From Actinomycetes bacterium (GTDB lineage Bacteria; Actinomycetota; Actinomycetes; DATJPE01), in the NCBI GenBank assembly GCA_035506535.1, contig DATJPE010000073.1, positions 1 to 64,000 of the forward strand: 64,000 bases of DNA. Direction: 5' to 3'. Of the stretch, positions 1 to 64,000 are shown piece after piece; position 1 is the stretch's first letter; each line of letters opens with the position of its first letter. The position numbers were made by a program, and so were the translations under genes. The notes below the pieces were generated by a model. The model was given only the letters and a program-made list of their open reading frames with translations. It had not been told where the DNA came from and did no database searches.

Positions 1-159
1 CGAGGCATAGGCGATCGGGATGCCGGCCCACAGCGGGTTGGTCGAGACCACTCCGCCGTGCAGGAGCACGAGGGGGTCGCCCCCACCCTGTTCGATGTAG
101 TGGATGCCGATGCCGTTCGCCTGGACGGTACGGGCCTCGGCCGTCGTCTGTGTGGTCAT
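1..159 (-). CDS. alpha/beta hydrolase, N-terminal part (gene runs off the left edge)
   Basis: The first 53 codons of a reverse-strand gene are present; the rest lies outside the window. The visible protein has a short polar start, the strand IGIHYIEQG and then PLVLLHGG, the usual first strand and oxyanion-hole HGG of alpha/beta-hydrolase fold enzymes. The catalytic Ser, Asp and His would lie beyond the edge, so the substrate cannot be judged. The ATG at 159 is preceded by TAACGT (167-172) with seven bases between, so the mRNA is probably leaderless; no Shine-Dalgarno sequence is seen. Fold assignment is good; function is open. Confidence 0.75.
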   Translation of the reverse strand, partial: MTTQTTAEARTVQANGIGIHYIEQGGGDPLVLLHGGVVSTNPLWAGIPIAYAS

Positions 160-226
160 GCCGGGGACGTTAGGTGTGGTGGCACGGCCGGTCATCGGGC
201 ATTCACCCGAAGTTCCTGTCGGGGCG

Positions 227-1819
227 CTATGTGACGTCAGTCGCCACGGTGTCGGCCATGAGCCCGTGCCGCATGGCGAAGACGCTGGCCTGGGCACGGT
301 TGGTCGTAGCCGTCTTGGCGTAGATGTGCTCGACATGGCTGCTGGCGGTCTTGGGGGTGACGCCCAGCGTCGCGGCGATCTGCTTGTTGGAGAGCCCCCG
401 GGTGACCAGCCGCAGCACCTCCACCTCGCGCTTCGTGAGCCCGGCCGGCCACTCGCGCTGCCGTCGCACCCGGTGCCCCGCCGCACGCAGCACTCCGTCG
501 ACGGCGTCTCCATCGAGTCGACCCGCCTTCACCTCACCGCGAAGCTCTGCGGCCGCCGCATCGGGCGTCATCGCCATCCGATGCGGCCGCGGCTGGGTCA
601 TCGCCTGATAGGCGTCGGCGACCGCGAGCAGCCGCCCACCGGTGCTGATCTGGTCGCCCGCGAGCCCGCGCGGGTAGCCCGACCCGTCGAGGCGCTCGTG
701 ATGCTGAACCGCGAGGCTGCCGAGCTCCGACAGACCGGACGAGAAGGCGAGCATCCGCTCGGTCAGGTGCGGGTGCAGCCGGACACGCTCGACCTCGGCA
801 TGGGACAGCGGTCCGGGCTTGTCCCAGATCTGGTTGGGCACGCCGAGCCGGCCGAGGTCCTGCACCAGGCCGGCGCGACGCACCAGCGTCACGTCCGCTT
901 CCGGGAGCCCGAGCCCGACCGCGGCCTGTTCGCTCAGCTCCGCAACCGAGGGGGCGTGGCCCATCGTCCACGGCGACTTGAGCTCGGCGAACTCCCCCAC
1001 CGCGGCCAGCGCCGAGTCGAGGGCGTCCCCGGCGATCCAGCTCTCGAGGGCCGGTTCCGACGCGATGACCGCGTCCCAGCTCGGGGTGACGTCCACCTCA
1101 CTCAGCAGGATCGGCGCCAGGTCGCAGAAAGTGTCGACGAGCTCCGGGTCGAACTGGCCGCCCCGTCGGTCTCGGGCCACCGCGACGGCAGCCTCGACCC
1201 CGCCGGCCCGCCCGAAGACCTCGACGACGTCGGCGAGGTTGATCAGGCGTGAGGCCGTCGCGATCTCCTCGCCCCGGAGCTGGAAGGCTCCCTTGCCGTC
1301 CCAACGCTCGTAGGTCTCGCGCAGTGACTCCCTCACGTCGTCGCCGAGGCCCAGCCGCGAGGCCAGCAGATCGGCCGCGCGGTAGTGGTTCTCGGCCATG
1401 GCGAGCAGGTCCCGTCGACCGTCTGCGACGAAGGCCACTCCGGTTCGCGTCCGTGCGGCGAGTGACTGGCCCTGGCCACCGACGTGTCGCGCCAGGAACG
1501 CGAGAGTGGGGCCGGCCCGGCCCATGTCGAAGGCGTAGTGCGCGTCGCCTCTCGAGCAGATGTCGTCGCCGAACCACTTGGCCTGCTCGTAGGCATCGGT
1601 ATGGCAGCCCACCCAGGCCAGCAGGCCTGAGTAGTAGACAACGGTGCGCTGCTGGTCGCTGATCCCCACGTGCTCGCCGAGCCGCAGGGCGATCAGGCAC
1701 GCCCGGATCATGTGCTCCATGGGCTGGCCGAGTCCCAGGTCCGTTCCGAGCGACAGCAGCGCGACGAGCTCGGCCCGCCGGACGCCCACGTCCGGCCCGC
1801 CGACCTCCTCGCCCGTCAC
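227..1819 (-). CDS. HD-GYP-like domain protein with C-terminal LuxR DNA-binding domain
   Basis: This is a regulator of about 530 residues. The N-terminal half looks like a duplicated, worn HD domain. A clear HD-GYP-type region follows at about residues 300-415, with HHERLDGSGYP and VADAYQAM intact. A LuxR/FixJ helix-turn-helix closes the protein (about 460-520, LTKREVEVLRLV then SNKQIAATLGV). HD-GYP proteins normally hydrolyse cyclic di-GMP, but here the HD dyad reads QD (VQDLGRLG), so one metal ligand is missing. Inference: it may sense a ligand through the domain and act on DNA. The GTG at 1819 is preceded by GACACT and six bases, which suits a leaderless start; a GTG at 1861 would add 14 residues. 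It lies just downstream of the tRNA on the same strand. Confidence 0.8.
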   Translation of the reverse strand: MTGEEVGGPDVGVRRAELVALLSLGTDLGLGQPMEHMIRACLIALRLGEHVGISDQQRTVVYYSGLLAWVGCHTDAYEQAKWFGDDICSRGDAHYAFDMGRAGPTLAFLARHVGGQGQSLAARTRTGVAFVADGRRDLLAMAENHYRAADLLASRLGLGDDVRESLRETYERWDGKGAFQLRGEEIATASRLINLADVVEVFGRAGGVEAAVAVARDRRGGQFDPELVDTFCDLAPILLSEVDVTPSWDAVIASEPALESWIAGDALDSALAAVGEFAELKSPWTMGHAPSVAELSEQAAVGLGLPEADVTLVRRAGLVQDLGRLGVPNQIWDKPGPLSHAEVERVRLHPHLTERMLAFSSGLSELGSLAVQHHERLDGSGYPRGLAGDQISTGGRLLAVADAYQAMTQPRPHRMAMTPDAAAAELRGEVKAGRLDGDAVDGVLRAAGHRVRRQREWPAGLTKREVEVLRLVTRGLSNKQIAATLGVTPKTASSHVEHIYAKTATTNRAQASVFAMRHGLMADTVATDVT

Positions 1820-1873
1820 CCGAGCAGTGTCCCGCAGCGGTCCGCCCTCTTCGAGGTGCACGGACGCGGTCCG

Positions 1874-1945
1874 TGCCCCCGGCAGGATTCGAACCTGCGC
1901 ACCCGGCTCCGGAGGCCGATGCTCTATCCCCTGAGCTACGGGGGC
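1874..1945 (-). tRNA. tRNA-Arg, anticodon CCG
   Basis: The reverse strand folds as a complete cloverleaf. It has a 7-bp acceptor stem (GCCCCCG/CGGGGGC), a 4-bp D stem with an 8-base loop, a 5-bp anticodon stem with loop CTCCGGA, a 4-base variable region and a T arm with loop TTCGAAT. The anticodon is CCG and reads CGG (Arg). Discriminator base A is at 1874 and CCA is not encoded. A TACCGT hexamer on the same strand (1958-1963) lies 12 bases upstream and is a plausible -10 element. Confidence 0.96.
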
Positions 1946-1955
1946 CGTAGCTCAG
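1931..1955. repeat. 11-bp inverted repeat covering the 5' end of the tRNA-Arg gene
   Basis: CTGAGCTACGG (1931-1941) is repeated exactly inverted as CCGTAGCTCAG (1945-1955) with GGG between. One arm is the acceptor/D region of the tRNA; the other lies just upstream of it. It may be a remnant of a recombination event or a hairpin at the pre-tRNA 5' end. Confidence 0.7.
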
Positions 1956-2022
1956 CGACGGTACCAGCCCGCAGGCGAAGATCCGAACGCGTTCACCCGC
2001 GCCCGGCTCGCCCAAAGCACCC

Positions 2023-2253
2023 TCAGGCGAGCGCCTGCCAGGTGAGGCTGCGGCGGATCGGCTCGCTGACCTCGTCCGGGTAGCGGTCGAGGATCGCGGC
2101 CAGCTCGAGCAGATCGGCGTGCGTGGTGAACGACTCCAGCCCGGCGAGCTCTCGCCGGCGCTCGGCCGCCTCCCCTGATGCGTCCTCGCGCCGGCCCACC
2201 GCTCGGCGCAGCAGGCCGTCGACCGGACCACGGAGGGTTCGAGTGATCGTCAT
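2023..2253 (-). CDS. small conserved-looking protein of unknown function
   Basis: A 76-residue, charged, probably helical soluble protein that I do not recognise. A basic N-terminus is followed by a Glu/Arg-rich stretch and then the pattern TTHADLLELAAILDRYPDEV. There is no signal peptide, membrane segment or metal motif. The ATG at 2253 is chosen because AAGGAGG lies five bases upstream, a strong ribosome-binding site; an in-frame start further upstream would bury this site. It is transcribed divergently from the LysR-type gene, about 90 bases away, so the two could share a control region. Confidence 0.72.
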   Translation of the reverse strand: MTITRTLRGPVDGLLRRAVGRREDASGEAAERRRELAGLESFTTHADLLELAAILDRYPDEVSEPIRRSLTWQALA

Positions 2254-2342
2254 GGGAGCCTCCTTCCAGCTCGCCTCCAGGGTCCCGCCGAACAACCCAT
2301 GCGTCCAATGACTGAGTCCGTCATAATCCATGCTCTATCATC

Positions 2343-3260
2343 ATGAATGTGGAGACGTCGGTGCTGCGCTGGTTCTCCTCCGTCGCCGACGGGACGACGC
2401 TGACCGAGGTCAGCGACCTCGAGGCGATCACCCAGTCCGGGCTGTCCCGCGCCCTGTCCCGCCTCGACCGTGAGGTCGGCGCGCCCCTGCTGGCCCGCCA
2501 CGGCCGCACGTTGCGGATGACCCGGGCCGGCGCGGCGTTCAAGGGCTACGTCGACCGGGCGCTGACCGAGCTCGACGACGGTCTGGCCGCGGTGGCGGCG
2601 CTGGCGTCCCCGGACACCGGGACGGTCTCCCTCGCCTACCAGCTCTCGCTGGGCACGTGGTTGATCCCGCGACTGCTTGCCGGCTTCCGCGCGGCGCACC
2701 CCGGCGTCTCCTTCGAGCTGCACCAGATCCGGGACGAGGTGGGCGCGCCACGACTGCTCGACGAGTCGGTGGACGTGGAGCTGACGACGGTACCGGCGAC
2801 CGGACCGGACCTGCGGTGGCGTCCGCTCCTCGTGGAGCCGCTGCAGCTCGTGGTGCCGGACGGCCATCCCCTCAGCGGGCGCCGGCGCGTCGGCGTGGCT
2901 GCTCTGCGCGACGATTGGTTCGTCATGCTGCGGCGGACCTACGCCCTGCGCGAGACCTGCGACCAGCTGTGCCGAGCAGCTGGCTTCGAGCCCAAGGTCG
3001 CCTTCGAGGGCGACGACCTGCCCACCGTCGAGGGCTTCGTGGCCGCCGGCCTGGGCGTCGCCATCGTCCCCGCCCGCGGCCCCGTCGTGCACGCCGCCCC
3101 CGGTGTGCGCGCTGTCGAGCTCGACGACCCTGGCGCGTCCCGCGCGGTGGGGATCGCCTGGTCGACGCGGGCTCGCCGCCTTCCGGTGGCACAGGCCTTC
3201 CTCGACTACGTCCTCGGGGCGGCCAAGCGCATCGGCGCGCTGGGTACCCTCCCCTCGTGA
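2343..3260 (+). CDS. LysR-family transcriptional regulator
   Basis: A 305-residue protein of usual LysR length. The N-terminal winged helix-turn-helix (about residues 5-65) contains [20 protein letters not shown] and the wing region [10 protein letters not shown] periplasmic-binding-protein-like effector domain fills the rest, with GTVSLAYQ opening its first lobe and GLGVAIVPA in the second. The effector cannot be inferred. The regulator starts about 90 bases from the divergent small gene, where imperfect ATG/CAT-rich symmetry could hold a LysR box. Its stop codon overlaps the GTG start of argS by four bases, which couples a regulator to a housekeeping gene. Confidence 0.9.
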
Positions 3261-4921
3261 CCCCAGCCGACCTGGCCGCCGCCGTTCGCTCCGCGGTCCT
3301 CGCCGCCGTCGCCGCCGGCGAGCTCACCCTGCCCGACGATGCGGTTCCGGCCGAGGTGCATGTCGAGCGCCCGAAGGTCAAGGAGCACGGGGACTACGCC
3401 ACCAACGTGGCGCTCGTCCTCGCCAAGGCCGCCGGCGCGCCGCCTCGGACGGTGGCCGAGGTGCTCGCCCGCCGCCTGGCCGCGACGCCGGGGGTGAAGT
3501 CGGTCGACGTCGCAGGCCCGGGCTTCCTCAACGTCGTCCTCGAACCGGCCGCGCAGGGCGAGCTGGCCCGCGCCATCGTCCTCGCCGGCACGGCGTACGG
3601 CACGAGCGACGCCCTCGCCGGCCAGCGGATCAACCTCGAGTTCGTGTCCGCCAACCCGACCGGCCCGATCCACATGGGCGGGGTGCGCTGGGCCGCCGTA
3701 GGGGACTCCCTCGCGCGGGTGCTCGCGGCGCAGGGCGCCCTGGTCGAGCGCGAGTACTACTTCAACGACCACGGGGCGCAGATCGACCGCTTCGCCCGTT
3801 CCCTCCTCGCCCGTGCCAAGGGCGAGCCGGTGCCCGAGGACGGCTATGGCGGGTCCTACATCGACGAGATCGCGGCACAGGTCCTGCTGCTCAGGCCGGA
3901 CGCGCTGTCGGCGGCGGACCCGCAGGAGGTCTTCCGCGAGGTCGGTGTGGAGCTCATGTTCGCCGAGATCAAGTCCTCGCTGCACGACTTCGGCGTGGAC
4001 TTCGACGTCTACTTCCACGAGAACGACCTGCACGCGTCGGGTGCCGTCGAGCGCGCCATCGCGAGGCTTCGCGAGCTCGGCCGCATCTACGAGAAGGAGG
4101 GCGCGGTCTGGCTGCGCACCACCGACCTCGGCGACGACCGCGACCGGGTGGTGATCCGCAGCAACGGCGAGCCGGCGTACATCTCCGGGGACCTGGCCTA
4201 CTACCTGGACAAGCGTGAGCGTGGCTTCGAGCGCGTGATCATCATGCTGGGGGCCGACCACCACGGCTACGTCGGCCGGATGATGGCCATGTGCGCCGCC
4301 TTCGGCGACACCCCGGGGGTCAACCTCGAGATCCTCATCGGGCAGATGGTCAACCTGCTCAAGGACGGCCAGCCGCTGCGGATGAGCAAGCGGGCGGGGA
4401 CCGTCGTCACGATGGAGGACCTGGTCGATGCGGTCGGCGTGGACGCCGGGCGCTACGCCCTCGCCCGCGCCTCGAGCGACTCCCCGCTCGACATCGACCT
4501 CGACCTGCTCGCCCGGCACACCAACGACAACCCGGTCTACTACGTGCAGTACGTCGCCGCGCGGACCGCGGCCGTCCACCGCAACGCCGCCGCCCTGGGC
4601 GTCGAGCGCGGGGACCGCGAGGCGTTCCGACCGGACCTGCTCGACCACGAGCGCGAGAGCGACCTGCTCGGCGTGCTCGCCGAGTACCCGCGCGTGGTGG
4701 CCTCGGCTGCCGAGCTGCGGGAGCCCCACCGGGTGGCCCGGTACCTGGAGGAGTTGGCGGGTACCTACCACCGCTTCTACGACGCCTGCCGCATCCTGCC
4801 CCGCGGCGACGAGCCGGTCAGCGACCTGATGCGGGCGCGGCTGTGGCTGAACGACGCGACCCGCCAGGTGGTGGTCAACGGCCTCACGCTGCTCGGAGTG
4901 AGCGCGCCCGAGCGCATGTGA
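3257..4921 (+). CDS. argS: arginyl-tRNA synthetase
   Basis: Class I aminoacyl-tRNA synthetase of 554 residues that charges tRNA-Arg in the cytoplasm. The N-terminal additional domain typical of ArgRS is followed by the HIGH-type signature in [11 protein letters not shown], the conserved GDSLARVL that follows it, a catalytic core with [12 protein letters not shown], and the KMSKS-type loop as RMSKRAGT. The C-terminal helical anticodon-binding (DALR) domain ends LGVSAPERM, as in many ArgRS proteins. The GTG at 3257 overlaps the LysR stop in GTGA, suggesting translational coupling. The next gene is lysA, a common actinobacterial order. Confidence 0.97.
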
Positions 4922-4972
4922 GGCCGGCTCGACACGGCGCCAAATCGAGGTGGCGCTTTCGGCGACCTCGCC

Positions 4973-4978
4973 TACCCT
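4973..4978 (+). promoter_or_regulatory. -10 element for the lysA leader transcript
   Basis: TACCCT matches the actinobacterial TANNNT -10 pattern and lies about 33 bases before the small leader ORF. The same hexamer recurs directly before lysA (5210-5215). No good -35 element is seen. Confidence 0.45.
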
Positions 4979-4991
4979 GGTCCTACACAGG

Positions 4992-5085
4992 AAGGGAGGT
5001 GGTCCGACGCATGCATAGTCCTCGGACATGTGAGGTGGCTGTCCGCTAGCCGCCGTACTTCGGACACTGCTTGTCAATGCCGCCT
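4992..5085 (+). promoter_or_regulatory. attenuator-like leader upstream of lysA
   Basis: Four short segments alternate as complements. GTCCGA (5002-5007) pairs with TCGGAC (5022-5027); CGGACA (5023-5028) pairs with TGTCCG (5040-5045); TGTCCG also pairs with a second CGGACA (5061-5066). The 1:2, 2:3 and 3:4 pairings are therefore mutually exclusive, as in classical translation-controlled attenuators. The 2:3 loop contains GAGGTGG, a second Shine-Dalgarno-like sequence. No long T run follows the 3:4 stem, so whether it acts on transcription or translation is open. A tiny ORF lies across segments 2 and 3. Confidence 0.55.
5011..5049 (+). CDS. putative 12-residue leader peptide upstream of lysA
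   Basis: An ATG with a near-perfect Shine-Dalgarno sequence (AAGGGAGGTGG, eight bases upstream) opens a 12-codon frame encoding MHSPRTCEVAVR, ending in TAG. Its codons cover the complementary segments of the leader, so a translating or stalled ribosome would decide which hairpin forms. It contains two Arg codons and one Cys codon but no Lys, Met or repeated Thr codon, so the signal is not obviously a lysA product. Its role is inferred from layout only. Confidence 0.5.
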   Translation: MHSPRTCEVAVR

Positions 5086-5209
5086 CGGCGGCGGCGACTC
5101 CCAGGCAGTCACCCGGCCCCCGGACCGTCGGCCCGTCCAGCCGACTCGCCCTCCCGCAACGGCGGGGCGGCGGACCAGGTCCGGGGGCCGTCCGTTGCCT
5201 CGGCGTCAT

Positions 5210-5215
5210 TACCCT
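5210..5215 (+). promoter_or_regulatory. -10 element for a leaderless lysA transcript
   Basis: TACCCT is followed by six bases and then the lysA ATG, with no Shine-Dalgarno sequence between. This spacing fits transcription starting at or next to the start codon. Confidence 0.5.
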
Positions 5216-5221
5216 CGACGC

Positions 5222-6619
5222 ATGCCCGCCCATCCCGCCGGCCCGAGGCACGCCGAGGTGCTGCACGAGGCAGGCGCCCCACCGGTGCCGTCCGACCTCG
5301 CGGCGCTGGCGCCCGGCGTCTGGTCCGCCGGCCTGTCCCGCGACGCCGACGGCTCGCTCGCGCTGAGAGGGACGCCGCTCGCGGCGCTCGGGCGGGCGTA
5401 CGGGACGCCGGCCCTTCTCCTCGACGAGGCCGACGTCCGCGCCCGTATGAGCGCCTGGCGGGAGGCCTTCGCCGGCGCCGACGTCTACTACGCGGGCAAG
5501 GCGTTCCTCTGCCTGGCCATGGCGCGGTGGGTGGCCGAGGAGGGTCTCGGACTGGACGTGTGCACCGGCGGCGAGCTGGAGCTCGCCGTTCGCGCCGGCT
5601 TCGACCCCGCCCGGATCACGATGCACGGGAACAACAAGTCCGACGCCGAGCTCGCTCGCGCGCTCGAGCTCGAGGTCGGCCGCATCGTCGTGGACTCCTC
5701 CGACGAGATCGAGCGGCTCGCGATGCTGACCGCCGGGTCCGGCCGGCGGCAGCGGGTCCTCGTCCGCGCCACCGTCGGAGTCGAGGCCCACACCCACGAG
5801 TTCGTCGCGACTGCCCACGAGGACCAGAAGTTCGGCTTCTCCGTCTCCTCCGGCTCGGCCGAGCAGGCCGTGGCGGCGGTGCTCGCCGTCCCCGGCCTGG
5901 AGCTCGTGGGCATCCACTCCCACATCGGGTCGCAGATCTTCGACACCTCGGCCTTCGAGGTCAGCGCCCACCGTGTCCTCGACCTGCTGGCCCGCATCCG
6001 TGACGTGCACGGCCTGGCGCTTCCCGAGGTCGACCTCGGCGGCGGCCTGGGGATCGCCTACGTGGCGGGCGACGACCCCATGACGCCCGCACAGATCGCG
6101 ACCCGGCTGCGGTCGATCGTCGAGCGCGAGGCCGCGGGGCACTCCCTCCCGCTGCCGCGGCTGACCGTCGAACCGGGACGCGCCGTCATCGGCCCCGCGG
6201 TGCTCACCCTCTACGAGGTGGGGACGGTGAAGCCCCTCGACCTCGACGGAGGGCTGCGACGCACGTACGTCTCCGTCGACGGCGGGATGAGCGACAACGT
6301 GCGCACGGCGCTCTACGACGCGGACTACACGTGCACGCTCGCCAACCGGGCCTCCGACGCCGCGCCCACGCTCACGCGGGTGGTCGGCAAGCACTGCGAG
6401 AGCGGCGACATCGTGGTCCGCGACGCCTGGCTCCCTGCGGACGTACGCCCCGGCGACCTGCTCGCCGTCGCCGCCACGGGCGCGTACTGCCGCAGCATGG
6501 CCAGCAACTACAACTTCCTGCCGCGCCCGCCGGTGGTGAGCGTGGCCGCCGACGGGTCTCATCGGCTGCTCGTCCGACGCGAGACGACCGACGACCTGCT
6601 CGCCACCGACCTCGGCTGA
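5222..6619 (+). CDS. lysA: diaminopimelate decarboxylase
   Basis: PLP enzyme of 465 residues that converts meso-diaminopimelate to lysine, the last step of lysine synthesis. The fold-III barrel carries the PLP lysine in VYYAGKAFLC, the substrate loop HSHIGSQIFD, the glycine-rich phosphate site GGGLGIAY and EPGRAVIGPA; the C-terminal domain has the CESGD motif that supplies the active-site cysteine from the partner subunit. The ATG at 5222 is the first start after the leader and fits the leaderless -10. It is followed by hom, thrC and thrB, so aspartate-family genes are grouped here. Confidence 0.96.
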   Translation: MPAHPAGPRHAEVLHEAGAPPVPSDLAALAPGVWSAGLSRDADGSLALRGTPLAALGRAYGTPALLLDEADVRARMSAWREAFAGADVYYAGKAFLCLAMARWVAEEGLGLDVCTGGELELAVRAGFDPARITMHGNNKSDAELARALELEVGRIVVDSSDEIERLAMLTAGSGRRQRVLVRATVGVEAHTHEFVATAHEDQKFGFSVSSGSAEQAVAAVLAVPGLELVGIHSHIGSQIFDTSAFEVSAHRVLDLLARIRDVHGLALPEVDLGGGLGIAYVAGDDPMTPAQIATRLRSIVEREAAGHSLPLPRLTVEPGRAVIGPAVLTLYEVGTVKPLDLDGGLRRTYVSVDGGMSDNVRTALYDADYTCTLANRASDAAPTLTRVVGKHCESGDIVVRDAWLPADVRPGDLLAVAATGAYCRSMASNYNFLPRPPVVSVAADGSHRLLVRRETTDDLLATDLG

Positions 6620-6694
6620 GCCGGTCGAGGTCGTGGGAGGATCTCGCTGACAGGGTCGAGCGTCGGGCTGGGCTGGCACGGGAGGAGGCGACGG

Positions 6695-7987
6695 ATGGGC
6701 GACCGGCCGCTGCGTGTGGCACTGCTGGGGGCAGGGGCCGTCGGCAGCCAGGTGGCCCGGCTGCTCACCAGCCAGTCCGGGGACCTCGCGGCGCGGGTCG
6801 GGGCGCCCTTCGAGCTGGTCGGGATCGGCGTACGCCGTCCCGGGGAGCGTCCGGGACTGGACCCCGCGCTGCTGACGACCGACCTCGACGCCCTCGTGGC
6901 CCGCCGCGACGTCGACATCGTCATCGAGGTGATGGGCGGTATCGAGCCGGCCCGCACCCTGATCCTCGCGGCGATGGGTCGCGGCGCCAGCGTGGTCACC
7001 GCGAACAAGGCGCTGCTCGCCACCCACGGCGCTGAGCTGCACGCCACGGCTGACGCGCACGGCGTCGACCTCTACTACGAGGCGAGCGTCGCCGGCGCGA
7101 TCCCGTTGCTACGCCCGCTGCGCGAGTCCCTGGCCGGCGACAACGTGTGGCGCGTCCTCGGGATCGTCAACGGCACCACGAACTACATCCTCACCAAGAT
7201 GGACGAGAGCGGAGCGAGCTTCGAGGAGGCCCTCGCCGAGGCGCAGTCGCTGGGGTACGCCGAGGCGGACCCGACCGCCGACGTGGACGGCCACGACGCC
7301 GCGGCCAAGGCGGCGATCCTCGCCGGCCTCGCCTTCCACACCCGGGTGACCCTCGACGACGTCCACTGCGAGGGCATCCGCCACGTCAAGGCCGCCGACG
7401 TCGCGGCGGCGCGCGCGATGGACCACGTGGTGAAGCTGCTGGCGATCTGCGAGCGCACCCCCGACCTGCGCGGGATCAGCGTGCGCGTGCACCCCTCGAT
7501 GGTGTCCCGCGCGCATCCTCTCGCCGGGGTGCGCGAGGCCTACAACGCCGTCTTCGTCGAGTCCGAGTCGGCCGGCCAGCTGATGTTCTATGGGCGCGGT
7601 GCCGGTGGGGCGCCGACCGCGAGCGCCGTGCTCGGTGACCTCGTGGCGGTCGGGCGCAACCGGTTGTCCGGGGGCCGCGGCCCTCGCGAGAGCGCGTACG
7701 CCGATCTCGAGCCGCGCCCGCTCGGGGCCGCCGAGACCCGCTACTACATCTCCCTCGACGTCGCGGACAAGGCGGGCGTGCTCGCCGTGGTCGCCCAGGC
7801 CTTCGCCCGCCACGACGTGTCGATCGAGACGCTTCGCCAGGACGGCCGGGGCGACGACGCCGCCCTCGTGATCGTGACGCATCGGGCCACCGAGGCTCAC
7901 CTGTCCAGGGTGGTCGAGGAGCTGCGCGGACTGGACGTGGTGCGCGAGGTGGCGAGTGTGCTGCGCGTGGAGGGGGACGACCGATGA
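6695..7987 (+). CDS. hom: homoserine dehydrogenase
   Basis: NAD(P)-dependent enzyme of 430 residues that reduces aspartate semialdehyde to homoserine, the branch point to threonine and methionine. The N-terminal Rossmann fold begins [18 protein letters not shown]; the catalytic domain includes [23 protein letters not shown] and [20 protein letters not shown], all typical of Hom. A C-terminal ACT domain starts near residue 350 ([19 protein letters not shown]), implying allosteric control by threonine as in related enzymes. The start has a strong GGGAGGAGG site. Its stop overlaps the thrC start in ATGA. Confidence 0.96.
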
Positions 7988-9081
7988 CCGACGTCACGCT
8001 GGCCGCGCCCGCCGCGCGGCGCACCCACCAGTGGCGAGGGGTGATCGAGGAGTACCGCGACCGGCTGCCGGTCGGCCCGCAGACGCCCGTGGTCACCCTG
8101 CGCGAGGGCGGCACGCCCCTCGTGCCCGCGATCACCCTCTCGGAGCTGACCGGGTGCGACGTTCAGCTGAAGGTGGAGGGAGCCAACCCGACCGGCTCTT
8201 TCAAGGACCGCGGCATGACGGTGGCCATCTCCAAGGCCAAGGAGGCGGGCGCGCAGGCCGTCATCTGCGCCTCGACCGGCAACACGAGCGCCTCCGCCGC
8301 CGCCTACGCGGTTCGGGCGGGCATGGTGTGCGCCGTCCTCGTGCCGGAGGGCAAGATCGCCTTGGGCAAGATGTCACAGGCGCTGGCGCACGGCGCCCGG
8401 CTGCTGCAGGTCGAAGGCAACTTCGACGACTGCCTGAACCTGGCTCGCGAGCTGTCTGAGCACTACCCGGTGGCCCTGGTCAACAGCGTCAACCCGGCGC
8501 GGATCGAGGGCCAGAAGACGGCGGCGTTCGAGATCGTGGACGCCCTCGGCGACGCGCCGGACGTGCACCTGCTCCCCGTCGGGAACGCGGGCAACATCAC
8601 GGCCTACTGGCGCGGTTATGTGGAGTACGCCGCCGACGGACAGGCGTCGCGCCGCCCGCGGATGTGGGGCTTCCAGGCGGCCGGTGCCGCGCCCATCGTC
8701 GCCGGTGCCCCCGTCGCCCGGCCCTCGACCATCGCCACGGCGATCCGGATCGGCAACCCCGCGTCCTGGGCCTCGGCGGTGGCCGCCCGCGATGAGTCCG
8801 CCGGCCTCATCGCGGCCGTCACCGACCGCGACATCCTGCGGGCGTACCGGCTGCTCGCCTCGCGGGAGGGCGTCTTCGTCGAGCCGGCGTCGGCGGCGTC
8901 CGTCGCGGGCCTGCTGCAGCAGCACGCCCGCGGCGCCCTCGACCCAGGCCAGACCGTGGTGTGCACGGTCACCGGGCACGGGCTGAAGGACCCGGACTGG
9001 GCCATCGCTGGCGCGCCGGCACCGGTCACCGTCCCGGTGGAGGCCAAGGCCGCCGCCGAGCTCCTCGGGCTCGTGGACTGA
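7984..9081 (+). CDS. thrC: threonine synthase
   Basis: PLP enzyme of 365 residues that makes threonine from O-phosphohomoserine. The PLP lysine lies in [15 protein letters not shown] and the asparagine-containing [15 protein letters not shown] follows, a hallmark of fold-type II threonine synthases. A glycine-rich phosphate loop ([14 protein letters not shown]) comes later. The length suits the short bacterial/actinobacterial type. The ATG overlaps the hom stop by four bases, so the two are likely translationally coupled. thrB follows after a few bases, giving the full homoserine-to-threonine branch in one transcript. Confidence 0.96.
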
Positions 9082-9089
9082 GCCGGCGC

Positions 9090-10007
9090 GTGTCCGCCCC
9101 GATGTTCCGGGCCCAGCCCGTGCGCGTCCGCGTGCCCGCGACGGCTGCCAACCTCGGTCCCGGCTTCGACGCGTTCGGCCTCGCGCTGGCGCTCTACGAC
9201 GACGTCGTCGTGCAGGTCTCGGACCAGCCCGGCCTGCGGGTGGAGATCGCGGGGGAGGGCGCCGGCGAGCTGCGCGTCGACGAGCGACACCTGGTGGTCA
9301 AGGCCATGCGGCGCGCGTTTCGCCACATGGGGGGCCAGCCGCGCGGGCTGGGGGTCGTGTGTGCCAACCGGATCCCTCACGGGCGCGGGCTCGGCTCGTC
9401 CGCCGCGGCGATCGTGTCCGGGCTCGTGGCGGCGCGCTGGCTCACCGTCGGAGGCGAGGAGCGGCTGCCCGACGATGCCTTGCTCGACATCGCCGCGGCG
9501 ATGGAGGGGCACGCCGACAACGTGGCCGCGGCCCTGCTCGGCGGCTTCACCCTGGCATGGACCGAGGACGGCAGGTCGCGTGCCGTGCGCCTCTCGGTCG
9601 ACTCGGCCGTCCGCCCCGTCGTGCTCGTCCCCACGAAGCGCCTCGCGACGAGCAAGGCGCGCCGCTTGCTGCCGGAGGTCGTGACCCACGGTGACGCCGC
9701 CTTCAACGTCGCGCGGGCGGCGCTGCTCGTGCACGCGCTCGGACGCCGCCCGGACCTGCTGCTCGACGCCACGCAGGACCGGCTCCATCAGCCGCAGCGC
9801 GCTGCCGCGATGCCGCGAACGGCCGGGTTGGTGGCGAAGCTGCGCGCCAAGGGCGTGCCCGCCGTGGTGTCCGGGGCCGGCCCGAGCGTGCTCGCGCTCG
9901 CCGAGGACTCCTCGGTCGGCGCAGTGGAGGCCCTCGCTCCCGCCGGGTGGTCGGCGTTCCCGCTCGAGGTGTCGACCGGGGTCAGCGCCGAGGGCTTCAG
10001 GGGCTAG
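9090..10007 (+). CDS. thrB: homoserine kinase
   Basis: GHMP-family kinase of 305 residues that phosphorylates homoserine, feeding ThrC. The N-terminus has VRVRVPATAANLGPGFDAFG, the family's first motif; the ATP-binding loop is IPHGRGLGSSAAAIVSGL, and the C-terminal GAVSGAGPS-type motif appears as VVSGAGPSVLALA. The GTG at 9090 is chosen because the short stretch before the conserved strand then matches the usual actinobacterial ThrB length; an ATG at 9102 would be four residues shorter. Neither has a strong ribosome-binding site, so coupling to thrC, eight bases upstream, is likely. Confidence 0.94.
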   Translation: MSAPMFRAQPVRVRVPATAANLGPGFDAFGLALALYDDVVVQVSDQPGLRVEIAGEGAGELRVDERHLVVKAMRRAFRHMGGQPRGLGVVCANRIPHGRGLGSSAAAIVSGLVAARWLTVGGEERLPDDALLDIAAAMEGHADNVAAALLGGFTLAWTEDGRSRAVRLSVDSAVRPVVLVPTKRLATSKARRLLPEVVTHGDAAFNVARAALLVHALGRRPDLLLDATQDRLHQPQRAAAMPRTAGLVAKLRAKGVPAVVSGAGPSVLALAEDSSVGAVEALAPAGWSAFPLEVSTGVSAEGFRG

Positions 10008-10301
10008 CAGCGGAGGGGCTTCAGTCCGCGTCGCGAGGCGTCGATCACCTAGGGGCACGACACGGACCGACACTCTCGGCCGCACGCGCCTCGCGTGGAA
10101 CAAGGCCGCTCGGTCGAGGTGTTATCCTTCCCGTGCACCCGACGCCGTAGAGCCGGTGTTCTTCGTCACCACCCCCGGACAGCGCCGCGAGCCCTTCCCC
10201 TCCGGCATCGTCCCCCGGTGGAGCGCGCTTCCCTGACGAGGCCGAGCCCCGTTCGTGCGCGTCGGCGTCTGCATCCTTTCCGCTCCATTGAAGGAACGTG
10301 A
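10008..10301 (+). promoter_or_regulatory. long leader of rho with a possible -10 element
   Basis: The 294 bases between thrB and rho hold no convincing gene. TATCCT at 10123-10128 resembles a -10 element and would give an untranslated leader of about 165 bases. An AAGGA ribosome-binding site lies at 10291-10295. Long leaders are common for rho, which controls its own expression in several bacteria; no specific structure could be assigned here. Confidence 0.4.
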
Positions 10302-12002
10302 GTGAGCGACACCATCACCACCGATGCCCCGACCGAGCGTCCCAAGCGCCGTACGGGCGGCCTCAACGGCATGGTCCTGTCCGAGTTGCAGCAGATCGCG
10401 GGCGAGCTCGGCATCCCCGGAGCCTCCAAGCTGCGCAAGGCGCAGCTCGTCGAGGCCATCACTGCTGCCCGAGGCGGCAGCCCCAGCAGCAACGAACCGG
10501 CTGCGCCCCCCGCGCCGGCCCGCAACGGGCACGCACCCCGTGAGCGCGACGAGAGCCAGCCTGGCGTGGAGCCGACCGAGCAGCCCTCGGCCACCCCTGA
10601 CCACTCCCCTGAGCAGGCCGCCGAGACCGGCCGGGCGCCCCGGGAGCGCGCCGAGTCGCGCAGCGACGGACAGCGCGACCGTACTGGCGAGCAGCGCGAG
10701 CGACAGGGCCAGACCGGCGCCCAGCGCGACGAGGAGTACTACGACGGCAACCGCGGCCGGCGACGTCGTGGACGCAACCGCGACCGTGGCCGCGGACGTG
10801 ACCGCGAGCGCTTCGGCGGGACCGACGGGTCCGGCGAGCCCGTGATCAACGACGACGACGTGCTCATCCCCGTCGCCGGCATCCTCGACGTCCTGGACAG
10901 CTACGCGTTCGTGCGCACCAGCGGCTACCTGCCCGGACCGAACGACGTGTACGTCTCCTTGGCCCAGGTGCGCCGCTACGGGCTGCGCAAAGGCGATGCC
11001 GTCACCGGCGCGGTCCGCCAGCAGCGCGAGGGCGAGCGACGGGACAAGTTCAACGCCCTCGTCCGCCTCGACAGCGTCAACGGCGCCGAGCCCGAGAGCG
11101 CACGCGAACGGGTCGAGTTCGCCAAGCTGACCCCGCTGTACCCGCAGCAGCGCCTGCGCCTCGAGACCGAGCCCTCCAACCTGACGACCCGGGTCATCGA
11201 CCTGGTCGCGCCGATCGGCAAGGGTCAGCGCGGGCTCATCGTCAGCCCGCCGAAGGCCGGCAAGACCATGGTCCTGCAGGCGATCGCCAACGCGATCACG
11301 CGCAACAACCCTGAGTGCCACCTCATGGTCGTCCTCGTCGACGAGCGGCCGGAAGAGGTCACCGACATGCAGCGCACGGTGAAGGGCGAGGTCATCGCCT
11401 CGACCTTCGACCGTCCCGCGGAGGACCACACGACCGTGGCCGAGCTGGCCATCGAGCGCGCGAAGCGCCTCGTCGAGCTCGGTCACGACGTCGTCGTCCT
11501 GCTGGACTCGATGACCCGGCTCGGGAGGGCGTACAACCTCGCCGCCCCCGCCAGCGGCCGCATCCTCTCCGGCGGCGTCGACTCATCGGCGCTCTACCCG
11601 CCCAAGCGGTTCTTCGGCGCGGCTCGCAACATCGAGCACGGTGGGTCCCTGACCGTGCTCGCCACCGCGTTGGTGGAGACCGGCTCGAAGATGGACGAGG
11701 TCATCTTCGAGGAGTTCAAGGGCACCGGGAACATGGAGCTCAAGCTCGACCGACGGCTGTCGGACAAGCGGATCTTCCCCTCGGTCGACGTCGATGCCTC
11801 GGGCACCCGCAAGGAGGAGATCCTCCTCTCGCCCGAGGAGCTGAAGATCGTCTGGAACCTCCGGCGGGTGCTCCATGCCCTCGACCAGCAGCAGGCCATC
11901 GAGCTGCTGCTGTCCAAGCTGCGGGAGACCAAGAGCAACTACGATTTCCTGCTCCAGGTCCAGAAGACGACGCCTCAGGCGAACGGCCACACCGCCGACT
12001 GA
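10302..12002 (+). CDS. rho: transcription termination factor Rho
   Basis: Hexameric RNA-dependent ATPase that ends untranslated transcripts. The 566 residues show a Rho N-terminal domain (about 18-52, LSELQQIAGELGIPGASKLR), then a long low-complexity insert rich in Arg, Asp, Glu and Gly (about 55-180), as in actinobacterial Rho. The cold-shock-like RNA-binding domain follows (about 190-260, SYAFVRTSGYLPGPNDVYVS), and then the RecA-type core with P-loop SPPKAGKT, VVLLDSMTRLGRAYN and the R-loop region. The GTG at 10302 fits the AAGGA site; a GTG four bases upstream is in another frame. Confidence 0.97.
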   Translation: MSDTITTDAPTERPKRRTGGLNGMVLSELQQIAGELGIPGASKLRKAQLVEAITAARGGSPSSNEPAAPPAPARNGHAPRERDESQPGVEPTEQPSATPDHSPEQAAETGRAPRERAESRSDGQRDRTGEQRERQGQTGAQRDEEYYDGNRGRRRRGRNRDRGRGRDRERFGGTDGSGEPVINDDDVLIPVAGILDVLDSYAFVRTSGYLPGPNDVYVSLAQVRRYGLRKGDAVTGAVRQQREGERRDKFNALVRLDSVNGAEPESARERVEFAKLTPLYPQQRLRLETEPSNLTTRVIDLVAPIGKGQRGLIVSPPKAGKTMVLQAIANAITRNNPECHLMVVLVDERPEEVTDMQRTVKGEVIASTFDRPAEDHTTVAELAIERAKRLVELGHDVVVLLDSMTRLGRAYNLAAPASGRILSGGVDSSALYPPKRFFGAARNIEHGGSLTVLATALVETGSKMDEVIFEEFKGTGNMELKLDRRLSDKRIFPSVDVDASGTRKEEILLSPEELKIVWNLRRVLHALDQQQAIELLLSKLRETKSNYDFLLQVQKTTPQANGHTAD

Positions 12003-12140
12003 GCGGGCCCGGGCTGGACTGAGCCATCGGTCAGCAGATGTGAGGCTCTTGACACGAACAGTTGTTAAAGTCCAGCGCCGAACGGGTCGAACCTCCTCAG
12101 GAACCGCCTCATCCGCAGTCTTCCTGAGAAGGGCTCGATC

Positions 12141-12770
12141 ATGTCCCGTTCCGACCAGCGTCGCCGCCGCGCGCTGCGTGCTGCCGCCCCCGTCGCCGGC
12201 CTCCTGGCCGTCGGCCTGCTGGTCTGGCAGGGCAGCACCGCGGCCTTCTCGGCCACGACGACCAACACCGGCAACGCCTGGGCCACCGGCAACCTCGGTC
12301 TGACCAACAACGGTGGTACCGGCAGCTTCAGCGGCTCCACGACCGGCATCTTCGCCGAGACCGGGCTCAAGCCCGGGTCGACCGGCGCCAAGTGCATCAC
12401 CGTCTCCAGCAGCGGCACCCTCGCGGGCAACCTCCGCCTGTACCGCGGCACGTTCAGCGGGTTGAACGCGACGAACCTCGCCACAAACCTGAACATCACC
12501 GTCGACGCCCAGACCGGCACCGCCACGACCAACGTCCTGGCCAACTGCACGGGTTACACCGGCGGTACTGCCGGGGCGCTCTACAGCGGCACGCTGAACG
12601 CGTTCGGTACCACGTTCGGAACCGGGTCCACGGCGGTGGCGCTGACCGGAACGCCGACCGAGCGCGTCGTCTACCGGATCGGCTGGACCTTCCCCAGCTC
12701 CGTGACCGACAACACGCTGCAGGGCAGCAACGTCGCCACGGACTTCACGTGGGAGGTCGACAACACCTGA
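12141..12770 (+). CDS. exported protein with a SipW-type signal peptide (TasA/CalY-like)
   Basis: A 209-residue exported protein. A basic N-terminus (RRRRALR) and hydrophobic core (residues 17-35) end in TAAFSATTTNTGNAWATG, the signature seen after SipW-dependent signal peptides in TasA/CalY-type and related actinobacterial proteins. The mature part is Thr/Gly/Ser-rich and predicted beta-strand, with two cysteines that could form a disulphide. It probably sits outside the cell as a surface or fibre component; its exact function is unknown. The next gene encodes the matching SipW-type peptidase. AGAAGGG precedes the ATG. A TTGACA hexamer is present at 12049, but the TAAAGT that follows is only 11 bases away, so the promoter is unclear. 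Confidence 0.8.
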   Translation: MSRSDQRRRRALRAAAPVAGLLAVGLLVWQGSTAAFSATTTNTGNAWATGNLGLTNNGGTGSFSGSTTGIFAETGLKPGSTGAKCITVSSSGTLAGNLRLYRGTFSGLNATNLATNLNITVDAQTGTATTNVLANCTGYTGGTAGALYSGTLNAFGTTFGTGSTAVALTGTPTERVVYRIGWTFPSSVTDNTLQGSNVATDFTWEVDNT

Positions 12771-12785
12771 TCCGTCGCCAGGATC

Positions 12786-12820
12786 CGCGTCGGCCCCAGT
12801 CCTCGACTGGGGCCGACGCG
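12786..12820 (+). terminator. perfect 16-bp hairpin between the SipW substrate and peptidase genes
   Basis: Positions 12786-12801 and 12805-12820 are exact inverted copies with loop CTC. The stem is almost all G:C and no T run follows, so it would be a high-GC, U-less terminator or mRNA-processing/stability hairpin. It could make the upstream exported protein more abundant than the peptidase. Confidence 0.7.
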
Positions 12821-12876
12821 CGTTCGGCGCTAAAGGATCCGAGCCAATAGGCCGAACAGGTGATGGGAGGTGACCG

Positions 12877-14502
12877 ATGTCTTCGCTTGCCGCGCCTGAA
12901 CTGGTCACCTCGGACCAGCCGGAGCCGCGCTACAGCAGATGGCGACTGGTCCTAGGGGTCGTTGCGCGCACCTGGTTGTGGTTCATCGTGGGCTGCCTGC
13001 TGGTCACGCTCGTGCCGATTCTCATCGGCTGGCGCCCGTACGTCATCGACAGCGGCTCGATGTCCCCGCGCATCAAGGTGGGGGACGTCATCCTCGTCTC
13101 CCCGGAGAAGGACCCGCAGAAGCTGCTCGGCCACGTCGCGACGTTCGATGACCCCGGATTCCCCGGCAAGGTGAAGTCGCATCGCGTGATCGCGATCAAC
13201 AAGGACGGCACGCTGAAGACGAAGGGCGATGCCAATGCCCAGCCGGACAGTGACCCAGTGCCGATCTCCACCGTGCACGGGATTGGACGGCTGCTCGTCC
13301 GCTGGGTCGGGCTTCCGATGATCTGGATGCAGCACGGTGCGTGGCTCAGGCTGCTGGCCTTCCTCGCGACCCTGGTGCTGGCAGGATGGGCGGTCGCCCG
13401 GGACTTCGAGCCGGACGAGCCTGAGGACGGCGACGGCGACGACGAGGACGACGACGAGGGCTCCGGCCCTGCGGCCGCCGGCGTCCCCGGTCCGCTCATC
13501 GACTGGGTCTCGCCCACCCAGGTGGCCGCCGCCCGCCCCTTCCGGTTGCCGAAGTGGCCCGCGCGACTGGCCGGCGGCTCGTTCAGAGCCGTCCTTCTCC
13601 GCACGTCCTTCCTCGCCGTGGCGAGCCTGCTGCTGGTCCTCCCCACGACCATGGCGGCCTTCGCCGCGACCAGCAAGAACACCGGGAACAGCTGGGCGGC
13701 GCCGAAGTACGACTACACGACCCAGGTCAACGCCCTGGGGCCGTACCTCTATTGGAAGCTGGACGAGACCGGGACCACGAACACGGTAGCGACGGACAGC
13801 TCCGGGAACAGCCGGACCGGCACGTACAACGCGTCGAACGCGAGCGGTACGACCTGGACCGCCAACGCCGGCGCCACCTACTACACGAGGGGCGTGACAG
13901 GCGCTCTCGTCGACTCGAGCACGAACAACGCGGTCACCATCGTCAGCAAGCAGTCATGCATCAACACGACCTCGACGACCCTGATCAACGGGCAGACCCC
14001 CGTGTCGGTCGTCGTGTGGTTCAAGGTGGCGAACGGCTACACGGGGGGCGGCAAGATCGCGGGGTTCGAGAAGCCGCAGGTCGGGGTGGCAGTGCCGTCC
14101 ACAGGGACCTACGACCGCCACCTGTACATGGACGGCAACGGCCATGTCTGGTTCGGGGTCTACAACAACGGCTTCTACACCGTCCAGTCCGCCAATGCGC
14201 TCAACGACGGCAACTGGCACATGGCGGTCGGCACCGTCGGTCCCTCCGGTACCAAGCTCTACATCGACGGCGTGCTCCAGGGGACGTCGGCGAACACCGC
14301 GGGTGAGAGCTCGACCGGCGTGTGGCGGGTCGGCTGCGGCAACCTGGCGGGCTGGGGTGGCTCGTGGAACGGGCCGAACAACCCGGGCACGAGTACGAGC
14401 ACCACGGCCAACATGCCGTTCCTGGGGTCGGTGGACGAGTTCTCGGTCTTCGCATCGGAACTGACCGCCGCCCAGATCTCCTTCCTCTACTTCACTCGCT
14501 GA
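12877..14502 (+). CDS. SipW-type signal peptidase fused to a SipW-like signal and a LamG domain
   Basis: A 541-residue chimera. Residues 24-50 form a membrane segment. The S26B peptidase domain follows, with catalytic Ser61 in DSGSMSP, His102 in KSHRV (the ER/SipW type, not the Lys of LepB) and Asp118 in KGDAN. A second membrane segment spans about 157-174, then an acidic, probably cytosolic linker (178-195) and a third hydrophobic stretch (238-258) ending MAAFAATSKNTGNSWA at 259-274. That junction closely copies the signal-peptide end of the upstream gene. Residues 285-541 are a LamG/concanavalin-like domain (YWKLDETG, LYIDGVLQG, GSVDEFSVF). Inference: the enzyme may cut itself and release the LamG part. 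GGGAGGTGACCG before the ATG is a strong ribosome-binding site. Confidence 0.85.
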   Translation: MSSLAAPELVTSDQPEPRYSRWRLVLGVVARTWLWFIVGCLLVTLVPILIGWRPYVIDSGSMSPRIKVGDVILVSPEKDPQKLLGHVATFDDPGFPGKVKSHRVIAINKDGTLKTKGDANAQPDSDPVPISTVHGIGRLLVRWVGLPMIWMQHGAWLRLLAFLATLVLAGWAVARDFEPDEPEDGDGDDEDDDEGSGPAAAGVPGPLIDWVSPTQVAAARPFRLPKWPARLAGGSFRAVLLRTSFLAVASLLLVLPTTMAAFAATSKNTGNSWAAPKYDYTTQVNALGPYLYWKLDETGTTNTVATDSSGNSRTGTYNASNASGTTWTANAGATYYTRGVTGALVDSSTNNAVTIVSKQSCINTTSTTLINGQTPVSVVVWFKVANGYTGGGKIAGFEKPQVGVAVPSTGTYDRHLYMDGNGHVWFGVYNNGFYTVQSANALNDGNWHMAVGTVGPSGTKLYIDGVLQGTSANTAGESSTGVWRVGCGNLAGWGGSWNGPNNPGTSTSTTANMPFLGSVDEFSVFASELTAAQISFLYFTR

Positions 14503-14643
14503 CTTCACGCGCTGACCCCGGGAATCCCGCCGAGCTCTGTCGCGTTTGGGCGGGTGGCCACGGCCTGGCAGACTGTTGGGCCGCAACCCAGGTCCGGTTC
14601 ACGTGCGCACGGCACGACCCGGCGCCATCGGAGGAGTCATCCC

Positions 14644-14868
14644 GTGAAGAGCGACATCCACCCGGAGTACGTCGAGACGCAGGTCACCTGTTCCTGCGGC
14701 AACACGTTCACCACCCGAAGCACCGCGAAGAACGGCATCATCCACGCCGACGTCTGCAACGCCTGCCACCCGTTCTACACGGGCAAGCAGAAGATCCTCG
14801 ACACCGGCGGCCGCGTCGCCAAGTTCGAGCAGCGTTTCGGCGGGAAGAAGGCCGGCTCGGCCAAGTAG
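14644..14868 (+). CDS. rpmE: 50S ribosomal protein bL31 (zinc-binding type)
   Basis: A 74-residue ribosomal protein. It opens [10 protein letters not shown] and carries four cysteines in the C+ (zinc-binding) arrangement: C16 and C18 in TCSCGN, C38 and C41 in [13 protein letters not shown]. Paralogues without cysteines replace this form under zinc limitation in other actinobacteria. The GTG at 14644 is chosen because it gives the canonical bL31 N-terminus and has GGAGGAG upstream. It sits directly before prfA, the normal order; the SipW pair separates it from rho. Confidence 0.96.
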
Positions 14869-14875
14869 GGCTGTC

Positions 14876-15943
14876 GTGTTCGAGCACGTCGAGGAGCTCG
14901 TGCGCGAGCACGACGAGCTGCAGTCCAGGCTGGCCGACCCGTCGGTGCACGCCGACCAGGCCACCGCCCGGCGCCTGGGGCGACGCTTCGCGGAGCTGTC
15001 GCCGATCGTCGACACCTACCGCTCGTGGGAGGCGGCCGGCGCCGACCTGGACACGGCGCTGGAGCTCACGGCCGAGGACCCCAGCTTCGCGGTCGAGGCG
15101 GAGAGCCTCGTGGCGCGACGCGACGAGCTCGCCGAGCGCCTCCAGCACCTGCTGATCCCCCGTGACCCCGACGACGACCGCGACGTGATCCTCGAGGTCA
15201 AGGCCGGCGAGGGCGGCGAGGAGTCCGCGCTGTTCGCGGGCGACCTGGTCCGGATGTACCTCCGGTACGCCGAACGTCGCGGCTGGCGTACCGAGGTCAT
15301 CGACGCGCAGCCCTCGGACCTGGGTGGCTACAAGGACATCGCCCTGGCGGTCAAGGCCAGGGGCAGCGCGAAGCCGGGCGAGGCGCCCTTCGCACGGCTG
15401 AAGTACGAGGGCGGCGTCCACCGGGTGCAGCGCGTCCCCGCGACCGAGTCCCAGGGCCGCATCCACACCTCCGCCGCGGGGGTGCTGGTGCTTCCCGAGG
15501 CGGAGGAGGTCGACGTCACGATCGACCCGGCCGACCTGCGCATCGACGTCTACCGGTCCTCGGGCCCGGGTGGGCAGAGCGTGAACACCACCGACTCCGC
15601 GGTCCGCATCACCCACCTGCCCACCGGGATCGTCGTGTCCTGCCAGAACGAGAAGTCCCAGCTGCAGAACAAGGAGCAGGCGCTGCGGATCCTGCGTTCG
15701 CGCTTGCTGGCGGCCGCGCAGGAGGAGGCCGCCGCTCAGGCGGCCGACGTCCGCCGCTCCCAGGTCCGCACCGTCGACCGCTCCGAGCGCATCCGCACGT
15801 ACAACTTCCCCGAGAACCGGATCAGCGACCACCGGGTCGGCTACAAGGCCTACAACCTCGACCAGGTGCTCGACGGCGACCTCGACGGCGTCGTGCAGGC
15901 GTTGGTGGACGCCGACCTGGTCGCGCGCCTGTCCGGCCCGTGA
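14876..15943 (+). CDS. prfA: peptide chain release factor 1
   Basis: Class I release factor of 355 residues that recognises UAA and UAG on the ribosome. Residues 1-100 form the helical N-domain. The central part has the catalytic GGQ in [17 protein letters not shown], followed by the RF1-typical [19 protein letters not shown]. The RF1 codon-recognition PxT-type tripeptide appears as PAT in [12 protein letters not shown]. The GTG start lies seven bases after rpmE. Its stop overlaps the prmC start (GTGA), which fits because PrmC methylates the GGQ glutamine of this protein. Confidence 0.97.
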
Positions 15944-16815
15944 CCACGGCCAACGGTGAGGTCGATCTCGCCGTCCTCCTTCGCCGCACCACCGAGCGCC
16001 TCGCGGCCGCCGGCGTCCCCTCGCCCCGCTTCGACGCCACCGCGCTGGCGGCGTACGTGCTGGGCATCGAGCCGGCGGAGGTCGCGCTGTGCGGCTCGTG
16101 CGGTCCGGACCAGGCGGCCGCCGTCGAGGAGCTCGCGGCGCGCCGGGAGGCGCGGATCCCGCTGCAGCACCTGACCGGCCGCGCCTACTTCCGCCACGTC
16201 TCGGTCGCGGTCGGGCCCGGAGTGTTCGTCCCGCGGCCTGAGACCGAGGTCGTCGCGGGTGCGGTGATCGACGAGGTACGCCGGCTCGTGGGCCTCGGCG
16301 TGCAGTGCCCCGTCGTCGTCGACCTGTGCACCGGGTCGGGGGTCATCGCCTTGTCGGTCGTCGACGAGGCCCCCCAGGCGCGCGTCCACGCGGTCGAGGT
16401 CTCCGCGGATGCCTACGCCTGGGCCTTGCGCAACCTGGCCGGCACCGGGGTCGACCTGCGCCTGGGCGACGCCTTCGTCGCGTTCCCCGACCTGGAGGGC
16501 CGCGTCGACGTGGTGGTGTCCAATCCGCCGTACATCCCCCCGGACGGGATCATCCGCGACCCCGAGGTGGCCGATCACGACCCGCCGATCGCCTTGTGGG
16601 GCGGCGGAGGAGACGGGCTCGAGGTGCCCCGGCGGGTGGCGGCCCGAGCTGCGGTCCTGCTCCGGGAGTCTGGCCTGCTCGTCATGGAGCACGCCGACGT
16701 CCAGCGGGAGGCGGCGCTGGCCATGCTGAGTGGCTGGGACGACGTCCATGACCATCGGGACCTGGCCGGCCGCGACCGGTTCGTGACCGCGCGACGAGGC
16801 AGGATGACCCGGTGA
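15940..16815 (+). CDS. prmC: release factor glutamine methyltransferase
   Basis: SAM-dependent enzyme of 291 residues that methylates the GGQ glutamine of release factors. An N-terminal helical substrate-binding domain (about 1-85) ends in [19 protein letters not shown], very typical of PrmC. The Rossmann-type methyltransferase domain has [15 protein letters not shown] for SAM binding and the catalytic NPPY motif in [12 protein letters not shown]. It starts at a GTG overlapping the prfA stop and its own stop overlaps the next gene, so three genes are tightly coupled. Confidence 0.95.
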
Positions 16816-17459
16816 GCCGATTCTTCGACTGCGCCGACCCCGAGGAGCGAGGCAGGGGCCTCGCCCAGGCTGCCGCCGCCGCCCAGCGCGGCGAGCTCGT
16901 CGTCCTGCCCACCGACACCGTCTACGGCATCGGGTGCGACGCGTTCTCCCACGAGGCGGTCGCCGACCTGCTGGCCGCCAAGGGGCGGGGTCGCGACATG
17001 CCCGTGCCCGTCCTCGTGGGCGCGCCGAGGGTCCTCGACGGGCTGGCCACCGGGGTCACGCAGCGGGTGCGGGACCTCGTCGAGGCCTTCTGGCCGGGGG
17101 CGCTGACGCTCGTGTGCCGGGCTCAGCCGACGCTGACCTGGGACCTGGGGGACAGTCGGGGGACGGTCGCCATCCGGATGCCGCTGCACCCGGTGGCGAT
17201 CGAGCTGCTGCGCGAGGTCGGCCCGATGGCGGTCTCCTCCGCCAACCGCTCCGGCCACCCGCCCGCGACGACCGTGGACGAGGCGGCCGACCAGCTCGGC
17301 GACGCAGTGTCGGTCTATCTCGACGGCGGCCCCACCCGCGAGGCCGTACCGTCCTCGATCGTCGACATCACCGGACCGCAGCCGGTGCTCCTGCGCGCGG
17401 GCGCGCTCGACGTCGCCACGCTACGCACGGTCGTCCCCGACCTGGTGGTCCGGGCCTGA
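16812..17459 (+). CDS. L-threonylcarbamoyladenylate synthase (Sua5/YrdC family)
   Basis: A 215-residue protein with a single YrdC domain, which makes threonylcarbamoyl-AMP from threonine, bicarbonate and ATP for the t6A37 modification of ANN-reading tRNAs. Key motifs are LPTDTVYGIGCDAF, the KGRGRDMPVPVLV region in the place of the usual KxR, WPGALTLV and SSANRSGHPPATTVDEA. There is no C-terminal Sua5 domain, so it resembles TsaC in size. The start is a GTG overlapping the prmC stop in GTGA. In actinobacteria this gene usually lies between prmC and glyA or wecA, as here. Confidence 0.93.
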   Translation: MSRFFDCADPEERGRGLAQAAAAAQRGELVVLPTDTVYGIGCDAFSHEAVADLLAAKGRGRDMPVPVLVGAPRVLDGLATGVTQRVRDLVEAFWPGALTLVCRAQPTLTWDLGDSRGTVAIRMPLHPVAIELLREVGPMAVSSANRSGHPPATTVDEAADQLGDAVSVYLDGGPTREAVPSSIVDITGPQPVLLRAGALDVATLRTVVPDLVVRA

Positions 17460-17473
17460 GCCGCCGGATCGCC

Positions 17474-17479
17474 TAGAGT
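17474..17479 (+). promoter_or_regulatory. -10 element upstream of glyA
   Basis: TAGAGT fits the TANNNT consensus and lies 30 bases before the glyA start, upstream of its GAGGAG ribosome-binding site. No clear -35 element is seen. Confidence 0.45.
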
Positions 17480-17509
17480 GGCCGGACCCGGACTTGCGAG
17501 GAGCCAGCA

Positions 17510-18778
17510 ATGACTGACGTGCCGTTCTGGGGTCCCGACTTCGCCGCCCTCCAGGACCAGGACCCCGAGATCGCGGCGGTCATCCTGGGCGAGCTGGAGC
17601 GGCTGCGCGGGGGGCTGCAGCTCATCGCCAGCGAGAACTTCACCTCGCCGGCCGTGCTGGCCGCGCTGGGGTCGACGCTGTCGAACAAGTACGCCGAGGG
17701 ATACCCCGGTCGCCGCTACTACGGCGGGTGCGGCGTGGTCGACGACGCCGAGGAGATCGGCATCGCGAGGGCCAAGGAGCTCTTCGGCTGCGATCACGCG
17801 AACCTGCAGCCGCACTCCGGGGCCAGCGCCAACCTCGCCGCCTATGCCGCGTTCCTTAGCCCCGGCGACACGGTGCTCGCGATGGACCTCAAACAGGGCG
17901 GGCACCTGACCCACGGCTCGAAGGTGAACTTCTCGGGCCGCTGGTTCGACGTCGTCTCCTACGGCGTCCGCCCGGACACCGAGCTCATCGACTACGACCA
18001 GGTCCGCGACCAGGCGCACGCCCACCACCCGAAGATGATCATCTGCGGTGCCACGGCGTACCCGAGGCTGATCGACTTCGAGGCCTTCCGCGGGATCGCC
18101 GACGAGGTCGGTGCGGCCCTGGTGGTCGATGCGGCGCACTTCATCGGTCTGGTCGCCGGCCGCGCCATCCCGAGCCCGGTGCCGTACGCCGATGTCGTGA
18201 CCTGCACCACCCACAAGGTGCTGCGCGGCCCCCGCGGCGGCATGATCTTGTGCCGCGAGGAGCACGCCGCGAAGATCGACAAGGCGGTGTTCCCGTTCCT
18301 GCAGGGCGGTCCGCTGATGCACGCAGTTGCCGCCAAGGCGGTGAACCTCAAGGAGTGTCTGCAGCCCGCCTACCAGCGCTACGCGGCCGACGTCATCGCC
18401 AACGCCAAGGCGCTCGCGGCGGGCCTCGAGGCCGAGGGGATGCGCCCGGTCTCCGGTGGGACCGACACCCACCTCGCGCTCATCGACCTGCGCGGGGTCG
18501 GCGCGACCGGAGCCGAGGCCGAGCAGCGATGCGACGCCTCGCGCATCACGTTGAACAAGAACGCCATCCCCTTCGATCCCCAGCCACCGATGACCGCCTC
18601 CGGGGTCCGCGTCGGCTCCCCCAGCGTCACCACCCAGGGCATGGGCCCCGACCAGATGGCGGAGGTGGCAGCCCTGATCGGCCGTGCCGTCCGAGACGTC
18701 GACGGCACGGCCGCGCCGGAGATCGCCGAGGCGGTGTCCGCCCTGACCGCGAAGTTCCCCGCCTACCCACACCCCTGA
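17510..18778 (+). CDS. glyA: serine hydroxymethyltransferase
   Basis: PLP enzyme of 422 residues that interconverts serine and glycine while charging tetrahydrofolate with a one-carbon unit. The PLP lysine is in [15 protein letters not shown], with [20 protein letters not shown] near the N-terminus and [14 protein letters not shown] in the substrate region. [17 protein letters not shown] and [14 protein letters not shown] are further family motifs. The sequence is full length. The ATG has a GAGGAG site and its own likely promoter (TAGAGT), so it may be expressed apart from prmC and the Sua5-type gene. Confidence 0.97.
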
Positions 18779-18794
18779 CGGGTCGCGGCAGCCC

Positions 18795-19952
18795 GTGCGC
18801 GAGTACCTGCTCACCCTCGCCGTCGCGGCGGCGGTGACCTACCTCGCCCTCGGCCCGGTGCGCGCGTTCGCGATCCGCTTCGGGTTCGTGCACGAGCTGC
18901 GGGACCGGGACGTCCACGCAACACCGGTGCCGCGCCTGGGCGGGGTAGCCATGCTCGTCGGGCTCGGCGCCGGTCTTCTCGTCGCACGGGACCTGCCGCT
19001 GCTGTCGAAGGTCTTCGATACCGGGTCCGGGACGTGGAAGGCCGTCGCGACCGGCGCCTTCATCATCTGCGGGTTGGGCGTCATCGACGACCGGTGGGGA
19101 CTGGATGCCCTCACCAAGCTCGTCGGCCAGGCGCTGGCCGGGGCGGTCATGGCGCTGCAGGGCGTCCAGCTCTACTACTTCCCGTGGCCTGGCCACAGCA
19201 CCTTCGTGCTCGACCAGCTCACCGGGACCCTCCTCACCGTGGTGATCGTCGTCGTCACGGTCAACGCGGTGAACGTCGTCGACGGGCTCGACGGGCTCGC
19301 CGCCGGCATCGTCGCCATCGCGGCCGTCGCGACCTTCGTCTACGCCTATGTCCTGTCCGTCCAGGCGGGCATCGAGCGCGCCGTCCCTGCGGCCCTCGTG
19401 ACCGCGATCCTGGCCGGCCTCTGCCTCGGCTTCCTGCCGCACAACATCTTCCCGGCGCGCATCTTCATGGGCGACTCCGGCTCGATGCTGCTGGGCCTTC
19501 TCCTCGCCGCCAGCATGGTGCTGCTCACCGGCAACTTCGACCCCAGCCTCACGAGCGGTCTGGACGCGGTTCCGCTCTTCCTGCCGCTTCTGCTGCCGGT
19601 CGCCGTCATCGCCGTCCCCGTCCTCGACCTCGCGCTGGCGGTGATCCGGCGGACCAGGGCGGGACGGTCCCCGTTCGAGGCGGACATGCAGCACCTGCAC
19701 CACCGGCTGCTCATGCTGGGCCACAGCCAGCGCCGCGCGGTGTTCCTCATGTACGCCGTGACGGCGCTGCTGGCCTTCGGCGCGGTGGCCCTGGCGCTCG
19801 TGCCGGCCGGCTGGGCCGTGGTGCTCTTCCTCGCCGGGGTGGTCGGCGTCGTGGCGATCGCCCGCTGGCCACGGCCGGAGCCGAGCGTGGCCGGTCCGGC
19901 GGCCGCGGCTCAGGAGCCGGGGCCGGCCCCCGCGGCGTCCAGCCGCCCCTGA
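18795..19952 (+). CDS. undecaprenyl-phosphate N-acetylhexosamine-1-phosphate transferase (WecA/TagO/Rfe type)
   Basis: A polytopic membrane enzyme of 385 residues with about eleven hydrophobic segments. It transfers a sugar-1-phosphate, usually GlcNAc-1-P, from its UDP sugar to undecaprenyl or decaprenyl phosphate, starting arabinogalactan, teichoic acid or other wall glycans. Motifs are the N-terminal TPVPRLGGVAML, the acidic GVIDDRWGLD, NVVDGLDGLAAG and FMGDSGSMLLG, and the C-terminal HLHHRLL. The GTG start is 16 bases after glyA. In relatives the atp operon follows in the same direction; here it converges, and the last 43 bases overlap the end of atpC. Confidence 0.92.
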   Translation: MREYLLTLAVAAAVTYLALGPVRAFAIRFGFVHELRDRDVHATPVPRLGGVAMLVGLGAGLLVARDLPLLSKVFDTGSGTWKAVATGAFIICGLGVIDDRWGLDALTKLVGQALAGAVMALQGVQLYYFPWPGHSTFVLDQLTGTLLTVVIVVVTVNAVNVVDGLDGLAAGIVAIAAVATFVYAYVLSVQAGIERAVPAALVTAILAGLCLGFLPHNIFPARIFMGDSGSMLLGLLLAASMVLLTGNFDPSLTSGLDAVPLFLPLLLPVAVIAVPVLDLALAVIRRTRAGRSPFEADMQHLHHRLLMLGHSQRRAVFLMYAVTALLAFGAVALALVPAGWAVVLFLAGVVGVVAIARWPRPEPSVAGPAAAAQEPGPAPAASSRP

Positions 19953-20299
19953 GCCCACCGCGCCTCCGGTGAGTCGGGCTCCGCGGCCTGCAGGTCGGCC
20001 CGGGCCGCGGCGACGTCGATCTCGGAGGCCAGCTCGGCGATCTCCGCGAGGACGCTCACGGCGTTGTTGTTGACCGACAGGAAGCCTCCGCTCACGGCGG
20101 CGCGGAACGGCTCGCCCTCGGCGGGCACGATCTTGACCACGCCACCTTCGGCCAGCACGCCGAGGATCGGGATGTGACCGGGCAGGACGCCGATCTCACC
20201 GATCTTCGTCCGGGCGTACAGCTCGCGCGCCTCGCCGGACCAGAGCATCCGCTCCGGTGACACCAGGCCCACGTGCATCGTGGCGACGTCCTCTGGCAT
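19910..20299 (-). CDS. atpC: ATP synthase F1 subunit epsilon
   Basis: A 129-residue subunit of the central stalk that couples and regulates F1 rotation. The N-terminal beta-sandwich has VGLVSPERMLWSGEA and GEIGVLPGHIPILGVL, the family's most conserved region, and GGFLSVNNNAVSVLAE; a short helical C-terminal part follows. The ATG at 20299 is one base after the atpD stop, so the genes are coupled; an ATG nine codons later (20275-ish) is less likely. As last gene of the operon it converges on the wecA-type gene and overlaps its end. Confidence 0.95.
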   Translation of the reverse strand: MPEDVATMHVGLVSPERMLWSGEARELYARTKIGEIGVLPGHIPILGVLAEGGVVKIVPAEGEPFRAAVSGGFLSVNNNAVSVLAEIAELASEIDVAAARADLQAAEPDSPEARWAQGRLDAAGAGPGS

Positions 20300-20300
20300 G

Positions 20301-22657
<2,357 letters not shown>

Positions 22658-22660
22658 GGC

Positions 22661-24355
22661 TCAGTGCGCGGCCGGCGGGTGGTGCGGCCGGTCGAGCTGG
22701 GCGGGCGAGGCGCCGGGGTCCGGCGGGCGCTGGTAGCGCTTGACCGTCTCCTGCCCCTCCTCGAAGTCCTCGCTCGGGTGCTCCTTCACCCAGTCGACCA
22801 CCGGCTTGCCGTCGCTCGCGACGAACTGCTCCTTGAACGAGCGGATCGCACCCGTGAGCAGCTCGACGGTGTCGGAGCTGAGTGCACCGGTCGACGAGAT
22901 GGCCGCGAAGATCCCGGCATGCTCCCGGCCGATGTAGTCGAGGAACTCGGTCTCGAACCGACGGATGTCCGCGACGGGGACGCTGTCGAGGTGGCCCGTG
23001 GTGCCGGCCCAGATGGACACCACCTGGTGCTCGACCGGGAACGGCGAGTACTGCGGCTGCTTGAGCAGCTCGACGAGGCGGGCGCCCCGCTCCAGTTGCG
23101 CGCGCGACGCGGCGTCCAGGTCGGAGCCGAAGGCGGAGAAGGCCTCGAGCTCCCGGTACTGCGCGAGGTCCAGCCGCAGCGACCCGGAGACGTCCCGCAT
23201 CGCCTTGATCTTCGCCGAGTTGCCGACCCGGGACACCGAGATGCCGACGTTGATCGCCGGCCGGATGCCCTGGTTGAACAGGTCCGACTCGAGGAAGATC
23301 TGCCCGTCGGTGATGGAGATGACGTTGGTCGGGATGTACGCCGAGACGTCGTTGCCCTTCGTCTCGATGATCGGCAGGCCGGTCATCGAGCCGCCGCCGA
23401 GCTCGTCGGAGAGCTTGGCGCAGCGCTCCAGCAGCCTCGAGTGCAGGTAGAAGACGTCACCGGGGTAGGCCTCGCGGCCGGGCGGGCGGCGAAGCAGCAG
23501 CGAGATGGTGCGGTAGGCCTCGGCCTGCTTGGACAGGTCGTCGAAGACGATGAGGACGTGGTCGCCTGCATACATCCAGTGCTGGCCGATGGCCGAACCG
23601 GCGTAGGGGGCCAGGTACTTGAAGCCCGCCGGGTGCGACGCGGGGGCCGCGACGACGGTCGTGTACTCCATGGCGCCGGCGTCCTCGAGCTTGCCCACGG
23701 TCTCGGCGACGGTGGACGCCTTCTGGCCGATGGCGACGTAGACGCACTTGACCTGCTTGGTCCGGTCGCCGGTGTGCCAGTTGTCGCGCTGGGCGATGAT
23801 CGCGTCGACGGCCACGGCCGTCTTGCCGGTCTGGCGGTCACCGATGATCAGCTGGCGCTGCCCGCGCCCCACGTTGGTCATCGAGTCCACGGCCTTGATG
23901 CCGGTCTGCAGCGGTTCCTTCACCGGTTGGCGCTGCACGACGGAGGGTGCCTGCAGCTCGAGCAGCCGGCGCTCGGTGGCGGCGATGTCGCCCTTGCCGT
24001 CCAGCGGTTCCCCCACCGTGTTGACGACGCGGCCGAGGAAGGCGTCGCCCACCGGTACTGACAGGACCTCACCGGTCCGGCGTACCTCCTGGCCCTCCTC
24101 GATGCCCTCGCTCTCGCCGAGGAGCACCACGCCGATCTCGCGGATGTCGAGGTTGAGGGCGACGCCGAGCACCCCGCCCTCGAACTCGAGCAGCTCGTTG
24201 GTCATGGCCGAATGGAGGCCCTCGACCCGCGCGATGCCGTCCCCGGCCTCGGTGACCCGGCCGACCTCTTCGCGGGCGCTGCCCGTCTGGAAGGACTCGA
24301 CGTAGGTCTCGATCGCGCTGCGGATCTCCTCGGGACGGATCGTCAGCTCGGTCAT
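22661..24355 (-). CDS. atpA: ATP synthase F1 subunit alpha
   Basis: Non-catalytic nucleotide-binding subunit of 564 residues. Walker A is [15 protein letters not shown], the Walker B region is [16 protein letters not shown], and the conserved arginine-finger segment appears as [17 protein letters not shown]. The C-terminal tail beyond the helical domain is extended and Pro/His-rich (about 535-564), in line with the longer alpha tails of actinobacteria, which in mycobacteria suppress ATP hydrolysis. The start ATG is followed by the usual [14 protein letters not shown]. Confidence 0.98.
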
Positions 24356-24400
24356 CGCGGGTGTGTCCTTCGCGTGTCGTCGGTGTGGTTCATCGTGGTC

Positions 24401-25219
24401 TCAGCTCGTCAGGTCGCGCCGGACTTGGGCCAGGCGGCGGGCGACGCTGCCGTCGATGACCTCGTCACCGATCTGCACGACGACGCCGCCGACGACGTCC
24501 GGGTCGATCTCCACCTGCAGGCGTACGTCCTTGCCGAGGGAGCGGCCGATCGCGCTGACCAGCCGCTCCTTGAGCTCCTCGTCCATCGGGGCGGCGACGC
24601 GGACCACGGCGATCTCGCGCTGGCGCCGGCGGGCGGCCTCGTCGGCCAGCTCGTCCAGCGCGCGGCTGGGGGTACGTCCGCGCAGGGCGGCGACGACGCT
24701 CTCCACCAGCCGCGTCGTGATCGGGCTGGCCCGCTCGGAGAGCAGGCTGTGTGCCAGCGAGACCTTGTTCTCCGCCGGCAGCGTGGGGTTGGCGAAGGCG
24801 CTGGACAGGCCGGGTGCCCGCTCCACGATGCGGGCGAAGCGGAACAGCTCGTCCTCGACCTCGTCGAGGCTGCCGACCCTCGCGGCCTCCTCGAAGGCAG
24901 CCTGCGCCCCGAGCAGCTCGATCCCGTCGACCAGGTCATTCGCCGACGACCAGCGCAGGCCGACGACGGTGCGGAGCACGCCGAGGGCAGGTGCGCCCAG
25001 CCGGGGGCCGAACAGGGTGTCCACCAGCCGCACGCGCTGGGCGGGCTCCGTGCCCGCGTCGGACAGGGCCCGGGCCAGGCCCGTCTCGCGAGCGAGCAGG
25101 CGTGCGACGGAGAGCAGCTCGTCCGCGACGGTCGCGTCCGTGCTCTGCGTGGCCGCCACGAGCTCGGCGTCGAGGGTCTCCCGCGCCTGGGCAAGTGCCT
25201 GCCGGCTGGCTCCGCGCAC
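24401..25219 (-). CDS. atpH: ATP synthase F1 subunit delta (OSCP)
   Basis: Peripheral-stalk subunit of 272 residues that joins F1 to subunit b. The N-terminal helical bundle (about 1-115) is followed by a C-terminal domain with the family pattern VQIGDEVIDGSVARRLAQ near the end. It is longer than the E. coli protein, about 180 residues, but normal for actinobacteria. The start is a GTG immediately after the atpF TAA, so translation is probably coupled. Confidence 0.95.
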   Translation of the reverse strand: MRGASRQALAQARETLDAELVAATQSTDATVADELLSVARLLARETGLARALSDAGTEPAQRVRLVDTLFGPRLGAPALGVLRTVVGLRWSSANDLVDGIELLGAQAAFEEAARVGSLDEVEDELFRFARIVERAPGLSSAFANPTLPAENKVSLAHSLLSERASPITTRLVESVVAALRGRTPSRALDELADEAARRRQREIAVVRVAAPMDEELKERLVSAIGRSLGKDVRLQVEIDPDVVGGVVVQIGDEVIDGSVARRLAQVRRDLTS

Positions 25220-25786
25220 TTAGCCGGTCACCGCCGGGGTGCCGTCCGAGGGCCGGTCGCCGGCATCGGCCTCCGACTCCAGGTCGGCGACGAACCGCTC
25301 GACGAGGCGCCGCTGCCTCGCCTCGTCCTGGAGGGACTCCCCGACGAGCTTGCCGGCCAGCTCGACGGCGATCTGGCCGACCTCCGTGCGCAGCTGGGAG
25401 ACGATCTGCGCCCGCTCGGCCTCCATGCGGGTCCGCTCGCGGGCCGCCACCCGCTCGGCCTCCTCCTGGGCCTTCACCCGCAGCTCCTCGACGATCGACT
25501 GGCCCTGGGCGCGGGCCTCGTCGCGGATGCGCGCCGCGTCGGCGCGGGTCTGCAGCAGCGCCTCGCGGTACTCGGCCTCGGCCGCGTCGAGGCGCTGTTT
25601 GGCCTCGCGGCTCTCCTCGATCTGCTTGCGGATCATCTCCTGGCGGCCATCGATGGCCTTCCTGACCGGTGGCAGGACGTAGCGGTTCAGCAGCCACAGG
25701 ATGATGAAGAACGCGAGGAGCTCGAAGAAGAACGTCGCGTTGGGCAGCAGGAAGTTGTTGGTCTCCGCCACCAGGTCGGCGCCCAC
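25220..25786 (-). CDS. atpF: ATP synthase Fo subunit b
   Basis: Peripheral-stalk subunit of 188 residues with one N-terminal membrane span (about 18-40, TFFFELLAFFIILWLLNRYV) and a long charged helix rich in Ala, Glu, Arg and Gln, the typical b-dimer coiled coil. It is not fused to delta, unlike the mycobacterial b-delta arrangement. The start is a GTG eight bases after atpE. Confidence 0.96.
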   Translation of the reverse strand: MGADLVAETNNFLLPNATFFFELLAFFIILWLLNRYVLPPVRKAIDGRQEMIRKQIEESREAKQRLDAAEAEYREALLQTRADAARIRDEARAQGQSIVEELRVKAQEEAERVAARERTRMEAERAQIVSQLRTEVGQIAVELAGKLVGESLQDEARQRRLVERFVADLESEADAGDRPSDGTPAVTG

Positions 25787-25794
25787 GGGGAGAC

Positions 25795-26124
<330 letters not shown>

Positions 26125-26181
26125 TTATCCCGATAAAGCGGATCGTGGTGCACCCCAGTGGCGGACCACCAGGGCCAGAGG

Positions 26182-26925
26182 TCAGTGCGCCTCTTCCTTC
26201 GGTCCGATCGCGGTGCCGAAGTACAGGATGGTCAGCAGGGCGAAGATGAACGCCTGGATCAGCCCGATGAACAGGTCGAAGAGCTTCCACACCGTGTTGG
26301 GCAGCCACACCACATAGGCAGGCAGCAGCGTGAAGATGAGCAGCATCACGGTGCCGGCGAAGATGTTGCCGAAGAGCCGCAGCGCCAGCGTGAACGGCTT
26401 GATGATCTCCTCGAGCACGTTGATCGGGGCCAGGAAGGCGTACGGCTCCTTCAGGTGCGCCAGGTAGTGGCGCATGCCGCGCACGCGGATGCCGGTCACG
26501 ATCGACCACACGCCGACGCTCAGGCCGAGCGCGTAGGTGAGGTTCACGTCCGCCGTGGGCGGAGGCAGGAACTCGGGATGGTGTCCGCTCGGGATGATCG
26601 AGAGCCAGTTGCAGGACAGGATGAACACGAAGATCGTGACGGCGAGGGGGACCACGAACGGCGCGCGCTCGCGCAGGTCCAGCCCGACCTGGTCCTCGAC
26701 CTGGGTCACGATCGTCTCGAAGATCACCTGGAGCTTCCCAGGGACCTCGTGGCTGGCGCTGCGCGCGGTGAGGAGCCCGAGGACCACGACGATCGCCCCG
26801 GCGATGACGGTGGCCCACATCGTGTCGACGTTGAACGTCAGGCCCCACAGCTGCCGGGTGATGTGGTCGCCGACCTGGATGGTGGCCGTGGGCGGCGGAG
26901 TCAGGGCCGGCATCTGTCCGGTCAT
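26182..26925 (-). CDS. atpB: ATP synthase Fo subunit a
   Basis: Membrane subunit of 247 residues forming the proton half-channels. About five to six hydrophobic segments are visible. The essential arginine is in LALRLFGNIFAGTVML, and the conserved glutamate/histidine region lies near LIQAFIFALLTILYFG. The ATG overlaps the stop of the upstream AtpI-like gene by four bases (ATGA). Confidence 0.96.
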   Translation of the reverse strand: MTGQMPALTPPPTATIQVGDHITRQLWGLTFNVDTMWATVIAGAIVVVLGLLTARSASHEVPGKLQVIFETIVTQVEDQVGLDLRERAPFVVPLAVTIFVFILSCNWLSIIPSGHHPEFLPPPTADVNLTYALGLSVGVWSIVTGIRVRGMRHYLAHLKEPYAFLAPINVLEEIIKPFTLALRLFGNIFAGTVMLLIFTLLPAYVVWLPNTVWKLFDLFIGLIQAFIFALLTILYFGTAIGPKEEAH

Positions 26926-27389
26926 GCCCGCACCGCCTTGTACATCGCCACGGCAGCAAACCCAATCATGGTGAGCTGGAAGATAGCCAACCCGATGAGG
27001 ATGCCGAAGCCCAAGGGGCGAATCAGGATCACGATCCCGAGGGTGACCAGCGTGATCAACGCCAGCCGCACCGCGCCGCTGGACAGGAAGTGCGTCTTCG
27101 TGCCCGGGCTGTCCACGAGGATCTCGAAGCGCCGCTGGACGGAGTCCTGGAGCATCCGCGCGTTCAGCATGCCCAGGCCGAGCCCGATGCAGACCCCGAT
27201 GCCGCCGAGCGGCTGGCCGATGACGAAACCGATGATCAGGGCCACCACGCCGATCACGACGGCGGGCAGTACGGCTCGCCGCGTCTGCAGCGCGACCTCG
27301 CTCATCGCCTCGACAGGGTCCACGTCGGCCTCACCCGCCGGATGCTGGGGGGCGGCCGGCGCGTCCGGGTCGGGACGGTCTGGGGTCAC
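26922..27389 (-). CDS. AtpI-like membrane protein of the ATP synthase operon
   Basis: A 155-residue protein with a Pro/Asp-rich N-terminal stretch and four membrane segments in the second part (VVIGVVALIIGFVIG, GIGVCIGLGLGMLNAR, LALITLVTLGIVILI, AIFQLTMIGFAAVAMY). Position and topology match the protein I (AtpI) genes that precede atpB and are thought to help c-ring assembly or Mg2+ uptake. The GTG at 27389 is chosen because it overlaps the stop of the preceding gene by four bases; an ATG about 28 codons later (MSEVALQTRR) is possible. Sequence similarity to E. coli AtpI is weak. Confidence 0.8.
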   Translation of the reverse strand: MTPDRPDPDAPAAPQHPAGEADVDPVEAMSEVALQTRRAVLPAVVIGVVALIIGFVIGQPLGGIGVCIGLGLGMLNARMLQDSVQRRFEILVDSPGTKTHFLSSGAVRLALITLVTLGIVILIRPLGFGILIGLAIFQLTMIGFAAVAMYKAVRA

Positions 27390-27589
27390 TGGTTCAGATA
27401 CCTGCGCACTTCCTTGCGTGTGGCAACCACGCCGAGAGCGGCGCCGGCCACCAAGCCCAACAACATGAAAAGAGGGACCGTGTGGAGGTGGCTGTCGAGC
27501 AGCCATCCCAGAGCGATCCCCAACAACCAACACGTCGCGTTGAACGCGCCGATCCCAGCCAGGACAAAGGGATTCGAGTCTTTCCCCAT
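27386..27589 (-). CDS. AtpZ/AtpI-family small membrane protein, first gene of the atp operon
   Basis: A 67-residue protein with two membrane segments (about 10-30 and 38-57) and a basic C-terminus (TRKEVRRYLNQ). The pattern GWLLDSHLHTVPLFMLLGLVAG matches the ATPase gene-1 (AtpZ/AtpI, PF09527-type) family found ahead of atpI-atpB, associated with ion supply or c-ring assembly. It has a GAGGAC ribosome-binding site and is the first gene after the operon promoter. The stop overlaps the next start in GTGA. Confidence 0.8.
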   Translation of the reverse strand: MGKDSNPFVLAGIGAFNATCWLLGIALGWLLDSHLHTVPLFMLLGLVAGAALGVVATRKEVRRYLNQ

Positions 27590-27674
27590 GGCACGTCCTC
27601 GACGCCCATCCCTGCTGCACGGCCACCCGTGAGATGGCCGGCCCCCGACCCAGGTGGGCCGAGGCCGGAACGCT

Positions 27675-27703
27675 AGCATAGGCCGCCCGGACGCGCCGTT
27701 CAG
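27675..27703 (-). promoter_or_regulatory. likely promoter of the atp operon
   Basis: On the reverse strand CTGAAC (27698-27703) and TATGCT (27675-27680) are separated by exactly 17 bases, a good -35/-10 pair. The same site holds TAGCAT (27674-27679) on the forward strand, a possible -10 for the divergent DUF2550 gene, so the two promoters overlap. Confidence 0.6.
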
Positions 27704-27725
27704 GCGCCGTTGGGCAGGGGGTGCG

Positions 27726-28190
27726 ATGGGCAAGGAGGTCCTGTCCGTCGCGCTGGACTCTGTCGCCGTGATCGCCATCGTGGTCGCCGTCGTCATCGGG
27801 ACGGGACTGGGCGCCCTCGCCCTGCGGCGCCGGTTGCTCACGCGTGCGGGGGGTGCCTTCACCTGCGCGCTTCGCCGGGGGCACGCCCGCGACCTCTCAC
27901 CGCGCGGCTGGACCCTCGGCGTCGCCCGGTTCGCGGACGAGAGCATCGAGTGGTTTCGGGTGTTCAGCCTGTCCCCGAGGCCTCGACAGCGGTTGGACCG
28001 CAGGCGGCTGTCGATCGAGCACCGACGCACCCCCCACGGCATGGAGGCGTACGCCCTCCCGCACGACTCGATCGTCCTCGCCTGCGGCGACGGCGACGGG
28101 CCGGTCGACCTGGCCATGCCCCAGGCGGCCGCGACCGGACTGCTGGTCTGGCTGGAGGCCGTGCCGCCTGGGGCGCACTCATCGGTCTGA
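27726..28190 (+). CDS. DUF2550 family membrane-anchored protein
   Basis: A 154-residue protein with one N-terminal membrane span (about 8-30, VAVIAIVVAVVIGTGLGALAL) and a basic domain outside or at the membrane face with the pattern FTCALRRG, RGWTLGVARF and FRVFSLSPRP. This matches DUF2550, whose gene normally follows atpC in actinobacteria (Rv1312 in M. tuberculosis); function unknown. The ATG at 27726 follows a G-rich site. Its forward orientation next to the reversed atp operon marks one edge of the inversion. Its end overlaps the next gene on the other strand by 12 bases. Confidence 0.85.
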   Translation: MGKEVLSVALDSVAVIAIVVAVVIGTGLGALALRRRLLTRAGGAFTCALRRGHARDLSPRGWTLGVARFADESIEWFRVFSLSPRPRQRLDRRRLSIEHRRTPHGMEAYALPHDSIVLACGDGDGPVDLAMPQAAATGLLVWLEAVPPGAHSSV

Positions 28191-29399
28191 CGGGTCGGTC
28201 CGCCAGCGGGCGAGCGCGTCCGTCGCCACATCCAGGTCGTCGAGGGGAGCCTCCTGGGCGATGGCCCAGGGCATCGTCTGGAGCCGGTCAACCCGGGTGT
28301 CCAGGACCGCGAGGGTCGCGAAGGTGCCGTTCGACGCAGAGAGCACGAGCCAGCGCGTGTCCGGTGTCCAGGCGGCCCCCAGGCCGGCGGCGGTCGTCGG
28401 GGTGCCTGTGATCGGAGTCACGTGCGTTCCATCGACGACGTACGCACGTACCGGACCGACCCTGCTCGGATAGACGAGAGCCACCTTGGCGGGATCGGCC
28501 GACACGCTGAGACCGATGCGGCGAGGGTCGATCCCTGTCGCCGTCCCCGGGACCGGGAGCGGCGACAGCACGCGACCGTTGGTCTCGACCCGCCGGAGCA
28601 CCATCCCGCGGCGGTCGGACCGCCACTGGATCCACAGCAGGGCCCGTCCGACCAGGACCGGCGACCCGCCCGGGACCGGACCGAGGTCCCGGCGCGGGGT
28701 CGCATCCGCCGGGTCGAGCACGAGCAGCCGGTTCGGCTGAGCCGAACGGTCCAGAGCCACCAAGCCGTCCGCGTCCTCACCGAGGACTCGGTAGCGACCC
28801 GGCCACGGCCGCGACGAGACCTGGATCATGCCTTCGCGATAGCGAACCAGCTCCCCCTGGCTGACCACGAGCAGGGTGCTGTCCGTGCCAGCCACGGCGT
28901 AGGCCACCCCCGCGGTCCCGCCCAGCTGGCGCAGCCGCTGGCCGGGGTCGACCCACCAGACGCGGGGGACGCCGTGGTCGACCACATCCATCACGCGCGC
29001 CCACGAGACGCCGACCGGGACGAGCGAGTCGACGGCCCCGGCGCACTCGACGGGCCGGTCGACCACGCCGGTGGCCAGGTCGATGCTCAACAGTGGGCTG
29101 TGGCCGACGGCGAGGACGTCGAGGCCCACCGGTGAACCTGAGGTGGGAGCGGCGAAACTCGGCCAGTCGCCGCGATGCCTGCTCATGGCGGGCGTGGTCA
29201 CGCGGTTCTCACACCCGGTCGCGATCACGGTTCCGGCCGAGGCAGATGGGGTCGGGGTCGACTGGCTCGACCGCGCCGGGGAGTGTGCGTCCACGACTCG
29301 CCAGGCGATGACGCCGGCGACCGTGACGCCGAGCAACGCCAGGGCGAGCCACCGGCCGCGGCCGGGGGCGGGTGCCGGTGAGCCGATCTCCTCGAGCAC
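28179..29399 (-). CDS. membrane-anchored protein with a propeller-like extracytoplasmic domain, unknown function
   Basis: A 406-residue protein. An N-terminal anchor (about 15-35, WLALALLGVTVAGVIAW) is followed by a Ser/Thr/Pro-rich stretch and a domain of about 340 residues made of repeated short beta-strand patterns (such as LLSIDLATGVVDRP and LLVLDPADATPRRDLG), like a WD40/PQQ-type propeller that reads out values and displays them. No catalytic motif is seen. The GTG at 29399 is the only reasonable start before the anchor. It is divergent from the alpha-galactosidase, about 90 bases away. The role is unknown. Confidence 0.75.
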   Translation of the reverse strand: MLEEIGSPAPAPGRGRWLALALLGVTVAGVIAWRVVDAHSPARSSQSTPTPSASAGTVIATGCENRVTTPAMSRHRGDWPSFAAPTSGSPVGLDVLAVGHSPLLSIDLATGVVDRPVECAGAVDSLVPVGVSWARVMDVVDHGVPRVWWVDPGQRLRQLGGTAGVAYAVAGTDSTLLVVSQGELVRYREGMIQVSSRPWPGRYRVLGEDADGLVALDRSAQPNRLLVLDPADATPRRDLGPVPGGSPVLVGRALLWIQWRSDRRGMVLRRVETNGRVLSPLPVPGTATGIDPRRIGLSVSADPAKVALVYPSRVGPVRAYVVDGTHVTPITGTPTTAAGLGAAWTPDTRWLVLSASNGTFATLAVLDTRVDRLQTMPWAIAQEAPLDDLDVATDALARWRTDPSDR

Positions 29400-29488
29400 C
29401 CGTCCAGCATGCGCGCGGCCCTCCCGCCGTGCGGGGTCGGTTAGCCTCTGGCATCCCGTGACCTTGACCCAGGGTGGTGGCCGGCTCC

Positions 29489-31666
29489 ATGAACGAGGAT
29501 GTCCAGCCCGACACCGTGCACCTGCGGCGAGCGGGGACGAGTGTGGTGCTGCGGCTCGGCCCGACCGAGTTGCCGTGCGTCCTGCACTGGGGACCGGATC
29601 TCGGTGAGCTGAGCGCGACGGACCTCGGCGCCGTGGCCCAGGCCCTGCGACCGCCCTACCTCGACAGCGCGGTGAGCTCGCAGGCCGCCCTTGCCCTCTT
29701 GCCGCAGCACTCTTCGGGCTGGATCGGGCGCCCCGGTCTCCTTGGCAGCCGCGCGGGCCGTGACTGGTCGGTGGCCTTCGACGCCGTGACCCACGAGGTC
29801 CACGAAGCGGGGAGCGCCGAGTGGACCGACGGGCCCGCCGCGGCCGTGCGCCTGCGCAGCGTCGGGACCGACCGACCCGGCGCACTGACCGTCACCACCG
29901 AGCTGGAGCTGCTCGCCAGCGGGCTCCTGCGCGTCCGGGCGGCCGTACGCAATGACGGCGGGCAGCCGTACGAGGTCACCAGCGTCGACGTCGCGCTGCC
30001 GGTGCCCGCCGAGGCGGAGGAGCTGCTCGACATGGCGGGGCGGCACACCCACGAGCGGACGCCGCAACGACGGCCGTTCGGCTACGGCGCCTGGGTGCGC
30101 GAGTCGTGGGGAGGCCGGCCTGGCCTGGACTCGGCCACCATGCTCTGCGCGGGGCGACCCGGATTCGGCTTCCGCTCCGGCCGGGTGTGGGGGGTCCATC
30201 TCGCCTACAGCGGCAACCAGGTGCTCAGTGCCGAGCGGTCGGCCACCGGGTGGCGGCTGCTGCGTGGCGGCGAGCTGCTGCTGCCAGGAGAGGTCCGCCT
30301 GGCCCCTGGCGAGACCTACCAGGGGCCGTGGCTGGTCGCATCGTGGGGCGAGGGCCTGGACGCCCTCGCCGGCCGAGTCCATCGCCACCTCCGTGCCCGT
30401 CCGCAACACCCCCGGCGGCCGCGCCCGGTCCTCATCAACACGTGGGAGGCGGTCTACTTCAAGCACGACGTGTCCCGGCTCCTCGCCCTCGCCGAGGTCG
30501 CCGCCGGGATCGGCGTCGAGCGCTTCGTCCTGGACGACGGGTGGTTCCGCCACCGCCGCAGCGACCACGCCGGTCTGGGCGACTGGGTGGTCGACGAGCA
30601 CGTGTACCCGAACGGCCTCGGGCCGGTTGCCGACCGCGTGCACGAGCTGGGCATGGAGTTCGGGCTCTGGTTCGAGCCGGAGATGGTCAACCTGGACTCC
30701 GACCTGGCGCGAGCGCACCCGGACTGGATCTTCGCGACGAACCACGGTCCCGGCCTGCCCTCGCGCTACCAGCACGTTCTCGACCTCGGCCACCCGGACG
30801 CGTACGCGTTCGTGCTCGAGCGGATGGCGGCCCTTGTGGAGCAGTACGACATCGCCTACATCAAGTGGGACCACAACCGAAGCCTCATCGACGCGGGCCA
30901 CCAGCCGGACGGGACGCCCGGGGTCCGGCGACAGGTCGGCGCCGTCTATGCGCTCATGGCCGCGCTGAAGGCGCGGCACCCGGGCCTCGAGATCGAGTCG
31001 TGCGCAGGCGGCGGCGGGCGTATCGACCTCGGGATCATGGACTACGCCGACCGGATCTGGCCGTCGGACAGCATCGACTCCCTCGAGCGGCAACGGATGA
31101 TGCGCTGGGGTTCCCTGATTCTCCCGCCGGAGCTCGTCGGGACCCACGTGGGCTCCGCGCCCGACCACAGCACGGGGCGCACCCACACCCTTCGGCTGCG
31201 CGCGGGCACCGCCATCTTCGGCCACCTAGGCATCGAGTGGGACCTCACCCGCGTGCCGCAGGATGAGCTGGCGGCCCTCGCCCGGTGGGTGGAGCTGCAC
31301 AAGCAGCTGCGCCCACTGCTGCACAGCGGCGAGGTCGTCCACGCCGACCAGCTCGACCCGGCGCTGCTCCTCGAGGGCGTCGTGGCCCAGGACGGTTCGG
31401 ATGCCCTGTACCGCCTCGTCGCCATCGACCTCGGGCTCACCTGGCCACCCGGCCGGATCACGCTTCCGGGGCTGGACCCGCGGCGGCTCTACCGGGTCAC
31501 CCAGCAGCCGCCGGGGACGAGCGGCTCGCCACCCGAGCACGCGCCGGGGTGGCTGGTCGAGGGCGTCACCCTGCCCGGCAGCGTGCTCGGCACGGTCGGC
31601 ATCCAGTCGCCGCTGCTCGCCGCGGAGGACCTGCTGCTGATCCGCGCCCAGGCGGTCTCCGGCTAA
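29489..31666 (+). CDS. alpha-galactosidase, GH36 type
   Basis: A 725-residue glycoside hydrolase that removes terminal alpha-linked galactose. It has the GH36 layout: an N-terminal beta-supersandwich (about 1-300), a central barrel with PVLINTWEAVYF and RFVLDDGWFRHR, the nucleophile Asp461 in YIKWDHNRS, the CAGGGGRIDLG substrate loop and the acid/base Asp527 in WPSDSID, then a small C-terminal beta domain. No signal peptide, so it is probably cytoplasmic. A GTG five codons upstream (29474) is an alternative start; neither has a clear ribosome-binding site. It lies alone between housekeeping genes, with no sugar transporter beside it. Confidence 0.93.
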   Translation: MNEDVQPDTVHLRRAGTSVVLRLGPTELPCVLHWGPDLGELSATDLGAVAQALRPPYLDSAVSSQAALALLPQHSSGWIGRPGLLGSRAGRDWSVAFDAVTHEVHEAGSAEWTDGPAAAVRLRSVGTDRPGALTVTTELELLASGLLRVRAAVRNDGGQPYEVTSVDVALPVPAEAEELLDMAGRHTHERTPQRRPFGYGAWVRESWGGRPGLDSATMLCAGRPGFGFRSGRVWGVHLAYSGNQVLSAERSATGWRLLRGGELLLPGEVRLAPGETYQGPWLVASWGEGLDALAGRVHRHLRARPQHPRRPRPVLINTWEAVYFKHDVSRLLALAEVAAGIGVERFVLDDGWFRHRRSDHAGLGDWVVDEHVYPNGLGPVADRVHELGMEFGLWFEPEMVNLDSDLARAHPDWIFATNHGPGLPSRYQHVLDLGHPDAYAFVLERMAALVEQYDIAYIKWDHNRSLIDAGHQPDGTPGVRRQVGAVYALMAALKARHPGLEIESCAGGGGRIDLGIMDYADRIWPSDSIDSLERQRMMRWGSLILPPELVGTHVGSAPDHSTGRTHTLRLRAGTAIFGHLGIEWDLTRVPQDELAALARWVELHKQLRPLLHSGEVVHADQLDPALLLEGVVAQDGSDALYRLVAIDLGLTWPPGRITLPGLDPRRLYRVTQQPPGTSGSPPEHAPGWLVEGVTLPGSVLGTVGIQSPLLAAEDLLLIRAQAVSG

Positions 31667-32268
31667 CCGGCGGGCTGGGCCGTGGCTCCCCTCGCCCCGG
31701 GGCGCCACAGGACGTCACCCGGACCGCCGACGGTGGCGCTGTTGGCCTCACGCGCCAGGATGAACAGCAGGTCCGAAAGACGGTTGAGGTAGCGCGCCGT
31801 GAGGGGGTTCATCGACGCTTCGTGCTGCGCCAGCGCAGCCCACGTGGCGCGTTCTGCGCGACGGACCACCGTTCGGGCGACGTGCAGCGCGGCCGCGGTC
31901 GGCGTACCCCCCGGCAGCACGAAGGACCGCAGCTTCTCCAGCCGCTCGTTGTGCTCGTCGCAGGCCGTCTCGAGCGCGTCGACGTACTCCTGGGTGACCC
32001 GCAGGGGTGGGACGGCCGGGTCGGCCACGACGGGCGTGCACAGGTCCGCCCCGACGTCGAACAGGTCGTTCTGCACCTGGTGGAGCACCTCGGCGATCGA
32101 CGTCGGGGCTCGCCCGAGCGAGAGTGCGTAGCCGATCGCGCTGTTCGCCTCATCGACATCGGCGTAGGCCCGCAGCCGCAGGTCGTTCTTGTCGGTGCGG
32201 CTCATGTCGCCGAGAGAGGTCGTCCCGTCGTCGCCAGTCCGTGTGTAGATGCGGGTCAGATTCACCAT
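31663..32268 (-). CDS. cob(I)alamin adenosyltransferase, PduO type
   Basis: A 201-residue enzyme that adenosylates cob(I)alamin to make coenzyme B12. The N-terminal [14 protein letters not shown] is the ATP-binding signature of PduO-type transferases; the helical bundle carries [38 protein letters not shown] and [13 protein letters not shown], the last with the conserved arginine and aspartate. It sits next to murA as in mycobacteria (Rv1314c-Rv1315). The coenzyme could serve methylmalonyl-CoA mutase, whose epimerase and GTPase genes lie about 12 kb away. It overlaps the alpha-galactosidase stop by four bases, tail to tail. Confidence 0.93.
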
Positions 32269-32300
32269 GTCGCCAGCGTAGGGGGCGACCGAGTGACCCT

Positions 32301-32306
32301 TACGAT
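32301..32306 (+). promoter_or_regulatory. -10 element for a leaderless murA transcript
   Basis: TACGAT is followed by six bases and the murA GTG, with no Shine-Dalgarno sequence. Confidence 0.5.
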
Positions 32307-32312
32307 TCCGGC

Positions 32313-33584
32313 GTGGATCGGTTCCGGGTCGTCGGGGGAGCGCGTCTGGCCGGTGAGGTGGCCGTGACCGGGGCCAAGAACAGCGCCCTGAAGCTCATGG
32401 CGGCCGCGCTTCTCGCCCCGGGCACCACGGTCCTGACTCGGGTACCCGACATCCTCGACGTCGAGATCATGGCCGAGCTCCTCCGGCGCCTGGGTTGCAC
32501 CGTCGGCCACGACCCGGCGACGGGGACGGTACGTGTCGACGTGCCGGAGAAGATCGACCACCGGGCCGACTACGACCTGGTCCGCCGGATGCGCGCCTCG
32601 ATCAACGTGCTCGGCCCGCTCGTGACGCGCAGCGGGGCCGCGGAGGTGGCCCTCCCGGGTGGGGACGCCATCGGCTCGCGCCCCCTGGACTTCCACGTCG
32701 CTGGGCTGGCGCGCATGGGAGCGGTGGTCGACAGCGAGCACGGCTTCATCGTGGCCCGGGCACCGGACGGCCTCGTCGGCGCGCCGATCTACCTCGACTT
32801 CCCCAGTGTGGGGGCGACCGAGAACCTGCTCATGGCGGCGACGCTCGCCCACGGCACGACCGTCATCGACAACGCCGCGCGGGAACCGGAGATCGTCGAC
32901 CTGGCGCGGATGCTCCAGCAGATGGGCGCCCAGATCGACGGGGTTGGCACCTCGACCCTGGAGGTCCAAGGAGTCGACGCCCTCACCCCGGTCGCCCACG
33001 AAGTGGTCCCTGACCGCATGCTCGCCGGTACCTATGCCTTCGCGGCCGCGATGACCCGTGGTGACGTAACCGTGCGCGCCGCCAGGGCGGAGCACCTCGA
33101 GCTGCCCCTGGAGAAGCTGACCCAGACCGGGGCGCACGTCGAGCGGCTCGCGGACGGGTTCCGCGTCGCCATGGACCGCCGGCCGCGGGCCATCGACGTG
33201 GTGACGCTGCCCTATCCGGGGTTCCCGACCGACCTCCAGCCGATCGTGCTCGCCCTCAACGCCGTCGCCGAGGGCGCGGCGATGGTGACGGAGAACGTCT
33301 TCGAGGCGCGGTTCATGTTCGTGGACGAGCTGGTCCGCCTCGGTGCCGACGTACGGACCGACGGCCACCACGCGGTCGTGCGCGGCAAGGAGCGGCTGTC
33401 GGCGGCGCCGGTGCGCGCGACCGACATCCGCGCGGGCGCCGGGCTGGTGGTGGCGGCGCTGTGCGCCGAGGGGGAGACGACGGTGAGCGACGCCTTCCAC
33501 GTCGACCGCGGCTACCCGGGGTTCGTGGAGGCCCTGCGCGCGCTCGGGGCCGAGGTCTCCCGCGAACCCGACCCCTTCGCCTGA
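32313..33584 (+). CDS. murA: UDP-N-acetylglucosamine 1-carboxyvinyltransferase
   Basis: First committed enzyme of peptidoglycan synthesis: it transfers enolpyruvate from PEP to UDP-GlcNAc in the cytoplasm. The 423 residues show the two-domain EPSP-synthase fold with [16 protein letters not shown] near the N-terminus, [16 protein letters not shown], and [11 protein letters not shown] in the C-terminal half. The loop residue that is Cys115 in E. coli is Asp118 here ([15 protein letters not shown]). This exchange is known from M. tuberculosis and other actinobacteria and makes MurA insensitive to fosfomycin. The GTG at 32313 is chosen from family alignment and the leaderless -10. Confidence 0.96.
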
Positions 33585-33595
33585 CCCGGCCGGCT

Positions 33596-33922
33596 TCAGC
33601 TGTTGCGGGCGAGCACCCGCTCCGCGCGGGCCTGGTCGGCGGGGAAGACCAGGACGCGGGGTCCGTCCTCGGTCATCGCGAGCGTGGCGCGCAGGCCGGC
33701 CTCCTCCAGGCGGCGCCGGATGATTTCGCCCTCGATGTAGCTGCCGGGCGCGGCGACCGGCACGAGCAAGCCGTAGTCGTCGGGCCGCCCCGGCCGGCTG
33801 GGGCGGGCGATCAGCGAGCCGCCCGGGCTGAAGGCCCAGCGCAGGACGAGGGCCAGCGCGACGATCACCAGCACGATCACCGCCGGCCCGAGGGCGTACG
33901 TCAGATCACCCCAGGAGCCCAC
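33596..33922 (-). CDS. small membrane protein with a DUF2007-like domain
   Basis: A protein of about 108 residues: one membrane span (LGPAVIVLVIVALALVLRW), a short basic linker and a cytoplasmic domain with YIEGEIIRRRLEEAGLRA and DGPRVLVFPADQARAERVL. The last part looks like the DUF2007 (putative signal-transducing) fold, which often has unknown function. The GTG at 33922 is a guess; an in-frame start 12 codons upstream exists. It lies convergent with murA, 12 bases apart. Confidence 0.65.
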   Translation of the reverse strand: MGSWGDLTYALGPAVIVLVIVALALVLRWAFSPGGSLIARPSRPGRPDDYGLLVPVAAPGSYIEGEIIRRRLEEAGLRATLAMTEDGPRVLVFPADQARAERVLARNS

Positions 33923-34093
33923 GGCACAAGTCTGGCCGCCGGCGGCTCCGGCCACCACCCGGCGGGGATGGTGGGCCCGTCGACCGCGTGTCGCGAGGGC
34001 CTGGCGACCGGGACGCCGTACCGTCCCACGTCACGGTCCACGGCGCCTTCCCCCGTCACGGCCCTGTGGCGGCGCCCGGCCGAGGAGGTCCCC

Positions 34094-34429
34094 ATGCCCC
34101 TGCGCGCCGACTACGTGATGCCCGCCCGCCTCGACGTGACCACCGGCGCGCACGTTCGCGAGGCACTGTCCATCGCCCTCGATGCCGCGCTCGACGACGT
34201 CGTCGTCGACTGCAGCGAGCTGGAGGTGCTCGACGCCGTCGGGCTCGGGGTCATCGTCGCCACCCACCGCCGCGCGGTGTCCCGGGATCGCCGGCTGGTC
34301 CTGCTCGGCGTACGTCCGCCGGTGCTGCGCCTGCTGGCCGTGACGCGCCTGCACCGGGTGCTGCACGTCAAGCGCGGGTCCATCGGCGCGAGCTCGCTGC
34401 TCGCCGCCGATGTCGCCTCCATGGCCTGA
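34094..34429 (+). CDS. STAS-domain protein (anti-sigma factor antagonist-like)
   Basis: A 111-residue single STAS domain, as in SpoIIAA/RsbV proteins that bind anti-sigma kinases. The core strand-loop-helix is VVVDCSELEVLDAVGLGVIV. The residue normally phosphorylated, a Ser or Thr in the D-[ST]-x-G loop, is Ala48 here (DAVG), so switching by phosphorylation appears lost. The ATG has GAGGAGG five bases upstream. No anti-sigma kinase or sigma gene is next to it, so its partner is unknown. Confidence 0.82.
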   Translation: MPLRADYVMPARLDVTTGAHVREALSIALDAALDDVVVDCSELEVLDAVGLGVIVATHRRAVSRDRRLVLLGVRPPVLRLLAVTRLHRVLHVKRGSIGASSLLAADVASMA

Positions 34430-34472
34430 CGGCCCCCACCGACTGCGCGGAGTCGGCGAGGCTGGTCCCGCG

Positions 34473-35288
34473 TCAGTCCTCTCCGCGGCGCTGCCAGCGG
34501 AAGGTGCGGACGCACAGCACCGCGCCGATCACACCCCAGATCACCAGCACGAGGAAGACCAGCGGCAGCTGCCAGGAGCCGGACACCTCCTGGCTCTGGA
34601 AGCTCGAGGGCAGGAACACCGAGCGCATCCCCTGGGTCAGCCACTTCAGCGGGAAGATCGCCGCCACGTGCTGCATCCAGCTCGGCAGCTGGTCGTACTG
34701 GAAGAACACCCCGGAGATGAACTGCAGCACGAGCACGATCGGCGTGACGATCGCGGGCGCCGACTCGGCGTCGCGGGGCACGGAGGAGAAGGCGATCCCC
34801 AGCAGCGCGCAGGTGAACCCGCCCAGCGCCCACAGCCAGGCGAGGGTGATCCAGCCCTTGGCGGAGGGGACGTCGAGCCCGAAGGCCGCGATGCCGATGA
34901 TCATGAGCAGCGCGATCTGGAGCGCCGAGATCGTGGCAACCAGGAGGAACTTCCCCGCGAAGTACGACGGCTTGGGCATCGGCGAGCCGGACAGGCGTTT
35001 GAGGCCGCCGTTGTCGCGCTCGATGCCCACCCCGATGGCCAGGGCCTGGAACCCGCTGTTGACCAGGCCCGAGGCGATCATCCCGGCGGCGAAGTACTGG
35101 CTGTACGTCACCCCGGGCGCGATGTCCTTGTTGAACACCGAGCCGAAGATGACCAGCAGCAGGACGGGGAGCCCGATGGTGAAGACGACCGACTCGCGCT
35201 GCCGGAGGAACCGCTTGGTCTCGATCACCCAGCGACCCATGGCGATGCCGGCGGCGGTCGGCATCGATGCCGCGGTGGGTGCGCTCAC
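34473..35288 (-). CDS. ABC-2 type transporter permease
   Basis: A 271-residue membrane protein with six hydrophobic segments, of the ABC-2 exporter permease type. It starts with a short cytoplasmic stretch (RWVIETKRFLRQRE), then TIGLPVLLLVIFGSVF; later segments include LQIALLMIIGIAAFGL and the conserved region PLKWLTQGMRSVFLP. It partners with the ATPase encoded just upstream; its GTG start overlaps that stop codon. Such pairs export drugs, lipids or polysaccharides; the substrate is not evident. Confidence 0.9.
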   Translation of the reverse strand: MSAPTAASMPTAAGIAMGRWVIETKRFLRQRESVVFTIGLPVLLLVIFGSVFNKDIAPGVTYSQYFAAGMIASGLVNSGFQALAIGVGIERDNGGLKRLSGSPMPKPSYFAGKFLLVATISALQIALLMIIGIAAFGLDVPSAKGWITLAWLWALGGFTCALLGIAFSSVPRDAESAPAIVTPIVLVLQFISGVFFQYDQLPSWMQHVAAIFPLKWLTQGMRSVFLPSSFQSQEVSGSWQLPLVFLVLVIWGVIGAVLCVRTFRWQRRGED

Positions 35289-36148
35289 GACGCCTCCTCC
35301 CCGTGGAAGGGCCGGATCATCGTGAGGTAGGTGTCCTCGAGGCTCGGGCGGGACACGGTCAGCCCGGGGATCTCCCCGCCGTAGCGTGCGGCCAGCTCCG
35401 CGACCAGCTTGGTCGGCTCCTCGGTGTCCACCGTCCGCGGCGCGCCGTCCTCCAGCCAGCTCACCCTGGCCTCGGCCTCGGCCCGCCCGCCGAGGGTCTC
35501 CGGAGTCGCGACCTCGAGGATGCGGCCGGCCGCGATGACCGCCACCCGGTCGGCCAGGTGCTCCGCCTCGTCGAGGTAGTGCGTGGTCAGCAGGATCGTG
35601 GTGCCCTCGGCGCGCAGGCTGTCGATGAGGTCCCAGAACTGCCGTCGTGCCTGGGGGTCGAAGCCGGTCGTCGGCTCGTCCATGAAGATGAGCTCGGGAC
35701 GGCCCAGGATGCCCAGGGCGACGTCGACCCTGCGCCGCTGACCCCCGGAGAGGTTCGCGGTACGGCTGGCCCGCTTGTCGGCGAGCCCCACGGCGTCGAT
35801 CACCTCCTCGGGGTTGCGCGGGTTGGCGTAGAAGCTCGCGAAGTGGTGCACGATCTCGGTGACCGTGAGCTGCTGGAGGTCGCCGTTGCCTTGCAGCACG
35901 ATGCCCAGCCGCGCCCGCCAGGCCCGCGTCGGCGCCGCGGGGTCGTGGCCCAGTACCGAGACGGTGCCCTCGTCCCGGTGGCGGTAGCCCTCGAGGATCT
36001 CCACCGTCGTGGTCTTGCCCGCGCCGTTCGGCCCCAGGAGGGCGAAGATCTCACCGCGGCGCACGTCGAGGTCCACCCCGTCGACGGCGCGGAAGTCGCC
36101 GTAGCTACGGACCAGGCCGCGGACGCTGATCGCGAGCTCATCGTCCAC
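35285..36148 (-). CDS. ABC transporter ATP-binding protein (ABC-2 exporter)
   Basis: A nucleotide-binding subunit of 287 residues. Walker A is LLGPNGAGKTTTVEILEGY, the Q loop follows at VLQGNGDLQQLT, the signature is NLSGGQRRRVDVALGIL, Walker B is LIFMDEPTTGFD and the H loop is LTTHYLDEAE. A C-terminal regulatory extension of about 70 residues follows. This is the DrrA/NodI-like subclass used with ABC-2 permeases. The GTG at 36148 gives a normal start just before the first strand; a GTG six codons upstream is possible. Confidence 0.93.
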   Translation of the reverse strand: MDDELAISVRGLVRSYGDFRAVDGVDLDVRRGEIFALLGPNGAGKTTTVEILEGYRHRDEGTVSVLGHDPAAPTRAWRARLGIVLQGNGDLQQLTVTEIVHHFASFYANPRNPEEVIDAVGLADKRASRTANLSGGQRRRVDVALGILGRPELIFMDEPTTGFDPQARRQFWDLIDSLRAEGTTILLTTHYLDEAEHLADRVAVIAAGRILEVATPETLGGRAEAEARVSWLEDGAPRTVDTEEPTKLVAELAARYGGEIPGLTVSRPSLEDTYLTMIRPFHGEEAS

Positions 36149-36199
36149 GGCTCTCGACCCTCTCACACCTCGTCGACGGTTCGATCCGCCCCGGAGGCG

Positions 36200-36874
36200 T
36201 CAGAACAACCGCGCGCTCGGGTCGTCGAGCCCGCGGAGCGCGTCGTAGTCGATGCTGACGCAGCCGATGCCACGATCGGTCGCGAGGACCCGGGCCTGCG
36301 GCTTGATCTCCTGGGCCGCGAGGACGCCGCGGACGGGGGCGAGCAACGGGTCGCGGTTGAGCAGCTCGAGGTAGCGGGTCAGCTGCTCCACACCGTCGAT
36401 CTCGCCCCGACGCTTGACCTCGACGGCGACCGCTCCTCCCGCGGCGTCTCGGCAGAGGAGGTCGACCGGCCCGATCGGCGTGGGGTACTCGCGACGGACC
36501 AGGCGCCAGCCGGTGCCGAAGGTCTCCACGTGCTCGGCCAGCAGCTCCTGCAGGTGTGCCTCCACACCGTCCTTGGTCAGGCCCGGGTCCGTCCCGAGGT
36601 CGTGGGTGGCGTCGTGCAGGACTTCCTCCACCGTGACGACCAGCCGCTCGTCCGCGCGGTTGGTGACCGTCCAGGTGCCTGTCCCGGCAGCGTCGACCTC
36701 CTGACGCAGCGTGCAGGGCGGGCTCATCCAGTTCAGCGGCTTGTACGAACCGCCGTCGGCGTGCACGAGGACCGAGCCGTCGGCCTTCACCATGAGCAGC
36801 CGTACGGCGCTCGGCAGGTGCGCCTGCAGGCGTCCGGCGTACTCCACGCTGCAGCGGGCCACGACCAGACGCAC
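36200..36874 (-). CDS. nucS: mismatch-specific endonuclease NucS (EndoMS)
   Basis: A 224-residue nuclease that cuts both strands at mismatched bases and replaces MutS/MutL in many actinobacteria. The N-terminal DNA-binding/dimer domain starts with [15 protein letters not shown]; the C-terminal RecB-like nuclease has VDLLCRD and [20 protein letters not shown] with the catalytic Asp and Glu-x-Lys. The C-terminus, ending in ARLF, resembles the clamp-binding tail of NucS. The GTG at 36874 has TAGCGT and six bases upstream, suggesting a leaderless transcript. Confidence 0.95.
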
Positions 36875-36880
36875 TCCGGC

Positions 36881-36886
36881 ACGCTA
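36881..36886 (-). promoter_or_regulatory. -10 element for leaderless nucS
   Basis: TAGCGT on the reverse strand, then six bases and the nucS GTG. Confidence 0.5.
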
Positions 36887-36897
36887 ACCGACCCACC

Positions 36898-36962
36898 CCC
36901 TTCCGGATGAACGCGGCGTTGTTGCGGACCTATTGGAGGAATGCCGCGTTCATTCGGAAGGG
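36898..36962. promoter_or_regulatory. 23-bp inverted repeat between nucS and the GMC oxidoreductase gene
   Basis: Positions 36898-36920 and 36940-36962 are inverted copies with two differences, both of which would be G:U pairs in the forward RNA. Nineteen bases separate the arms. Each arm contains a smaller near-palindrome (AACGCGGCGTT and AATGCCGCGTT). It lies in a divergent control region and could be a paired operator for a repressor or a strong RNA hairpin. Confidence 0.65.
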
Positions 36963-36998
36963 ATCGGGTGGGCGCAGCCATGCCGGGGCCACGCGCGC

Positions 36999-37004
36999 TA
37001 GGTT
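36999..37004 (+). promoter_or_regulatory. -10 element for a leaderless GMC oxidoreductase transcript
   Basis: TAGGTT is followed by six bases and the ATG. The long inverted repeat ends 37 bases before this hexamer, where a -35 region or operator would be expected. Confidence 0.5.
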
Positions 37005-37010
37005 GCGGCC

Positions 37011-38657
37011 ATGTACGACGTCATCGTGGTGGGGGCGGGCAGCGCCGGCTGCGTCCTCGCCGGGCGCCTCACCGAGGACGCCGGCGCGAAGGTGCTCCTG
37101 CTCGAGGCGGGCGGGCCGGACGACGACCAGCGCATCACCATCCCGGCCGCGTTCTCCCAGCTGTTCCGGACCACCTACGACTGGTCGTACTCGACGACCC
37201 CGCAGGCGCACCTGGACGGGCGTCGGCTCGAATGGCCGCGTGGTCGGGTCGTCGGCGGGTCGTCGTCGATCAACGCCATGCTGTACGTGCGTGGCAACCC
37301 GCTGGACTACGACACCTGGCGTGACGTCCACGGCTGCACCGGGTGGGGCTACGCCGATCTCCTGCCGTACTTCCGCAAGGCCGAGGACAACGCCCGTGGC
37401 CCCTCGGACTACCACGGGGTCGGGGGTCCGCTGCGGGTCGAGGACCAACGCTCTCCGCACCCGCTCACCCGCGCGTTCCTGCGCGCCGCCATCGCCGAGG
37501 GGCTGCCGCTCAACGACGACGTCAACGGCCCCGAGCAGGACGGGGTCGGCCTCTACCAGGTGACGCAGCGGCGCGGGCGGCGCTGGTCCGCGGCGAGCGC
37601 GTACCTGCGCCCCACGCCCCCCGGCCTCGACCTCGTGACCGGCGCGCTGGTGACCCGGGTGCTGTTCAACCACGTGCAGGCGGTGGGCGTCGAGTACGTC
37701 CGCGAGGGGCAGTCGCACCACGTCTACGCCGACGAGATCGTGCTGGCCGGAGGGGCGGTCAACAGCCCTCAGCTGCTCATGCTCTCCGGCGTGGGGCCGG
37801 CCGAGCACCTGCGGGAGCACGGCATCGGCGTGGTCGCCGACCTGCCGGGAGTCGGCGCCAACCTGCAGGACCACCTGGCGGCGGGCGCGATCTGGCGGAC
37901 CACCGGGACGAGCGACCTCTACGACCACGAGAACGCGCTGCGTCTCGCGCAGTGGCAGCTCTTCGGCCGTGGCCCGCTGACCTCGCCGGTGGCCGAGGGT
38001 GCGGCCTTCGTGCGCACGAGGGCAGGGCTCCCGGCTCCGGACCTGCAGCTGCACGTCGCGCCGGTCGGCTTCGTCGACAACGCGCGCGGGGAACCGCGCT
38101 ACCGCGGCTTCACCATCGGGGCCACGCTCGTGAGCGTGGCGGCGCGGGGCTCCCTGCGCCTGGCCGGTCCCGACCCGCGGTGGGCGCCGCTGATCGACCC
38201 GGCGTACCTGAGCGAGCGGGCCGACCTCGACACCCTGCTCGCCGGTGTGCAGCTCGCGCAGCGCATCGCGGCGAAGTCGCCGCTGCGGGAGATGCTCGCC
38301 GAGGAGGTGCTGCCGGGCGGGGAGGCCGAGGACGAGGGGGCCGTCGCGGCGGCGGTCCGCCAGTTCGCGCAGACCCTCTACCACCCGGTGGGGACGTGCG
38401 CGATGGGCGCCGGGCGAGACGCCGTGGTCGACCCGTCGTGCCGGGTCCGCGGGCTCGACGGCCTTCGGGTGGTCGACGCGTCGGTGATGCCGACCGTGCC
38501 GCGCGGGAACACGAACGCGCCGACGATCGCCGTGGCCGAGCGGGCGGCCGATCTCATCAGGGGCCGCGAGCCGCTCGCGAGCGAGCCGGGCCGCACGGCG
38601 ACCGTGATCACCCTCGCCGACGTGGCCGCCGCCCGTGCAGCAGCGTCGTCGCCTTGA
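37011..38657 (+). CDS. GMC-family FAD-dependent oxidoreductase (choline/alcohol dehydrogenase-like)
   Basis: A 548-residue flavoprotein that oxidises an alcohol to an aldehyde. The FAD-binding Rossmann motif is VIVVGAGSAGCVLAGRL; GMC signature 1 is GRVVGGSSSINAMLYVRG, signature 2 is GGAVNSPQLLMLSG, and the catalytic His-containing part is LYHPVGTCAMG with NTNAPTIAVAERAADLI at the end. This resembles BetA-type choline dehydrogenase and related enzymes, but the substrate is not fixed. The next gene, an aldehyde dehydrogenase, converges on it with a 50-base overlap; the two could act in series. Confidence 0.92.
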   Translation: MYDVIVVGAGSAGCVLAGRLTEDAGAKVLLLEAGGPDDDQRITIPAAFSQLFRTTYDWSYSTTPQAHLDGRRLEWPRGRVVGGSSSINAMLYVRGNPLDYDTWRDVHGCTGWGYADLLPYFRKAEDNARGPSDYHGVGGPLRVEDQRSPHPLTRAFLRAAIAEGLPLNDDVNGPEQDGVGLYQVTQRRGRRWSAASAYLRPTPPGLDLVTGALVTRVLFNHVQAVGVEYVREGQSHHVYADEIVLAGGAVNSPQLLMLSGVGPAEHLREHGIGVVADLPGVGANLQDHLAAGAIWRTTGTSDLYDHENALRLAQWQLFGRGPLTSPVAEGAAFVRTRAGLPAPDLQLHVAPVGFVDNARGEPRYRGFTIGATLVSVAARGSLRLAGPDPRWAPLIDPAYLSERADLDTLLAGVQLAQRIAAKSPLREMLAEEVLPGGEAEDEGAVAAAVRQFAQTLYHPVGTCAMGAGRDAVVDPSCRVRGLDGLRVVDASVMPTVPRGNTNAPTIAVAERAADLIRGREPLASEPGRTATVITLADVAAARAAASSP

Positions 38658-40089
38658 GCACCAGGGCGAGGTGCTCAGGCTTGCGGTCGAAGGTGGTCAA
38701 CGGGACCGGGACCGAGAACAGCTGACGGGTGATCGCCTTGGGGCGGGTGAACTCGCGCAGCCCGTCCTCGCCGTGCACGCGGCCGAACCCGGAGTCACCG
38801 ACGCCGCCGAAGGGCAGGCCAGGCACGAAGGCGAAGCTCCACACCGAGTTGACCGCGGTCATCCCCGAGCGCATCCGTCGGGCGAGCTCGACGCCACGGG
38901 TGCGCGAGAAGACGGCGCCGCCCAGGCCGTAGCGCGAGGCGTTGGCGCGGTCGACCGCCTCCTCGGCGTCGCGGACCCGGGTGATGGTCAGGGTCGGGCC
39001 GAAGGTCTCGTCGGTCACCGCGAGGCAGTCCTCGGGCGCGTCCTCGATCACGATCGGCCCGGCGAGGCGGTCGCGCACCCCCTCGAGGGAGCCGATCCGG
39101 AGCCGGCCGCCCCGCCCGAGCGCGTCCGCGACGTGCTCGCGGACGACCGACGCCTGCCGGGCCAAGGTCAGTGGCCCGTACGCCGCCTGCGGGTCCGACC
39201 CCGGTCGCAGGGCGGTGACCCTGGCCAGCAGACGCTCGACGAAGGCGTCGTACACCGACTGGTGGACGTAGGCGCGCTCGATGCCGATGCAGGCCTGGCC
39301 GGCGTTGGCGAAGGCACCCCATGCCGCCTGGTCGGCCGCAGCGTCGAGGTCGGCGTCGGCGTCGACGATGAGCGCGTCCTTGCCGCCGCACTCCAGCAGG
39401 ACGGGGGTGAGCGTCTCGGCGCAGGTGGCCATGACCGTCTTCGCGGTCGCCGTCGACCCGGTGAAAGCGATCTTGTCGACCCCTGAGCGGCACAGTGCGG
39501 TGCCGGTAGACCCGTCACCGGTGACCAGCTGCAGCACGGGCTGCTCGGGCACGACCTCGCCGAAGGTCCGAACCAGCCACGACCCGACGGCGGGGGTGAG
39601 CTCCGAGGGCTTGAACACCACCGCGTTCCCGGCTGCGAGGGCGTAGACGATCGACCCCATCGGCGTGAACACCGGGAAGTTCCACGGCCCGATCACGCCG
39701 ATGACGCCGAGCGGGAGGTACTCCAGCGTCGCGGCTTGGTTGATCATGAGCAGCGAACGGCGCACGTGGCGTCGGCGAAGCACCCGGGCCGCGTTGCGGG
39801 CGGCCCAGTCCATGTGGTCGACGCAGGCGAGGATCTCCAGCTGCGCGTCCGCCAGCGGCTTGCCGTTCTCCCGGTGCACCAGCTGGGCCAGCTCGTCCAG
39901 TCGGCGCACCACGACGCCCTTCCAGGCGAGCAGGCGCGCCCGGCGCTCCTCGGCGCCGATGTCCTCCCACCACCGGGCCGCGACCCTTGCCCGGTCGACG
40001 ACCTCCGCCACGGAGGCCGCGTCGTGGACAGGGAAGACCTCGATGGCCTGCTCGGTCGCGGGGTCGTAGGTCGTCAGCACGCTCGTCAT
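38608..40089 (-). CDS. NAD(P)-dependent aldehyde dehydrogenase
   Basis: A 493-residue aldehyde dehydrogenase that oxidises an aldehyde to the acid. The catalytic cysteine is C267 in NAGQACIGIER, the general base is E233 in LLECGGKDA, and cofactor-binding parts are GPWNFP and FKPSELTP, as in the medium-chain/succinate-semialdehyde-like branch. The C-terminal part is hydrophobic and basic (LVLKATTLLHGRRPRRR), so it may sit at a membrane. The ATG at 40089 has GAGGAG just upstream and is preferred to a start four codons earlier. Confidence 0.92.
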   Translation of the reverse strand: MTSVLTTYDPATEQAIEVFPVHDAASVAEVVDRARVAARWWEDIGAEERRARLLAWKGVVVRRLDELAQLVHRENGKPLADAQLEILACVDHMDWAARNAARVLRRRHVRRSLLMINQAATLEYLPLGVIGVIGPWNFPVFTPMGSIVYALAAGNAVVFKPSELTPAVGSWLVRTFGEVVPEQPVLQLVTGDGSTGTALCRSGVDKIAFTGSTATAKTVMATCAETLTPVLLECGGKDALIVDADADLDAAADQAAWGAFANAGQACIGIERAYVHQSVYDAFVERLLARVTALRPGSDPQAAYGPLTLARQASVVREHVADALGRGGRLRIGSLEGVRDRLAGPIVIEDAPEDCLAVTDETFGPTLTITRVRDAEEAVDRANASRYGLGGAVFSRTRGVELARRMRSGMTAVNSVWSFAFVPGLPFGGVGDSGFGRVHGEDGLREFTRPKAITRQLFSVPVPLTTFDRKPEHLALVLKATTLLHGRRPRRRG

Positions 40090-40152
40090 GGCGCTCCTCA
40101 CCTCGGAAGGACAGTCTGCGACACTCCAGCGACGTCGTCACGGGAGGGTGGC

Positions 40153-41298
40153 ATGCGGGTCGATCGGGTCGGGGTCGTCGGGCTCGGGACCATGGGCGCC
40201 GGCATCGTGGAGGTCTTCGCCCGCGCGGGCCTGCCCGTGGTCGGGGTCGAGGCGACGCCAGAGTTCCTCGAGCGGGGACGCGGGATCCTCGAGGCGTCCA
40301 CGGGCCGGGCGCTCGCCCGGGGCCGGCTCTCGGAGGAGGACCGGGCCGCGTTGCTCGCCCGGGTGACCTGGAGCAGTGATGTCGGAGACCTGGCCTCGGT
40401 CGACCTCGCCGTCGAGGCCGTGCCCGAGGTCCTGGACCTCAAGCGAGAGGTGCTGGCCGCCCTGGACCGGGTCCTCGCGCCCGGTGCCGTCATCGCGACG
40501 AACACCTCCTCCCTGCCGGTGACCGACCTGGCGGAGTCGACCGGGCGGCCCGATCGAGTGGTGGGGATGCACTTCTTCAACCCGGCACCCGTGCTCCGTC
40601 TCGTCGAGGTGGTGACGACGGTGCACAGCGACCCTGAGGCGGTGGCGTGCGTGCGTGACCTCGCAGTCGCGGTGGGCAAGAGCCCGATCGTCGTGGGCGA
40701 CCGTCCCGGCTTCGTCGCCAACGCGCTCCTGCTCGGCTACCTCGGCGACGCCGTCGCGCTGCTCGACGCCGGCCAGGTGGCTCGCGACGAGCTCGACGCC
40801 TCGCTGGTAGCGGCCGGGATGCCGATGGGACCACTCGCCCTGCTCGACCTGATCGGTCTGGACGTCGCCCTCGCCATCTTCGGGGTCCTGGCCGCGGCGT
40901 CGCCGCGCTACGTCGTTCCGCCGGGGCTCGCGGCCTTGGTGGCCGAGGGCCGGCTGGGGCGCAAGAGCGGACGCGGGTACTGGACCTACGAGCGTCCCGG
41001 CAGCGGGACCGTCGTCGACTCGGGTGGCGAGGCGGCGCCGGTGCCCGGGGTGGCCGACGCGCTCGTGCTGCCGTACCTCAACGAGGCGCTGCGCATGGTG
41101 CAGGACGGCTACGCGAGCGCCGATGACGTCGACACGGCCATGCGCGAGGGCTGCGGTTTCCCGCGCGGACCGGTCGAGGAGGCCGACGACCGGGGGCTTC
41201 CCGCTGTCGTGGCGGGCCTTCGACAGCTGGGCGTGGAGCCCGTCACCATGCTGGCGGACTACGTCGCCGCCGGCCGCCGCACGGTGCGACCCGCCTAG
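40153..41298 (+). CDS. 3-hydroxyacyl-CoA dehydrogenase (3-hydroxybutyryl-CoA dehydrogenase-like)
   Basis: A 381-residue NAD-dependent dehydrogenase. The Rossmann fold begins VGVVGLGTMGAGIVEVFA; ATNTSSLPVTDLAE and GMHFFNPAPVLRLVEVV contain the Ser and His of the active site, and SPIVVGDRPGFVANALLL starts the helical domain. A second, tandem C-terminal 3HCDH domain lies at about 295-370, as in actinobacterial FadB2-like proteins. It catalyses 3-hydroxyacyl-CoA to 3-ketoacyl-CoA. The ATG has GGGAGGGTGG directly upstream. Divergent from the aldehyde dehydrogenase. Confidence 0.92.
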   Translation: MRVDRVGVVGLGTMGAGIVEVFARAGLPVVGVEATPEFLERGRGILEASTGRALARGRLSEEDRAALLARVTWSSDVGDLASVDLAVEAVPEVLDLKREVLAALDRVLAPGAVIATNTSSLPVTDLAESTGRPDRVVGMHFFNPAPVLRLVEVVTTVHSDPEAVACVRDLAVAVGKSPIVVGDRPGFVANALLLGYLGDAVALLDAGQVARDELDASLVAAGMPMGPLALLDLIGLDVALAIFGVLAAASPRYVVPPGLAALVAEGRLGRKSGRGYWTYERPGSGTVVDSGGEAAPVPGVADALVLPYLNEALRMVQDGYASADDVDTAMREGCGFPRGPVEEADDRGLPAVVAGLRQLGVEPVTMLADYVAAGRRTVRPA

Positions 41299-41501
41299 CC
41301 GGGGCGCCGGCCCCAGGCGCTGACCAGCGGAGCGGTCGCGAGGTCCATGGTGCCCGAGGCGATGTCGGCGAGGTGCCGGTCGATCTCGGCGTCGGTGGCG
41401 AGCCCGGCGACGAGGGTCCCGGATCTGCACCACGGTTGCCCGCTCGAGGGCAGTGCACGCGGGCGAGCAGGCAGCCGCCGTCCTCGCTCATCGACACCCC
41501 G
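41295..41501 (-). pseudogene. in-frame coding-like remnant after the threonine aldolase stop
   Basis: Reading on from the TGA of the aldolase (41502-41504) in the same frame gives 68 open codons ending in TAG at 41295-41297. The last 40 residues look like real protein, with TLVAGLATDAEIDRHLADIA and then SGTMDLATAPLVSAWGRRPG. There is no ATG, GTG or TTG start in this frame. It may be the tail of a lost gene, or an extension reached by readthrough. I do not recognise the family. Confidence 0.35.
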
Positions 41502-42542
41502 TCAGGCCCCGACGGATGCGCGTACGTCGGCCGCGAAGGCGTCCACGTCGGCCTCGGTGACGTCCCAGGCGGCGACCCACCGGACCTCGCCGACAGAGGG
41601 GTCCCACACGTAGAACGGCCAGCGTGCCCGCAGCGCCTCGATGGCGTCGTCGGGCAGGCGGGCGAAGACGGCGTTGGCCTCCGGCTCTCGGCTGAGCTCG
41701 ACCACGTCACGCACCCCGTCGGCGAGGAGTCGGGCCATGGCGTTGGCGTGCCCGGCCAGGTCGAGCCACAGGCCGTCGCTCAGCAGCGCCGTCACCTGGG
41801 CCGCGACGAAGCGGTGCTTGCTCGCGAGCTGCGTCGCCTGCTTGCGGACGTACCTCGCGTGCTCGGCGAGCCTGGGATCGAGCCAGACCACCGCCTCACC
41901 CATCATCGCGCCGTTCTTCGTGAACCCGAAGCTCAGCACGTCGACGCCACTCACGGCTCCGGCGACGTCGCCACCGAGTCCGGCGACGGCGTTGGCCAGC
42001 CGGGCGCCGTCCATGTGCAGCAGCAGGCCGTGCTCGTGGACGACGTCCGCCAGCTCCCGCAGCCGATCCGGTCGCCAGAGCGTGCCGACCTCGGTCGACT
42101 GGCTCACGCTCACCACACGCGGCTGCGTGTGGTGCTGGTCACCCACCCCGTGCATCGCGGCTTCGACCAGGACCGGGTCCAGCAGGCCGTCGTCGGAGGC
42201 GAGGGGCACCAGCGTCGAACCGCTGAACCGTGTCGGGGCCCCGCATTCGTCGACCGCGATGTGGGCCAGGTGAGTGCACAGCACCGACTCGTACGGGCGC
42301 AGCAGGGAGGCGAGTCCGACGACGTTGGCCCCCGTGCCGTTGACCGTCAGCAGGACCTCGGCGTCGGGGGCGGCGAGCACCTCGCGGATCTGCGCGACCG
42401 CCCGCTCGGTCCAGTCGTCGTCGCCGTAGGCCACGGCGTGCCCGACGTTGGCCGAGGCGAGTGCCTCGAGCACCCGCGGGTGGACGCCGGCGGCGTTGTC
42501 CGACGCGAAGCCGCGCCGTGAGGAGGGGTCGGCAGCTGCCAC
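41502..42542 (-). CDS. threonine aldolase-like PLP enzyme
   Basis: A 346-residue PLP-dependent enzyme that likely splits L-threonine or allo-threonine to glycine and acetaldehyde. It opens with the family pattern FASDNAAGVHPRVLEAL, then NVGHAVAYGDDDWTERA; the PLP lysine is in DVLSFGFTKNGAMMGEAV, and HMDGARLANA holds the aspartate that contacts the pyridine ring. The GTG at 42542 gives a normal N-terminus; an in-frame start 26 codons upstream adds a basic stretch that looks untranslated. A coding-like stretch continues in frame after its stop. Confidence 0.9.
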   Translation of the reverse strand: MAAADPSSRRGFASDNAAGVHPRVLEALASANVGHAVAYGDDDWTERAVAQIREVLAAPDAEVLLTVNGTGANVVGLASLLRPYESVLCTHLAHIAVDECGAPTRFSGSTLVPLASDDGLLDPVLVEAAMHGVGDQHHTQPRVVSVSQSTEVGTLWRPDRLRELADVVHEHGLLLHMDGARLANAVAGLGGDVAGAVSGVDVLSFGFTKNGAMMGEAVVWLDPRLAEHARYVRKQATQLASKHRFVAAQVTALLSDGLWLDLAGHANAMARLLADGVRDVVELSREPEANAVFARLPDDAIEALRARWPFYVWDPSVGEVRWVAAWDVTEADVDAFAADVRASVGA

Positions 42543-42589
42543 GCCTCGACACCCTGGCACGTCCGTGCGCGCGCCGGTGACCCGGCGCG

Positions 42590-42595
42590 CAGACT
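42590..42595 (+). promoter_or_regulatory. -10-like element for a leaderless small zinc-ribbon gene
   Basis: CAGACT is followed by six bases and an ATG without a Shine-Dalgarno sequence, the same spacing as other leaderless starts here. Confidence 0.35.
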
Positions 42596-42601
42596 GGACC
42601 C

Positions 42602-42886
42602 ATGCCTCGACGCCACTCACGGCGCCGCGAGCCCGCCGGCCCGCAGCCCGGGGGCGCAGCGCAGGCGGTGGAGACCCATCCCGACGGGGAGTGGGTGGTA
42701 CGGCGCATCACCGGCTCGTCGTCGACGAAGACCTACCGCTGTCCCGGCTGCGACCAGGAGATCCGGCCGGCCACCCCGCACGTGGTGGCCTGGCCGCTGG
42801 ACGAGGGGTCCGACAGATCCTCGGAGCGTCGGCACTGGCACACGCCCTGCTGGTCGGCCCGAGGACGCCGGGCGCCACGTCGGTAA
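42602..42886 (+). CDS. small zinc-ribbon-like protein (often annotated ATP/GTP-binding)
   Basis: A 94-residue basic protein. A Pro/Arg-rich N-terminus leads to a compact module with YRCPGCDQEI and later RRHWHTPCW, a C-x2-C plus H/C set that could bind zinc. Similar short actinobacterial proteins are listed as ATP/GTP-binding, but no P-loop is present here and I would not assign that activity. Its TAA stop lies inside TAACCT, a likely -10 for the next gene. Confidence 0.7.
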   Translation: MPRRHSRRREPAGPQPGGAAQAVETHPDGEWVVRRITGSSSTKTYRCPGCDQEIRPATPHVVAWPLDEGSDRSSERRHWHTPCWSARGRRAPRR

Positions 42887-42898
42887 CCTCGCCCGACC

Positions 42899-43651
42899 AT
42901 GGACGAGATCCGGGCCACCACCGTGCTGCCTGCGCAGCGGGAGCCGCTCACCCTGCTCACCTCCGACGGCTTGCGCCTGGTCGGCGAGCTGGCCACCCCC
43001 GAGGACCGGCCGCCGGTGGCCACCCTCGTCTGCCTGCATCCCCTCCCGACGCACGGCGGGATGATGGACAGCCACGTCCTGCGCAAGGCCGCGTGGCGCC
43101 TGCCCGCCCTGGCCGGGCTCGCGGTGCTGCGGTTCAACACGCGAGGCACGACGAGCGCGGCGGGCACGAGCGAGGGGCACTTCGACGGCGGGAACGCCGA
43201 GGGGCTCGACCTGCTCGCCGCTCTTGACACCGTGGCCGCCCGCGGGCTTCCCCGTGCCTGGCTGCTGGGCTGGTCCTTCGGCACCGAGGTGGCCCTGTGT
43301 CACGGCCTCGACCCGCGCGTCGTCGGGGCCATCCTGCTCTCCCCGCCGTTGCGCAGGGCGAGCGACGCCGACCTCGACCGGTGGGCGGCAGACGGCCGGC
43401 CGCTCGTCGCCCTGGTCCCGGAGCTGGACGACTACCTGCGACCGGATGCGGCACGCGAGCACTTCGCGCGCGTCCCCCAGGCCCAGGTCGTGGGGGTCGA
43501 GGGGGCCAAGCACCTGTGGGTCGGCGAGCCGTACGTCCGCCGGGTCCTCGACGAGGTGGTCGCGGTCGTGGTGGGCCCGCAGGCCGTACCGCTGCCGCAC
43601 ACCTGGCACGGCCCCATGCAGCGCCACGACGACCTGCGCGGCCCCACGTAG
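42899..43651 (+). CDS. alpha/beta hydrolase
   Basis: A 250-residue alpha/beta-hydrolase fold protein. The oxyanion region is LVCLHPLPTHGGMMDSHV, the nucleophile elbow is GWSFGTEVAL with Ser in the centre, the acid is likely in LVPELDDYLRP and the His in VEGAKHLWVG. This is like the short-chain hydrolases with a LHPxPxHGG motif, used on esters or small amides. The start follows TAACCT (42884-42889) by nine bases, so the transcript has almost no leader. Substrate unknown. Confidence 0.88.
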   Translation: MDEIRATTVLPAQREPLTLLTSDGLRLVGELATPEDRPPVATLVCLHPLPTHGGMMDSHVLRKAAWRLPALAGLAVLRFNTRGTTSAAGTSEGHFDGGNAEGLDLLAALDTVAARGLPRAWLLGWSFGTEVALCHGLDPRVVGAILLSPPLRRASDADLDRWAADGRPLVALVPELDDYLRPDAAREHFARVPQAQVVGVEGAKHLWVGEPYVRRVLDEVVAVVVGPQAVPLPHTWHGPMQRHDDLRGPT

Positions 43652-43693
43652 CGACCCGTCCAGGGCACCCTCGACGCCCGGCCCGCGAGGGGT

Positions 43694-44116
43694 CTAGCGA
43701 GCCGGCTCGACGAGCTCGACGAGGACACCCCCGGCGTCCTTGGGGTGCACGAAGTTGATCCGAGACCCCGATGTCCCGCGCCTCGGCTCGTCGTAGAGCA
43801 GGCGCAGGCCGCGGGCGCGGAGGTCAGCGCTGGTGGCGTCGATGTCGTCCACGGTCCAGGCCTGGTGGTGCAGCCCCGGGCCGCTCCTGTCGAGGAAGCG
43901 GGCGATCACCGACTCGGCGGTCATCGGCGCCAGCAGCTGCAGGCGGGCACCGGGCCCGTCGACGTCGGGCGCCGCGGCGAGCATGGCCTCGCGGACGCCC
44001 TGCTGCTCGTTGTCCTCCTCGTGGACGGTGACCAGACCGAAGGTCTCGGCGTAGAACGCCTTGGCGGCCTCGAGGTCGGCCACCGCCACCCCCACGTGGT
44101 CGATTCGTGTGATCAC
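43694..44116 (-). CDS. mce: methylmalonyl-CoA epimerase
   Basis: A 140-residue VOC-fold enzyme that interconverts (2S)- and (2R)-methylmalonyl-CoA in propionate breakdown. It has the duplicated beta-alpha-beta-beta-beta layout, with [32 protein letters not shown] and [16 protein letters not shown]; the metal-binding His, His and Glu are in place. A GGAGGAGG site precedes the GTG start. It faces a thiolase gene with about 80 bases between, and meaB follows the thiolase, as in the mycobacterial Rv1322A-Rv1323 region. Confidence 0.93.
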
Positions 44117-44153
44117 GAGCTCCTCCTCCGGCGGCCGGCGGCCCTTGGCTCGG

Positions 44154-44159
44154 TATCGT
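44154..44159 (+). promoter_or_regulatory. -10 element upstream of the thiolase gene
   Basis: TATCGT, about 40 bases before the ATG; an AGGAGG site follows at about 44182. Confidence 0.4.
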
Positions 44160-44198
44160 GGCAGGAGGACCCCGTGCGGTCAGGAGGCTTCTGTCCCT

Positions 44199-45410
44199 AT
44201 GTCTGTCACCAGCTCCGCCAGCTCGAACCCCTCGGTCATCCTCGCCGGCGCCCGTACGCCCGTCGGCCGGCTGCTCGGCTCGCTCAAGGGCTTCTCGGCT
44301 CCCGAGCTGGGGGGCATCGCCATCACGGCGGCTCTCGACCGTGCCGGCGTCCGCGGCGACCAGGTCGACTACGTGATCCTCGGCGAGGTCCTGCAGGCGG
44401 GCGTCGGCCAGCTGCCCGCCCGCCAGGCGGCGGTCAAGGGGGGCATTCCCATGGACGTGCCCTCGATGCTGGTGAACAAGGTCTGCCTGTCCGGGCTGGA
44501 CTCGATCGCGCTGGCCGACCAGCTCATCCGCGCGGGTGAGTTCGAGATCGTCGTCGCCGGCGGCATGGAGTCGATGACGCGCGCGCCCCACCTGCTCACC
44601 GGCATGCGCGAGGGTGTGAAGTACGGCGACTCGACCGTCGTCGACTCGATGGCCTACGACGGGTTGTTCTGCGCCTTCGACCAGGTGCCGATGGGGCTGT
44701 CCACGGAGCGCTACAACGCCAGGTACGCGCTGACGCGCGAGGAGCAGGACGCGTTCAGCGCGCGCTCGCACCAACGGGCCGCGCAGGCCGCGAAGAACGG
44801 CCTCTTCGACGAGGAGATCGTCCCGGTGCAGATCCCCCAGCGCGGCGGGGAGCCGCTCGCATTCGCCGAGGACGAAGGGGTGCGCGCCGACACCACCGTC
44901 GAGTCGCTCGGCCGGCTGCGCCCGGCCTTCGCCAAGGACGGGACGATCACCGCCGGATCGGCGTCCCAGATCTCCGACGGAGCGTGCGCCGTCGTCGTCA
45001 CGAGTCGGGCCAAGGCCGAGGAGCTGGGACTGGGCTGGATCGCGGAGATCGGTGCCCACGGAGTCGTGGCCGGACCGGACGCCAGCCTGCACGAGCAACC
45101 CGCGAACGCGATCGAGAAGGCGCTCGCCCGAGAGGGCTTGACGCCCGCCGACCTCGACCTGGTCGAGATCAACGAGGCCTTCGCGGCGGTCGGCCTGGTG
45201 TCGCAGCGCAGGCTCGGCCTGGGCGACGAGCAGGTCAACGTCAATGGGGGTGCCATCGCCATCGGTCACCCGATCGGCATGTCGGGGGCCCGCATCGCCC
45301 TGCACCTCGCCCTCGAGCTGCGTCGTCGTGGCGGCGGGCTCGGCGCTGCGGCCCTGTGCGGCGGCGGGGGCCAGGGCGACGCCCTGCTGCTGCGGGTGCC
45401 CTCGTCCTGA
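44199..45410 (+). CDS. acetyl-CoA acetyltransferase (thiolase)
   Basis: A 403-residue thiolase that condenses two acetyl-CoA or cleaves acetoacetyl-CoA and 3-ketoacyl-CoA. The nucleophilic cysteine is C96 in [50 protein letters not shown] (catalytic His) and [14 protein letters not shown] (second Cys) follow in order. It is the FadA4-like type adjacent to methylmalonyl-CoA epimerase in mycobacteria. The ATG at 44199 is chosen over upstream in-frame codons because the protein then begins at the usual position. Confidence 0.94.
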
Positions 45411-46375
45411 ACGAGCCCGCGGCGCCCGAGGTCGCCGCACTCCTGCAGCAGGCGCGTGCGGGGCAGGCACGGGCCCTCGCCCGCCTGGTGAGCCTGCTCG
45501 AGCGCCCCGACGGCCCCCACCGGGAGATCGCCGTCGCGCTGGCACCCTACGGCGAGCGCGCGCGTGTCATCGGTGTCACGGGCGCACCCGGCGTCGGCAA
45601 GTCCACGACGACCTCGGCCCTGGTGCGCCACCTGCGCAGACGCGGTGAGCGGGTGGGTGTCATCGCCGTCGACCCGTCCTCGCCGTTTAGCGGGGGCGCG
45701 CTGCTGGGCGACCGGATCCGCATGCAGGAGCACGCGACCGACCCGGCCGTCTACGTCCGCTCGATGGCGGCTCGAGGCCATCTCGGCGGCCTCGCCGTGG
45801 CCACACCGGCGGTGCTCCGCCTGCTCGACGCCGCAGGGTTCGACACCGTTCTCATCGAGACCGTCGGCGTGGGGCAGTCCGAAGTGGAGGTGGCCGGCAC
45901 CGCCGACACCGTCCTCGTCCTGCTGGCGCCTGGCTCCGGCGACGCGGTCCAGGTGGCCAAGGCCGGGCTCCTCGAGGTCGGGGACGTGTACGCGGTGAAC
46001 AAGGCCGACCGTGACGGGGCGGAGGCGGTGGTCAAGGAGCTGCGCCAGGTGCTCGGCGTGGTACCACGCGCGGCCGCCGACTGGGCGCGCCCAGTCGTGC
46101 GCACCGTCGCCACGACGGACGAGGGGATCCCCGACCTCCTGGCCGCCCTCGACGCCCACGCCGCCTGGGCCGGTCGCAGCGGCGAGCTGGCCCGCCGGCG
46201 CGAAGCCCGCGCGGCCAGGGAGATCGCCGCGCTAGCCCTCGCCCACCTGACCCGCTCCGCGGTACCCGAGCTCGACGGGCAGCAGCCGCTCACCGAGCTG
46301 GCCCGCCGCGTCGTTGCCGGGGAGCTGGACCCGTGGACCGCCGCGGACCTGCTCCTCGCGGCCCGAGCCGACTGA
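45407..46375 (+). CDS. meaB: methylmalonyl-CoA mutase-associated GTPase MeaB
   Basis: G3E-family GTPase of about 322 residues that guards coenzyme-B12 loading of methylmalonyl-CoA mutase. The P-loop is [52 protein letters not shown] and [13 protein letters not shown] (NKAD base-specificity motif) complete the GTPase core, with a C-terminal helical dimer arm. No ATG, GTG or TTG lies near the thiolase stop; a CTG at 45407 overlaps it as CTGA, like ATGA couplings. A GTG at 45356 inside the thiolase end would add 17 residues. Start is uncertain. Confidence 0.88.
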
Positions 46376-46463
46376 GCGCGGCACCGGCCACCAGCCGCAC
46401 CGGGTCCGCTTCGTCTCGACGCCCGCGCGGACACCGGGCGCGACGGGTCGGCCGCCGCTGGGT

Positions 46464-46469
46464 GAGAAT
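46464..46469 (+). promoter_or_regulatory. -10-like element for a leaderless thioredoxin-TPR gene
   Basis: GAGAAT followed by six bases and the ATG; no Shine-Dalgarno sequence. Confidence 0.35.
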
Positions 46470-46475
46470 GCCGCC

Positions 46476-47372
46476 ATGACCCAGCCGAGCTTCGCCGCCT
46501 ACGGTGCCGTCGACCTGGCGGCGCTCGCCGCCCAGCGAGCCGCCGAGGAGCGCGCCCAGGCCCGTGCCCACCAGCAGGCCGAGGGCGGTTCCCCGGCGCC
46601 CGTCGTGGTGGACGTCACCGAGGGCAGTTTCCAGGCGGAGGTCGTCGACCGGTCGATGACCGTTCCGGTCGTCCTGGACTTCTGGGCCACCTGGTGCCAG
46701 CCGTGCCGGACGCTCTCCCCGATCCTCGAGCGTGCGGCCGAGGCCGACGACGGCGCCTGGGTCCTCGCTCGGATCGACGTCGACGCCAACCAGCGACTGG
46801 CCGCCGCCGCCCAGGTGCAGTCGATCCCGACCGTGCACGTGGTCTGGCAGGGCCAGCTCGTGCCCGGCTTCACCGGGGCGCTCCCCGAGCCCGACGTGCG
46901 GGCCTTCCTGGACCAGGTCAAGCAGCTCGCGTCGGCCGGTGCGGGGGAGCCCGTCCAGGGCGTCGACCCGCACCTCGACGCCGCGGCCGACGCCCTCGAC
47001 GCGGGGGACCTCGACGCCGCCGAGGCGGCGTACCAGGCCCTGCTCGCCGAGCGGCCCGGCGACGCCGATGCCCGTGCGGGGCTGGCCACGGTGGGACTGC
47101 TGCGCCGGGTGGCTGGACGAGCGCCCGAGGTGGTCCTCGCGGAGGCGGGGCGAGACCAGGCGGTGGGGCCGCAGCTGGCCGCGGCGGACATCGAGTTCGC
47201 GACCGGCAACCTCGACGCCGCCTTCGACCGGCTCGTGGCCGGTGTCCGGCGAAGCTCGGGGGAGGAGCGCGAGGCCTACCGCGGGCGGCTGGTCGAGTTC
47301 TTCGAGATGCTCCCGCCCGATGACGCCCGGGTCGCGCGGGCACGTACGGCGCTGGCGTCCGCCCTGTTCTGA
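46476..47372 (+). CDS. thioredoxin-domain protein with C-terminal TPR-like repeats (YbbN/CnoX-like)
   Basis: A 298-residue protein. After a charged N-terminal stretch (about 1-45) comes a thioredoxin fold with the active site FWATWCQPCRTLSP (C74 and C77) and the cis-proline region VQSIPTVHVVWQG. From about residue 155 on are Ala-rich helical repeats typical of the YbbN/CnoX TPR part. Such proteins act as holdase or redox chaperones; in mycobacteria the matching gene is Rv1324, after fadA4. Unlike E. coli CnoX, which lacks a full redox CxxC, the CxxC is intact here. No signal peptide, so cytoplasmic. Confidence 0.9.
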   Translation: MTQPSFAAYGAVDLAALAAQRAAEERAQARAHQQAEGGSPAPVVVDVTEGSFQAEVVDRSMTVPVVLDFWATWCQPCRTLSPILERAAEADDGAWVLARIDVDANQRLAAAAQVQSIPTVHVVWQGQLVPGFTGALPEPDVRAFLDQVKQLASAGAGEPVQGVDPHLDAAADALDAGDLDAAEAAYQALLAERPGDADARAGLATVGLLRRVAGRAPEVVLAEAGRDQAVGPQLAAADIEFATGNLDAAFDRLVAGVRRSSGEEREAYRGRLVEFFEMLPPDDARVARARTALASALF

Positions 47373-47394
47373 CGTCCCGGTGCGCGACTGCTGC

Positions 47395-47508
47395 GCACGC
47401 TGAGTGCTCCTGTGCACGCTGAGTATTCCTGTGCACAGTGAGTGCTCCTGTGCACAGTGAGTGCTCCTGTGCACGTTGAGTGCTCCTGGGCACGCTGAGT
47501 GCTTCTGG
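47395..47508. repeat. six tandem copies of a 19-bp unit
   Basis: Units start at 47395, 47414, 47433, 47452, 47471 and 47490. The consensus is GCACRSTGAGTGCTCCTGT; copies three and four are identical and the others differ at one to four places. The 19-base period is not a multiple of three and no gene covers it. Each unit holds GAGTGCT, half of the HrcA/CIRCE palindrome, but in one direction only. It could bind a multimeric protein. Confidence 0.95.
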
Positions 47509-47739
47509 GGCTGACCGCCTTACGGCATCCGGGTGATGTCGTACGCCGGACCACGCCGCCTCACCCGATCGGGCGAGAAAAGGTCCTGACCTGGGGCCGA
47601 TCCGTTAGCCACAACGCAATCGGCCAGGGTGCGGGCCAGACCGGTGGTCCGCGGGCGAGAAAGCATCGACGGTGGTCCCGTTGGGGAGCGGGCGCCCTCG
47701 GCGCGGGGACCTGGTCCTGGAGAACGGGACCTCTGCGCC
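47509..47739 (+). promoter_or_regulatory. leader region of the first GH26 gene
   Basis: No gene is convincing here. An inverted repeat GGCCGAT/ATCGGCC lies at 47595-47601 and 47619-47625, and GGGCGAGAAA occurs twice (47571-47580, 47653-47662). TTACGG at 47520-47525 resembles the -10-like TTACGGT before the second GH26 gene, but the final T is missing, so the promoter is unresolved. Confidence 0.4.
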
Positions 47740-49803
47740 ATGAGCTCTGGGCACCTCGCGCCCCCATCTCCCCTCAGCACCCTCTCGCTCGCGCGGCTGC
47801 GGGCGGCCACCGGCCACGCCCGCCGGGTCACTCCCCTGCAGTGGGGGATCTCCCTCACCCTCGCCGCGCTCGTCCTGCTGGGCTTGCTGACCCCGCTGAC
47901 GCTCGGCGGCCAGGGGCGCGCTCAGGCATCGGTGACCCTGCGCTCCGGTGTCTACTGCGACGGCCTCAAAGCGGCCTGCACGGACACCTTCGCGACCTGG
48001 CGCGGCCAGCCGGTCCGCTCGACGCTGACCTTCTTCCCGGACTCCACGTGGTCTGACATCGAGGGCCCGGACTGGTGGTACCAGGGTTGGCTCAGCAACC
48101 CCTATCGCAGCGTCGCCGTCGTCACCATCCCCATGCTCCCGGCCAAGGGCACCAGCGCCGACCCGACGCCCACCCTGGAGGAGGGAGCTGCCGGGGACTA
48201 CGACGCCTACTGGAAGGTGGTGGCGCAGCGGCTGGTCGCCAACGACATGGCGGGCGTGACGATCCGGCCCGGCCACGAGCTCAACGGCAGCTGGTACCGA
48301 TGGGCCGCCCAGAAGGACCCCGCGGCCTACGCCGGCTACTTCCGGCAGATCGTCACCACCATGCGCAGCGTGCCCGGTGCGAACTTCTCCTTCGACTGGA
48401 ACGTCGCGGTCGGAGGCGACTCCTGGGACGCCACGGCGGCCTGGCCCGGCGACGCCTACGTCGACACGGTCGGTCAGGACGTCTACGACGTGAAGTGGGG
48501 CGACTCATCAGCGAGCCCCCAGACGAGGTGGAACGCCCTGCTGAACGGCGGGAAGTTCCACGAGGGCCTGCAGTTCTGGGCCAACTTCGCGGCGGCCCAC
48601 GGCAAGCCGATCTCCTTCGCCGAGTGGGCGCTCGTCGCGGCAGGCGCGTCGATGGCCAACGGGGGTGAGGGCAAGGACGATCCGTACTTCATCCAGCAGA
48701 TGCACACCTGGTTCGTCACCCACCCCACGGCCTTCGAGATCTACTTCGACCGGACGGCCACCGACGGCGACCACGTGCTCAACGGCGGCAAGTTCCCGCA
48801 GTCGGCCACCGTGTACCGCCAGCTGTTCTCCAGCTCGTCGACGGTGAGCCTGCCCAGTTCGTCATCGTCGGCTGTCTCATCGTCGGCTGGGTCATCTTCC
48901 TCGGCCGCAGCGTCCGGCTCGGCCGCGTCGAGTGACCCGGTCTCCAGTGACCCGGTCTCCAGTGACCCGGCCTCCAGTGACCCCGCGAGCGACCCAGCCG
49001 CGAGCGGCTCATCGACCGACCCCACGCCCGCTGGCTCGACGCCTGCCGACTCGACGTCAGCGGGAGCCCCGAGCCCTGCCCCGTCGAGCGTCGGCGCGAC
49101 GACCGCATCCGCCCCTGTGAGCCACCGGGTCCTCCTGCGGGTCAGCGGCAAGGCCGACCGGGCCGGCGCCCGACCGCTGTGGGGCCGGACCCTCCACGGC
49201 AACAGCTACGTGTTCGCCACGGCGCCCTCGGCCCGTGAGGTGGCCTTCTACCTCGACGACGTCCATCGGCGCCACCGACCGATGCGGCTGGTGAGCAGCG
49301 CGCCGTTCGACCTCCAGGGGACCAGCGAAGGCCTGGGCCGGCCGTGGCGCACCTGGCGACTGACCACTGGGACCCACACGCTGACTGCGGTGGTGTGGCT
49401 GCGCGACGGGTCGACGGTGGTCCGCACGGCCCGCTTCCACGTCATCGGCCGGGTCGCCCCGGCGTACCGGACCGTGCTCGCCGTGACGCGCTTCGACACG
49501 CGCACCCACGCGCACCGGCTCGCCGGCACGGTGGTGAGCGGTGAGGAGTACGTCTACCTGTCGGCGCGGCGCCCCTCGTCGGTCGCCTCGGTGAGCTTCT
49601 ACCTCGACGACCCCCACCGCCGCTCGCCGGCGGTGCGTCGCGACTCGCGGCGCCCCTTCGACCTGGTCGGCTCCTCCGGCGGCAAGGCGCTGGGCCTCGA
49701 CACCGGCCTGATGCGGACCGGCTGGCACTCACTGATGTGCGTCATCCACTGGAAGGACGGCACCGTCACCACCCACCTCGTGCGGTTCCGCGTCGTGCGC
49801 TGA
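47740..49803 (+). CDS. secreted GH26-type glycosidase with Ser-rich linker and two C-terminal beta modules
   Basis: A 687-residue secreted or membrane-anchored enzyme. A signal/anchor (about 33-55) precedes the GH26-like barrel (about 65-360), with the acid/base Glu180 in RPGHELNGSWYRW and the nucleophile Glu295 in SFAEWALV. GH26 enzymes cleave beta-mannans or mixed beta-glucans. A Ser/Ala/Pro/Asp linker (about 363-460) includes a four-copy 15-bp repeat. Two similar C-terminal beta-sandwich modules follow, each with FYLDD and PFDLxG patterns. The family's first copy in this locus; it opens the exopolysaccharide gene set. Confidence 0.85.
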   Translation: MSSGHLAPPSPLSTLSLARLRAATGHARRVTPLQWGISLTLAALVLLGLLTPLTLGGQGRAQASVTLRSGVYCDGLKAACTDTFATWRGQPVRSTLTFFPDSTWSDIEGPDWWYQGWLSNPYRSVAVVTIPMLPAKGTSADPTPTLEEGAAGDYDAYWKVVAQRLVANDMAGVTIRPGHELNGSWYRWAAQKDPAAYAGYFRQIVTTMRSVPGANFSFDWNVAVGGDSWDATAAWPGDAYVDTVGQDVYDVKWGDSSASPQTRWNALLNGGKFHEGLQFWANFAAAHGKPISFAEWALVAAGASMANGGEGKDDPYFIQQMHTWFVTHPTAFEIYFDRTATDGDHVLNGGKFPQSATVYRQLFSSSSTVSLPSSSSSAVSSSAGSSSSAAASGSAASSDPVSSDPVSSDPASSDPASDPAASGSSTDPTPAGSTPADSTSAGAPSPAPSSVGATTASAPVSHRVLLRVSGKADRAGARPLWGRTLHGNSYVFATAPSAREVAFYLDDVHRRHRPMRLVSSAPFDLQGTSEGLGRPWRTWRLTTGTHTLTAVVWLRDGSTVVRTARFHVIGRVAPAYRTVLAVTRFDTRTHAHRLAGTVVSGEEYVYLSARRPSSVASVSFYLDDPHRRSPAVRRDSRRPFDLVGSSGGKALGLDTGLMRTGWHSLMCVIHWKDGTVTTHLVRFRVVR
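48931..48990 (+). repeat. four 15-bp tandem repeats inside the first GH26 linker
   Basis: AGTGACCCGGTCTCC is repeated at 48931, 48946, 48961 and 48976 with small changes in the last two. It is in frame and encodes the repeated SSDPV/SSDPA of the linker, so length changes would keep the frame. Confidence 0.9.
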
Positions 49804-49893
49804 GCCCGATGCCGTGGTCCGAACGGGTGTCCGGGGCTCAGCCGTTGGGTCCGGGTTGGGTCCCGGGCGAAGCGATCGGACCCTGTGCCGACC

Positions 49894-49915
49894 TATAGTG
49901 ACCGTCGGTGACCGT
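49894..49915 (+). promoter_or_regulatory. -10 element and direct repeat upstream of the first GT4 gene
   Basis: TATAGT (49894-49899) is a strong -10 hexamer. GTGACCGT occurs at 49898-49905 and again at 49908-49915, one helical turn apart and overlapping the likely transcription start, as a small operator would. Confidence 0.5.
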
Positions 49916-49975
49916 ACGTCGGGGGGCCGGCTGCGCCGCGGTCGTGAGGGGGAGGAGCCACTCCTGAGAAGCGTC

Positions 49976-51103
49976 ATGGTGACCAAGTTCGTCCCGTCGC
50001 CGGCGAACTCGGGGGGCAAGCTCCGCTCGCTCGCGATCGCGCGTCGCCTGGCCGCGATCAGCGACGAGCTGGTCCTGTGCTGCTTCTCCGACGCGACGGG
50101 CGACCCGGTGGCGCTGCGCGAGCTCGGCATCGACGTGCGGACGGTTCCCTGGCGACCCGACCTCCCGCACGTCGTGCGGGGTATCGCGCGGACCCACACC
50201 GGCTCCGCGGGACGGTTCTGGGACAAGGACCTCGCGGCGCTGGTGCACGACGCGACGCGGGAGAAGCCCACGGACCTCCTGCAGGTCGAGTACTCCCAGC
50301 TCGCGTCCTATCTGCCGGTCGGCGCGGCGCGGCGCAAGGTGCTGGACTTCCACAACATCGAGTCCTCGCTCGCCCTGAGCTTCGCGCGAAGCAGCAAGAC
50401 CCTGAAGGGCCGCCTCGCCTACGCCGAGGCGCCGATGCTGCGCCGCAGGGAGCGGATCGGAGCCGAGCAGGCCGACCTCGTGTCGGTCGTGAGCCGGATC
50501 GACGCCGAGCGCATGCCCGGCCGTCCCCGAGAACTGATCATCTGCCCCAACGGGTGGGAGCCGACCGAGCCGCTGCCCGCGTCGGACGAGCCCCTCGCGA
50601 TCTTCGTCGCGCTCATGGGGTGGAAGCCGAACATCGACGCCGCACTCTGGCTCGGCCGTGAGGTCTGGCCCCGGGTGCGTGAGCGCATGCCGGAGGCACG
50701 GCTGGCCCTCGTCGGACGTGAGCCCGCCGCCGAGGTGCGTGCCCTGGCCGCGCCGGACGTGGAGGTCACCGGGACCGTTCCCGACGTCCGGCCGTACCTC
50801 GCCCGGGCCAGGGTCGCCGTGGCGCCGCTCCTCTCCGGCGGCGGGACCCGGCTGAAGGTGCTCGAGGCGCTGGACGCCGGCCGGCCGATCGTGTCGACCA
50901 CCATCGGCATCGAGGGCCTGGAGGACCTCGTCGGGGACGCTGCTCTCGTGGCCGACGAGCCGGACGCCTTCGCCGAGCGTGTCGTCGAGATGCTGTCGGA
51001 CCCCGACCGCGCGGCCAAGGCCGGCGACGTGGGGCACCGACTGGTCGCGGAGCGCTACTCCTGGGACCGCGTGCTCGCCCCCTGGCTCGAGCGGATCGGG
51101 TGA
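49976..51103 (+). CDS. GT4-type glycosyltransferase
   Basis: A 375-residue glycosyltransferase of the group 1 (GT-B) fold. The N-terminus VTKFVPSPANSGGKLRSLAIARRL carries the glycine-rich acceptor loop (first 20 residues seen), and the C-terminal half has ALVGREPAAEVRAL, PLLSGGGTRLKVLEAL and GRPIVSTTIGIEGL, with the E-x7-E-type donor site. It adds a sugar to a lipid-linked glycan at the cytoplasmic face. The ATG at 49976 lies 20 bases after a GGAGGAG site; a non-ATG start nearer to it cannot be excluded. The polymerase gene follows after seven bases. Confidence 0.88.
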   Translation: MVTKFVPSPANSGGKLRSLAIARRLAAISDELVLCCFSDATGDPVALRELGIDVRTVPWRPDLPHVVRGIARTHTGSAGRFWDKDLAALVHDATREKPTDLLQVEYSQLASYLPVGAARRKVLDFHNIESSLALSFARSSKTLKGRLAYAEAPMLRRRERIGAEQADLVSVVSRIDAERMPGRPRELIICPNGWEPTEPLPASDEPLAIFVALMGWKPNIDAALWLGREVWPRVRERMPEARLALVGREPAAEVRALAAPDVEVTGTVPDVRPYLARARVAVAPLLSGGGTRLKVLEALDAGRPIVSTTIGIEGLEDLVGDAALVADEPDAFAERVVEMLSDPDRAAKAGDVGHRLVAERYSWDRVLAPWLERIG

Positions 51104-51110
51104 TCCGGCG

Positions 51111-52553
51111 ATGCGCGGCGGGAGCCTGGTGTTCCTCTTCGAGCTGGTCATCTTCGGCGTCTGGGCGTACTACCGCGAGCGGGCCGGCCGAGGCGTGCAC
51201 GTCGTCCTCACCCTGTGGTGGGTGGCGCTGCTCGACACCGTCTTCTACGCCGACACCGACGCGAGCTTCCTCAACGGGTTCTTCCATCCGGCCGTGCTCG
51301 GGCAGAACGTCCGACTGGTGCAGCTGCTCATCCCCGTCGCGTTCGCCGCGCACGTCGCCTGGGCCGGCTGGCCGCGCCGATGGGCGGTCTCGGCGCCATG
51401 GTGGTGGGCGTTCGCCGTATGGACGGTCTACTGCCTGTTCAGCGGCATCGTGCAGCATCACGCCGGAGCCCTGATCTTCCGGCAGGCGTCGATCCTCATC
51501 TACGTGATCATGATGCTCGCCCTGACGGCGGCCGTGCCGGTCGAGCAGTATCTCGATGAGAAGCGCTTCACCCGTTTCGTGGGCTGGGCGGCGGCCATCG
51601 GCGGCACGATGCTCGTGCTGACCGAGGCGGGGGTCAGTCACACGACGAACGCGATCCCGGGCCTGCCCCTGTTCCAGTTCGGCCAGCTCGGGCCGGACGC
51701 GGCTTCGCTGTTCCCCGCCATCGGGGTGATCGGCTTCCTCGTCGAGCTGTCCCGCCCGCGTCGCCGGCGTCCGTGGTTCCTGGCCGCCTGCGTGGTGCTG
51801 ATCCTGACCCATCTCGCGTCCACGCAGCGCGCAGAACGGCTGGACCTCTACGTGACGATCCTGGTGGTCCTCCTGCTCTGCCTGTACCCAGCGCGCCGCA
51901 ACCTTCGGCTGAGCCGGTTCGCGGTGGGCGCCACCCTGGTGGGTGCGGCGACCCTCGTCCTCGCGGTGCCGATGTTCCTCGCGGGAGTGCAAGGCGCCAC
52001 GGCGGGGCAGGCCGCGGTCGTCAAGGTGCCGCTGGCCCAACAGACGCTCACCGCGCTGAACCCGAGCCACCGGGTCGGGTCTGTCCAGTCCCGGTACAAC
52101 CAGTGGGACGTCGTCATCCCGTTGATCGAGCAGCGGCCGATCATCGGGTACGGCCTCGGGGACACGTTCGTGCACTACGAGGAGGGTCTGCGCCAGGACG
52201 TCACGATGGACATCACGCACGACATCTTCCTCGACATGCTCTACCGGGGCGGGATCGTCGGCCTGGTCATGTTCGTCGGCGCGGTCGCATCCGTCATCAA
52301 CGCCGGCGTGCTCGTCTGGCGCCGCCACCTGCGGCCGTACGTCGCCGCGCTGGCCCTCGGCGCCACCGCCGCTCTGGTTGGCCTCATCGCCCGTGGGCTC
52401 GTCGAGTCGGTCTTCGAGAAGTACCGCCTCGCCGTCGGCATGGGCGTCCTCATCGGCCTCATCCTCTCTGCGCGCAGCTCGCTCGGCCCGGCCACCTGGC
52501 CGGACCGTGAGGAGGAGCGCGCCGAGCCGGACGTCGAGCCCGTGGCCCGCTGA
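51111..52553 (+). CDS. O-antigen ligase/polymerase-like membrane protein (Wzy type)
   Basis: A 480-residue polytopic protein with about ten to eleven hydrophobic segments, including SLVFLFELVIFGVWAYY and LVGAATLVLAVPMFLAG. A large extracytoplasmic loop near residues 300-380 holds GYGLGDTFVH and DITHDIFLDMLYRGG, the pattern of Wzy/WaaL-type polymerases and ligases. It would join repeat units of the exopolysaccharide outside the membrane. It is seven bases after a GT4 gene and 16 before an acyltransferase-3 gene, so probably in one operon. Confidence 0.85.
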   Translation: MRGGSLVFLFELVIFGVWAYYRERAGRGVHVVLTLWWVALLDTVFYADTDASFLNGFFHPAVLGQNVRLVQLLIPVAFAAHVAWAGWPRRWAVSAPWWWAFAVWTVYCLFSGIVQHHAGALIFRQASILIYVIMMLALTAAVPVEQYLDEKRFTRFVGWAAAIGGTMLVLTEAGVSHTTNAIPGLPLFQFGQLGPDAASLFPAIGVIGFLVELSRPRRRRPWFLAACVVLILTHLASTQRAERLDLYVTILVVLLLCLYPARRNLRLSRFAVGATLVGAATLVLAVPMFLAGVQGATAGQAAVVKVPLAQQTLTALNPSHRVGSVQSRYNQWDVVIPLIEQRPIIGYGLGDTFVHYEEGLRQDVTMDITHDIFLDMLYRGGIVGLVMFVGAVASVINAGVLVWRRHLRPYVAALALGATAALVGLIARGLVESVFEKYRLAVGMGVLIGLILSARSSLGPATWPDREEERAEPDVEPVAR

Positions 52554-52569
52554 GGCCCGGTGGAGCATC

Positions 52570-53814
52570 GTGACGACGCTGACCTACGACGAGTACCGCG
52601 CCCGCCGGCGCATCGACGTCCTCGACGGCCTGCGCGCCATCTCGATCGTCCTGGTGATGACGGCGCACCCCGCCTACCGGCACGTGTGGCCGGCCTTCCA
52701 CGGCAAGACCGGGGTGACGATCTTCTTCGTCCTCAGCGGCTACCTGATCACCACTCTCGCCCTGCGTGAGGAGCAGACCTCCGGCCGTCTGGACCTCGCC
52801 GGGTTCTACGTCCGACGGGTGTTTCGCATCTACCCGCTCTACCTGGCGATCCTGGCGCTGTACGCGATCCTCATCCTCGGGCTGCACCAGCAGCCCGACC
52901 GCCGAGCAGCCTTCGTGTCGAACATCCCCGAGTACCTGCTCTTCCTGCCCGAGCACGCGGTCTTCTTCCCCTACCACGGTCACACCGCGCCCTTCGACGG
53001 CTCCTGGTCGCTGGGGATCGAGGAGAAGTTCTACTTCTTCTGGCCGCTGCTCGGCTTCGTCCTGCTGGCGCACCGCTTCCGCGGACGTCTGCTCTTCCTC
53101 TCGATCGTGGCGGCGCTCTTCTTCGTCGTGCCCTGGACCATCCACGGGCAGTGGGGCCTCGCGCTCGAGTCCTACGTGCACATCGCGCTGGGCTGCATCG
53201 TCGCGCTGCTCCTCCACAACCGACGGACCTACGACGCCCTGAGACGCCTCGGCGAGCCCCTGCCGCTGGCGCTGGCCATCGTCGTCGTGGTCGTCGCGCA
53301 GTTCTCCACGAACGCCGTCGAGAACGGCGGGTACCTCTACAGCGTTTTCGGGCTGCTGATCCTCCCGGCCTTCGTCGGCTGCGTCGTCACCAACACCAGG
53401 GTGGCGGCGGCCCTCACGCTGGGCCCGATGCTGTTCCTCGGCCGGATCTCCTACGCCCTCTACCTGACCCACAACTTCGGCCTGAACTTCTCCGAGGCGC
53501 ACTTCCCCCACACGCCTTTCGGCGGCTTCTCCCGGTCCCTCGTCACTACGTTCGTCGGGCTCTCCCTCGGGGTGCTGATGGCCTACGCGATGCACCGGGC
53601 GATCGAGCTGCCGTTCCTGCGTGTCGGCCGCCGCATCACGGGCCACGGCACCGGCCAGGCACCGATCCGGCCCGCCGACCGATCGGCCGCCGACTCCGCC
53701 GAGGACGAGGCGAGGATCCGCGCGACCCGCGGCGGCCGGCACGCGCGACGGCCTCGCGCCGAGGGAGCGCTCGCAACCGAGCCGCTGCCTCAGGCGGAGA
53801 TCACCCGCGGCTGA
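52570..53814 (+). CDS. acyltransferase-3 family membrane protein
   Basis: A 414-residue membrane protein with about ten hydrophobic segments. It begins RRIDVLDGLRAISIVLVMTA with the conserved R-x2-D/LDGLRA motif, then a His (TAHPAYRH) and TIFFVLSGYLITTL and FYVRRVFRIYPLYL, all typical of acyltransferase-3 (OafA/NodX-type) enzymes that acetylate or succinylate glycans. A polar C-terminal tail (about 365-414) is cytoplasmic and low complexity. GTG at 52570 has GGTGGAG five bases upstream. It probably decorates the exopolysaccharide. Confidence 0.9.
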   Translation: MTTLTYDEYRARRRIDVLDGLRAISIVLVMTAHPAYRHVWPAFHGKTGVTIFFVLSGYLITTLALREEQTSGRLDLAGFYVRRVFRIYPLYLAILALYAILILGLHQQPDRRAAFVSNIPEYLLFLPEHAVFFPYHGHTAPFDGSWSLGIEEKFYFFWPLLGFVLLAHRFRGRLLFLSIVAALFFVVPWTIHGQWGLALESYVHIALGCIVALLLHNRRTYDALRRLGEPLPLALAIVVVVVAQFSTNAVENGGYLYSVFGLLILPAFVGCVVTNTRVAAALTLGPMLFLGRISYALYLTHNFGLNFSEAHFPHTPFGGFSRSLVTTFVGLSLGVLMAYAMHRAIELPFLRVGRRITGHGTGQAPIRPADRSAADSAEDEARIRATRGGRHARRPRAEGALATEPLPQAEITRG

Positions 53815-53821
53815 GGCGGCG

Positions 53822-54925
53822 TCAGCGGCCGCGCAGCCGCTGGCGGGCGACCTGGGCCACCCGCTGCCAGAAGCCGACGCCCCATCCGACATGCATTGCG
53901 ACGAAGGCGGGAGCCACGTATCGACGAGCCTTCGGGTCGACCTGCTTGGCCGTCTGGGCGGTGGCGACACCGAGCCCGAGGACGTACGGGGCCGCCAGCG
54001 CCGCTCCGGCGGCCGGCCGGCGAAGGGACACCGCCGCCGCGGCACCCAGCATCAGGACGAGGGCGGGCGCGGCCAGGTGCCGCGGTCGCAGCGACGCGGG
54101 GTGCTTGAGCGCGACCATGACCTTGCCGCCGCCGTAGCGCCGGTACTGCTTGTACAGGGCGCCGATCGACTGCCGGCACTCCCAGTCGATGCGCATCGCG
54201 GGGTCGAAGAGGATCCGGTGCCCCGCAGCACGGAGCCGGTAGTCGAGCTCGAAGTCCTGGTTGACCACCAGCTCCTCGTCCCAGCCGCCCATCGACCGCA
54301 GGAGGTCCACCGGATAGGCGCCGAAGGGGACGTGCTCGACGTCCGCGACCTCCTCGCCCCAGTGGTAGGTCGAGCCACCGACTCCGAAGCGAGAGGCCAT
54401 CGCGGCGGCGACCGCCCGCCCGGCCGGCGTGTGCCCGACGCCGTCCTTGCGGCCCCCGACACCGCCGTAGCGGCCGGTGCGCAGGTGGGCGACGGCCAGG
54501 CGGACGTACTCGGGCGGCACCTCCGCGTGCGCGTCGACGCGCACCAGCCAGCGCGACCGGGCCTCCGCCAGGGCCACGTTGAGCGAGACCGGGATGATGC
54601 GACGAGGGTTGTGGAGCAGCCGTACCCGAGGGTCGCGGTCGGCGTACTCCGCAACGATGTCGGGGGTGCGGTCGGTCGAGTCGCCGTCCACGACCAGCAC
54701 CTCGATCGCGGTCCAGTCCTGGGCGAGGATCGAGTCGAGGCAGGCGCCGATGGCGTTCTCCTCGTTGCGCGCCGGGACGACGACGCTGACCAGCTCCTCC
54801 GCGTCGCTCACCTCGCCCGTCGCCGGCCAGGCCGGCCGCAAGGCCCAGACCCGGCGGATCGGCTCGGGTGCGCCGTCCTCGGCGGACCTCTCGTCGTCGG
54901 ACCAGTCCCGGACTGCAGCGGACAT
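53822..54925 (-). CDS. GT2 glycosyltransferase (ExoA/succinoglycan-type)
   Basis: A 367-residue family 2 glycosyltransferase with a GT-A domain (about 45-270). It contains SVVVPARNEENAIGACLDSI, VLVVDGDSTDRTPDIV, the DxD-like VRVDAHAEVPP, GGWDEELVVNQDFEL and the acceptor motif (QxxRYG) in YKQYRRYGGGK. Two or three C-terminal hydrophobic segments suggest membrane attachment, as in ExoA-like enzymes. It is the only glycosyltransferase here on the reverse strand; a TACGGT hexamer (54972-54977) about 46 bases upstream may be its -10. Confidence 0.9.
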   Translation of the reverse strand: MSAAVRDWSDDERSAEDGAPEPIRRVWALRPAWPATGEVSDAEELVSVVVPARNEENAIGACLDSILAQDWTAIEVLVVDGDSTDRTPDIVAEYADRDPRVRLLHNPRRIIPVSLNVALAEARSRWLVRVDAHAEVPPEYVRLAVAHLRTGRYGGVGGRKDGVGHTPAGRAVAAAMASRFGVGGSTYHWGEEVADVEHVPFGAYPVDLLRSMGGWDEELVVNQDFELDYRLRAAGHRILFDPAMRIDWECRQSIGALYKQYRRYGGGKVMVALKHPASLRPRHLAAPALVLMLGAAAAVSLRRPAAGAALAAPYVLGLGVATAQTAKQVDPKARRYVAPAFVAMHVGWGVGFWQRVAQVARQRLRGR

Positions 54926-55119
54926 CGCGTGGTTCCCTCCCCGTGCGGGGCTCTCCGCGCACCGCGGTCACACCGTAGCGTCGCGCGACCCGCTCCGCGC
55001 CCCCGGCCGCACCACCTCGACCCGATGGGACCAGCCGACCTCCTCCCAACGGACGAACCTGGTGGTCCATCCGGGCGTTCGGACCGAGTCGCTCTCGCGA
55101 AGCCCCTGGAGGCACGTCG

Positions 55120-55125
55120 TAGAGT
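55120..55125 (+). promoter_or_regulatory. -10 element upstream of the Wzz-like gene
   Basis: TAGAGT, about 88 bases before the GTG start of the next gene; no convincing -35. Confidence 0.4.
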
Positions 55126-55213
55126 GAAGCCACGGCGGGGGAGGCCGCATTCGCCCCTGTCGTGGCCGCGATCTGATGGTCGTCGCCTTCGACCACCGAG
55201 GGGAAGTGACAGG

Positions 55214-55894
55214 GTGGAGTCGGGCCGGTTGTGGGCGTCGATCTCCCGGCACTGGCTGCTGTGGATCGTCGTCTTCGTGCTCGTCCTCGGCGCGGCCGTC
55301 GCGGCTGCCTTCCTGCCGAAGCCGACATATCAGGCGACGGCCACCTTCGGACTGGTGCCGCAGCAGCCGACGAGCAGCCCGACCGTCGCACCGCAGGCGT
55401 CGCTGGCGCAGTCGCTGGTGGGCAACTACCTGGCGCAGATCGACAGCAAGACGACCGAGACCAAGATCCGGGCCCTGATCACCGGACCGGAGAAGACCGT
55501 CGCCTGGACGGCGACCGGCGTCAACGACCCGGGCACGCTGGTTCTGCGCGTCCAGGTGTCCAGCCAGGACTCCTCGGTCGTCGCCTCCGTCGCCAACGCC
55601 TACGTGCGGCAGTTCACCAACACGACCACGGCTCCCCCCGGTGTGAGCGTCGTGCAGTACGACGTGGCACGGACGCCGACCGCGCCGGTCTCACCGAACA
55701 AGAAGCTGCTCCTCGGCGCGGGTCTCGTGCTCGCGGTCGTCCTCGCGTCCGCGGCGGCCCTGCTCGCCGGGGACACGCCGAAGGGTCCGCGTCAGCAGCG
55801 TGGTTCACGCACGGGTGCGCCCACCCAGGTGCCGCCGGTCGGCTACGACGTACCGACGGATGGCGAGCGCACGGCCGAGCCCATCCGGGGCTGA
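55214..55894 (+). CDS. Wzz-like polysaccharide co-polymerase (chain-length) protein
   Basis: A 226-residue protein with two membrane segments (about 13-36 and 170-190) around an extracytoplasmic domain that begins KPTYQATATFGLVPQQPTS, then VSSQDSSVVASVANAYVRQF. This is the Wzz/YveK layout of polysaccharide co-polymerases that set chain length. No autokinase domain follows, so a separate tyrosine kinase would be needed, or it works without one. The GTG at 55214 has AGGGGAAG upstream; an internal TTG exists. The next gene is 79 bases downstream. Confidence 0.78.
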   Translation: MESGRLWASISRHWLLWIVVFVLVLGAAVAAAFLPKPTYQATATFGLVPQQPTSSPTVAPQASLAQSLVGNYLAQIDSKTTETKIRALITGPEKTVAWTATGVNDPGTLVLRVQVSSQDSSVVASVANAYVRQFTNTTTAPPGVSVVQYDVARTPTAPVSPNKKLLLGAGLVLAVVLASAAALLAGDTPKGPRQQRGSRTGAPTQVPPVGYDVPTDGERTAEPIRG

Positions 55895-55973
55895 GGAAGA
55901 GACAGCTCGGGGGCGTCGGCCGGGCGGGTTCGACCGTCGCGGCGAGAACCAGACGAACGAGGGGATGGGGCAG

Positions 55974-56960
55974 ATGGACGTCACGACGACCGTGTCGTCG
56001 TTCAAGAAGACGCTGCGCACGGGGGAGCGCCTGGTCAAGCGCACGTCGGAACCGGTGTGGCGCTATGGGTTCAACGCCGGCCCGACGCGCGACTTCCGCC
56101 GACACCCACCGGCGCTGGGGGACGAGGCGCGCCGAGTGCTCGCCGACCTGGATCGCGACGGGCTGGCGCTGAGCACCCTGGCGGACCTGACGGGCGACCC
56201 TGACCTGCTGGGTCGCCTGCAGGCGGAGGCGGCCCGCCTCGAGGAGGCGAGGGCCGTCGACCTGGAGCGGCGCCGGCAGCGCATCGCCACCGCGGACGTC
56301 GGGGGGCCCAAGGACAAGGAGTTCGTCATCGAGCTCCTCGACTCACGTCGTCCGGTCATCGACCCGAAGGGCCTGCTCGCCCAGACCGCCCTCAACGACC
56401 AGCTGCGGGGTGTCGCGGACGCCTACTTCGGCATGCGCACCCGCGTGTCGGACATCAACTTCTGGCGCAACCTCCCGACGCCACTTCCCCCGCGGTCCTC
56501 GCAGCTGTGGCACCGTGACCTGCCCGAGGACTACTTCATCCTCAAGCTGTTCGTCTACCTCGAGGACTGCTACGAGGGGAACGGTCCCTTCACCTACCTG
56601 GTCGGGACGCACGGCAAGGGCGACCGCCGCCTGCAGCTCCCGGCGCAGGACGACGGCCAGACCATGCGCAGCACCGACGACGCGCTGGCGCAGGCGGGGG
56701 TCCTGGACCGGATGCGGGTCTGCACCGGCAAGGCCGGCTCGGTCGTCTTCGCCGACACCGTCGGCTATCACAAGGGCGGGTGGGTGCAGGAGAAGGGCCG
56801 TCTGCTCTTCCACGTCCTGTACTCCTCGCGCGCGGCTCACCCGAACCGCATGCTGGGCCTCCCGCACGGGGTCCGACGCTCGGACTGGGCGGACGACCTG
56901 GTCTTCGACCGCCACGCCGTGGGTCGCCCCGAGGTCCCTGAACCGGCTTCGCTCAACTAG
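55974..56960 (+). CDS. phytanoyl-CoA dioxygenase-like Fe(II)/2-oxoglutarate oxygenase
   Basis: A 328-residue protein with the double-stranded beta-helix pattern of phytanoyl-CoA dioxygenase (PhyH) relatives. The iron ligands are the H-x-D in QLWHRDLPEDYF and the distal His in VGYHKGGWVQ, followed by the arginine region (KGRLLFHVLYSSR). A helical N-terminal extension of about 120 residues has no known match to me. Its place between a Wzz-like gene and an acetyltransferase suggests hydroxylation or oxidation of a sugar or lipid in the polysaccharide. The ATG at 55974 follows GAGGGG by nine bases; another ATG lies three codons upstream. Confidence 0.75.
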   Translation: MDVTTTVSSFKKTLRTGERLVKRTSEPVWRYGFNAGPTRDFRRHPPALGDEARRVLADLDRDGLALSTLADLTGDPDLLGRLQAEAARLEEARAVDLERRRQRIATADVGGPKDKEFVIELLDSRRPVIDPKGLLAQTALNDQLRGVADAYFGMRTRVSDINFWRNLPTPLPPRSSQLWHRDLPEDYFILKLFVYLEDCYEGNGPFTYLVGTHGKGDRRLQLPAQDDGQTMRSTDDALAQAGVLDRMRVCTGKAGSVVFADTVGYHKGGWVQEKGRLLFHVLYSSRAAHPNRMLGLPHGVRRSDWADDLVFDRHAVGRPEVPEPASLN

Positions 56961-56971
56961 CGCTTCGCACG

Positions 56972-57008
56972 TCGAGGGGCCGTCGGCAAGGCGTCGACGG
57001 CCCCTCGA
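56972..57008. terminator. 14-bp hairpin between convergent genes
   Basis: TCGAGGGGCCGTCG (56972-56985) and its exact complement (56995-57008) flank a nine-base loop. No T run follows on either side. It lies between the ends of the PhyH-like gene and the acetyltransferase and could stop transcription from both directions. Confidence 0.7.
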
Positions 57009-57062
57009 GCTGCGTCTGCGCGTCCGGCGGATCTCCCACGCCTGCCCGGGGCCCCCGCAGCC

Positions 57063-57710
57063 TCACTCCCAGGTGACGTCTCTACGGACCACGCGGGCCG
57101 GGACGCCCGCCGCGAGGGCGGCGGGCGGGACGTCGTCGATGACCAGGGCCCCGGCCGCGATCACCGCGCCGTCGCCGATCGTCACGCCCTTGAGCACAGT
57201 GGCTCCGCTCCCGATCCAGACGTGGTCTCCGATTCGGACCGGGCTGGTCGTCGACTGGCCGTCGAGGCTGTGGTAGTCGGTGTCGAGGATGCGAACGTCC
57301 CACGAGATCGCGCACCCGCGGCCGATCTGGACGCTGCGCTTGGCCATGATCTCGGTACGTCGGTTGAGGTAGGTGTCGGCCCCGATGGTGATCGACGCTC
57401 CCGGGGCGTCGAGGAACAGCCGCACGTCGTCGTGGAGGCGAACGCCGGCCCCGAGCTCCACTCTGCCGTCAGGGAAGGGCCGGTTCACCCGTACCCGTCG
57501 TCCCACTTTGAGCCGGCCGTCGCTTCGCTGGATCCGGCGTGCAAACCACGCACCCCGGACGAACTGCCCAACTCGGGCGCGGGCATGTCGGCGCCTCGCG
57601 GTGTCGGTCAGGAGGCCGGTGATGCTCCCGGCGGACCCAGCGGCTTCGCCCACAGCCGTGCCTCCACAGATTTCTCGGGTGACGTGCGCCACACCGGATC
57701 GCGACTCCAC
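57063..57710 (-). CDS. hexapeptide-repeat acetyltransferase (LbetaH fold)
   Basis: A 215-residue protein whose second half is a left-handed beta-helix of hexapeptide turns (ITIGADTYLNRRTEIMA, VQIGRGCAISWDVRIL, VRIGDHVWIGSGATVLKGV, GDGAVIAAGALVIDDVPP). The active-site His is likely in TDYHSLD. It resembles maltose/galactoside or WcaF-type O-acetyltransferases and would acetylate a sugar using acetyl-CoA. A basic N-terminal part (about 30-60) is atypical. The GTG at 57710 follows TAGGCT closely; another GTG lies six codons downstream. Confidence 0.85.
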   Translation of the reverse strand: MESRSGVAHVTREICGGTAVGEAAGSAGSITGLLTDTARRRHARARVGQFVRGAWFARRIQRSDGRLKVGRRVRVNRPFPDGRVELGAGVRLHDDVRLFLDAPGASITIGADTYLNRRTEIMAKRSVQIGRGCAISWDVRILDTDYHSLDGQSTTSPVRIGDHVWIGSGATVLKGVTIGDGAVIAAGALVIDDVPPAALAAGVPARVVRRDVTWE

Positions 57711-58239
57711 GCGAGCCTAGCGGCGTCCCGGTCCGGGTCTCACGGACCGTGACGAACCCGCCGTGACCATTCCGTGATCGTCGTTATCTCGCCGTGATGA
57801 CCTGCGCAGATGGCGGACAGTGACCTGCGCGAAGCGTGAGCGTCCCGGCGCGGCCTCTGTGGGCCGAGGCGGCTACGGCCTGTGGACAACGTCTGCCGGC
57901 GACACCAGCTGGGTCACGGATGAGGAGAAGTCGAGGTGCAACACCCATTCCTGAGGTTTGGCAAGGCTGCACGGATCCCTTACGGTGTTGCTCGCATCGT
58001 CCGAACGGAGGATGCCGCACCAGGGTGAGCGCCACCCCTCCTGTCCCACCCGCCGGTGTGTTCCCCGTCTCGAAATATGGACAGGATCGGGGGCACGGAC
58101 CCGCTCCAAGGGCTCCGTGGCAGGGCTTCCCCGCCTTTCCCCAACCCCCATCAGCCAGCGTCGGCGCGTCCCGGCCCCTCAGGGCTCGGGACGCGTGTGG
58201 TCCTGGCTCACCCCGGTGGCGCTAGGGAAAGGCACCCAC
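57711..58239 (+). promoter_or_regulatory. long divergent control region upstream of the second GH26 gene
   Basis: 529 bases with no convincing gene. It holds a palindrome TCACGGACCGTGA (57740-57752), CCGTGA at 57747, 57761, 57772 and 57792, and the direct repeat TGACCTGCGC. TACGGT at 57981-57986 is a candidate -10, giving a leader of about 250 bases. AAAGG lies before the ATG of the GH26 gene. Confidence 0.55.
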
Positions 58240-59748
58240 ATGCGCGTAATCCATGCGTCTCGGCCAGTTGCCGAGCACGGCGTCCGTTCCACCAAGGTGT
58301 GGGCAGCGCTCGCGGCCGTGCTGGTCGCGGTCGTGTCGGCCGGCGTGCTCCTCGCCAACGGCCCTGGCAGTGGGGCGGCCTCCGCGGCCGGACCCTCGTG
58401 GCAGTCGGGTGTCTACGTCGGTGGCTGCAACTCGACGGCCATCAACCAGTTCAAGACCTGGCGCGGCAAGAGCGTCGCCCGCGGGATGGTGTTCCTCGGG
58501 TCCAGCTGGGCCTCCATCGAGAACCCGACCAGCGCGGCGAGCTGCTTCAAGTCCCTCGGGATACCGGTGACCTTCTCGGTGCCCATGCTCCCGTCCAGCG
58601 GCGCCAGCATCACCACGGGTGCGACCGGTGCGTACAACAAGTACTGGCTGGCGCTGGCCAAGAACCTGGTCAGCATGGGCCAGGCCAACGCCGACCTCCG
58701 GATCGGGTGGGAGATGAACGGCTCCTGGTTCAACTGGAGCGCGCGCAGCAACCCGACGGCGTGGAAGAACTACTGGATCCAGATCGTCAAGACCATGCGT
58801 ACGGTCTCCGGGCAGCACTTCACCTACACCTGGGCGCCGGGCAACGGCCAGACGTTCGCGGTCGAGAACGCCTACCCCGGGGATGCCTACGTCGACTACA
58901 TCGGTCAGAGCCTCTACGACGACTCGTACTCGACGACCAACCCGCAGACCCGCTGGAGCCAGCTGCTCAACGGGTCGCACGGGCTGGCCTGGCAGGCATC
59001 CTTCGCCGCGGCCCACAACAAGAAGCTCGCCTACCCCGAGTGGGCCCTGGCGACGCCGAGCAGCTTCAGCGGCCACGGCGGTGGAGACGACCCCTACTTC
59101 ATGCAGCAGTTCTACAACTTCCTCAAGGCGCACAACGTGGCCTACGAGACCTACTTCGACGCCGACCACTCGCCGAACGTGCACCGCCTGAACGTCGGGA
59201 CGTCGACCAGCGGCAACTTCAAGAACGCGGCGGCCTCGTACCGCTCGCTGTGGAGCGGCGTGTCCACTCCGGCGGCCACGACGACCACGTCGAGCACCAA
59301 GGCGTCGTCGTCCAGCGCGAAGCCGTCCGCCTCGACGAGCAAGTCGTCGAGCTCCTCGAAGGCGCAGCCGACGTCGACCAGCAAGGCGACCGTGACGGCG
59401 TCCTCGACGGCGCAGCCCACGACGGCGTCGTCGACGGCCAAGGACACGCTGCTCTACAGCACCAAGGCCAACCGTTCCTCACCCCATCTGCTCAACGGCG
59501 CGACGATCACGGGGACGGTGGCGATCTTCGTGACCCCGTCGAGCTCGGCGAAGAAGGTGACGTTCACCCTGGACGGCAAGACCGCACGGGTGGAAGGCGA
59601 CGCCCCGTACGACTTCGCCGGCACGGCGTACTCCAACGCCAACCTGCACAGCTTCGCCTCCCTCGCCAAGGGCAAGCACACCGTCACGGCCGTGATCGCC
59701 TTCAGCAACGGGACCAGCAAGACCGTGAGCGCGTCCTTCACCCGCTGA
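58240..59748 (+). CDS. secreted GH26-type glycosidase with Ser/Thr-rich linker and one C-terminal beta module
   Basis: A 502-residue secreted enzyme. The signal/anchor (about 19-45) leads to a GH26-like barrel (about 48-340) with acid/base Glu158 in RIGWEMNGSWFNW and nucleophile Glu267 in YPEWALAT. A Ser/Thr/Ala/Lys linker (about 346-405) and one C-terminal module (VTFTLDG, PYDFAG, GKHTVTAVIAF) follow, like those in the first copy. GH26 activity on beta-mannan or mixed-linkage glucan is known for the family; the exact substrate is not. ATG at 58240 has AAAGG eight bases upstream. Confidence 0.85.
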   Translation: MRVIHASRPVAEHGVRSTKVWAALAAVLVAVVSAGVLLANGPGSGAASAAGPSWQSGVYVGGCNSTAINQFKTWRGKSVARGMVFLGSSWASIENPTSAASCFKSLGIPVTFSVPMLPSSGASITTGATGAYNKYWLALAKNLVSMGQANADLRIGWEMNGSWFNWSARSNPTAWKNYWIQIVKTMRTVSGQHFTYTWAPGNGQTFAVENAYPGDAYVDYIGQSLYDDSYSTTNPQTRWSQLLNGSHGLAWQASFAAAHNKKLAYPEWALATPSSFSGHGGGDDPYFMQQFYNFLKAHNVAYETYFDADHSPNVHRLNVGTSTSGNFKNAAASYRSLWSGVSTPAATTTTSSTKASSSSAKPSASTSKSSSSSKAQPTSTSKATVTASSTAQPTTASSTAKDTLLYSTKANRSSPHLLNGATITGTVAIFVTPSSSAKKVTFTLDGKTARVEGDAPYDFAGTAYSNANLHSFASLAKGKHTVTAVIAFSNGTSKTVSASFTR

Positions 59749-59759
59749 CCGAAGCGTCG

Positions 59760-59812
59760 GGACAGGCGTCGGCGGCACCCCTCACCAACGGGGGTGCCGC
59801 CGACGCCTGTCC
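59760..59812 (+). terminator. perfect 22-bp hairpin after the second GH26 gene
   Basis: Positions 59760-59781 and 59791-59812 are exact inverted copies with a nine-base loop. A weak TTCGTCT follows. It lies just after the stop of the GH26 gene and is a likely terminator. Confidence 0.8.
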
Positions 59813-59987
59813 GTTCGTCTGACACTCGATCGGCGCAACGGCTCCTGGCCGGACCCCGATCGACGTAGAACCATGGACGCGGGGCCGGGCGCGCGGGGTG
59901 GGCGTCCGGCCCTGCCAGGGCCGCGCGGGCCTCGCGCGGGTGCGCCACAATGGTGGTTCGACCGACGTCGTCTCCCGAGGGGGTGCC

Positions 59988-61652
59988 GTGACCGCCACCG
60001 ACACCTCCGCGGTCGCGGACGTGGGCGGCGCGGCGAGCGACGGGGAGGAGCCTCCGGCCTCACCGAGCCTCGAGGGTGGCAGCGGGCTGCCGCAGAACCT
60101 GGGGCGCAACGTCTTCGTCAACTACCTCGCCGTGGTGGCGATCAGCGTCACCGCGCTGGTCACGACGCCGGTCCTCCTGCACCACCTCGGCACCGCGGCC
60201 TTCGGCGTCTATGCCCTCGCGGGCAGCGTGGTGGCCTATCTCCAGCTCTTCGACATGGGCTTCGGTGCGGCGACGATCCGCCAGGTCGCCGCCGATGCCT
60301 ACCGCCGACCGGCCGGGGTCATCCGCACGATCAACACCAACTTCTTCGCCCTGAGCATCCTCGGCGGGTTCGCCCTCGTCATCGGCCTGCTGGTCGCCGT
60401 CGTGTCGCCGGCCTTCTTCCACGTCACGGGCGACCTGGCGCACGAGACCGTCATCACCTTCGCGATCCTGGCGGTCGCGCTCGCGATCTCGATCCCGTTC
60501 GACACCCTCGGCGGGGTCATCCAGGCCCACCAGCGCTTCGACTGGCTCTCGATCGCGAACGTGAGCGTGACCGTCCTCGCAGCCGTCGGCGGCTGCGTGG
60601 CCGTCGTCCTCGGCTACGGCCTCGTCGGCGCTGCGATCGCCAGCGCCGGGGCGGCCCTCCTGCTGCACTTCTTCCGCTGGGGGCTGGTGCGCAAGCTCGT
60701 CCCAGGCGTGCGTCTGTCCCCGCGGCTCGTGGACCGCAGCCGCCTCCGGGGCAGCGCACGCGAGTCCGGCTGGTTCCTCGTGCGAGACATGACCGACGTC
60801 GTCATCAACCAGGCCGACCTCGTGGTGGTCGGGTTCATGCTCGGCGCCAAGGCCGCCGCGGTGTACGCCGTCGGGCTCAAGCTGGCCCAGATCAGCCGCC
60901 GCGCCATGAAGCCGCTCTCGCAGGTGTTCTTCCCGCACGCCTCGACCCTGGCCAACAACGACGAGAAGCACCGGCTGTCGCTCCTGCTGATGGACGGCAC
61001 GCGGGTCTCCCTCGCGATCGCGGTGCCGATCGCCCTGGTCCTGACGATCATGGCTCAGCCGCTGCTCGCGGCCTGGGGCGTCAGCGGCGACCTGGCCTCC
61101 GAGCTCAACCAGGCCGTCGCGGTGCTCGTGCTGCTGGCCGCGGCGCGAGGCCTCACGGCCATCACGGACACGGCGTGGTGGCTGCTCGCCGGAGCCGGGT
61201 GGATCAGGGTCACCGCCGCCGTCGCCGTGGTGGAGTCGGTGGTCAACCTCGGGTCCTCCCTCGTGCTGGCCCACCCGCTCGGCCCCGCAGGTGTCGCGCT
61301 CGGGACCTTCATCGGCCTGGTCTTCGTCGGACTGCCCTGCTCGCTCGTCCTGGCGGGCAGGCTCACCAAGGTCAAGCTCCGGACCTTTCTGCACCGCAGC
61401 GTCGCCCCGCAGGTGCTCCCCGCCGTCGTCGTCGGGGTGGGCCTGCTCGCCGCCGTCCACTTCCTGCCCGAGGACCGGCTGCTCACCCTCCTGGTGGCGG
61501 CAGCCGCGTTCTTGGTCTACATCGCCCTGTACCTCGTGGTCACGCCGGCTCCGGAGGAGCGGGAGCGTGGCCTTGCGTTGCTGCGCCGGGTGCGCCCGCC
61601 ACGCCGTTACCGGCCGCGGCACGGCATGCCGCCGGCCGCGACCGCCGACTGA
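59988..61652 (+). CDS. polysaccharide flippase (Wzx/MurJ-like, MOP superfamily)
   Basis: A 554-residue membrane protein with about twelve to fourteen hydrophobic segments after a polar N-terminal tail (about 1-35). Patterns such as NVFVNYLAVVAISVTALVTT, FGVYALAGSVVAYLQLFDMG and ATIRQVAADAYR are typical of the MOP-type (Wzx) flippases that move lipid-linked repeat units across the membrane. The GTG at 59988 has GAGGGG upstream. A GT4 gene follows after three bases, and the perfect terminator of the GH26 gene separates it from the upstream unit. Confidence 0.9.
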   Translation: MTATDTSAVADVGGAASDGEEPPASPSLEGGSGLPQNLGRNVFVNYLAVVAISVTALVTTPVLLHHLGTAAFGVYALAGSVVAYLQLFDMGFGAATIRQVAADAYRRPAGVIRTINTNFFALSILGGFALVIGLLVAVVSPAFFHVTGDLAHETVITFAILAVALAISIPFDTLGGVIQAHQRFDWLSIANVSVTVLAAVGGCVAVVLGYGLVGAAIASAGAALLLHFFRWGLVRKLVPGVRLSPRLVDRSRLRGSARESGWFLVRDMTDVVINQADLVVVGFMLGAKAAAVYAVGLKLAQISRRAMKPLSQVFFPHASTLANNDEKHRLSLLLMDGTRVSLAIAVPIALVLTIMAQPLLAAWGVSGDLASELNQAVAVLVLLAAARGLTAITDTAWWLLAGAGWIRVTAAVAVVESVVNLGSSLVLAHPLGPAGVALGTFIGLVFVGLPCSLVLAGRLTKVKLRTFLHRSVAPQVLPAVVVGVGLLAAVHFLPEDRLLTLLVAAAAFLVYIALYLVVTPAPEERERGLALLRRVRPPRRYRPRHGMPPAATAD

Positions 61653-61655
61653 CGG

Positions 61656-62780
61656 ATGGCGACACCGACCCGTCGCGTGCTGCTGGTCTCGGGGGCCCCG
61701 ATCTTCGGGGGGGCGGAGCGCAGCCTGCTGCTCCTCGCCACCGCCTTGCCGGCCGCCGGCTGGACGCCCGTGCTGGCCTGTCCGCCCGGCGGACTGGCCG
61801 ACGAGGCCGAGCGAAGCGGCGTACGGGTCCTGCGGACCCCGCTGCGATCCGAGACGACGCTCGGGGACCGCAGCGGCGGTGGTGGCGGCTACTCCGCCCT
61901 CCTCCTCGCCCGCTACGCCGTCGACACCGCGGCAGGCGCCCTGCGGCTGGCCCGCCTCATCCGCCGGGAACGTCCGGCCGTGGTGCACTCCAACTCCCTG
62001 CCGACGCACCTGTCCGCGGTTCTCGCCGGGCGGCTCACCCGGGTGCCGGTGGTGCTGCACCTGCGCGAGATCGTCCGGCCCGGGCCGGGCCGACGGGTCC
62101 TGGATCTCGCCGGCCGTGGGGCAAGCCTCATGGTGGCCATCAGCCGGGCCACCGCCGCCGCGGTGAGCCACCGCAGGGTCGAGATCGTCCTCAACCCGGT
62201 GGCGCCCCCGCCCGCGAAGCTCCCGCCACCCGCGTGGGACCTCCCGCACCCGGTCATCGGCTTCCTCGGGCGCCTCGACCCGCCGAAGGGCATCGAGGAC
62301 CTCCTGCGCGCCGCCTCGGGACTCGACGCCCACGTCGTCGTCGTCGGGGCCCCTTGGGCCGGGGACGAGGCGTACGTCGACTCGCTGCGCGCTCTCGGGG
62401 AGCGCTGCGCGCCCGGCCGGGTCCATCTCGTCGGCCCGTTGCCCGATCCCTGGCACGCGCTGGCGGGCATGGACGTGCTGGCCATCCCTTCCCGCATGGA
62501 GCCGTTCGGCCGGGTCGCGGTCGAGGCGCAGCTGGCCGGTGTCCCCGTCGTCGCCGCCGACGCCGGCGGGCTGCCCGACGCGGTCACTGACGGGGTCGAC
62601 GGGTTGCTCGTCCCGGTCGGCGACGTCGCTGCCCTGCACGGGGCGCTGGTGCGCCTCCTCAGGGAACCGGAGCTGCGCGAGCGACTCGTCGTGGCCGGGC
62701 TGGCCTCGGCGCGACGCTTCCGTCCCGACCGGCATGCGCAGCGGATGGCGGAGCTCTACCGGGACGTGACGCGCGCGTGA
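61656..62780 (+). CDS. GT4-type glycosyltransferase
   Basis: A 374-residue GT-B glycosyltransferase. The N-terminal domain starts VLLVSGAPIFGGAERSLLLL with the glycine-rich acceptor loop; the C-terminal domain has PVIGFLGRLDPPKGIEDLL, LAIPSRMEPFGRVAVEAQLA (the E-x7-E donor motif) and GGLPDAVTDGVDGLLVP. It would add a sugar to the lipid-linked repeat unit. It starts three bases after the flippase, so both are likely translated together. Confidence 0.93.
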   Translation: MATPTRRVLLVSGAPIFGGAERSLLLLATALPAAGWTPVLACPPGGLADEAERSGVRVLRTPLRSETTLGDRSGGGGGYSALLLARYAVDTAAGALRLARLIRRERPAVVHSNSLPTHLSAVLAGRLTRVPVVLHLREIVRPGPGRRVLDLAGRGASLMVAISRATAAAVSHRRVEIVLNPVAPPPAKLPPPAWDLPHPVIGFLGRLDPPKGIEDLLRAASGLDAHVVVVGAPWAGDEAYVDSLRALGERCAPGRVHLVGPLPDPWHALAGMDVLAIPSRMEPFGRVAVEAQLAGVPVVAADAGGLPDAVTDGVDGLLVPVGDVAALHGALVRLLREPELRERLVVAGLASARRFRPDRHAQRMAELYRDVTRA

Positions 62781-62856
62781 CCGGCTCATCACCGAGGGTG
62801 AATCCCTTGCGCTGAAACGGTGTCCAGGCCCTGTGGACCTCCCCCCATCGGCCGAA

Positions 62857-62893
62857 CCGCCGATTCTGGATTCGGCGGACGAGCGATTACCGT
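62857..62893 (+). promoter_or_regulatory. -10 element with overlapping inverted repeats before the third GH26 gene
   Basis: TACCGT (62888-62893) is a likely -10. Just upstream CCGCCGA (62857-62863) is repeated inverted as TCGGCGG (62872-62878), and GCCGAT (62859-62864) also pairs with ATCGGC at 62847-62852, so two hairpins or operator pairs compete for the same segment. Confidence 0.45.
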
Positions 62894-62998
62894 GTGCGCC
62901 AGGAGCGTGTCGGCAGGGGGAGCGGGAGGCCGGCAGCCACGCCACGGGGAAGATCCGCACGACGATCGAGTCGGTGAGCCGACACGGAGGGACGGTCC

Positions 62999-64000
62999 AT
63001 GACCGAGTACGGGGTGGCAGGCACGCGGGCGCGACGCCCGGTGCGTGCCCTGGTGGGCCTCCTCCTGGCGGTGGCGATCGTCGCCGCCCCTGCCGTCCCG
63101 GGTCTGGCCTCCCCTGCCCAGGCGGTCACGAAGTGGCAGTCCGGTGTCTACACCGGGACCTGCGACAAGTCTGCGCTGACGGCCTTCGGCACCTGGCGCC
63201 ACTCCGCCGTGGAGCGGACGTCGGCCTACCTGAACGCGCAGACCTGGGGCCAGCTGACGACGCTGAAGTTCTTCGGGCACTGCCTGACCGGCATCGGCGT
63301 CCCGATCACCTTCTCGGTGCCGATGCTGCCGCTGAGCTACAAGCAGGGCAAGGCCCACCTCGTCACCGGCGCCGCCGGGAAGTACAACAAGTACTGGCTG
63401 GCCTTCGGCAAGACGATGGTGGCGGACGGATACTCCCGGGCGACGCTTCGGCTCGGCTGGGAGATGAACGGCAACTGGTACCCGTGGAACGCCGAGAAGG
63501 ACCCCAAGCACTGGGTCTCCTACTGGCGGCAGATCGTCAAGACACTGCGCAAGGTTCCGAACCAGCACTTCACCTTCGAGTGGTCGCCGGCGCTCGGTGT
63601 CAACGGGCCGACCCACTTCCGTTCGACCAAGGTGTACCCCGGTGACGCCTACGTCACCTACATCGGGTCCACGGTCTACGACCAGTGGTGGGGCAAGAAG
63701 AGCGCCACGGTCGCGCAGCGCTGGGCGCACCTGACCAACCAGGACCTGGGTCTGAAGTGGCTGGCGAGCTTCGCGAAGAAGCACCACAAGAAGGTCGCGG
63801 TCGCCGAGTGGGGCCTCGCCAGCAAGGCCAGCTTCAGCGGTCACGGCGACGGGGACAACCCGTACTTCATCTCGCACTTCTATGCGTGGATGAAGACCGC
63901 CAACATGGCCTATGACATCTACTTCAACCGCTACCACTCCTCGGACCACAACGACCACCGCATGCTGCTCGGCACCACCAAGACCAACATCGCGTTCCTG
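62999..64000 (+). CDS. secreted GH26-type glycosidase (third copy, cut off at the right edge)
   Basis: The first 334 codons are present. A signal peptide (about 12-42, ending LASPAQA) precedes the GH26-like barrel with acid/base Glu155 in RLGWEMNGNWYPW and nucleophile Glu270 in VAVAEWGLAS, matching the other two copies in the locus. The rest, possibly a linker and C-terminal module, lies outside the window. GGAGGG is eight bases before the ATG. It begins a new transcription unit after the GT4 gene. Confidence 0.88.
   Translation, partial: MTEYGVAGTRARRPVRALVGLLLAVAIVAAPAVPGLASPAQAVTKWQSGVYTGTCDKSALTAFGTWRHSAVERTSAYLNAQTWGQLTTLKFFGHCLTGIGVPITFSVPMLPLSYKQGKAHLVTGAAGKYNKYWLAFGKTMVADGYSRATLRLGWEMNGNWYPWNAEKDPKHWVSYWRQIVKTLRKVPNQHFTFEWSPALGVNGPTHFRSTKVYPGDAYVTYIGSTVYDQWWGKKSATVAQRWAHLTNQDLGLKWLASFAKKHHKKVAVAEWGLASKASFSGHGDGDNPYFISHFYAWMKTANMAYDIYFNRYHSSDHNDHRMLLGTTKTNIAFL

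Follow-up and report, generated by a model that had tools for sequence, protein, structure and literature searches.

Organization of the locus

The window (the whole stretch of DNA that was analysed, 64,000 nucleotides) contains a two-gene operon on its forward strand, which in this genome lies between rho and rpmE/prfA (10302-15943). Gene 1 (12141-12770, forward strand; P0002, 209 amino acids) encodes, according to profile and fold matches, a putative TasA/camelysin-like fibre subunit with a SipW-type signal peptide. Gene 2 (12877-14502, forward strand; P0001, 541 amino acids) is a single intact open reading frame in the window, in which profile matches and an AlphaFold2 (AF2) model reveal a SipW-type peptidase followed by a SipW-type signal and a LamG domain. 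Directly ahead of its ATG at 12877 a Shine-Dalgarno-like GGGAGGTG can be read (12865-12872, forward strand). The coordinates, both reading frames and the peptides quoted in a first-pass annotation of this DNA were all correct when the sequence was read again. The operon occupies the same place between rho and rpmE/prfA in family f38 (L083, L086 and L087), and is found elsewhere in family f27.

The two genes are separated by a perfect 16-bp GC-rich hairpin (12786-12820, forward strand), which on the basis of its fold energy and its relatives is a possible attenuator. The intergenic region folds at -63.9 kcal/mol (z -6.0), and hairpins of 14-16 bp with different sequences are present between the same two genes in five relatives (L086, L106, L087, L109 and L108); in several other relatives no comparable intergenic hairpin was found. 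A terminator scan returned nothing with a T run, the 16-bp hairpin itself being without one. The C. perfringens sipW-bsaA operon has a terminator with readthrough after bsaA (PMC7395162), and by analogy the hairpin may cause the peptidase to be expressed at a lower level than the fibre subunit.

Gene 1 resembles TasA

Taken alone, gene 1 matches no Pfam (including PF12389) or NCBIfam entry. When its family profile (A4) was compared to the PDB sequences, however, TasA came first (5of1, E=2e-6; 8aur, E=3e-6). The best PDB match of the AF2 model in Foldseek was likewise the TasA fibre 8aur (E=5.1e-5, at a TM-score of only 0.43-0.47), which is also the only fold match of this model below 1e-3. In addition, gene 1 is homologous to a PF12389 protein on another contig (C74) of the same genome. 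Both sequence homology and a beta-sandwich fold are thus found for gene 1, each of them distantly, and judged by profile and model its product is a distant TasA/camelysin-type protein. Fibre formation by donor-strand exchange would fit the gene 1 product as far as its N-terminal strand pattern only.

The signal peptide (12141-12242, forward strand) was aligned with approximately 60 SipW-adjacent substrates, giving a predicted cut between A34 and A35-F36; A34 is nearly invariant. A homologue of gene 1 stands directly before the fusion gene in 21 LamG loci, 20 of which were paired automatically; at L143 the homologue (365-970) is located inside an over-extended call of the fusion gene, in another frame. 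Second TasA-like copies are seen beside the fusion operon at three loci (L078:4481-5278, L087:4664-5032 and L163:3070-3705), one of them apparently truncated.

Gene 2 starts with an ER-type signal peptidase

The peptidase domain (residues 34-162; 12976-13362, forward strand) matches TIGR02228 (sigpep_I_arch) at 58.3 bits, against a cut-off of 51.85. Its catalytic residues Ser61 (13057-13059), His102 (13180-13182) and Asp118 (13228-13230), all on the forward strand, are invariant across 21 homologous fusions, as is Asp124, which agrees with the S26B peptidase that the first-pass annotation had proposed with this same triad. Gene 2 has the Ser-His-Asp arrangement of ER-type enzymes instead of Ser-Lys, and the A3 profile matches SEC11C (E=2e-11) and SEC11A (E=7e-11). 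Against the Bacillus SipW equivalog model NF046067 it scores 40.5 bits, below the cut-off of 190 bits; by these profile scores the peptidase is a SipW-like enzyme and not the Bacillus SipW equivalog.

The AF2 model, which was built with 21 aligned sequences, predicts the catalytic part and the LamG domain well. It contains helices at residues 21-49, 156-174 (the second membrane helix; 13342-13398, forward strand) and 235-254, with disorder at 184-234 and 255-276. The linker between the second and third helix (residues 176-234; 13402-13578, forward strand) is acidic in its first half and basic before helix 3, and is predicted to be cytoplasmic and disordered given its charge counts and its pLDDT (below 50 over residues 184-234); it includes a 12-bp tandem repeat (13426-13461). 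Helices and charge counts agree with the membrane spans, acidic linker and third hydrophobic stretch described earlier from the letters alone, and the in-out-in-out topology suggested at that time fits gene 2.

The third helix ends like a SipW-type signal

The third hydrophobic helix and its c-region (residues 235-260; 13579-13656, forward strand) form a predicted internal SipW-type signal, based on a substrate profile and on conservation. It ends in T-M-A, followed by the predicted cut (A260/A261, where the first-pass annotation had guessed at a position near residue 260) and then A-F. The NCBI model for SipW-dependent signals (TIGR04088, cut-off 19 bits) gave no match in P0001 or P0002, and because it recognises neither signal the assignment rests on a profile built here. 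For this purpose we aligned the signals of approximately 60 stand-alone substrates, i.e. separate genes with mature parts homologous to the gene 1 product and nearly all located near SipW genes, and scored the post-peptidase region of every fusion. The internal signal of gene 2 reaches 19.1 bits. With the same profile, the highest of 1,100 shuffled regions reaches 9.0 (99th percentile 3.8), and the peptidase domains of the same proteins score at most 5.0. The likeness of the third hydrophobic end to SipW-substrate signals is therefore far above that of shuffled sequence, and a peptidase and a SipW-type signal indeed share one chain, as had been claimed for enzyme and substrate.

Conservation is concentrated at the predicted cut. 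P1 is Ala and P3 is Ala, Thr or Ser in all 21 LamG fusions, P2' (+2) is mostly Phe (17, with Leu in two, Met and Tyr in one each) and +13 is mostly Trp (17, with Phe in three). Over the interval from W150 to Y280, Ala260 is the sole residue that is invariant among the 21 fusions. Helix 3 itself is among their most variable parts; hydrophobic cores of signal peptides are variable. Release of the LamG part by a SipW-type cleavage is likely on the strength of these patterns.

The LamG part and its predicted N-terminus

The remainder of the protein is a predicted extracellular LamG/ConA-like domain (residues 280-541; 13714-14499, forward strand), seen with PF13385, AF2 and Foldseek. PF13385 matches residues 364-535 at 49.6 bits (gathering cut-off 27.6) and the domain is modelled with confidence, so that the LamG assignment of the first reading stands. 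A Foldseek search with the whole fusion model is dominated by ConA-like domains, including the receptor-binding domains of clostridial toxins; such matches reflect a common fold and say nothing about toxicity. The label 'lectin' would follow from the LamG/ConA-like fold only.

Cleavage after Ala260 would leave a new N-terminus (residues 261-275, AFAATSKNTGNSWAA; 13657-13701, forward strand) that resembles a donor strand and matches residues 35-49 of gene 1, with F and W equally spaced in both. The likeness between the signals of the two genes thus continues past the cut, up to +14. Fusions and fibre subunits from the same operon have a mean BLOSUM62 score of 43.8 against 35.8 for random pairs (none of 10,000 permutations being as high), and for +4 to +14 alone the scores are 29.2 and 22.5, both comparisons being inflated by shared ancestry. 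The similarity of P3-P14' to the subunit of the own operon corresponds to what is seen in TapA, which has an N-terminus like the donor strand of its fibre subunit; the Ig-like domain of TapA is absent from the LamG part of gene 2, which has LamG instead. By analogy, the LamG part may work like TapA without being a TapA. Given that the similarity extends to +14, it suggests that the LamG part is more than a surface lectin and has a donor-strand role like that of TapA; in the simplest reading, the LamG protein would prime or cap the fibre after its release, as TapA does. It could also be that the similarity of P4'-P14' reflects recognition by the peptidase rather than a donor strand.

Comparison with known systems

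In TasA the donor strand (residues 28-38) directly follows the cut, F29 and F39 pack into neighbouring subunits, and the N-terminus of TapA resembles this strand (PMC9674648). TapA, which is present in amounts as low as those of SipW, donates its N-terminus to initiate filaments (PMC10151520). The B. subtilis tapA-sipW-tasA operon shares with the fusion operon an ER-type peptidase beside a TasA-type fibre subunit and a minor partner with the same signal type and an N-terminus like the fibre donor strand, and in both the peptidase and the minor partner are coupled. It differs in that here these two are one polypeptide, the minor partner carries LamG instead of an Ig-like domain, and there are two genes instead of three with the fibre subunit placed first. 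C. perfringens sipW-bsaA (PMC7395162) and B. cereus sipW-tasA/calY also have a SipW dedicated to a camelysin-like fibre protein, but they contain neither a fusion nor LamG.

Fusions across Actinomycetota

We sampled 395 genomes of the class and then searched two groups further. SipW-type genes with long C-terminal extensions are common among the 395 genomes. The first-pass annotation had proposed to look for the same domain order in other genomes, and it is indeed shared by 21 SipW-LamG fusions in four families. A search of the phylum with P0001 added a LamG fusion (G701) and two fusions to other exported domains (G696 and G659), each with a TasA-like gene in view. No paper naming SipW together with LamG was found in the open-access literature. 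The pairing of these two genes is found repeatedly in the phylum; it resembles a condensed form of the biofilm-fibre system known from Bacillus and seems not to have been described before.

In a tree of the peptidase domain the LamG fusions fall in one clade (support 100/99), which also contains a few members that are unfused or fused in another way. A second clade of fusions (100/94; L063, L067, L072, L074, L077, L069, L082 and L044) is set apart from it. Members of this second clade also combine a SipW peptidase with an exported C-terminal domain, have a TasA-like gene nearby and mostly end their third helix in A-x-F/W/Y, whereas their C-terminal domain is Ig-like or unassigned and not LamG. 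Judging by the tree, peptidase and exported substrate probably became one chain on two or more occasions in Actinomycetota, although an alignment of only 147 columns does not allow a precise count.

Some further arrangements were observed. At L063, L067, L074 and L077, clusters next to pdxT-type genes show an alternation of stand-alone SipW genes, genes for fibre-like proteins and genes for SipW fusions whose exported domain is Ig-like or unassigned. Two genes (L048:1441-2628 and L096:2568-4202) encode a SipW-type peptidase fused to an exported domain whose tail is LPXTG-like (LAxTG, then a helix and a basic end); the aromatic +2 motif is absent from both. At L073, L085, L088 and L079 a SipW-like peptidase is followed by a DUF5305-like region with an extra membrane helix and no SipW-type cut motif; PF17231 was found in four members of A2. 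The signal profile gives noise-level scores for the DUF5305 types and the LPXTG-like types, and neither was included among the fusions of the present kind.

Which enzyme may cut the fusion

Besides the fusion, the source genome encodes a second SipW-type enzyme on contig C74 (locus L099, 1896-3651 and upstream), where a TasA-like protein, SipW and LamG are encoded in the same order, the LamG protein having its own N-terminal signal. In this paralogue SipW and LamG are separate genes, and the SipW domain is placed on another branch of the tree. The two genes encode 299 and 302 amino acids, respectively, and overlap by approximately 50 bases. The C74 LamG protein is 32% identical to the fused LamG over 165 amino acids. 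Given this gene order and a related LamG with its own signal, the fusion looks like a SipW that was joined to the substrate encoded after it.

With a second SipW in the genome, it might be argued that the signal in gene 2 is cut in trans only, by the C74 enzyme or by another copy of the fusion, and that the fused peptidase spares its own chain. SipW enzymes act in trans in Bacillus, which is in favour of this view. We nevertheless consider it less likely than not. In five genomes (G135, G175, G287 and G603, 99-100% complete, and G413, 88%) no SipW-type peptidase over the cut-off was found besides the fusion, and no TasA-like protein besides the product of the adjacent gene. In these genomes the neighbour must be processed by the fusion, in trans, and gene 2 probably processes the gene 1 product in the same manner. 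Moreover, the own signal of these fusions, if cut by a SipW, must be cut by the fusion, either in cis or between copies. A chain that cuts itself would be plausible, and by sequence this is indistinguishable from cutting between copies.

A second alternative is that helix 3 is never cut. Gene 2 would then encode a three-helix membrane protein that displays LamG at the membrane, perhaps as an anchor for outgrowth of the TasA-like fibre, and the peptidase would serve gene 1 only. The same donor strand could anchor without release, and AF2 shows helix 3 as an ordinary helix. An anchor, however, needs no -3/-1 rule or aromatic P2', and yet Ala260 is invariant in variable surroundings and the region after helix 3 is predicted to be disordered, as for a cleavage site. 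We therefore regard an uncut helix as improbable.

The chance that the housekeeping SPase I cuts the third helix as a conventional signal is smaller still and indeed slight. An SPase I-like gene is present in the genome (contig C35) and the A-x-A-like c-region would satisfy such an enzyme, but the motif is that of SipW substrates. A contribution by ordinary SPase I is unlikely, since Phe at +2 (P2') and the surrounding TasA residues hinder SPase I of E. coli, by which the TasA signal is poorly processed (PMC10269814). Finally, an assembly or sequencing error or a missed stop is ruled out for practical purposes by 21 uninterrupted LamG fusions, among them those in single-contig genomes (G303, G593 and G559), with G701 lying outside the class, even though the source genome is a draft of 102 contigs and L023, which was counted neither way, reads as two open reading frames with the break at two masked bases within a repeat.

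A model for the operon

Taking together the domain content, the signal and its conservation, the operon, the fibre homology and the genomes with a sole peptidase, we favour, at a probability of roughly two in three, a TasA/TapA-like fibre system made up of two genes, with a lectin-like substrate attached to its own peptidase. Gene 1 would provide the subunit of a minimal TasA-type extracellular fibre, and gene 2 a dedicated ER-type (SipW) peptidase in one chain with a LamG protein, the latter being a substrate of SipW type as well. The gene 2 chain would insert in-out-in-out and thereby bring the end of helix 3 to the same outer face of the membrane as the catalytic site. A SipW-type peptidase would then cut gene 2 after Ala260 and the gene 1 product after Ala34; in genomes with the fusion only, this enzyme would be the fusion itself, in cis or between copies. 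The released LamG protein would start with a strand that mimics the donor strand of the fibre subunit, and with such a mimic at its N-terminus it probably initiates or caps the fibre through strand complementation, in the manner of TapA with TasA. We further infer that the LamG part may add a binding domain to the fibre, and the fusion would fix the ratio of peptidase to minor subunit at one to one.

A more specific version, which we put forward tentatively, is that of a peptidase that matures itself in cis. The enzyme and, in equimolar amount, a lectin-like initiator or tip would here come from one polypeptide, and the freed N-terminal donor strand of the latter would start a TasA-like fibre at the very site of subunit release, the joining having arisen at least twice in Actinomycetota.

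To our knowledge, TasA-type fibres and SipW peptidases have been studied almost only in Bacillota. The fusion operon would let one ask what form a TapA-like role takes outside Bacillus and whether a signal peptidase can act in cis. The two-gene version offers a simple system for studying how the initiation of a fibre is tied to signal cleavage, and in genomes with one peptidase and one fibre gene the whole model would be addressable through two genes.
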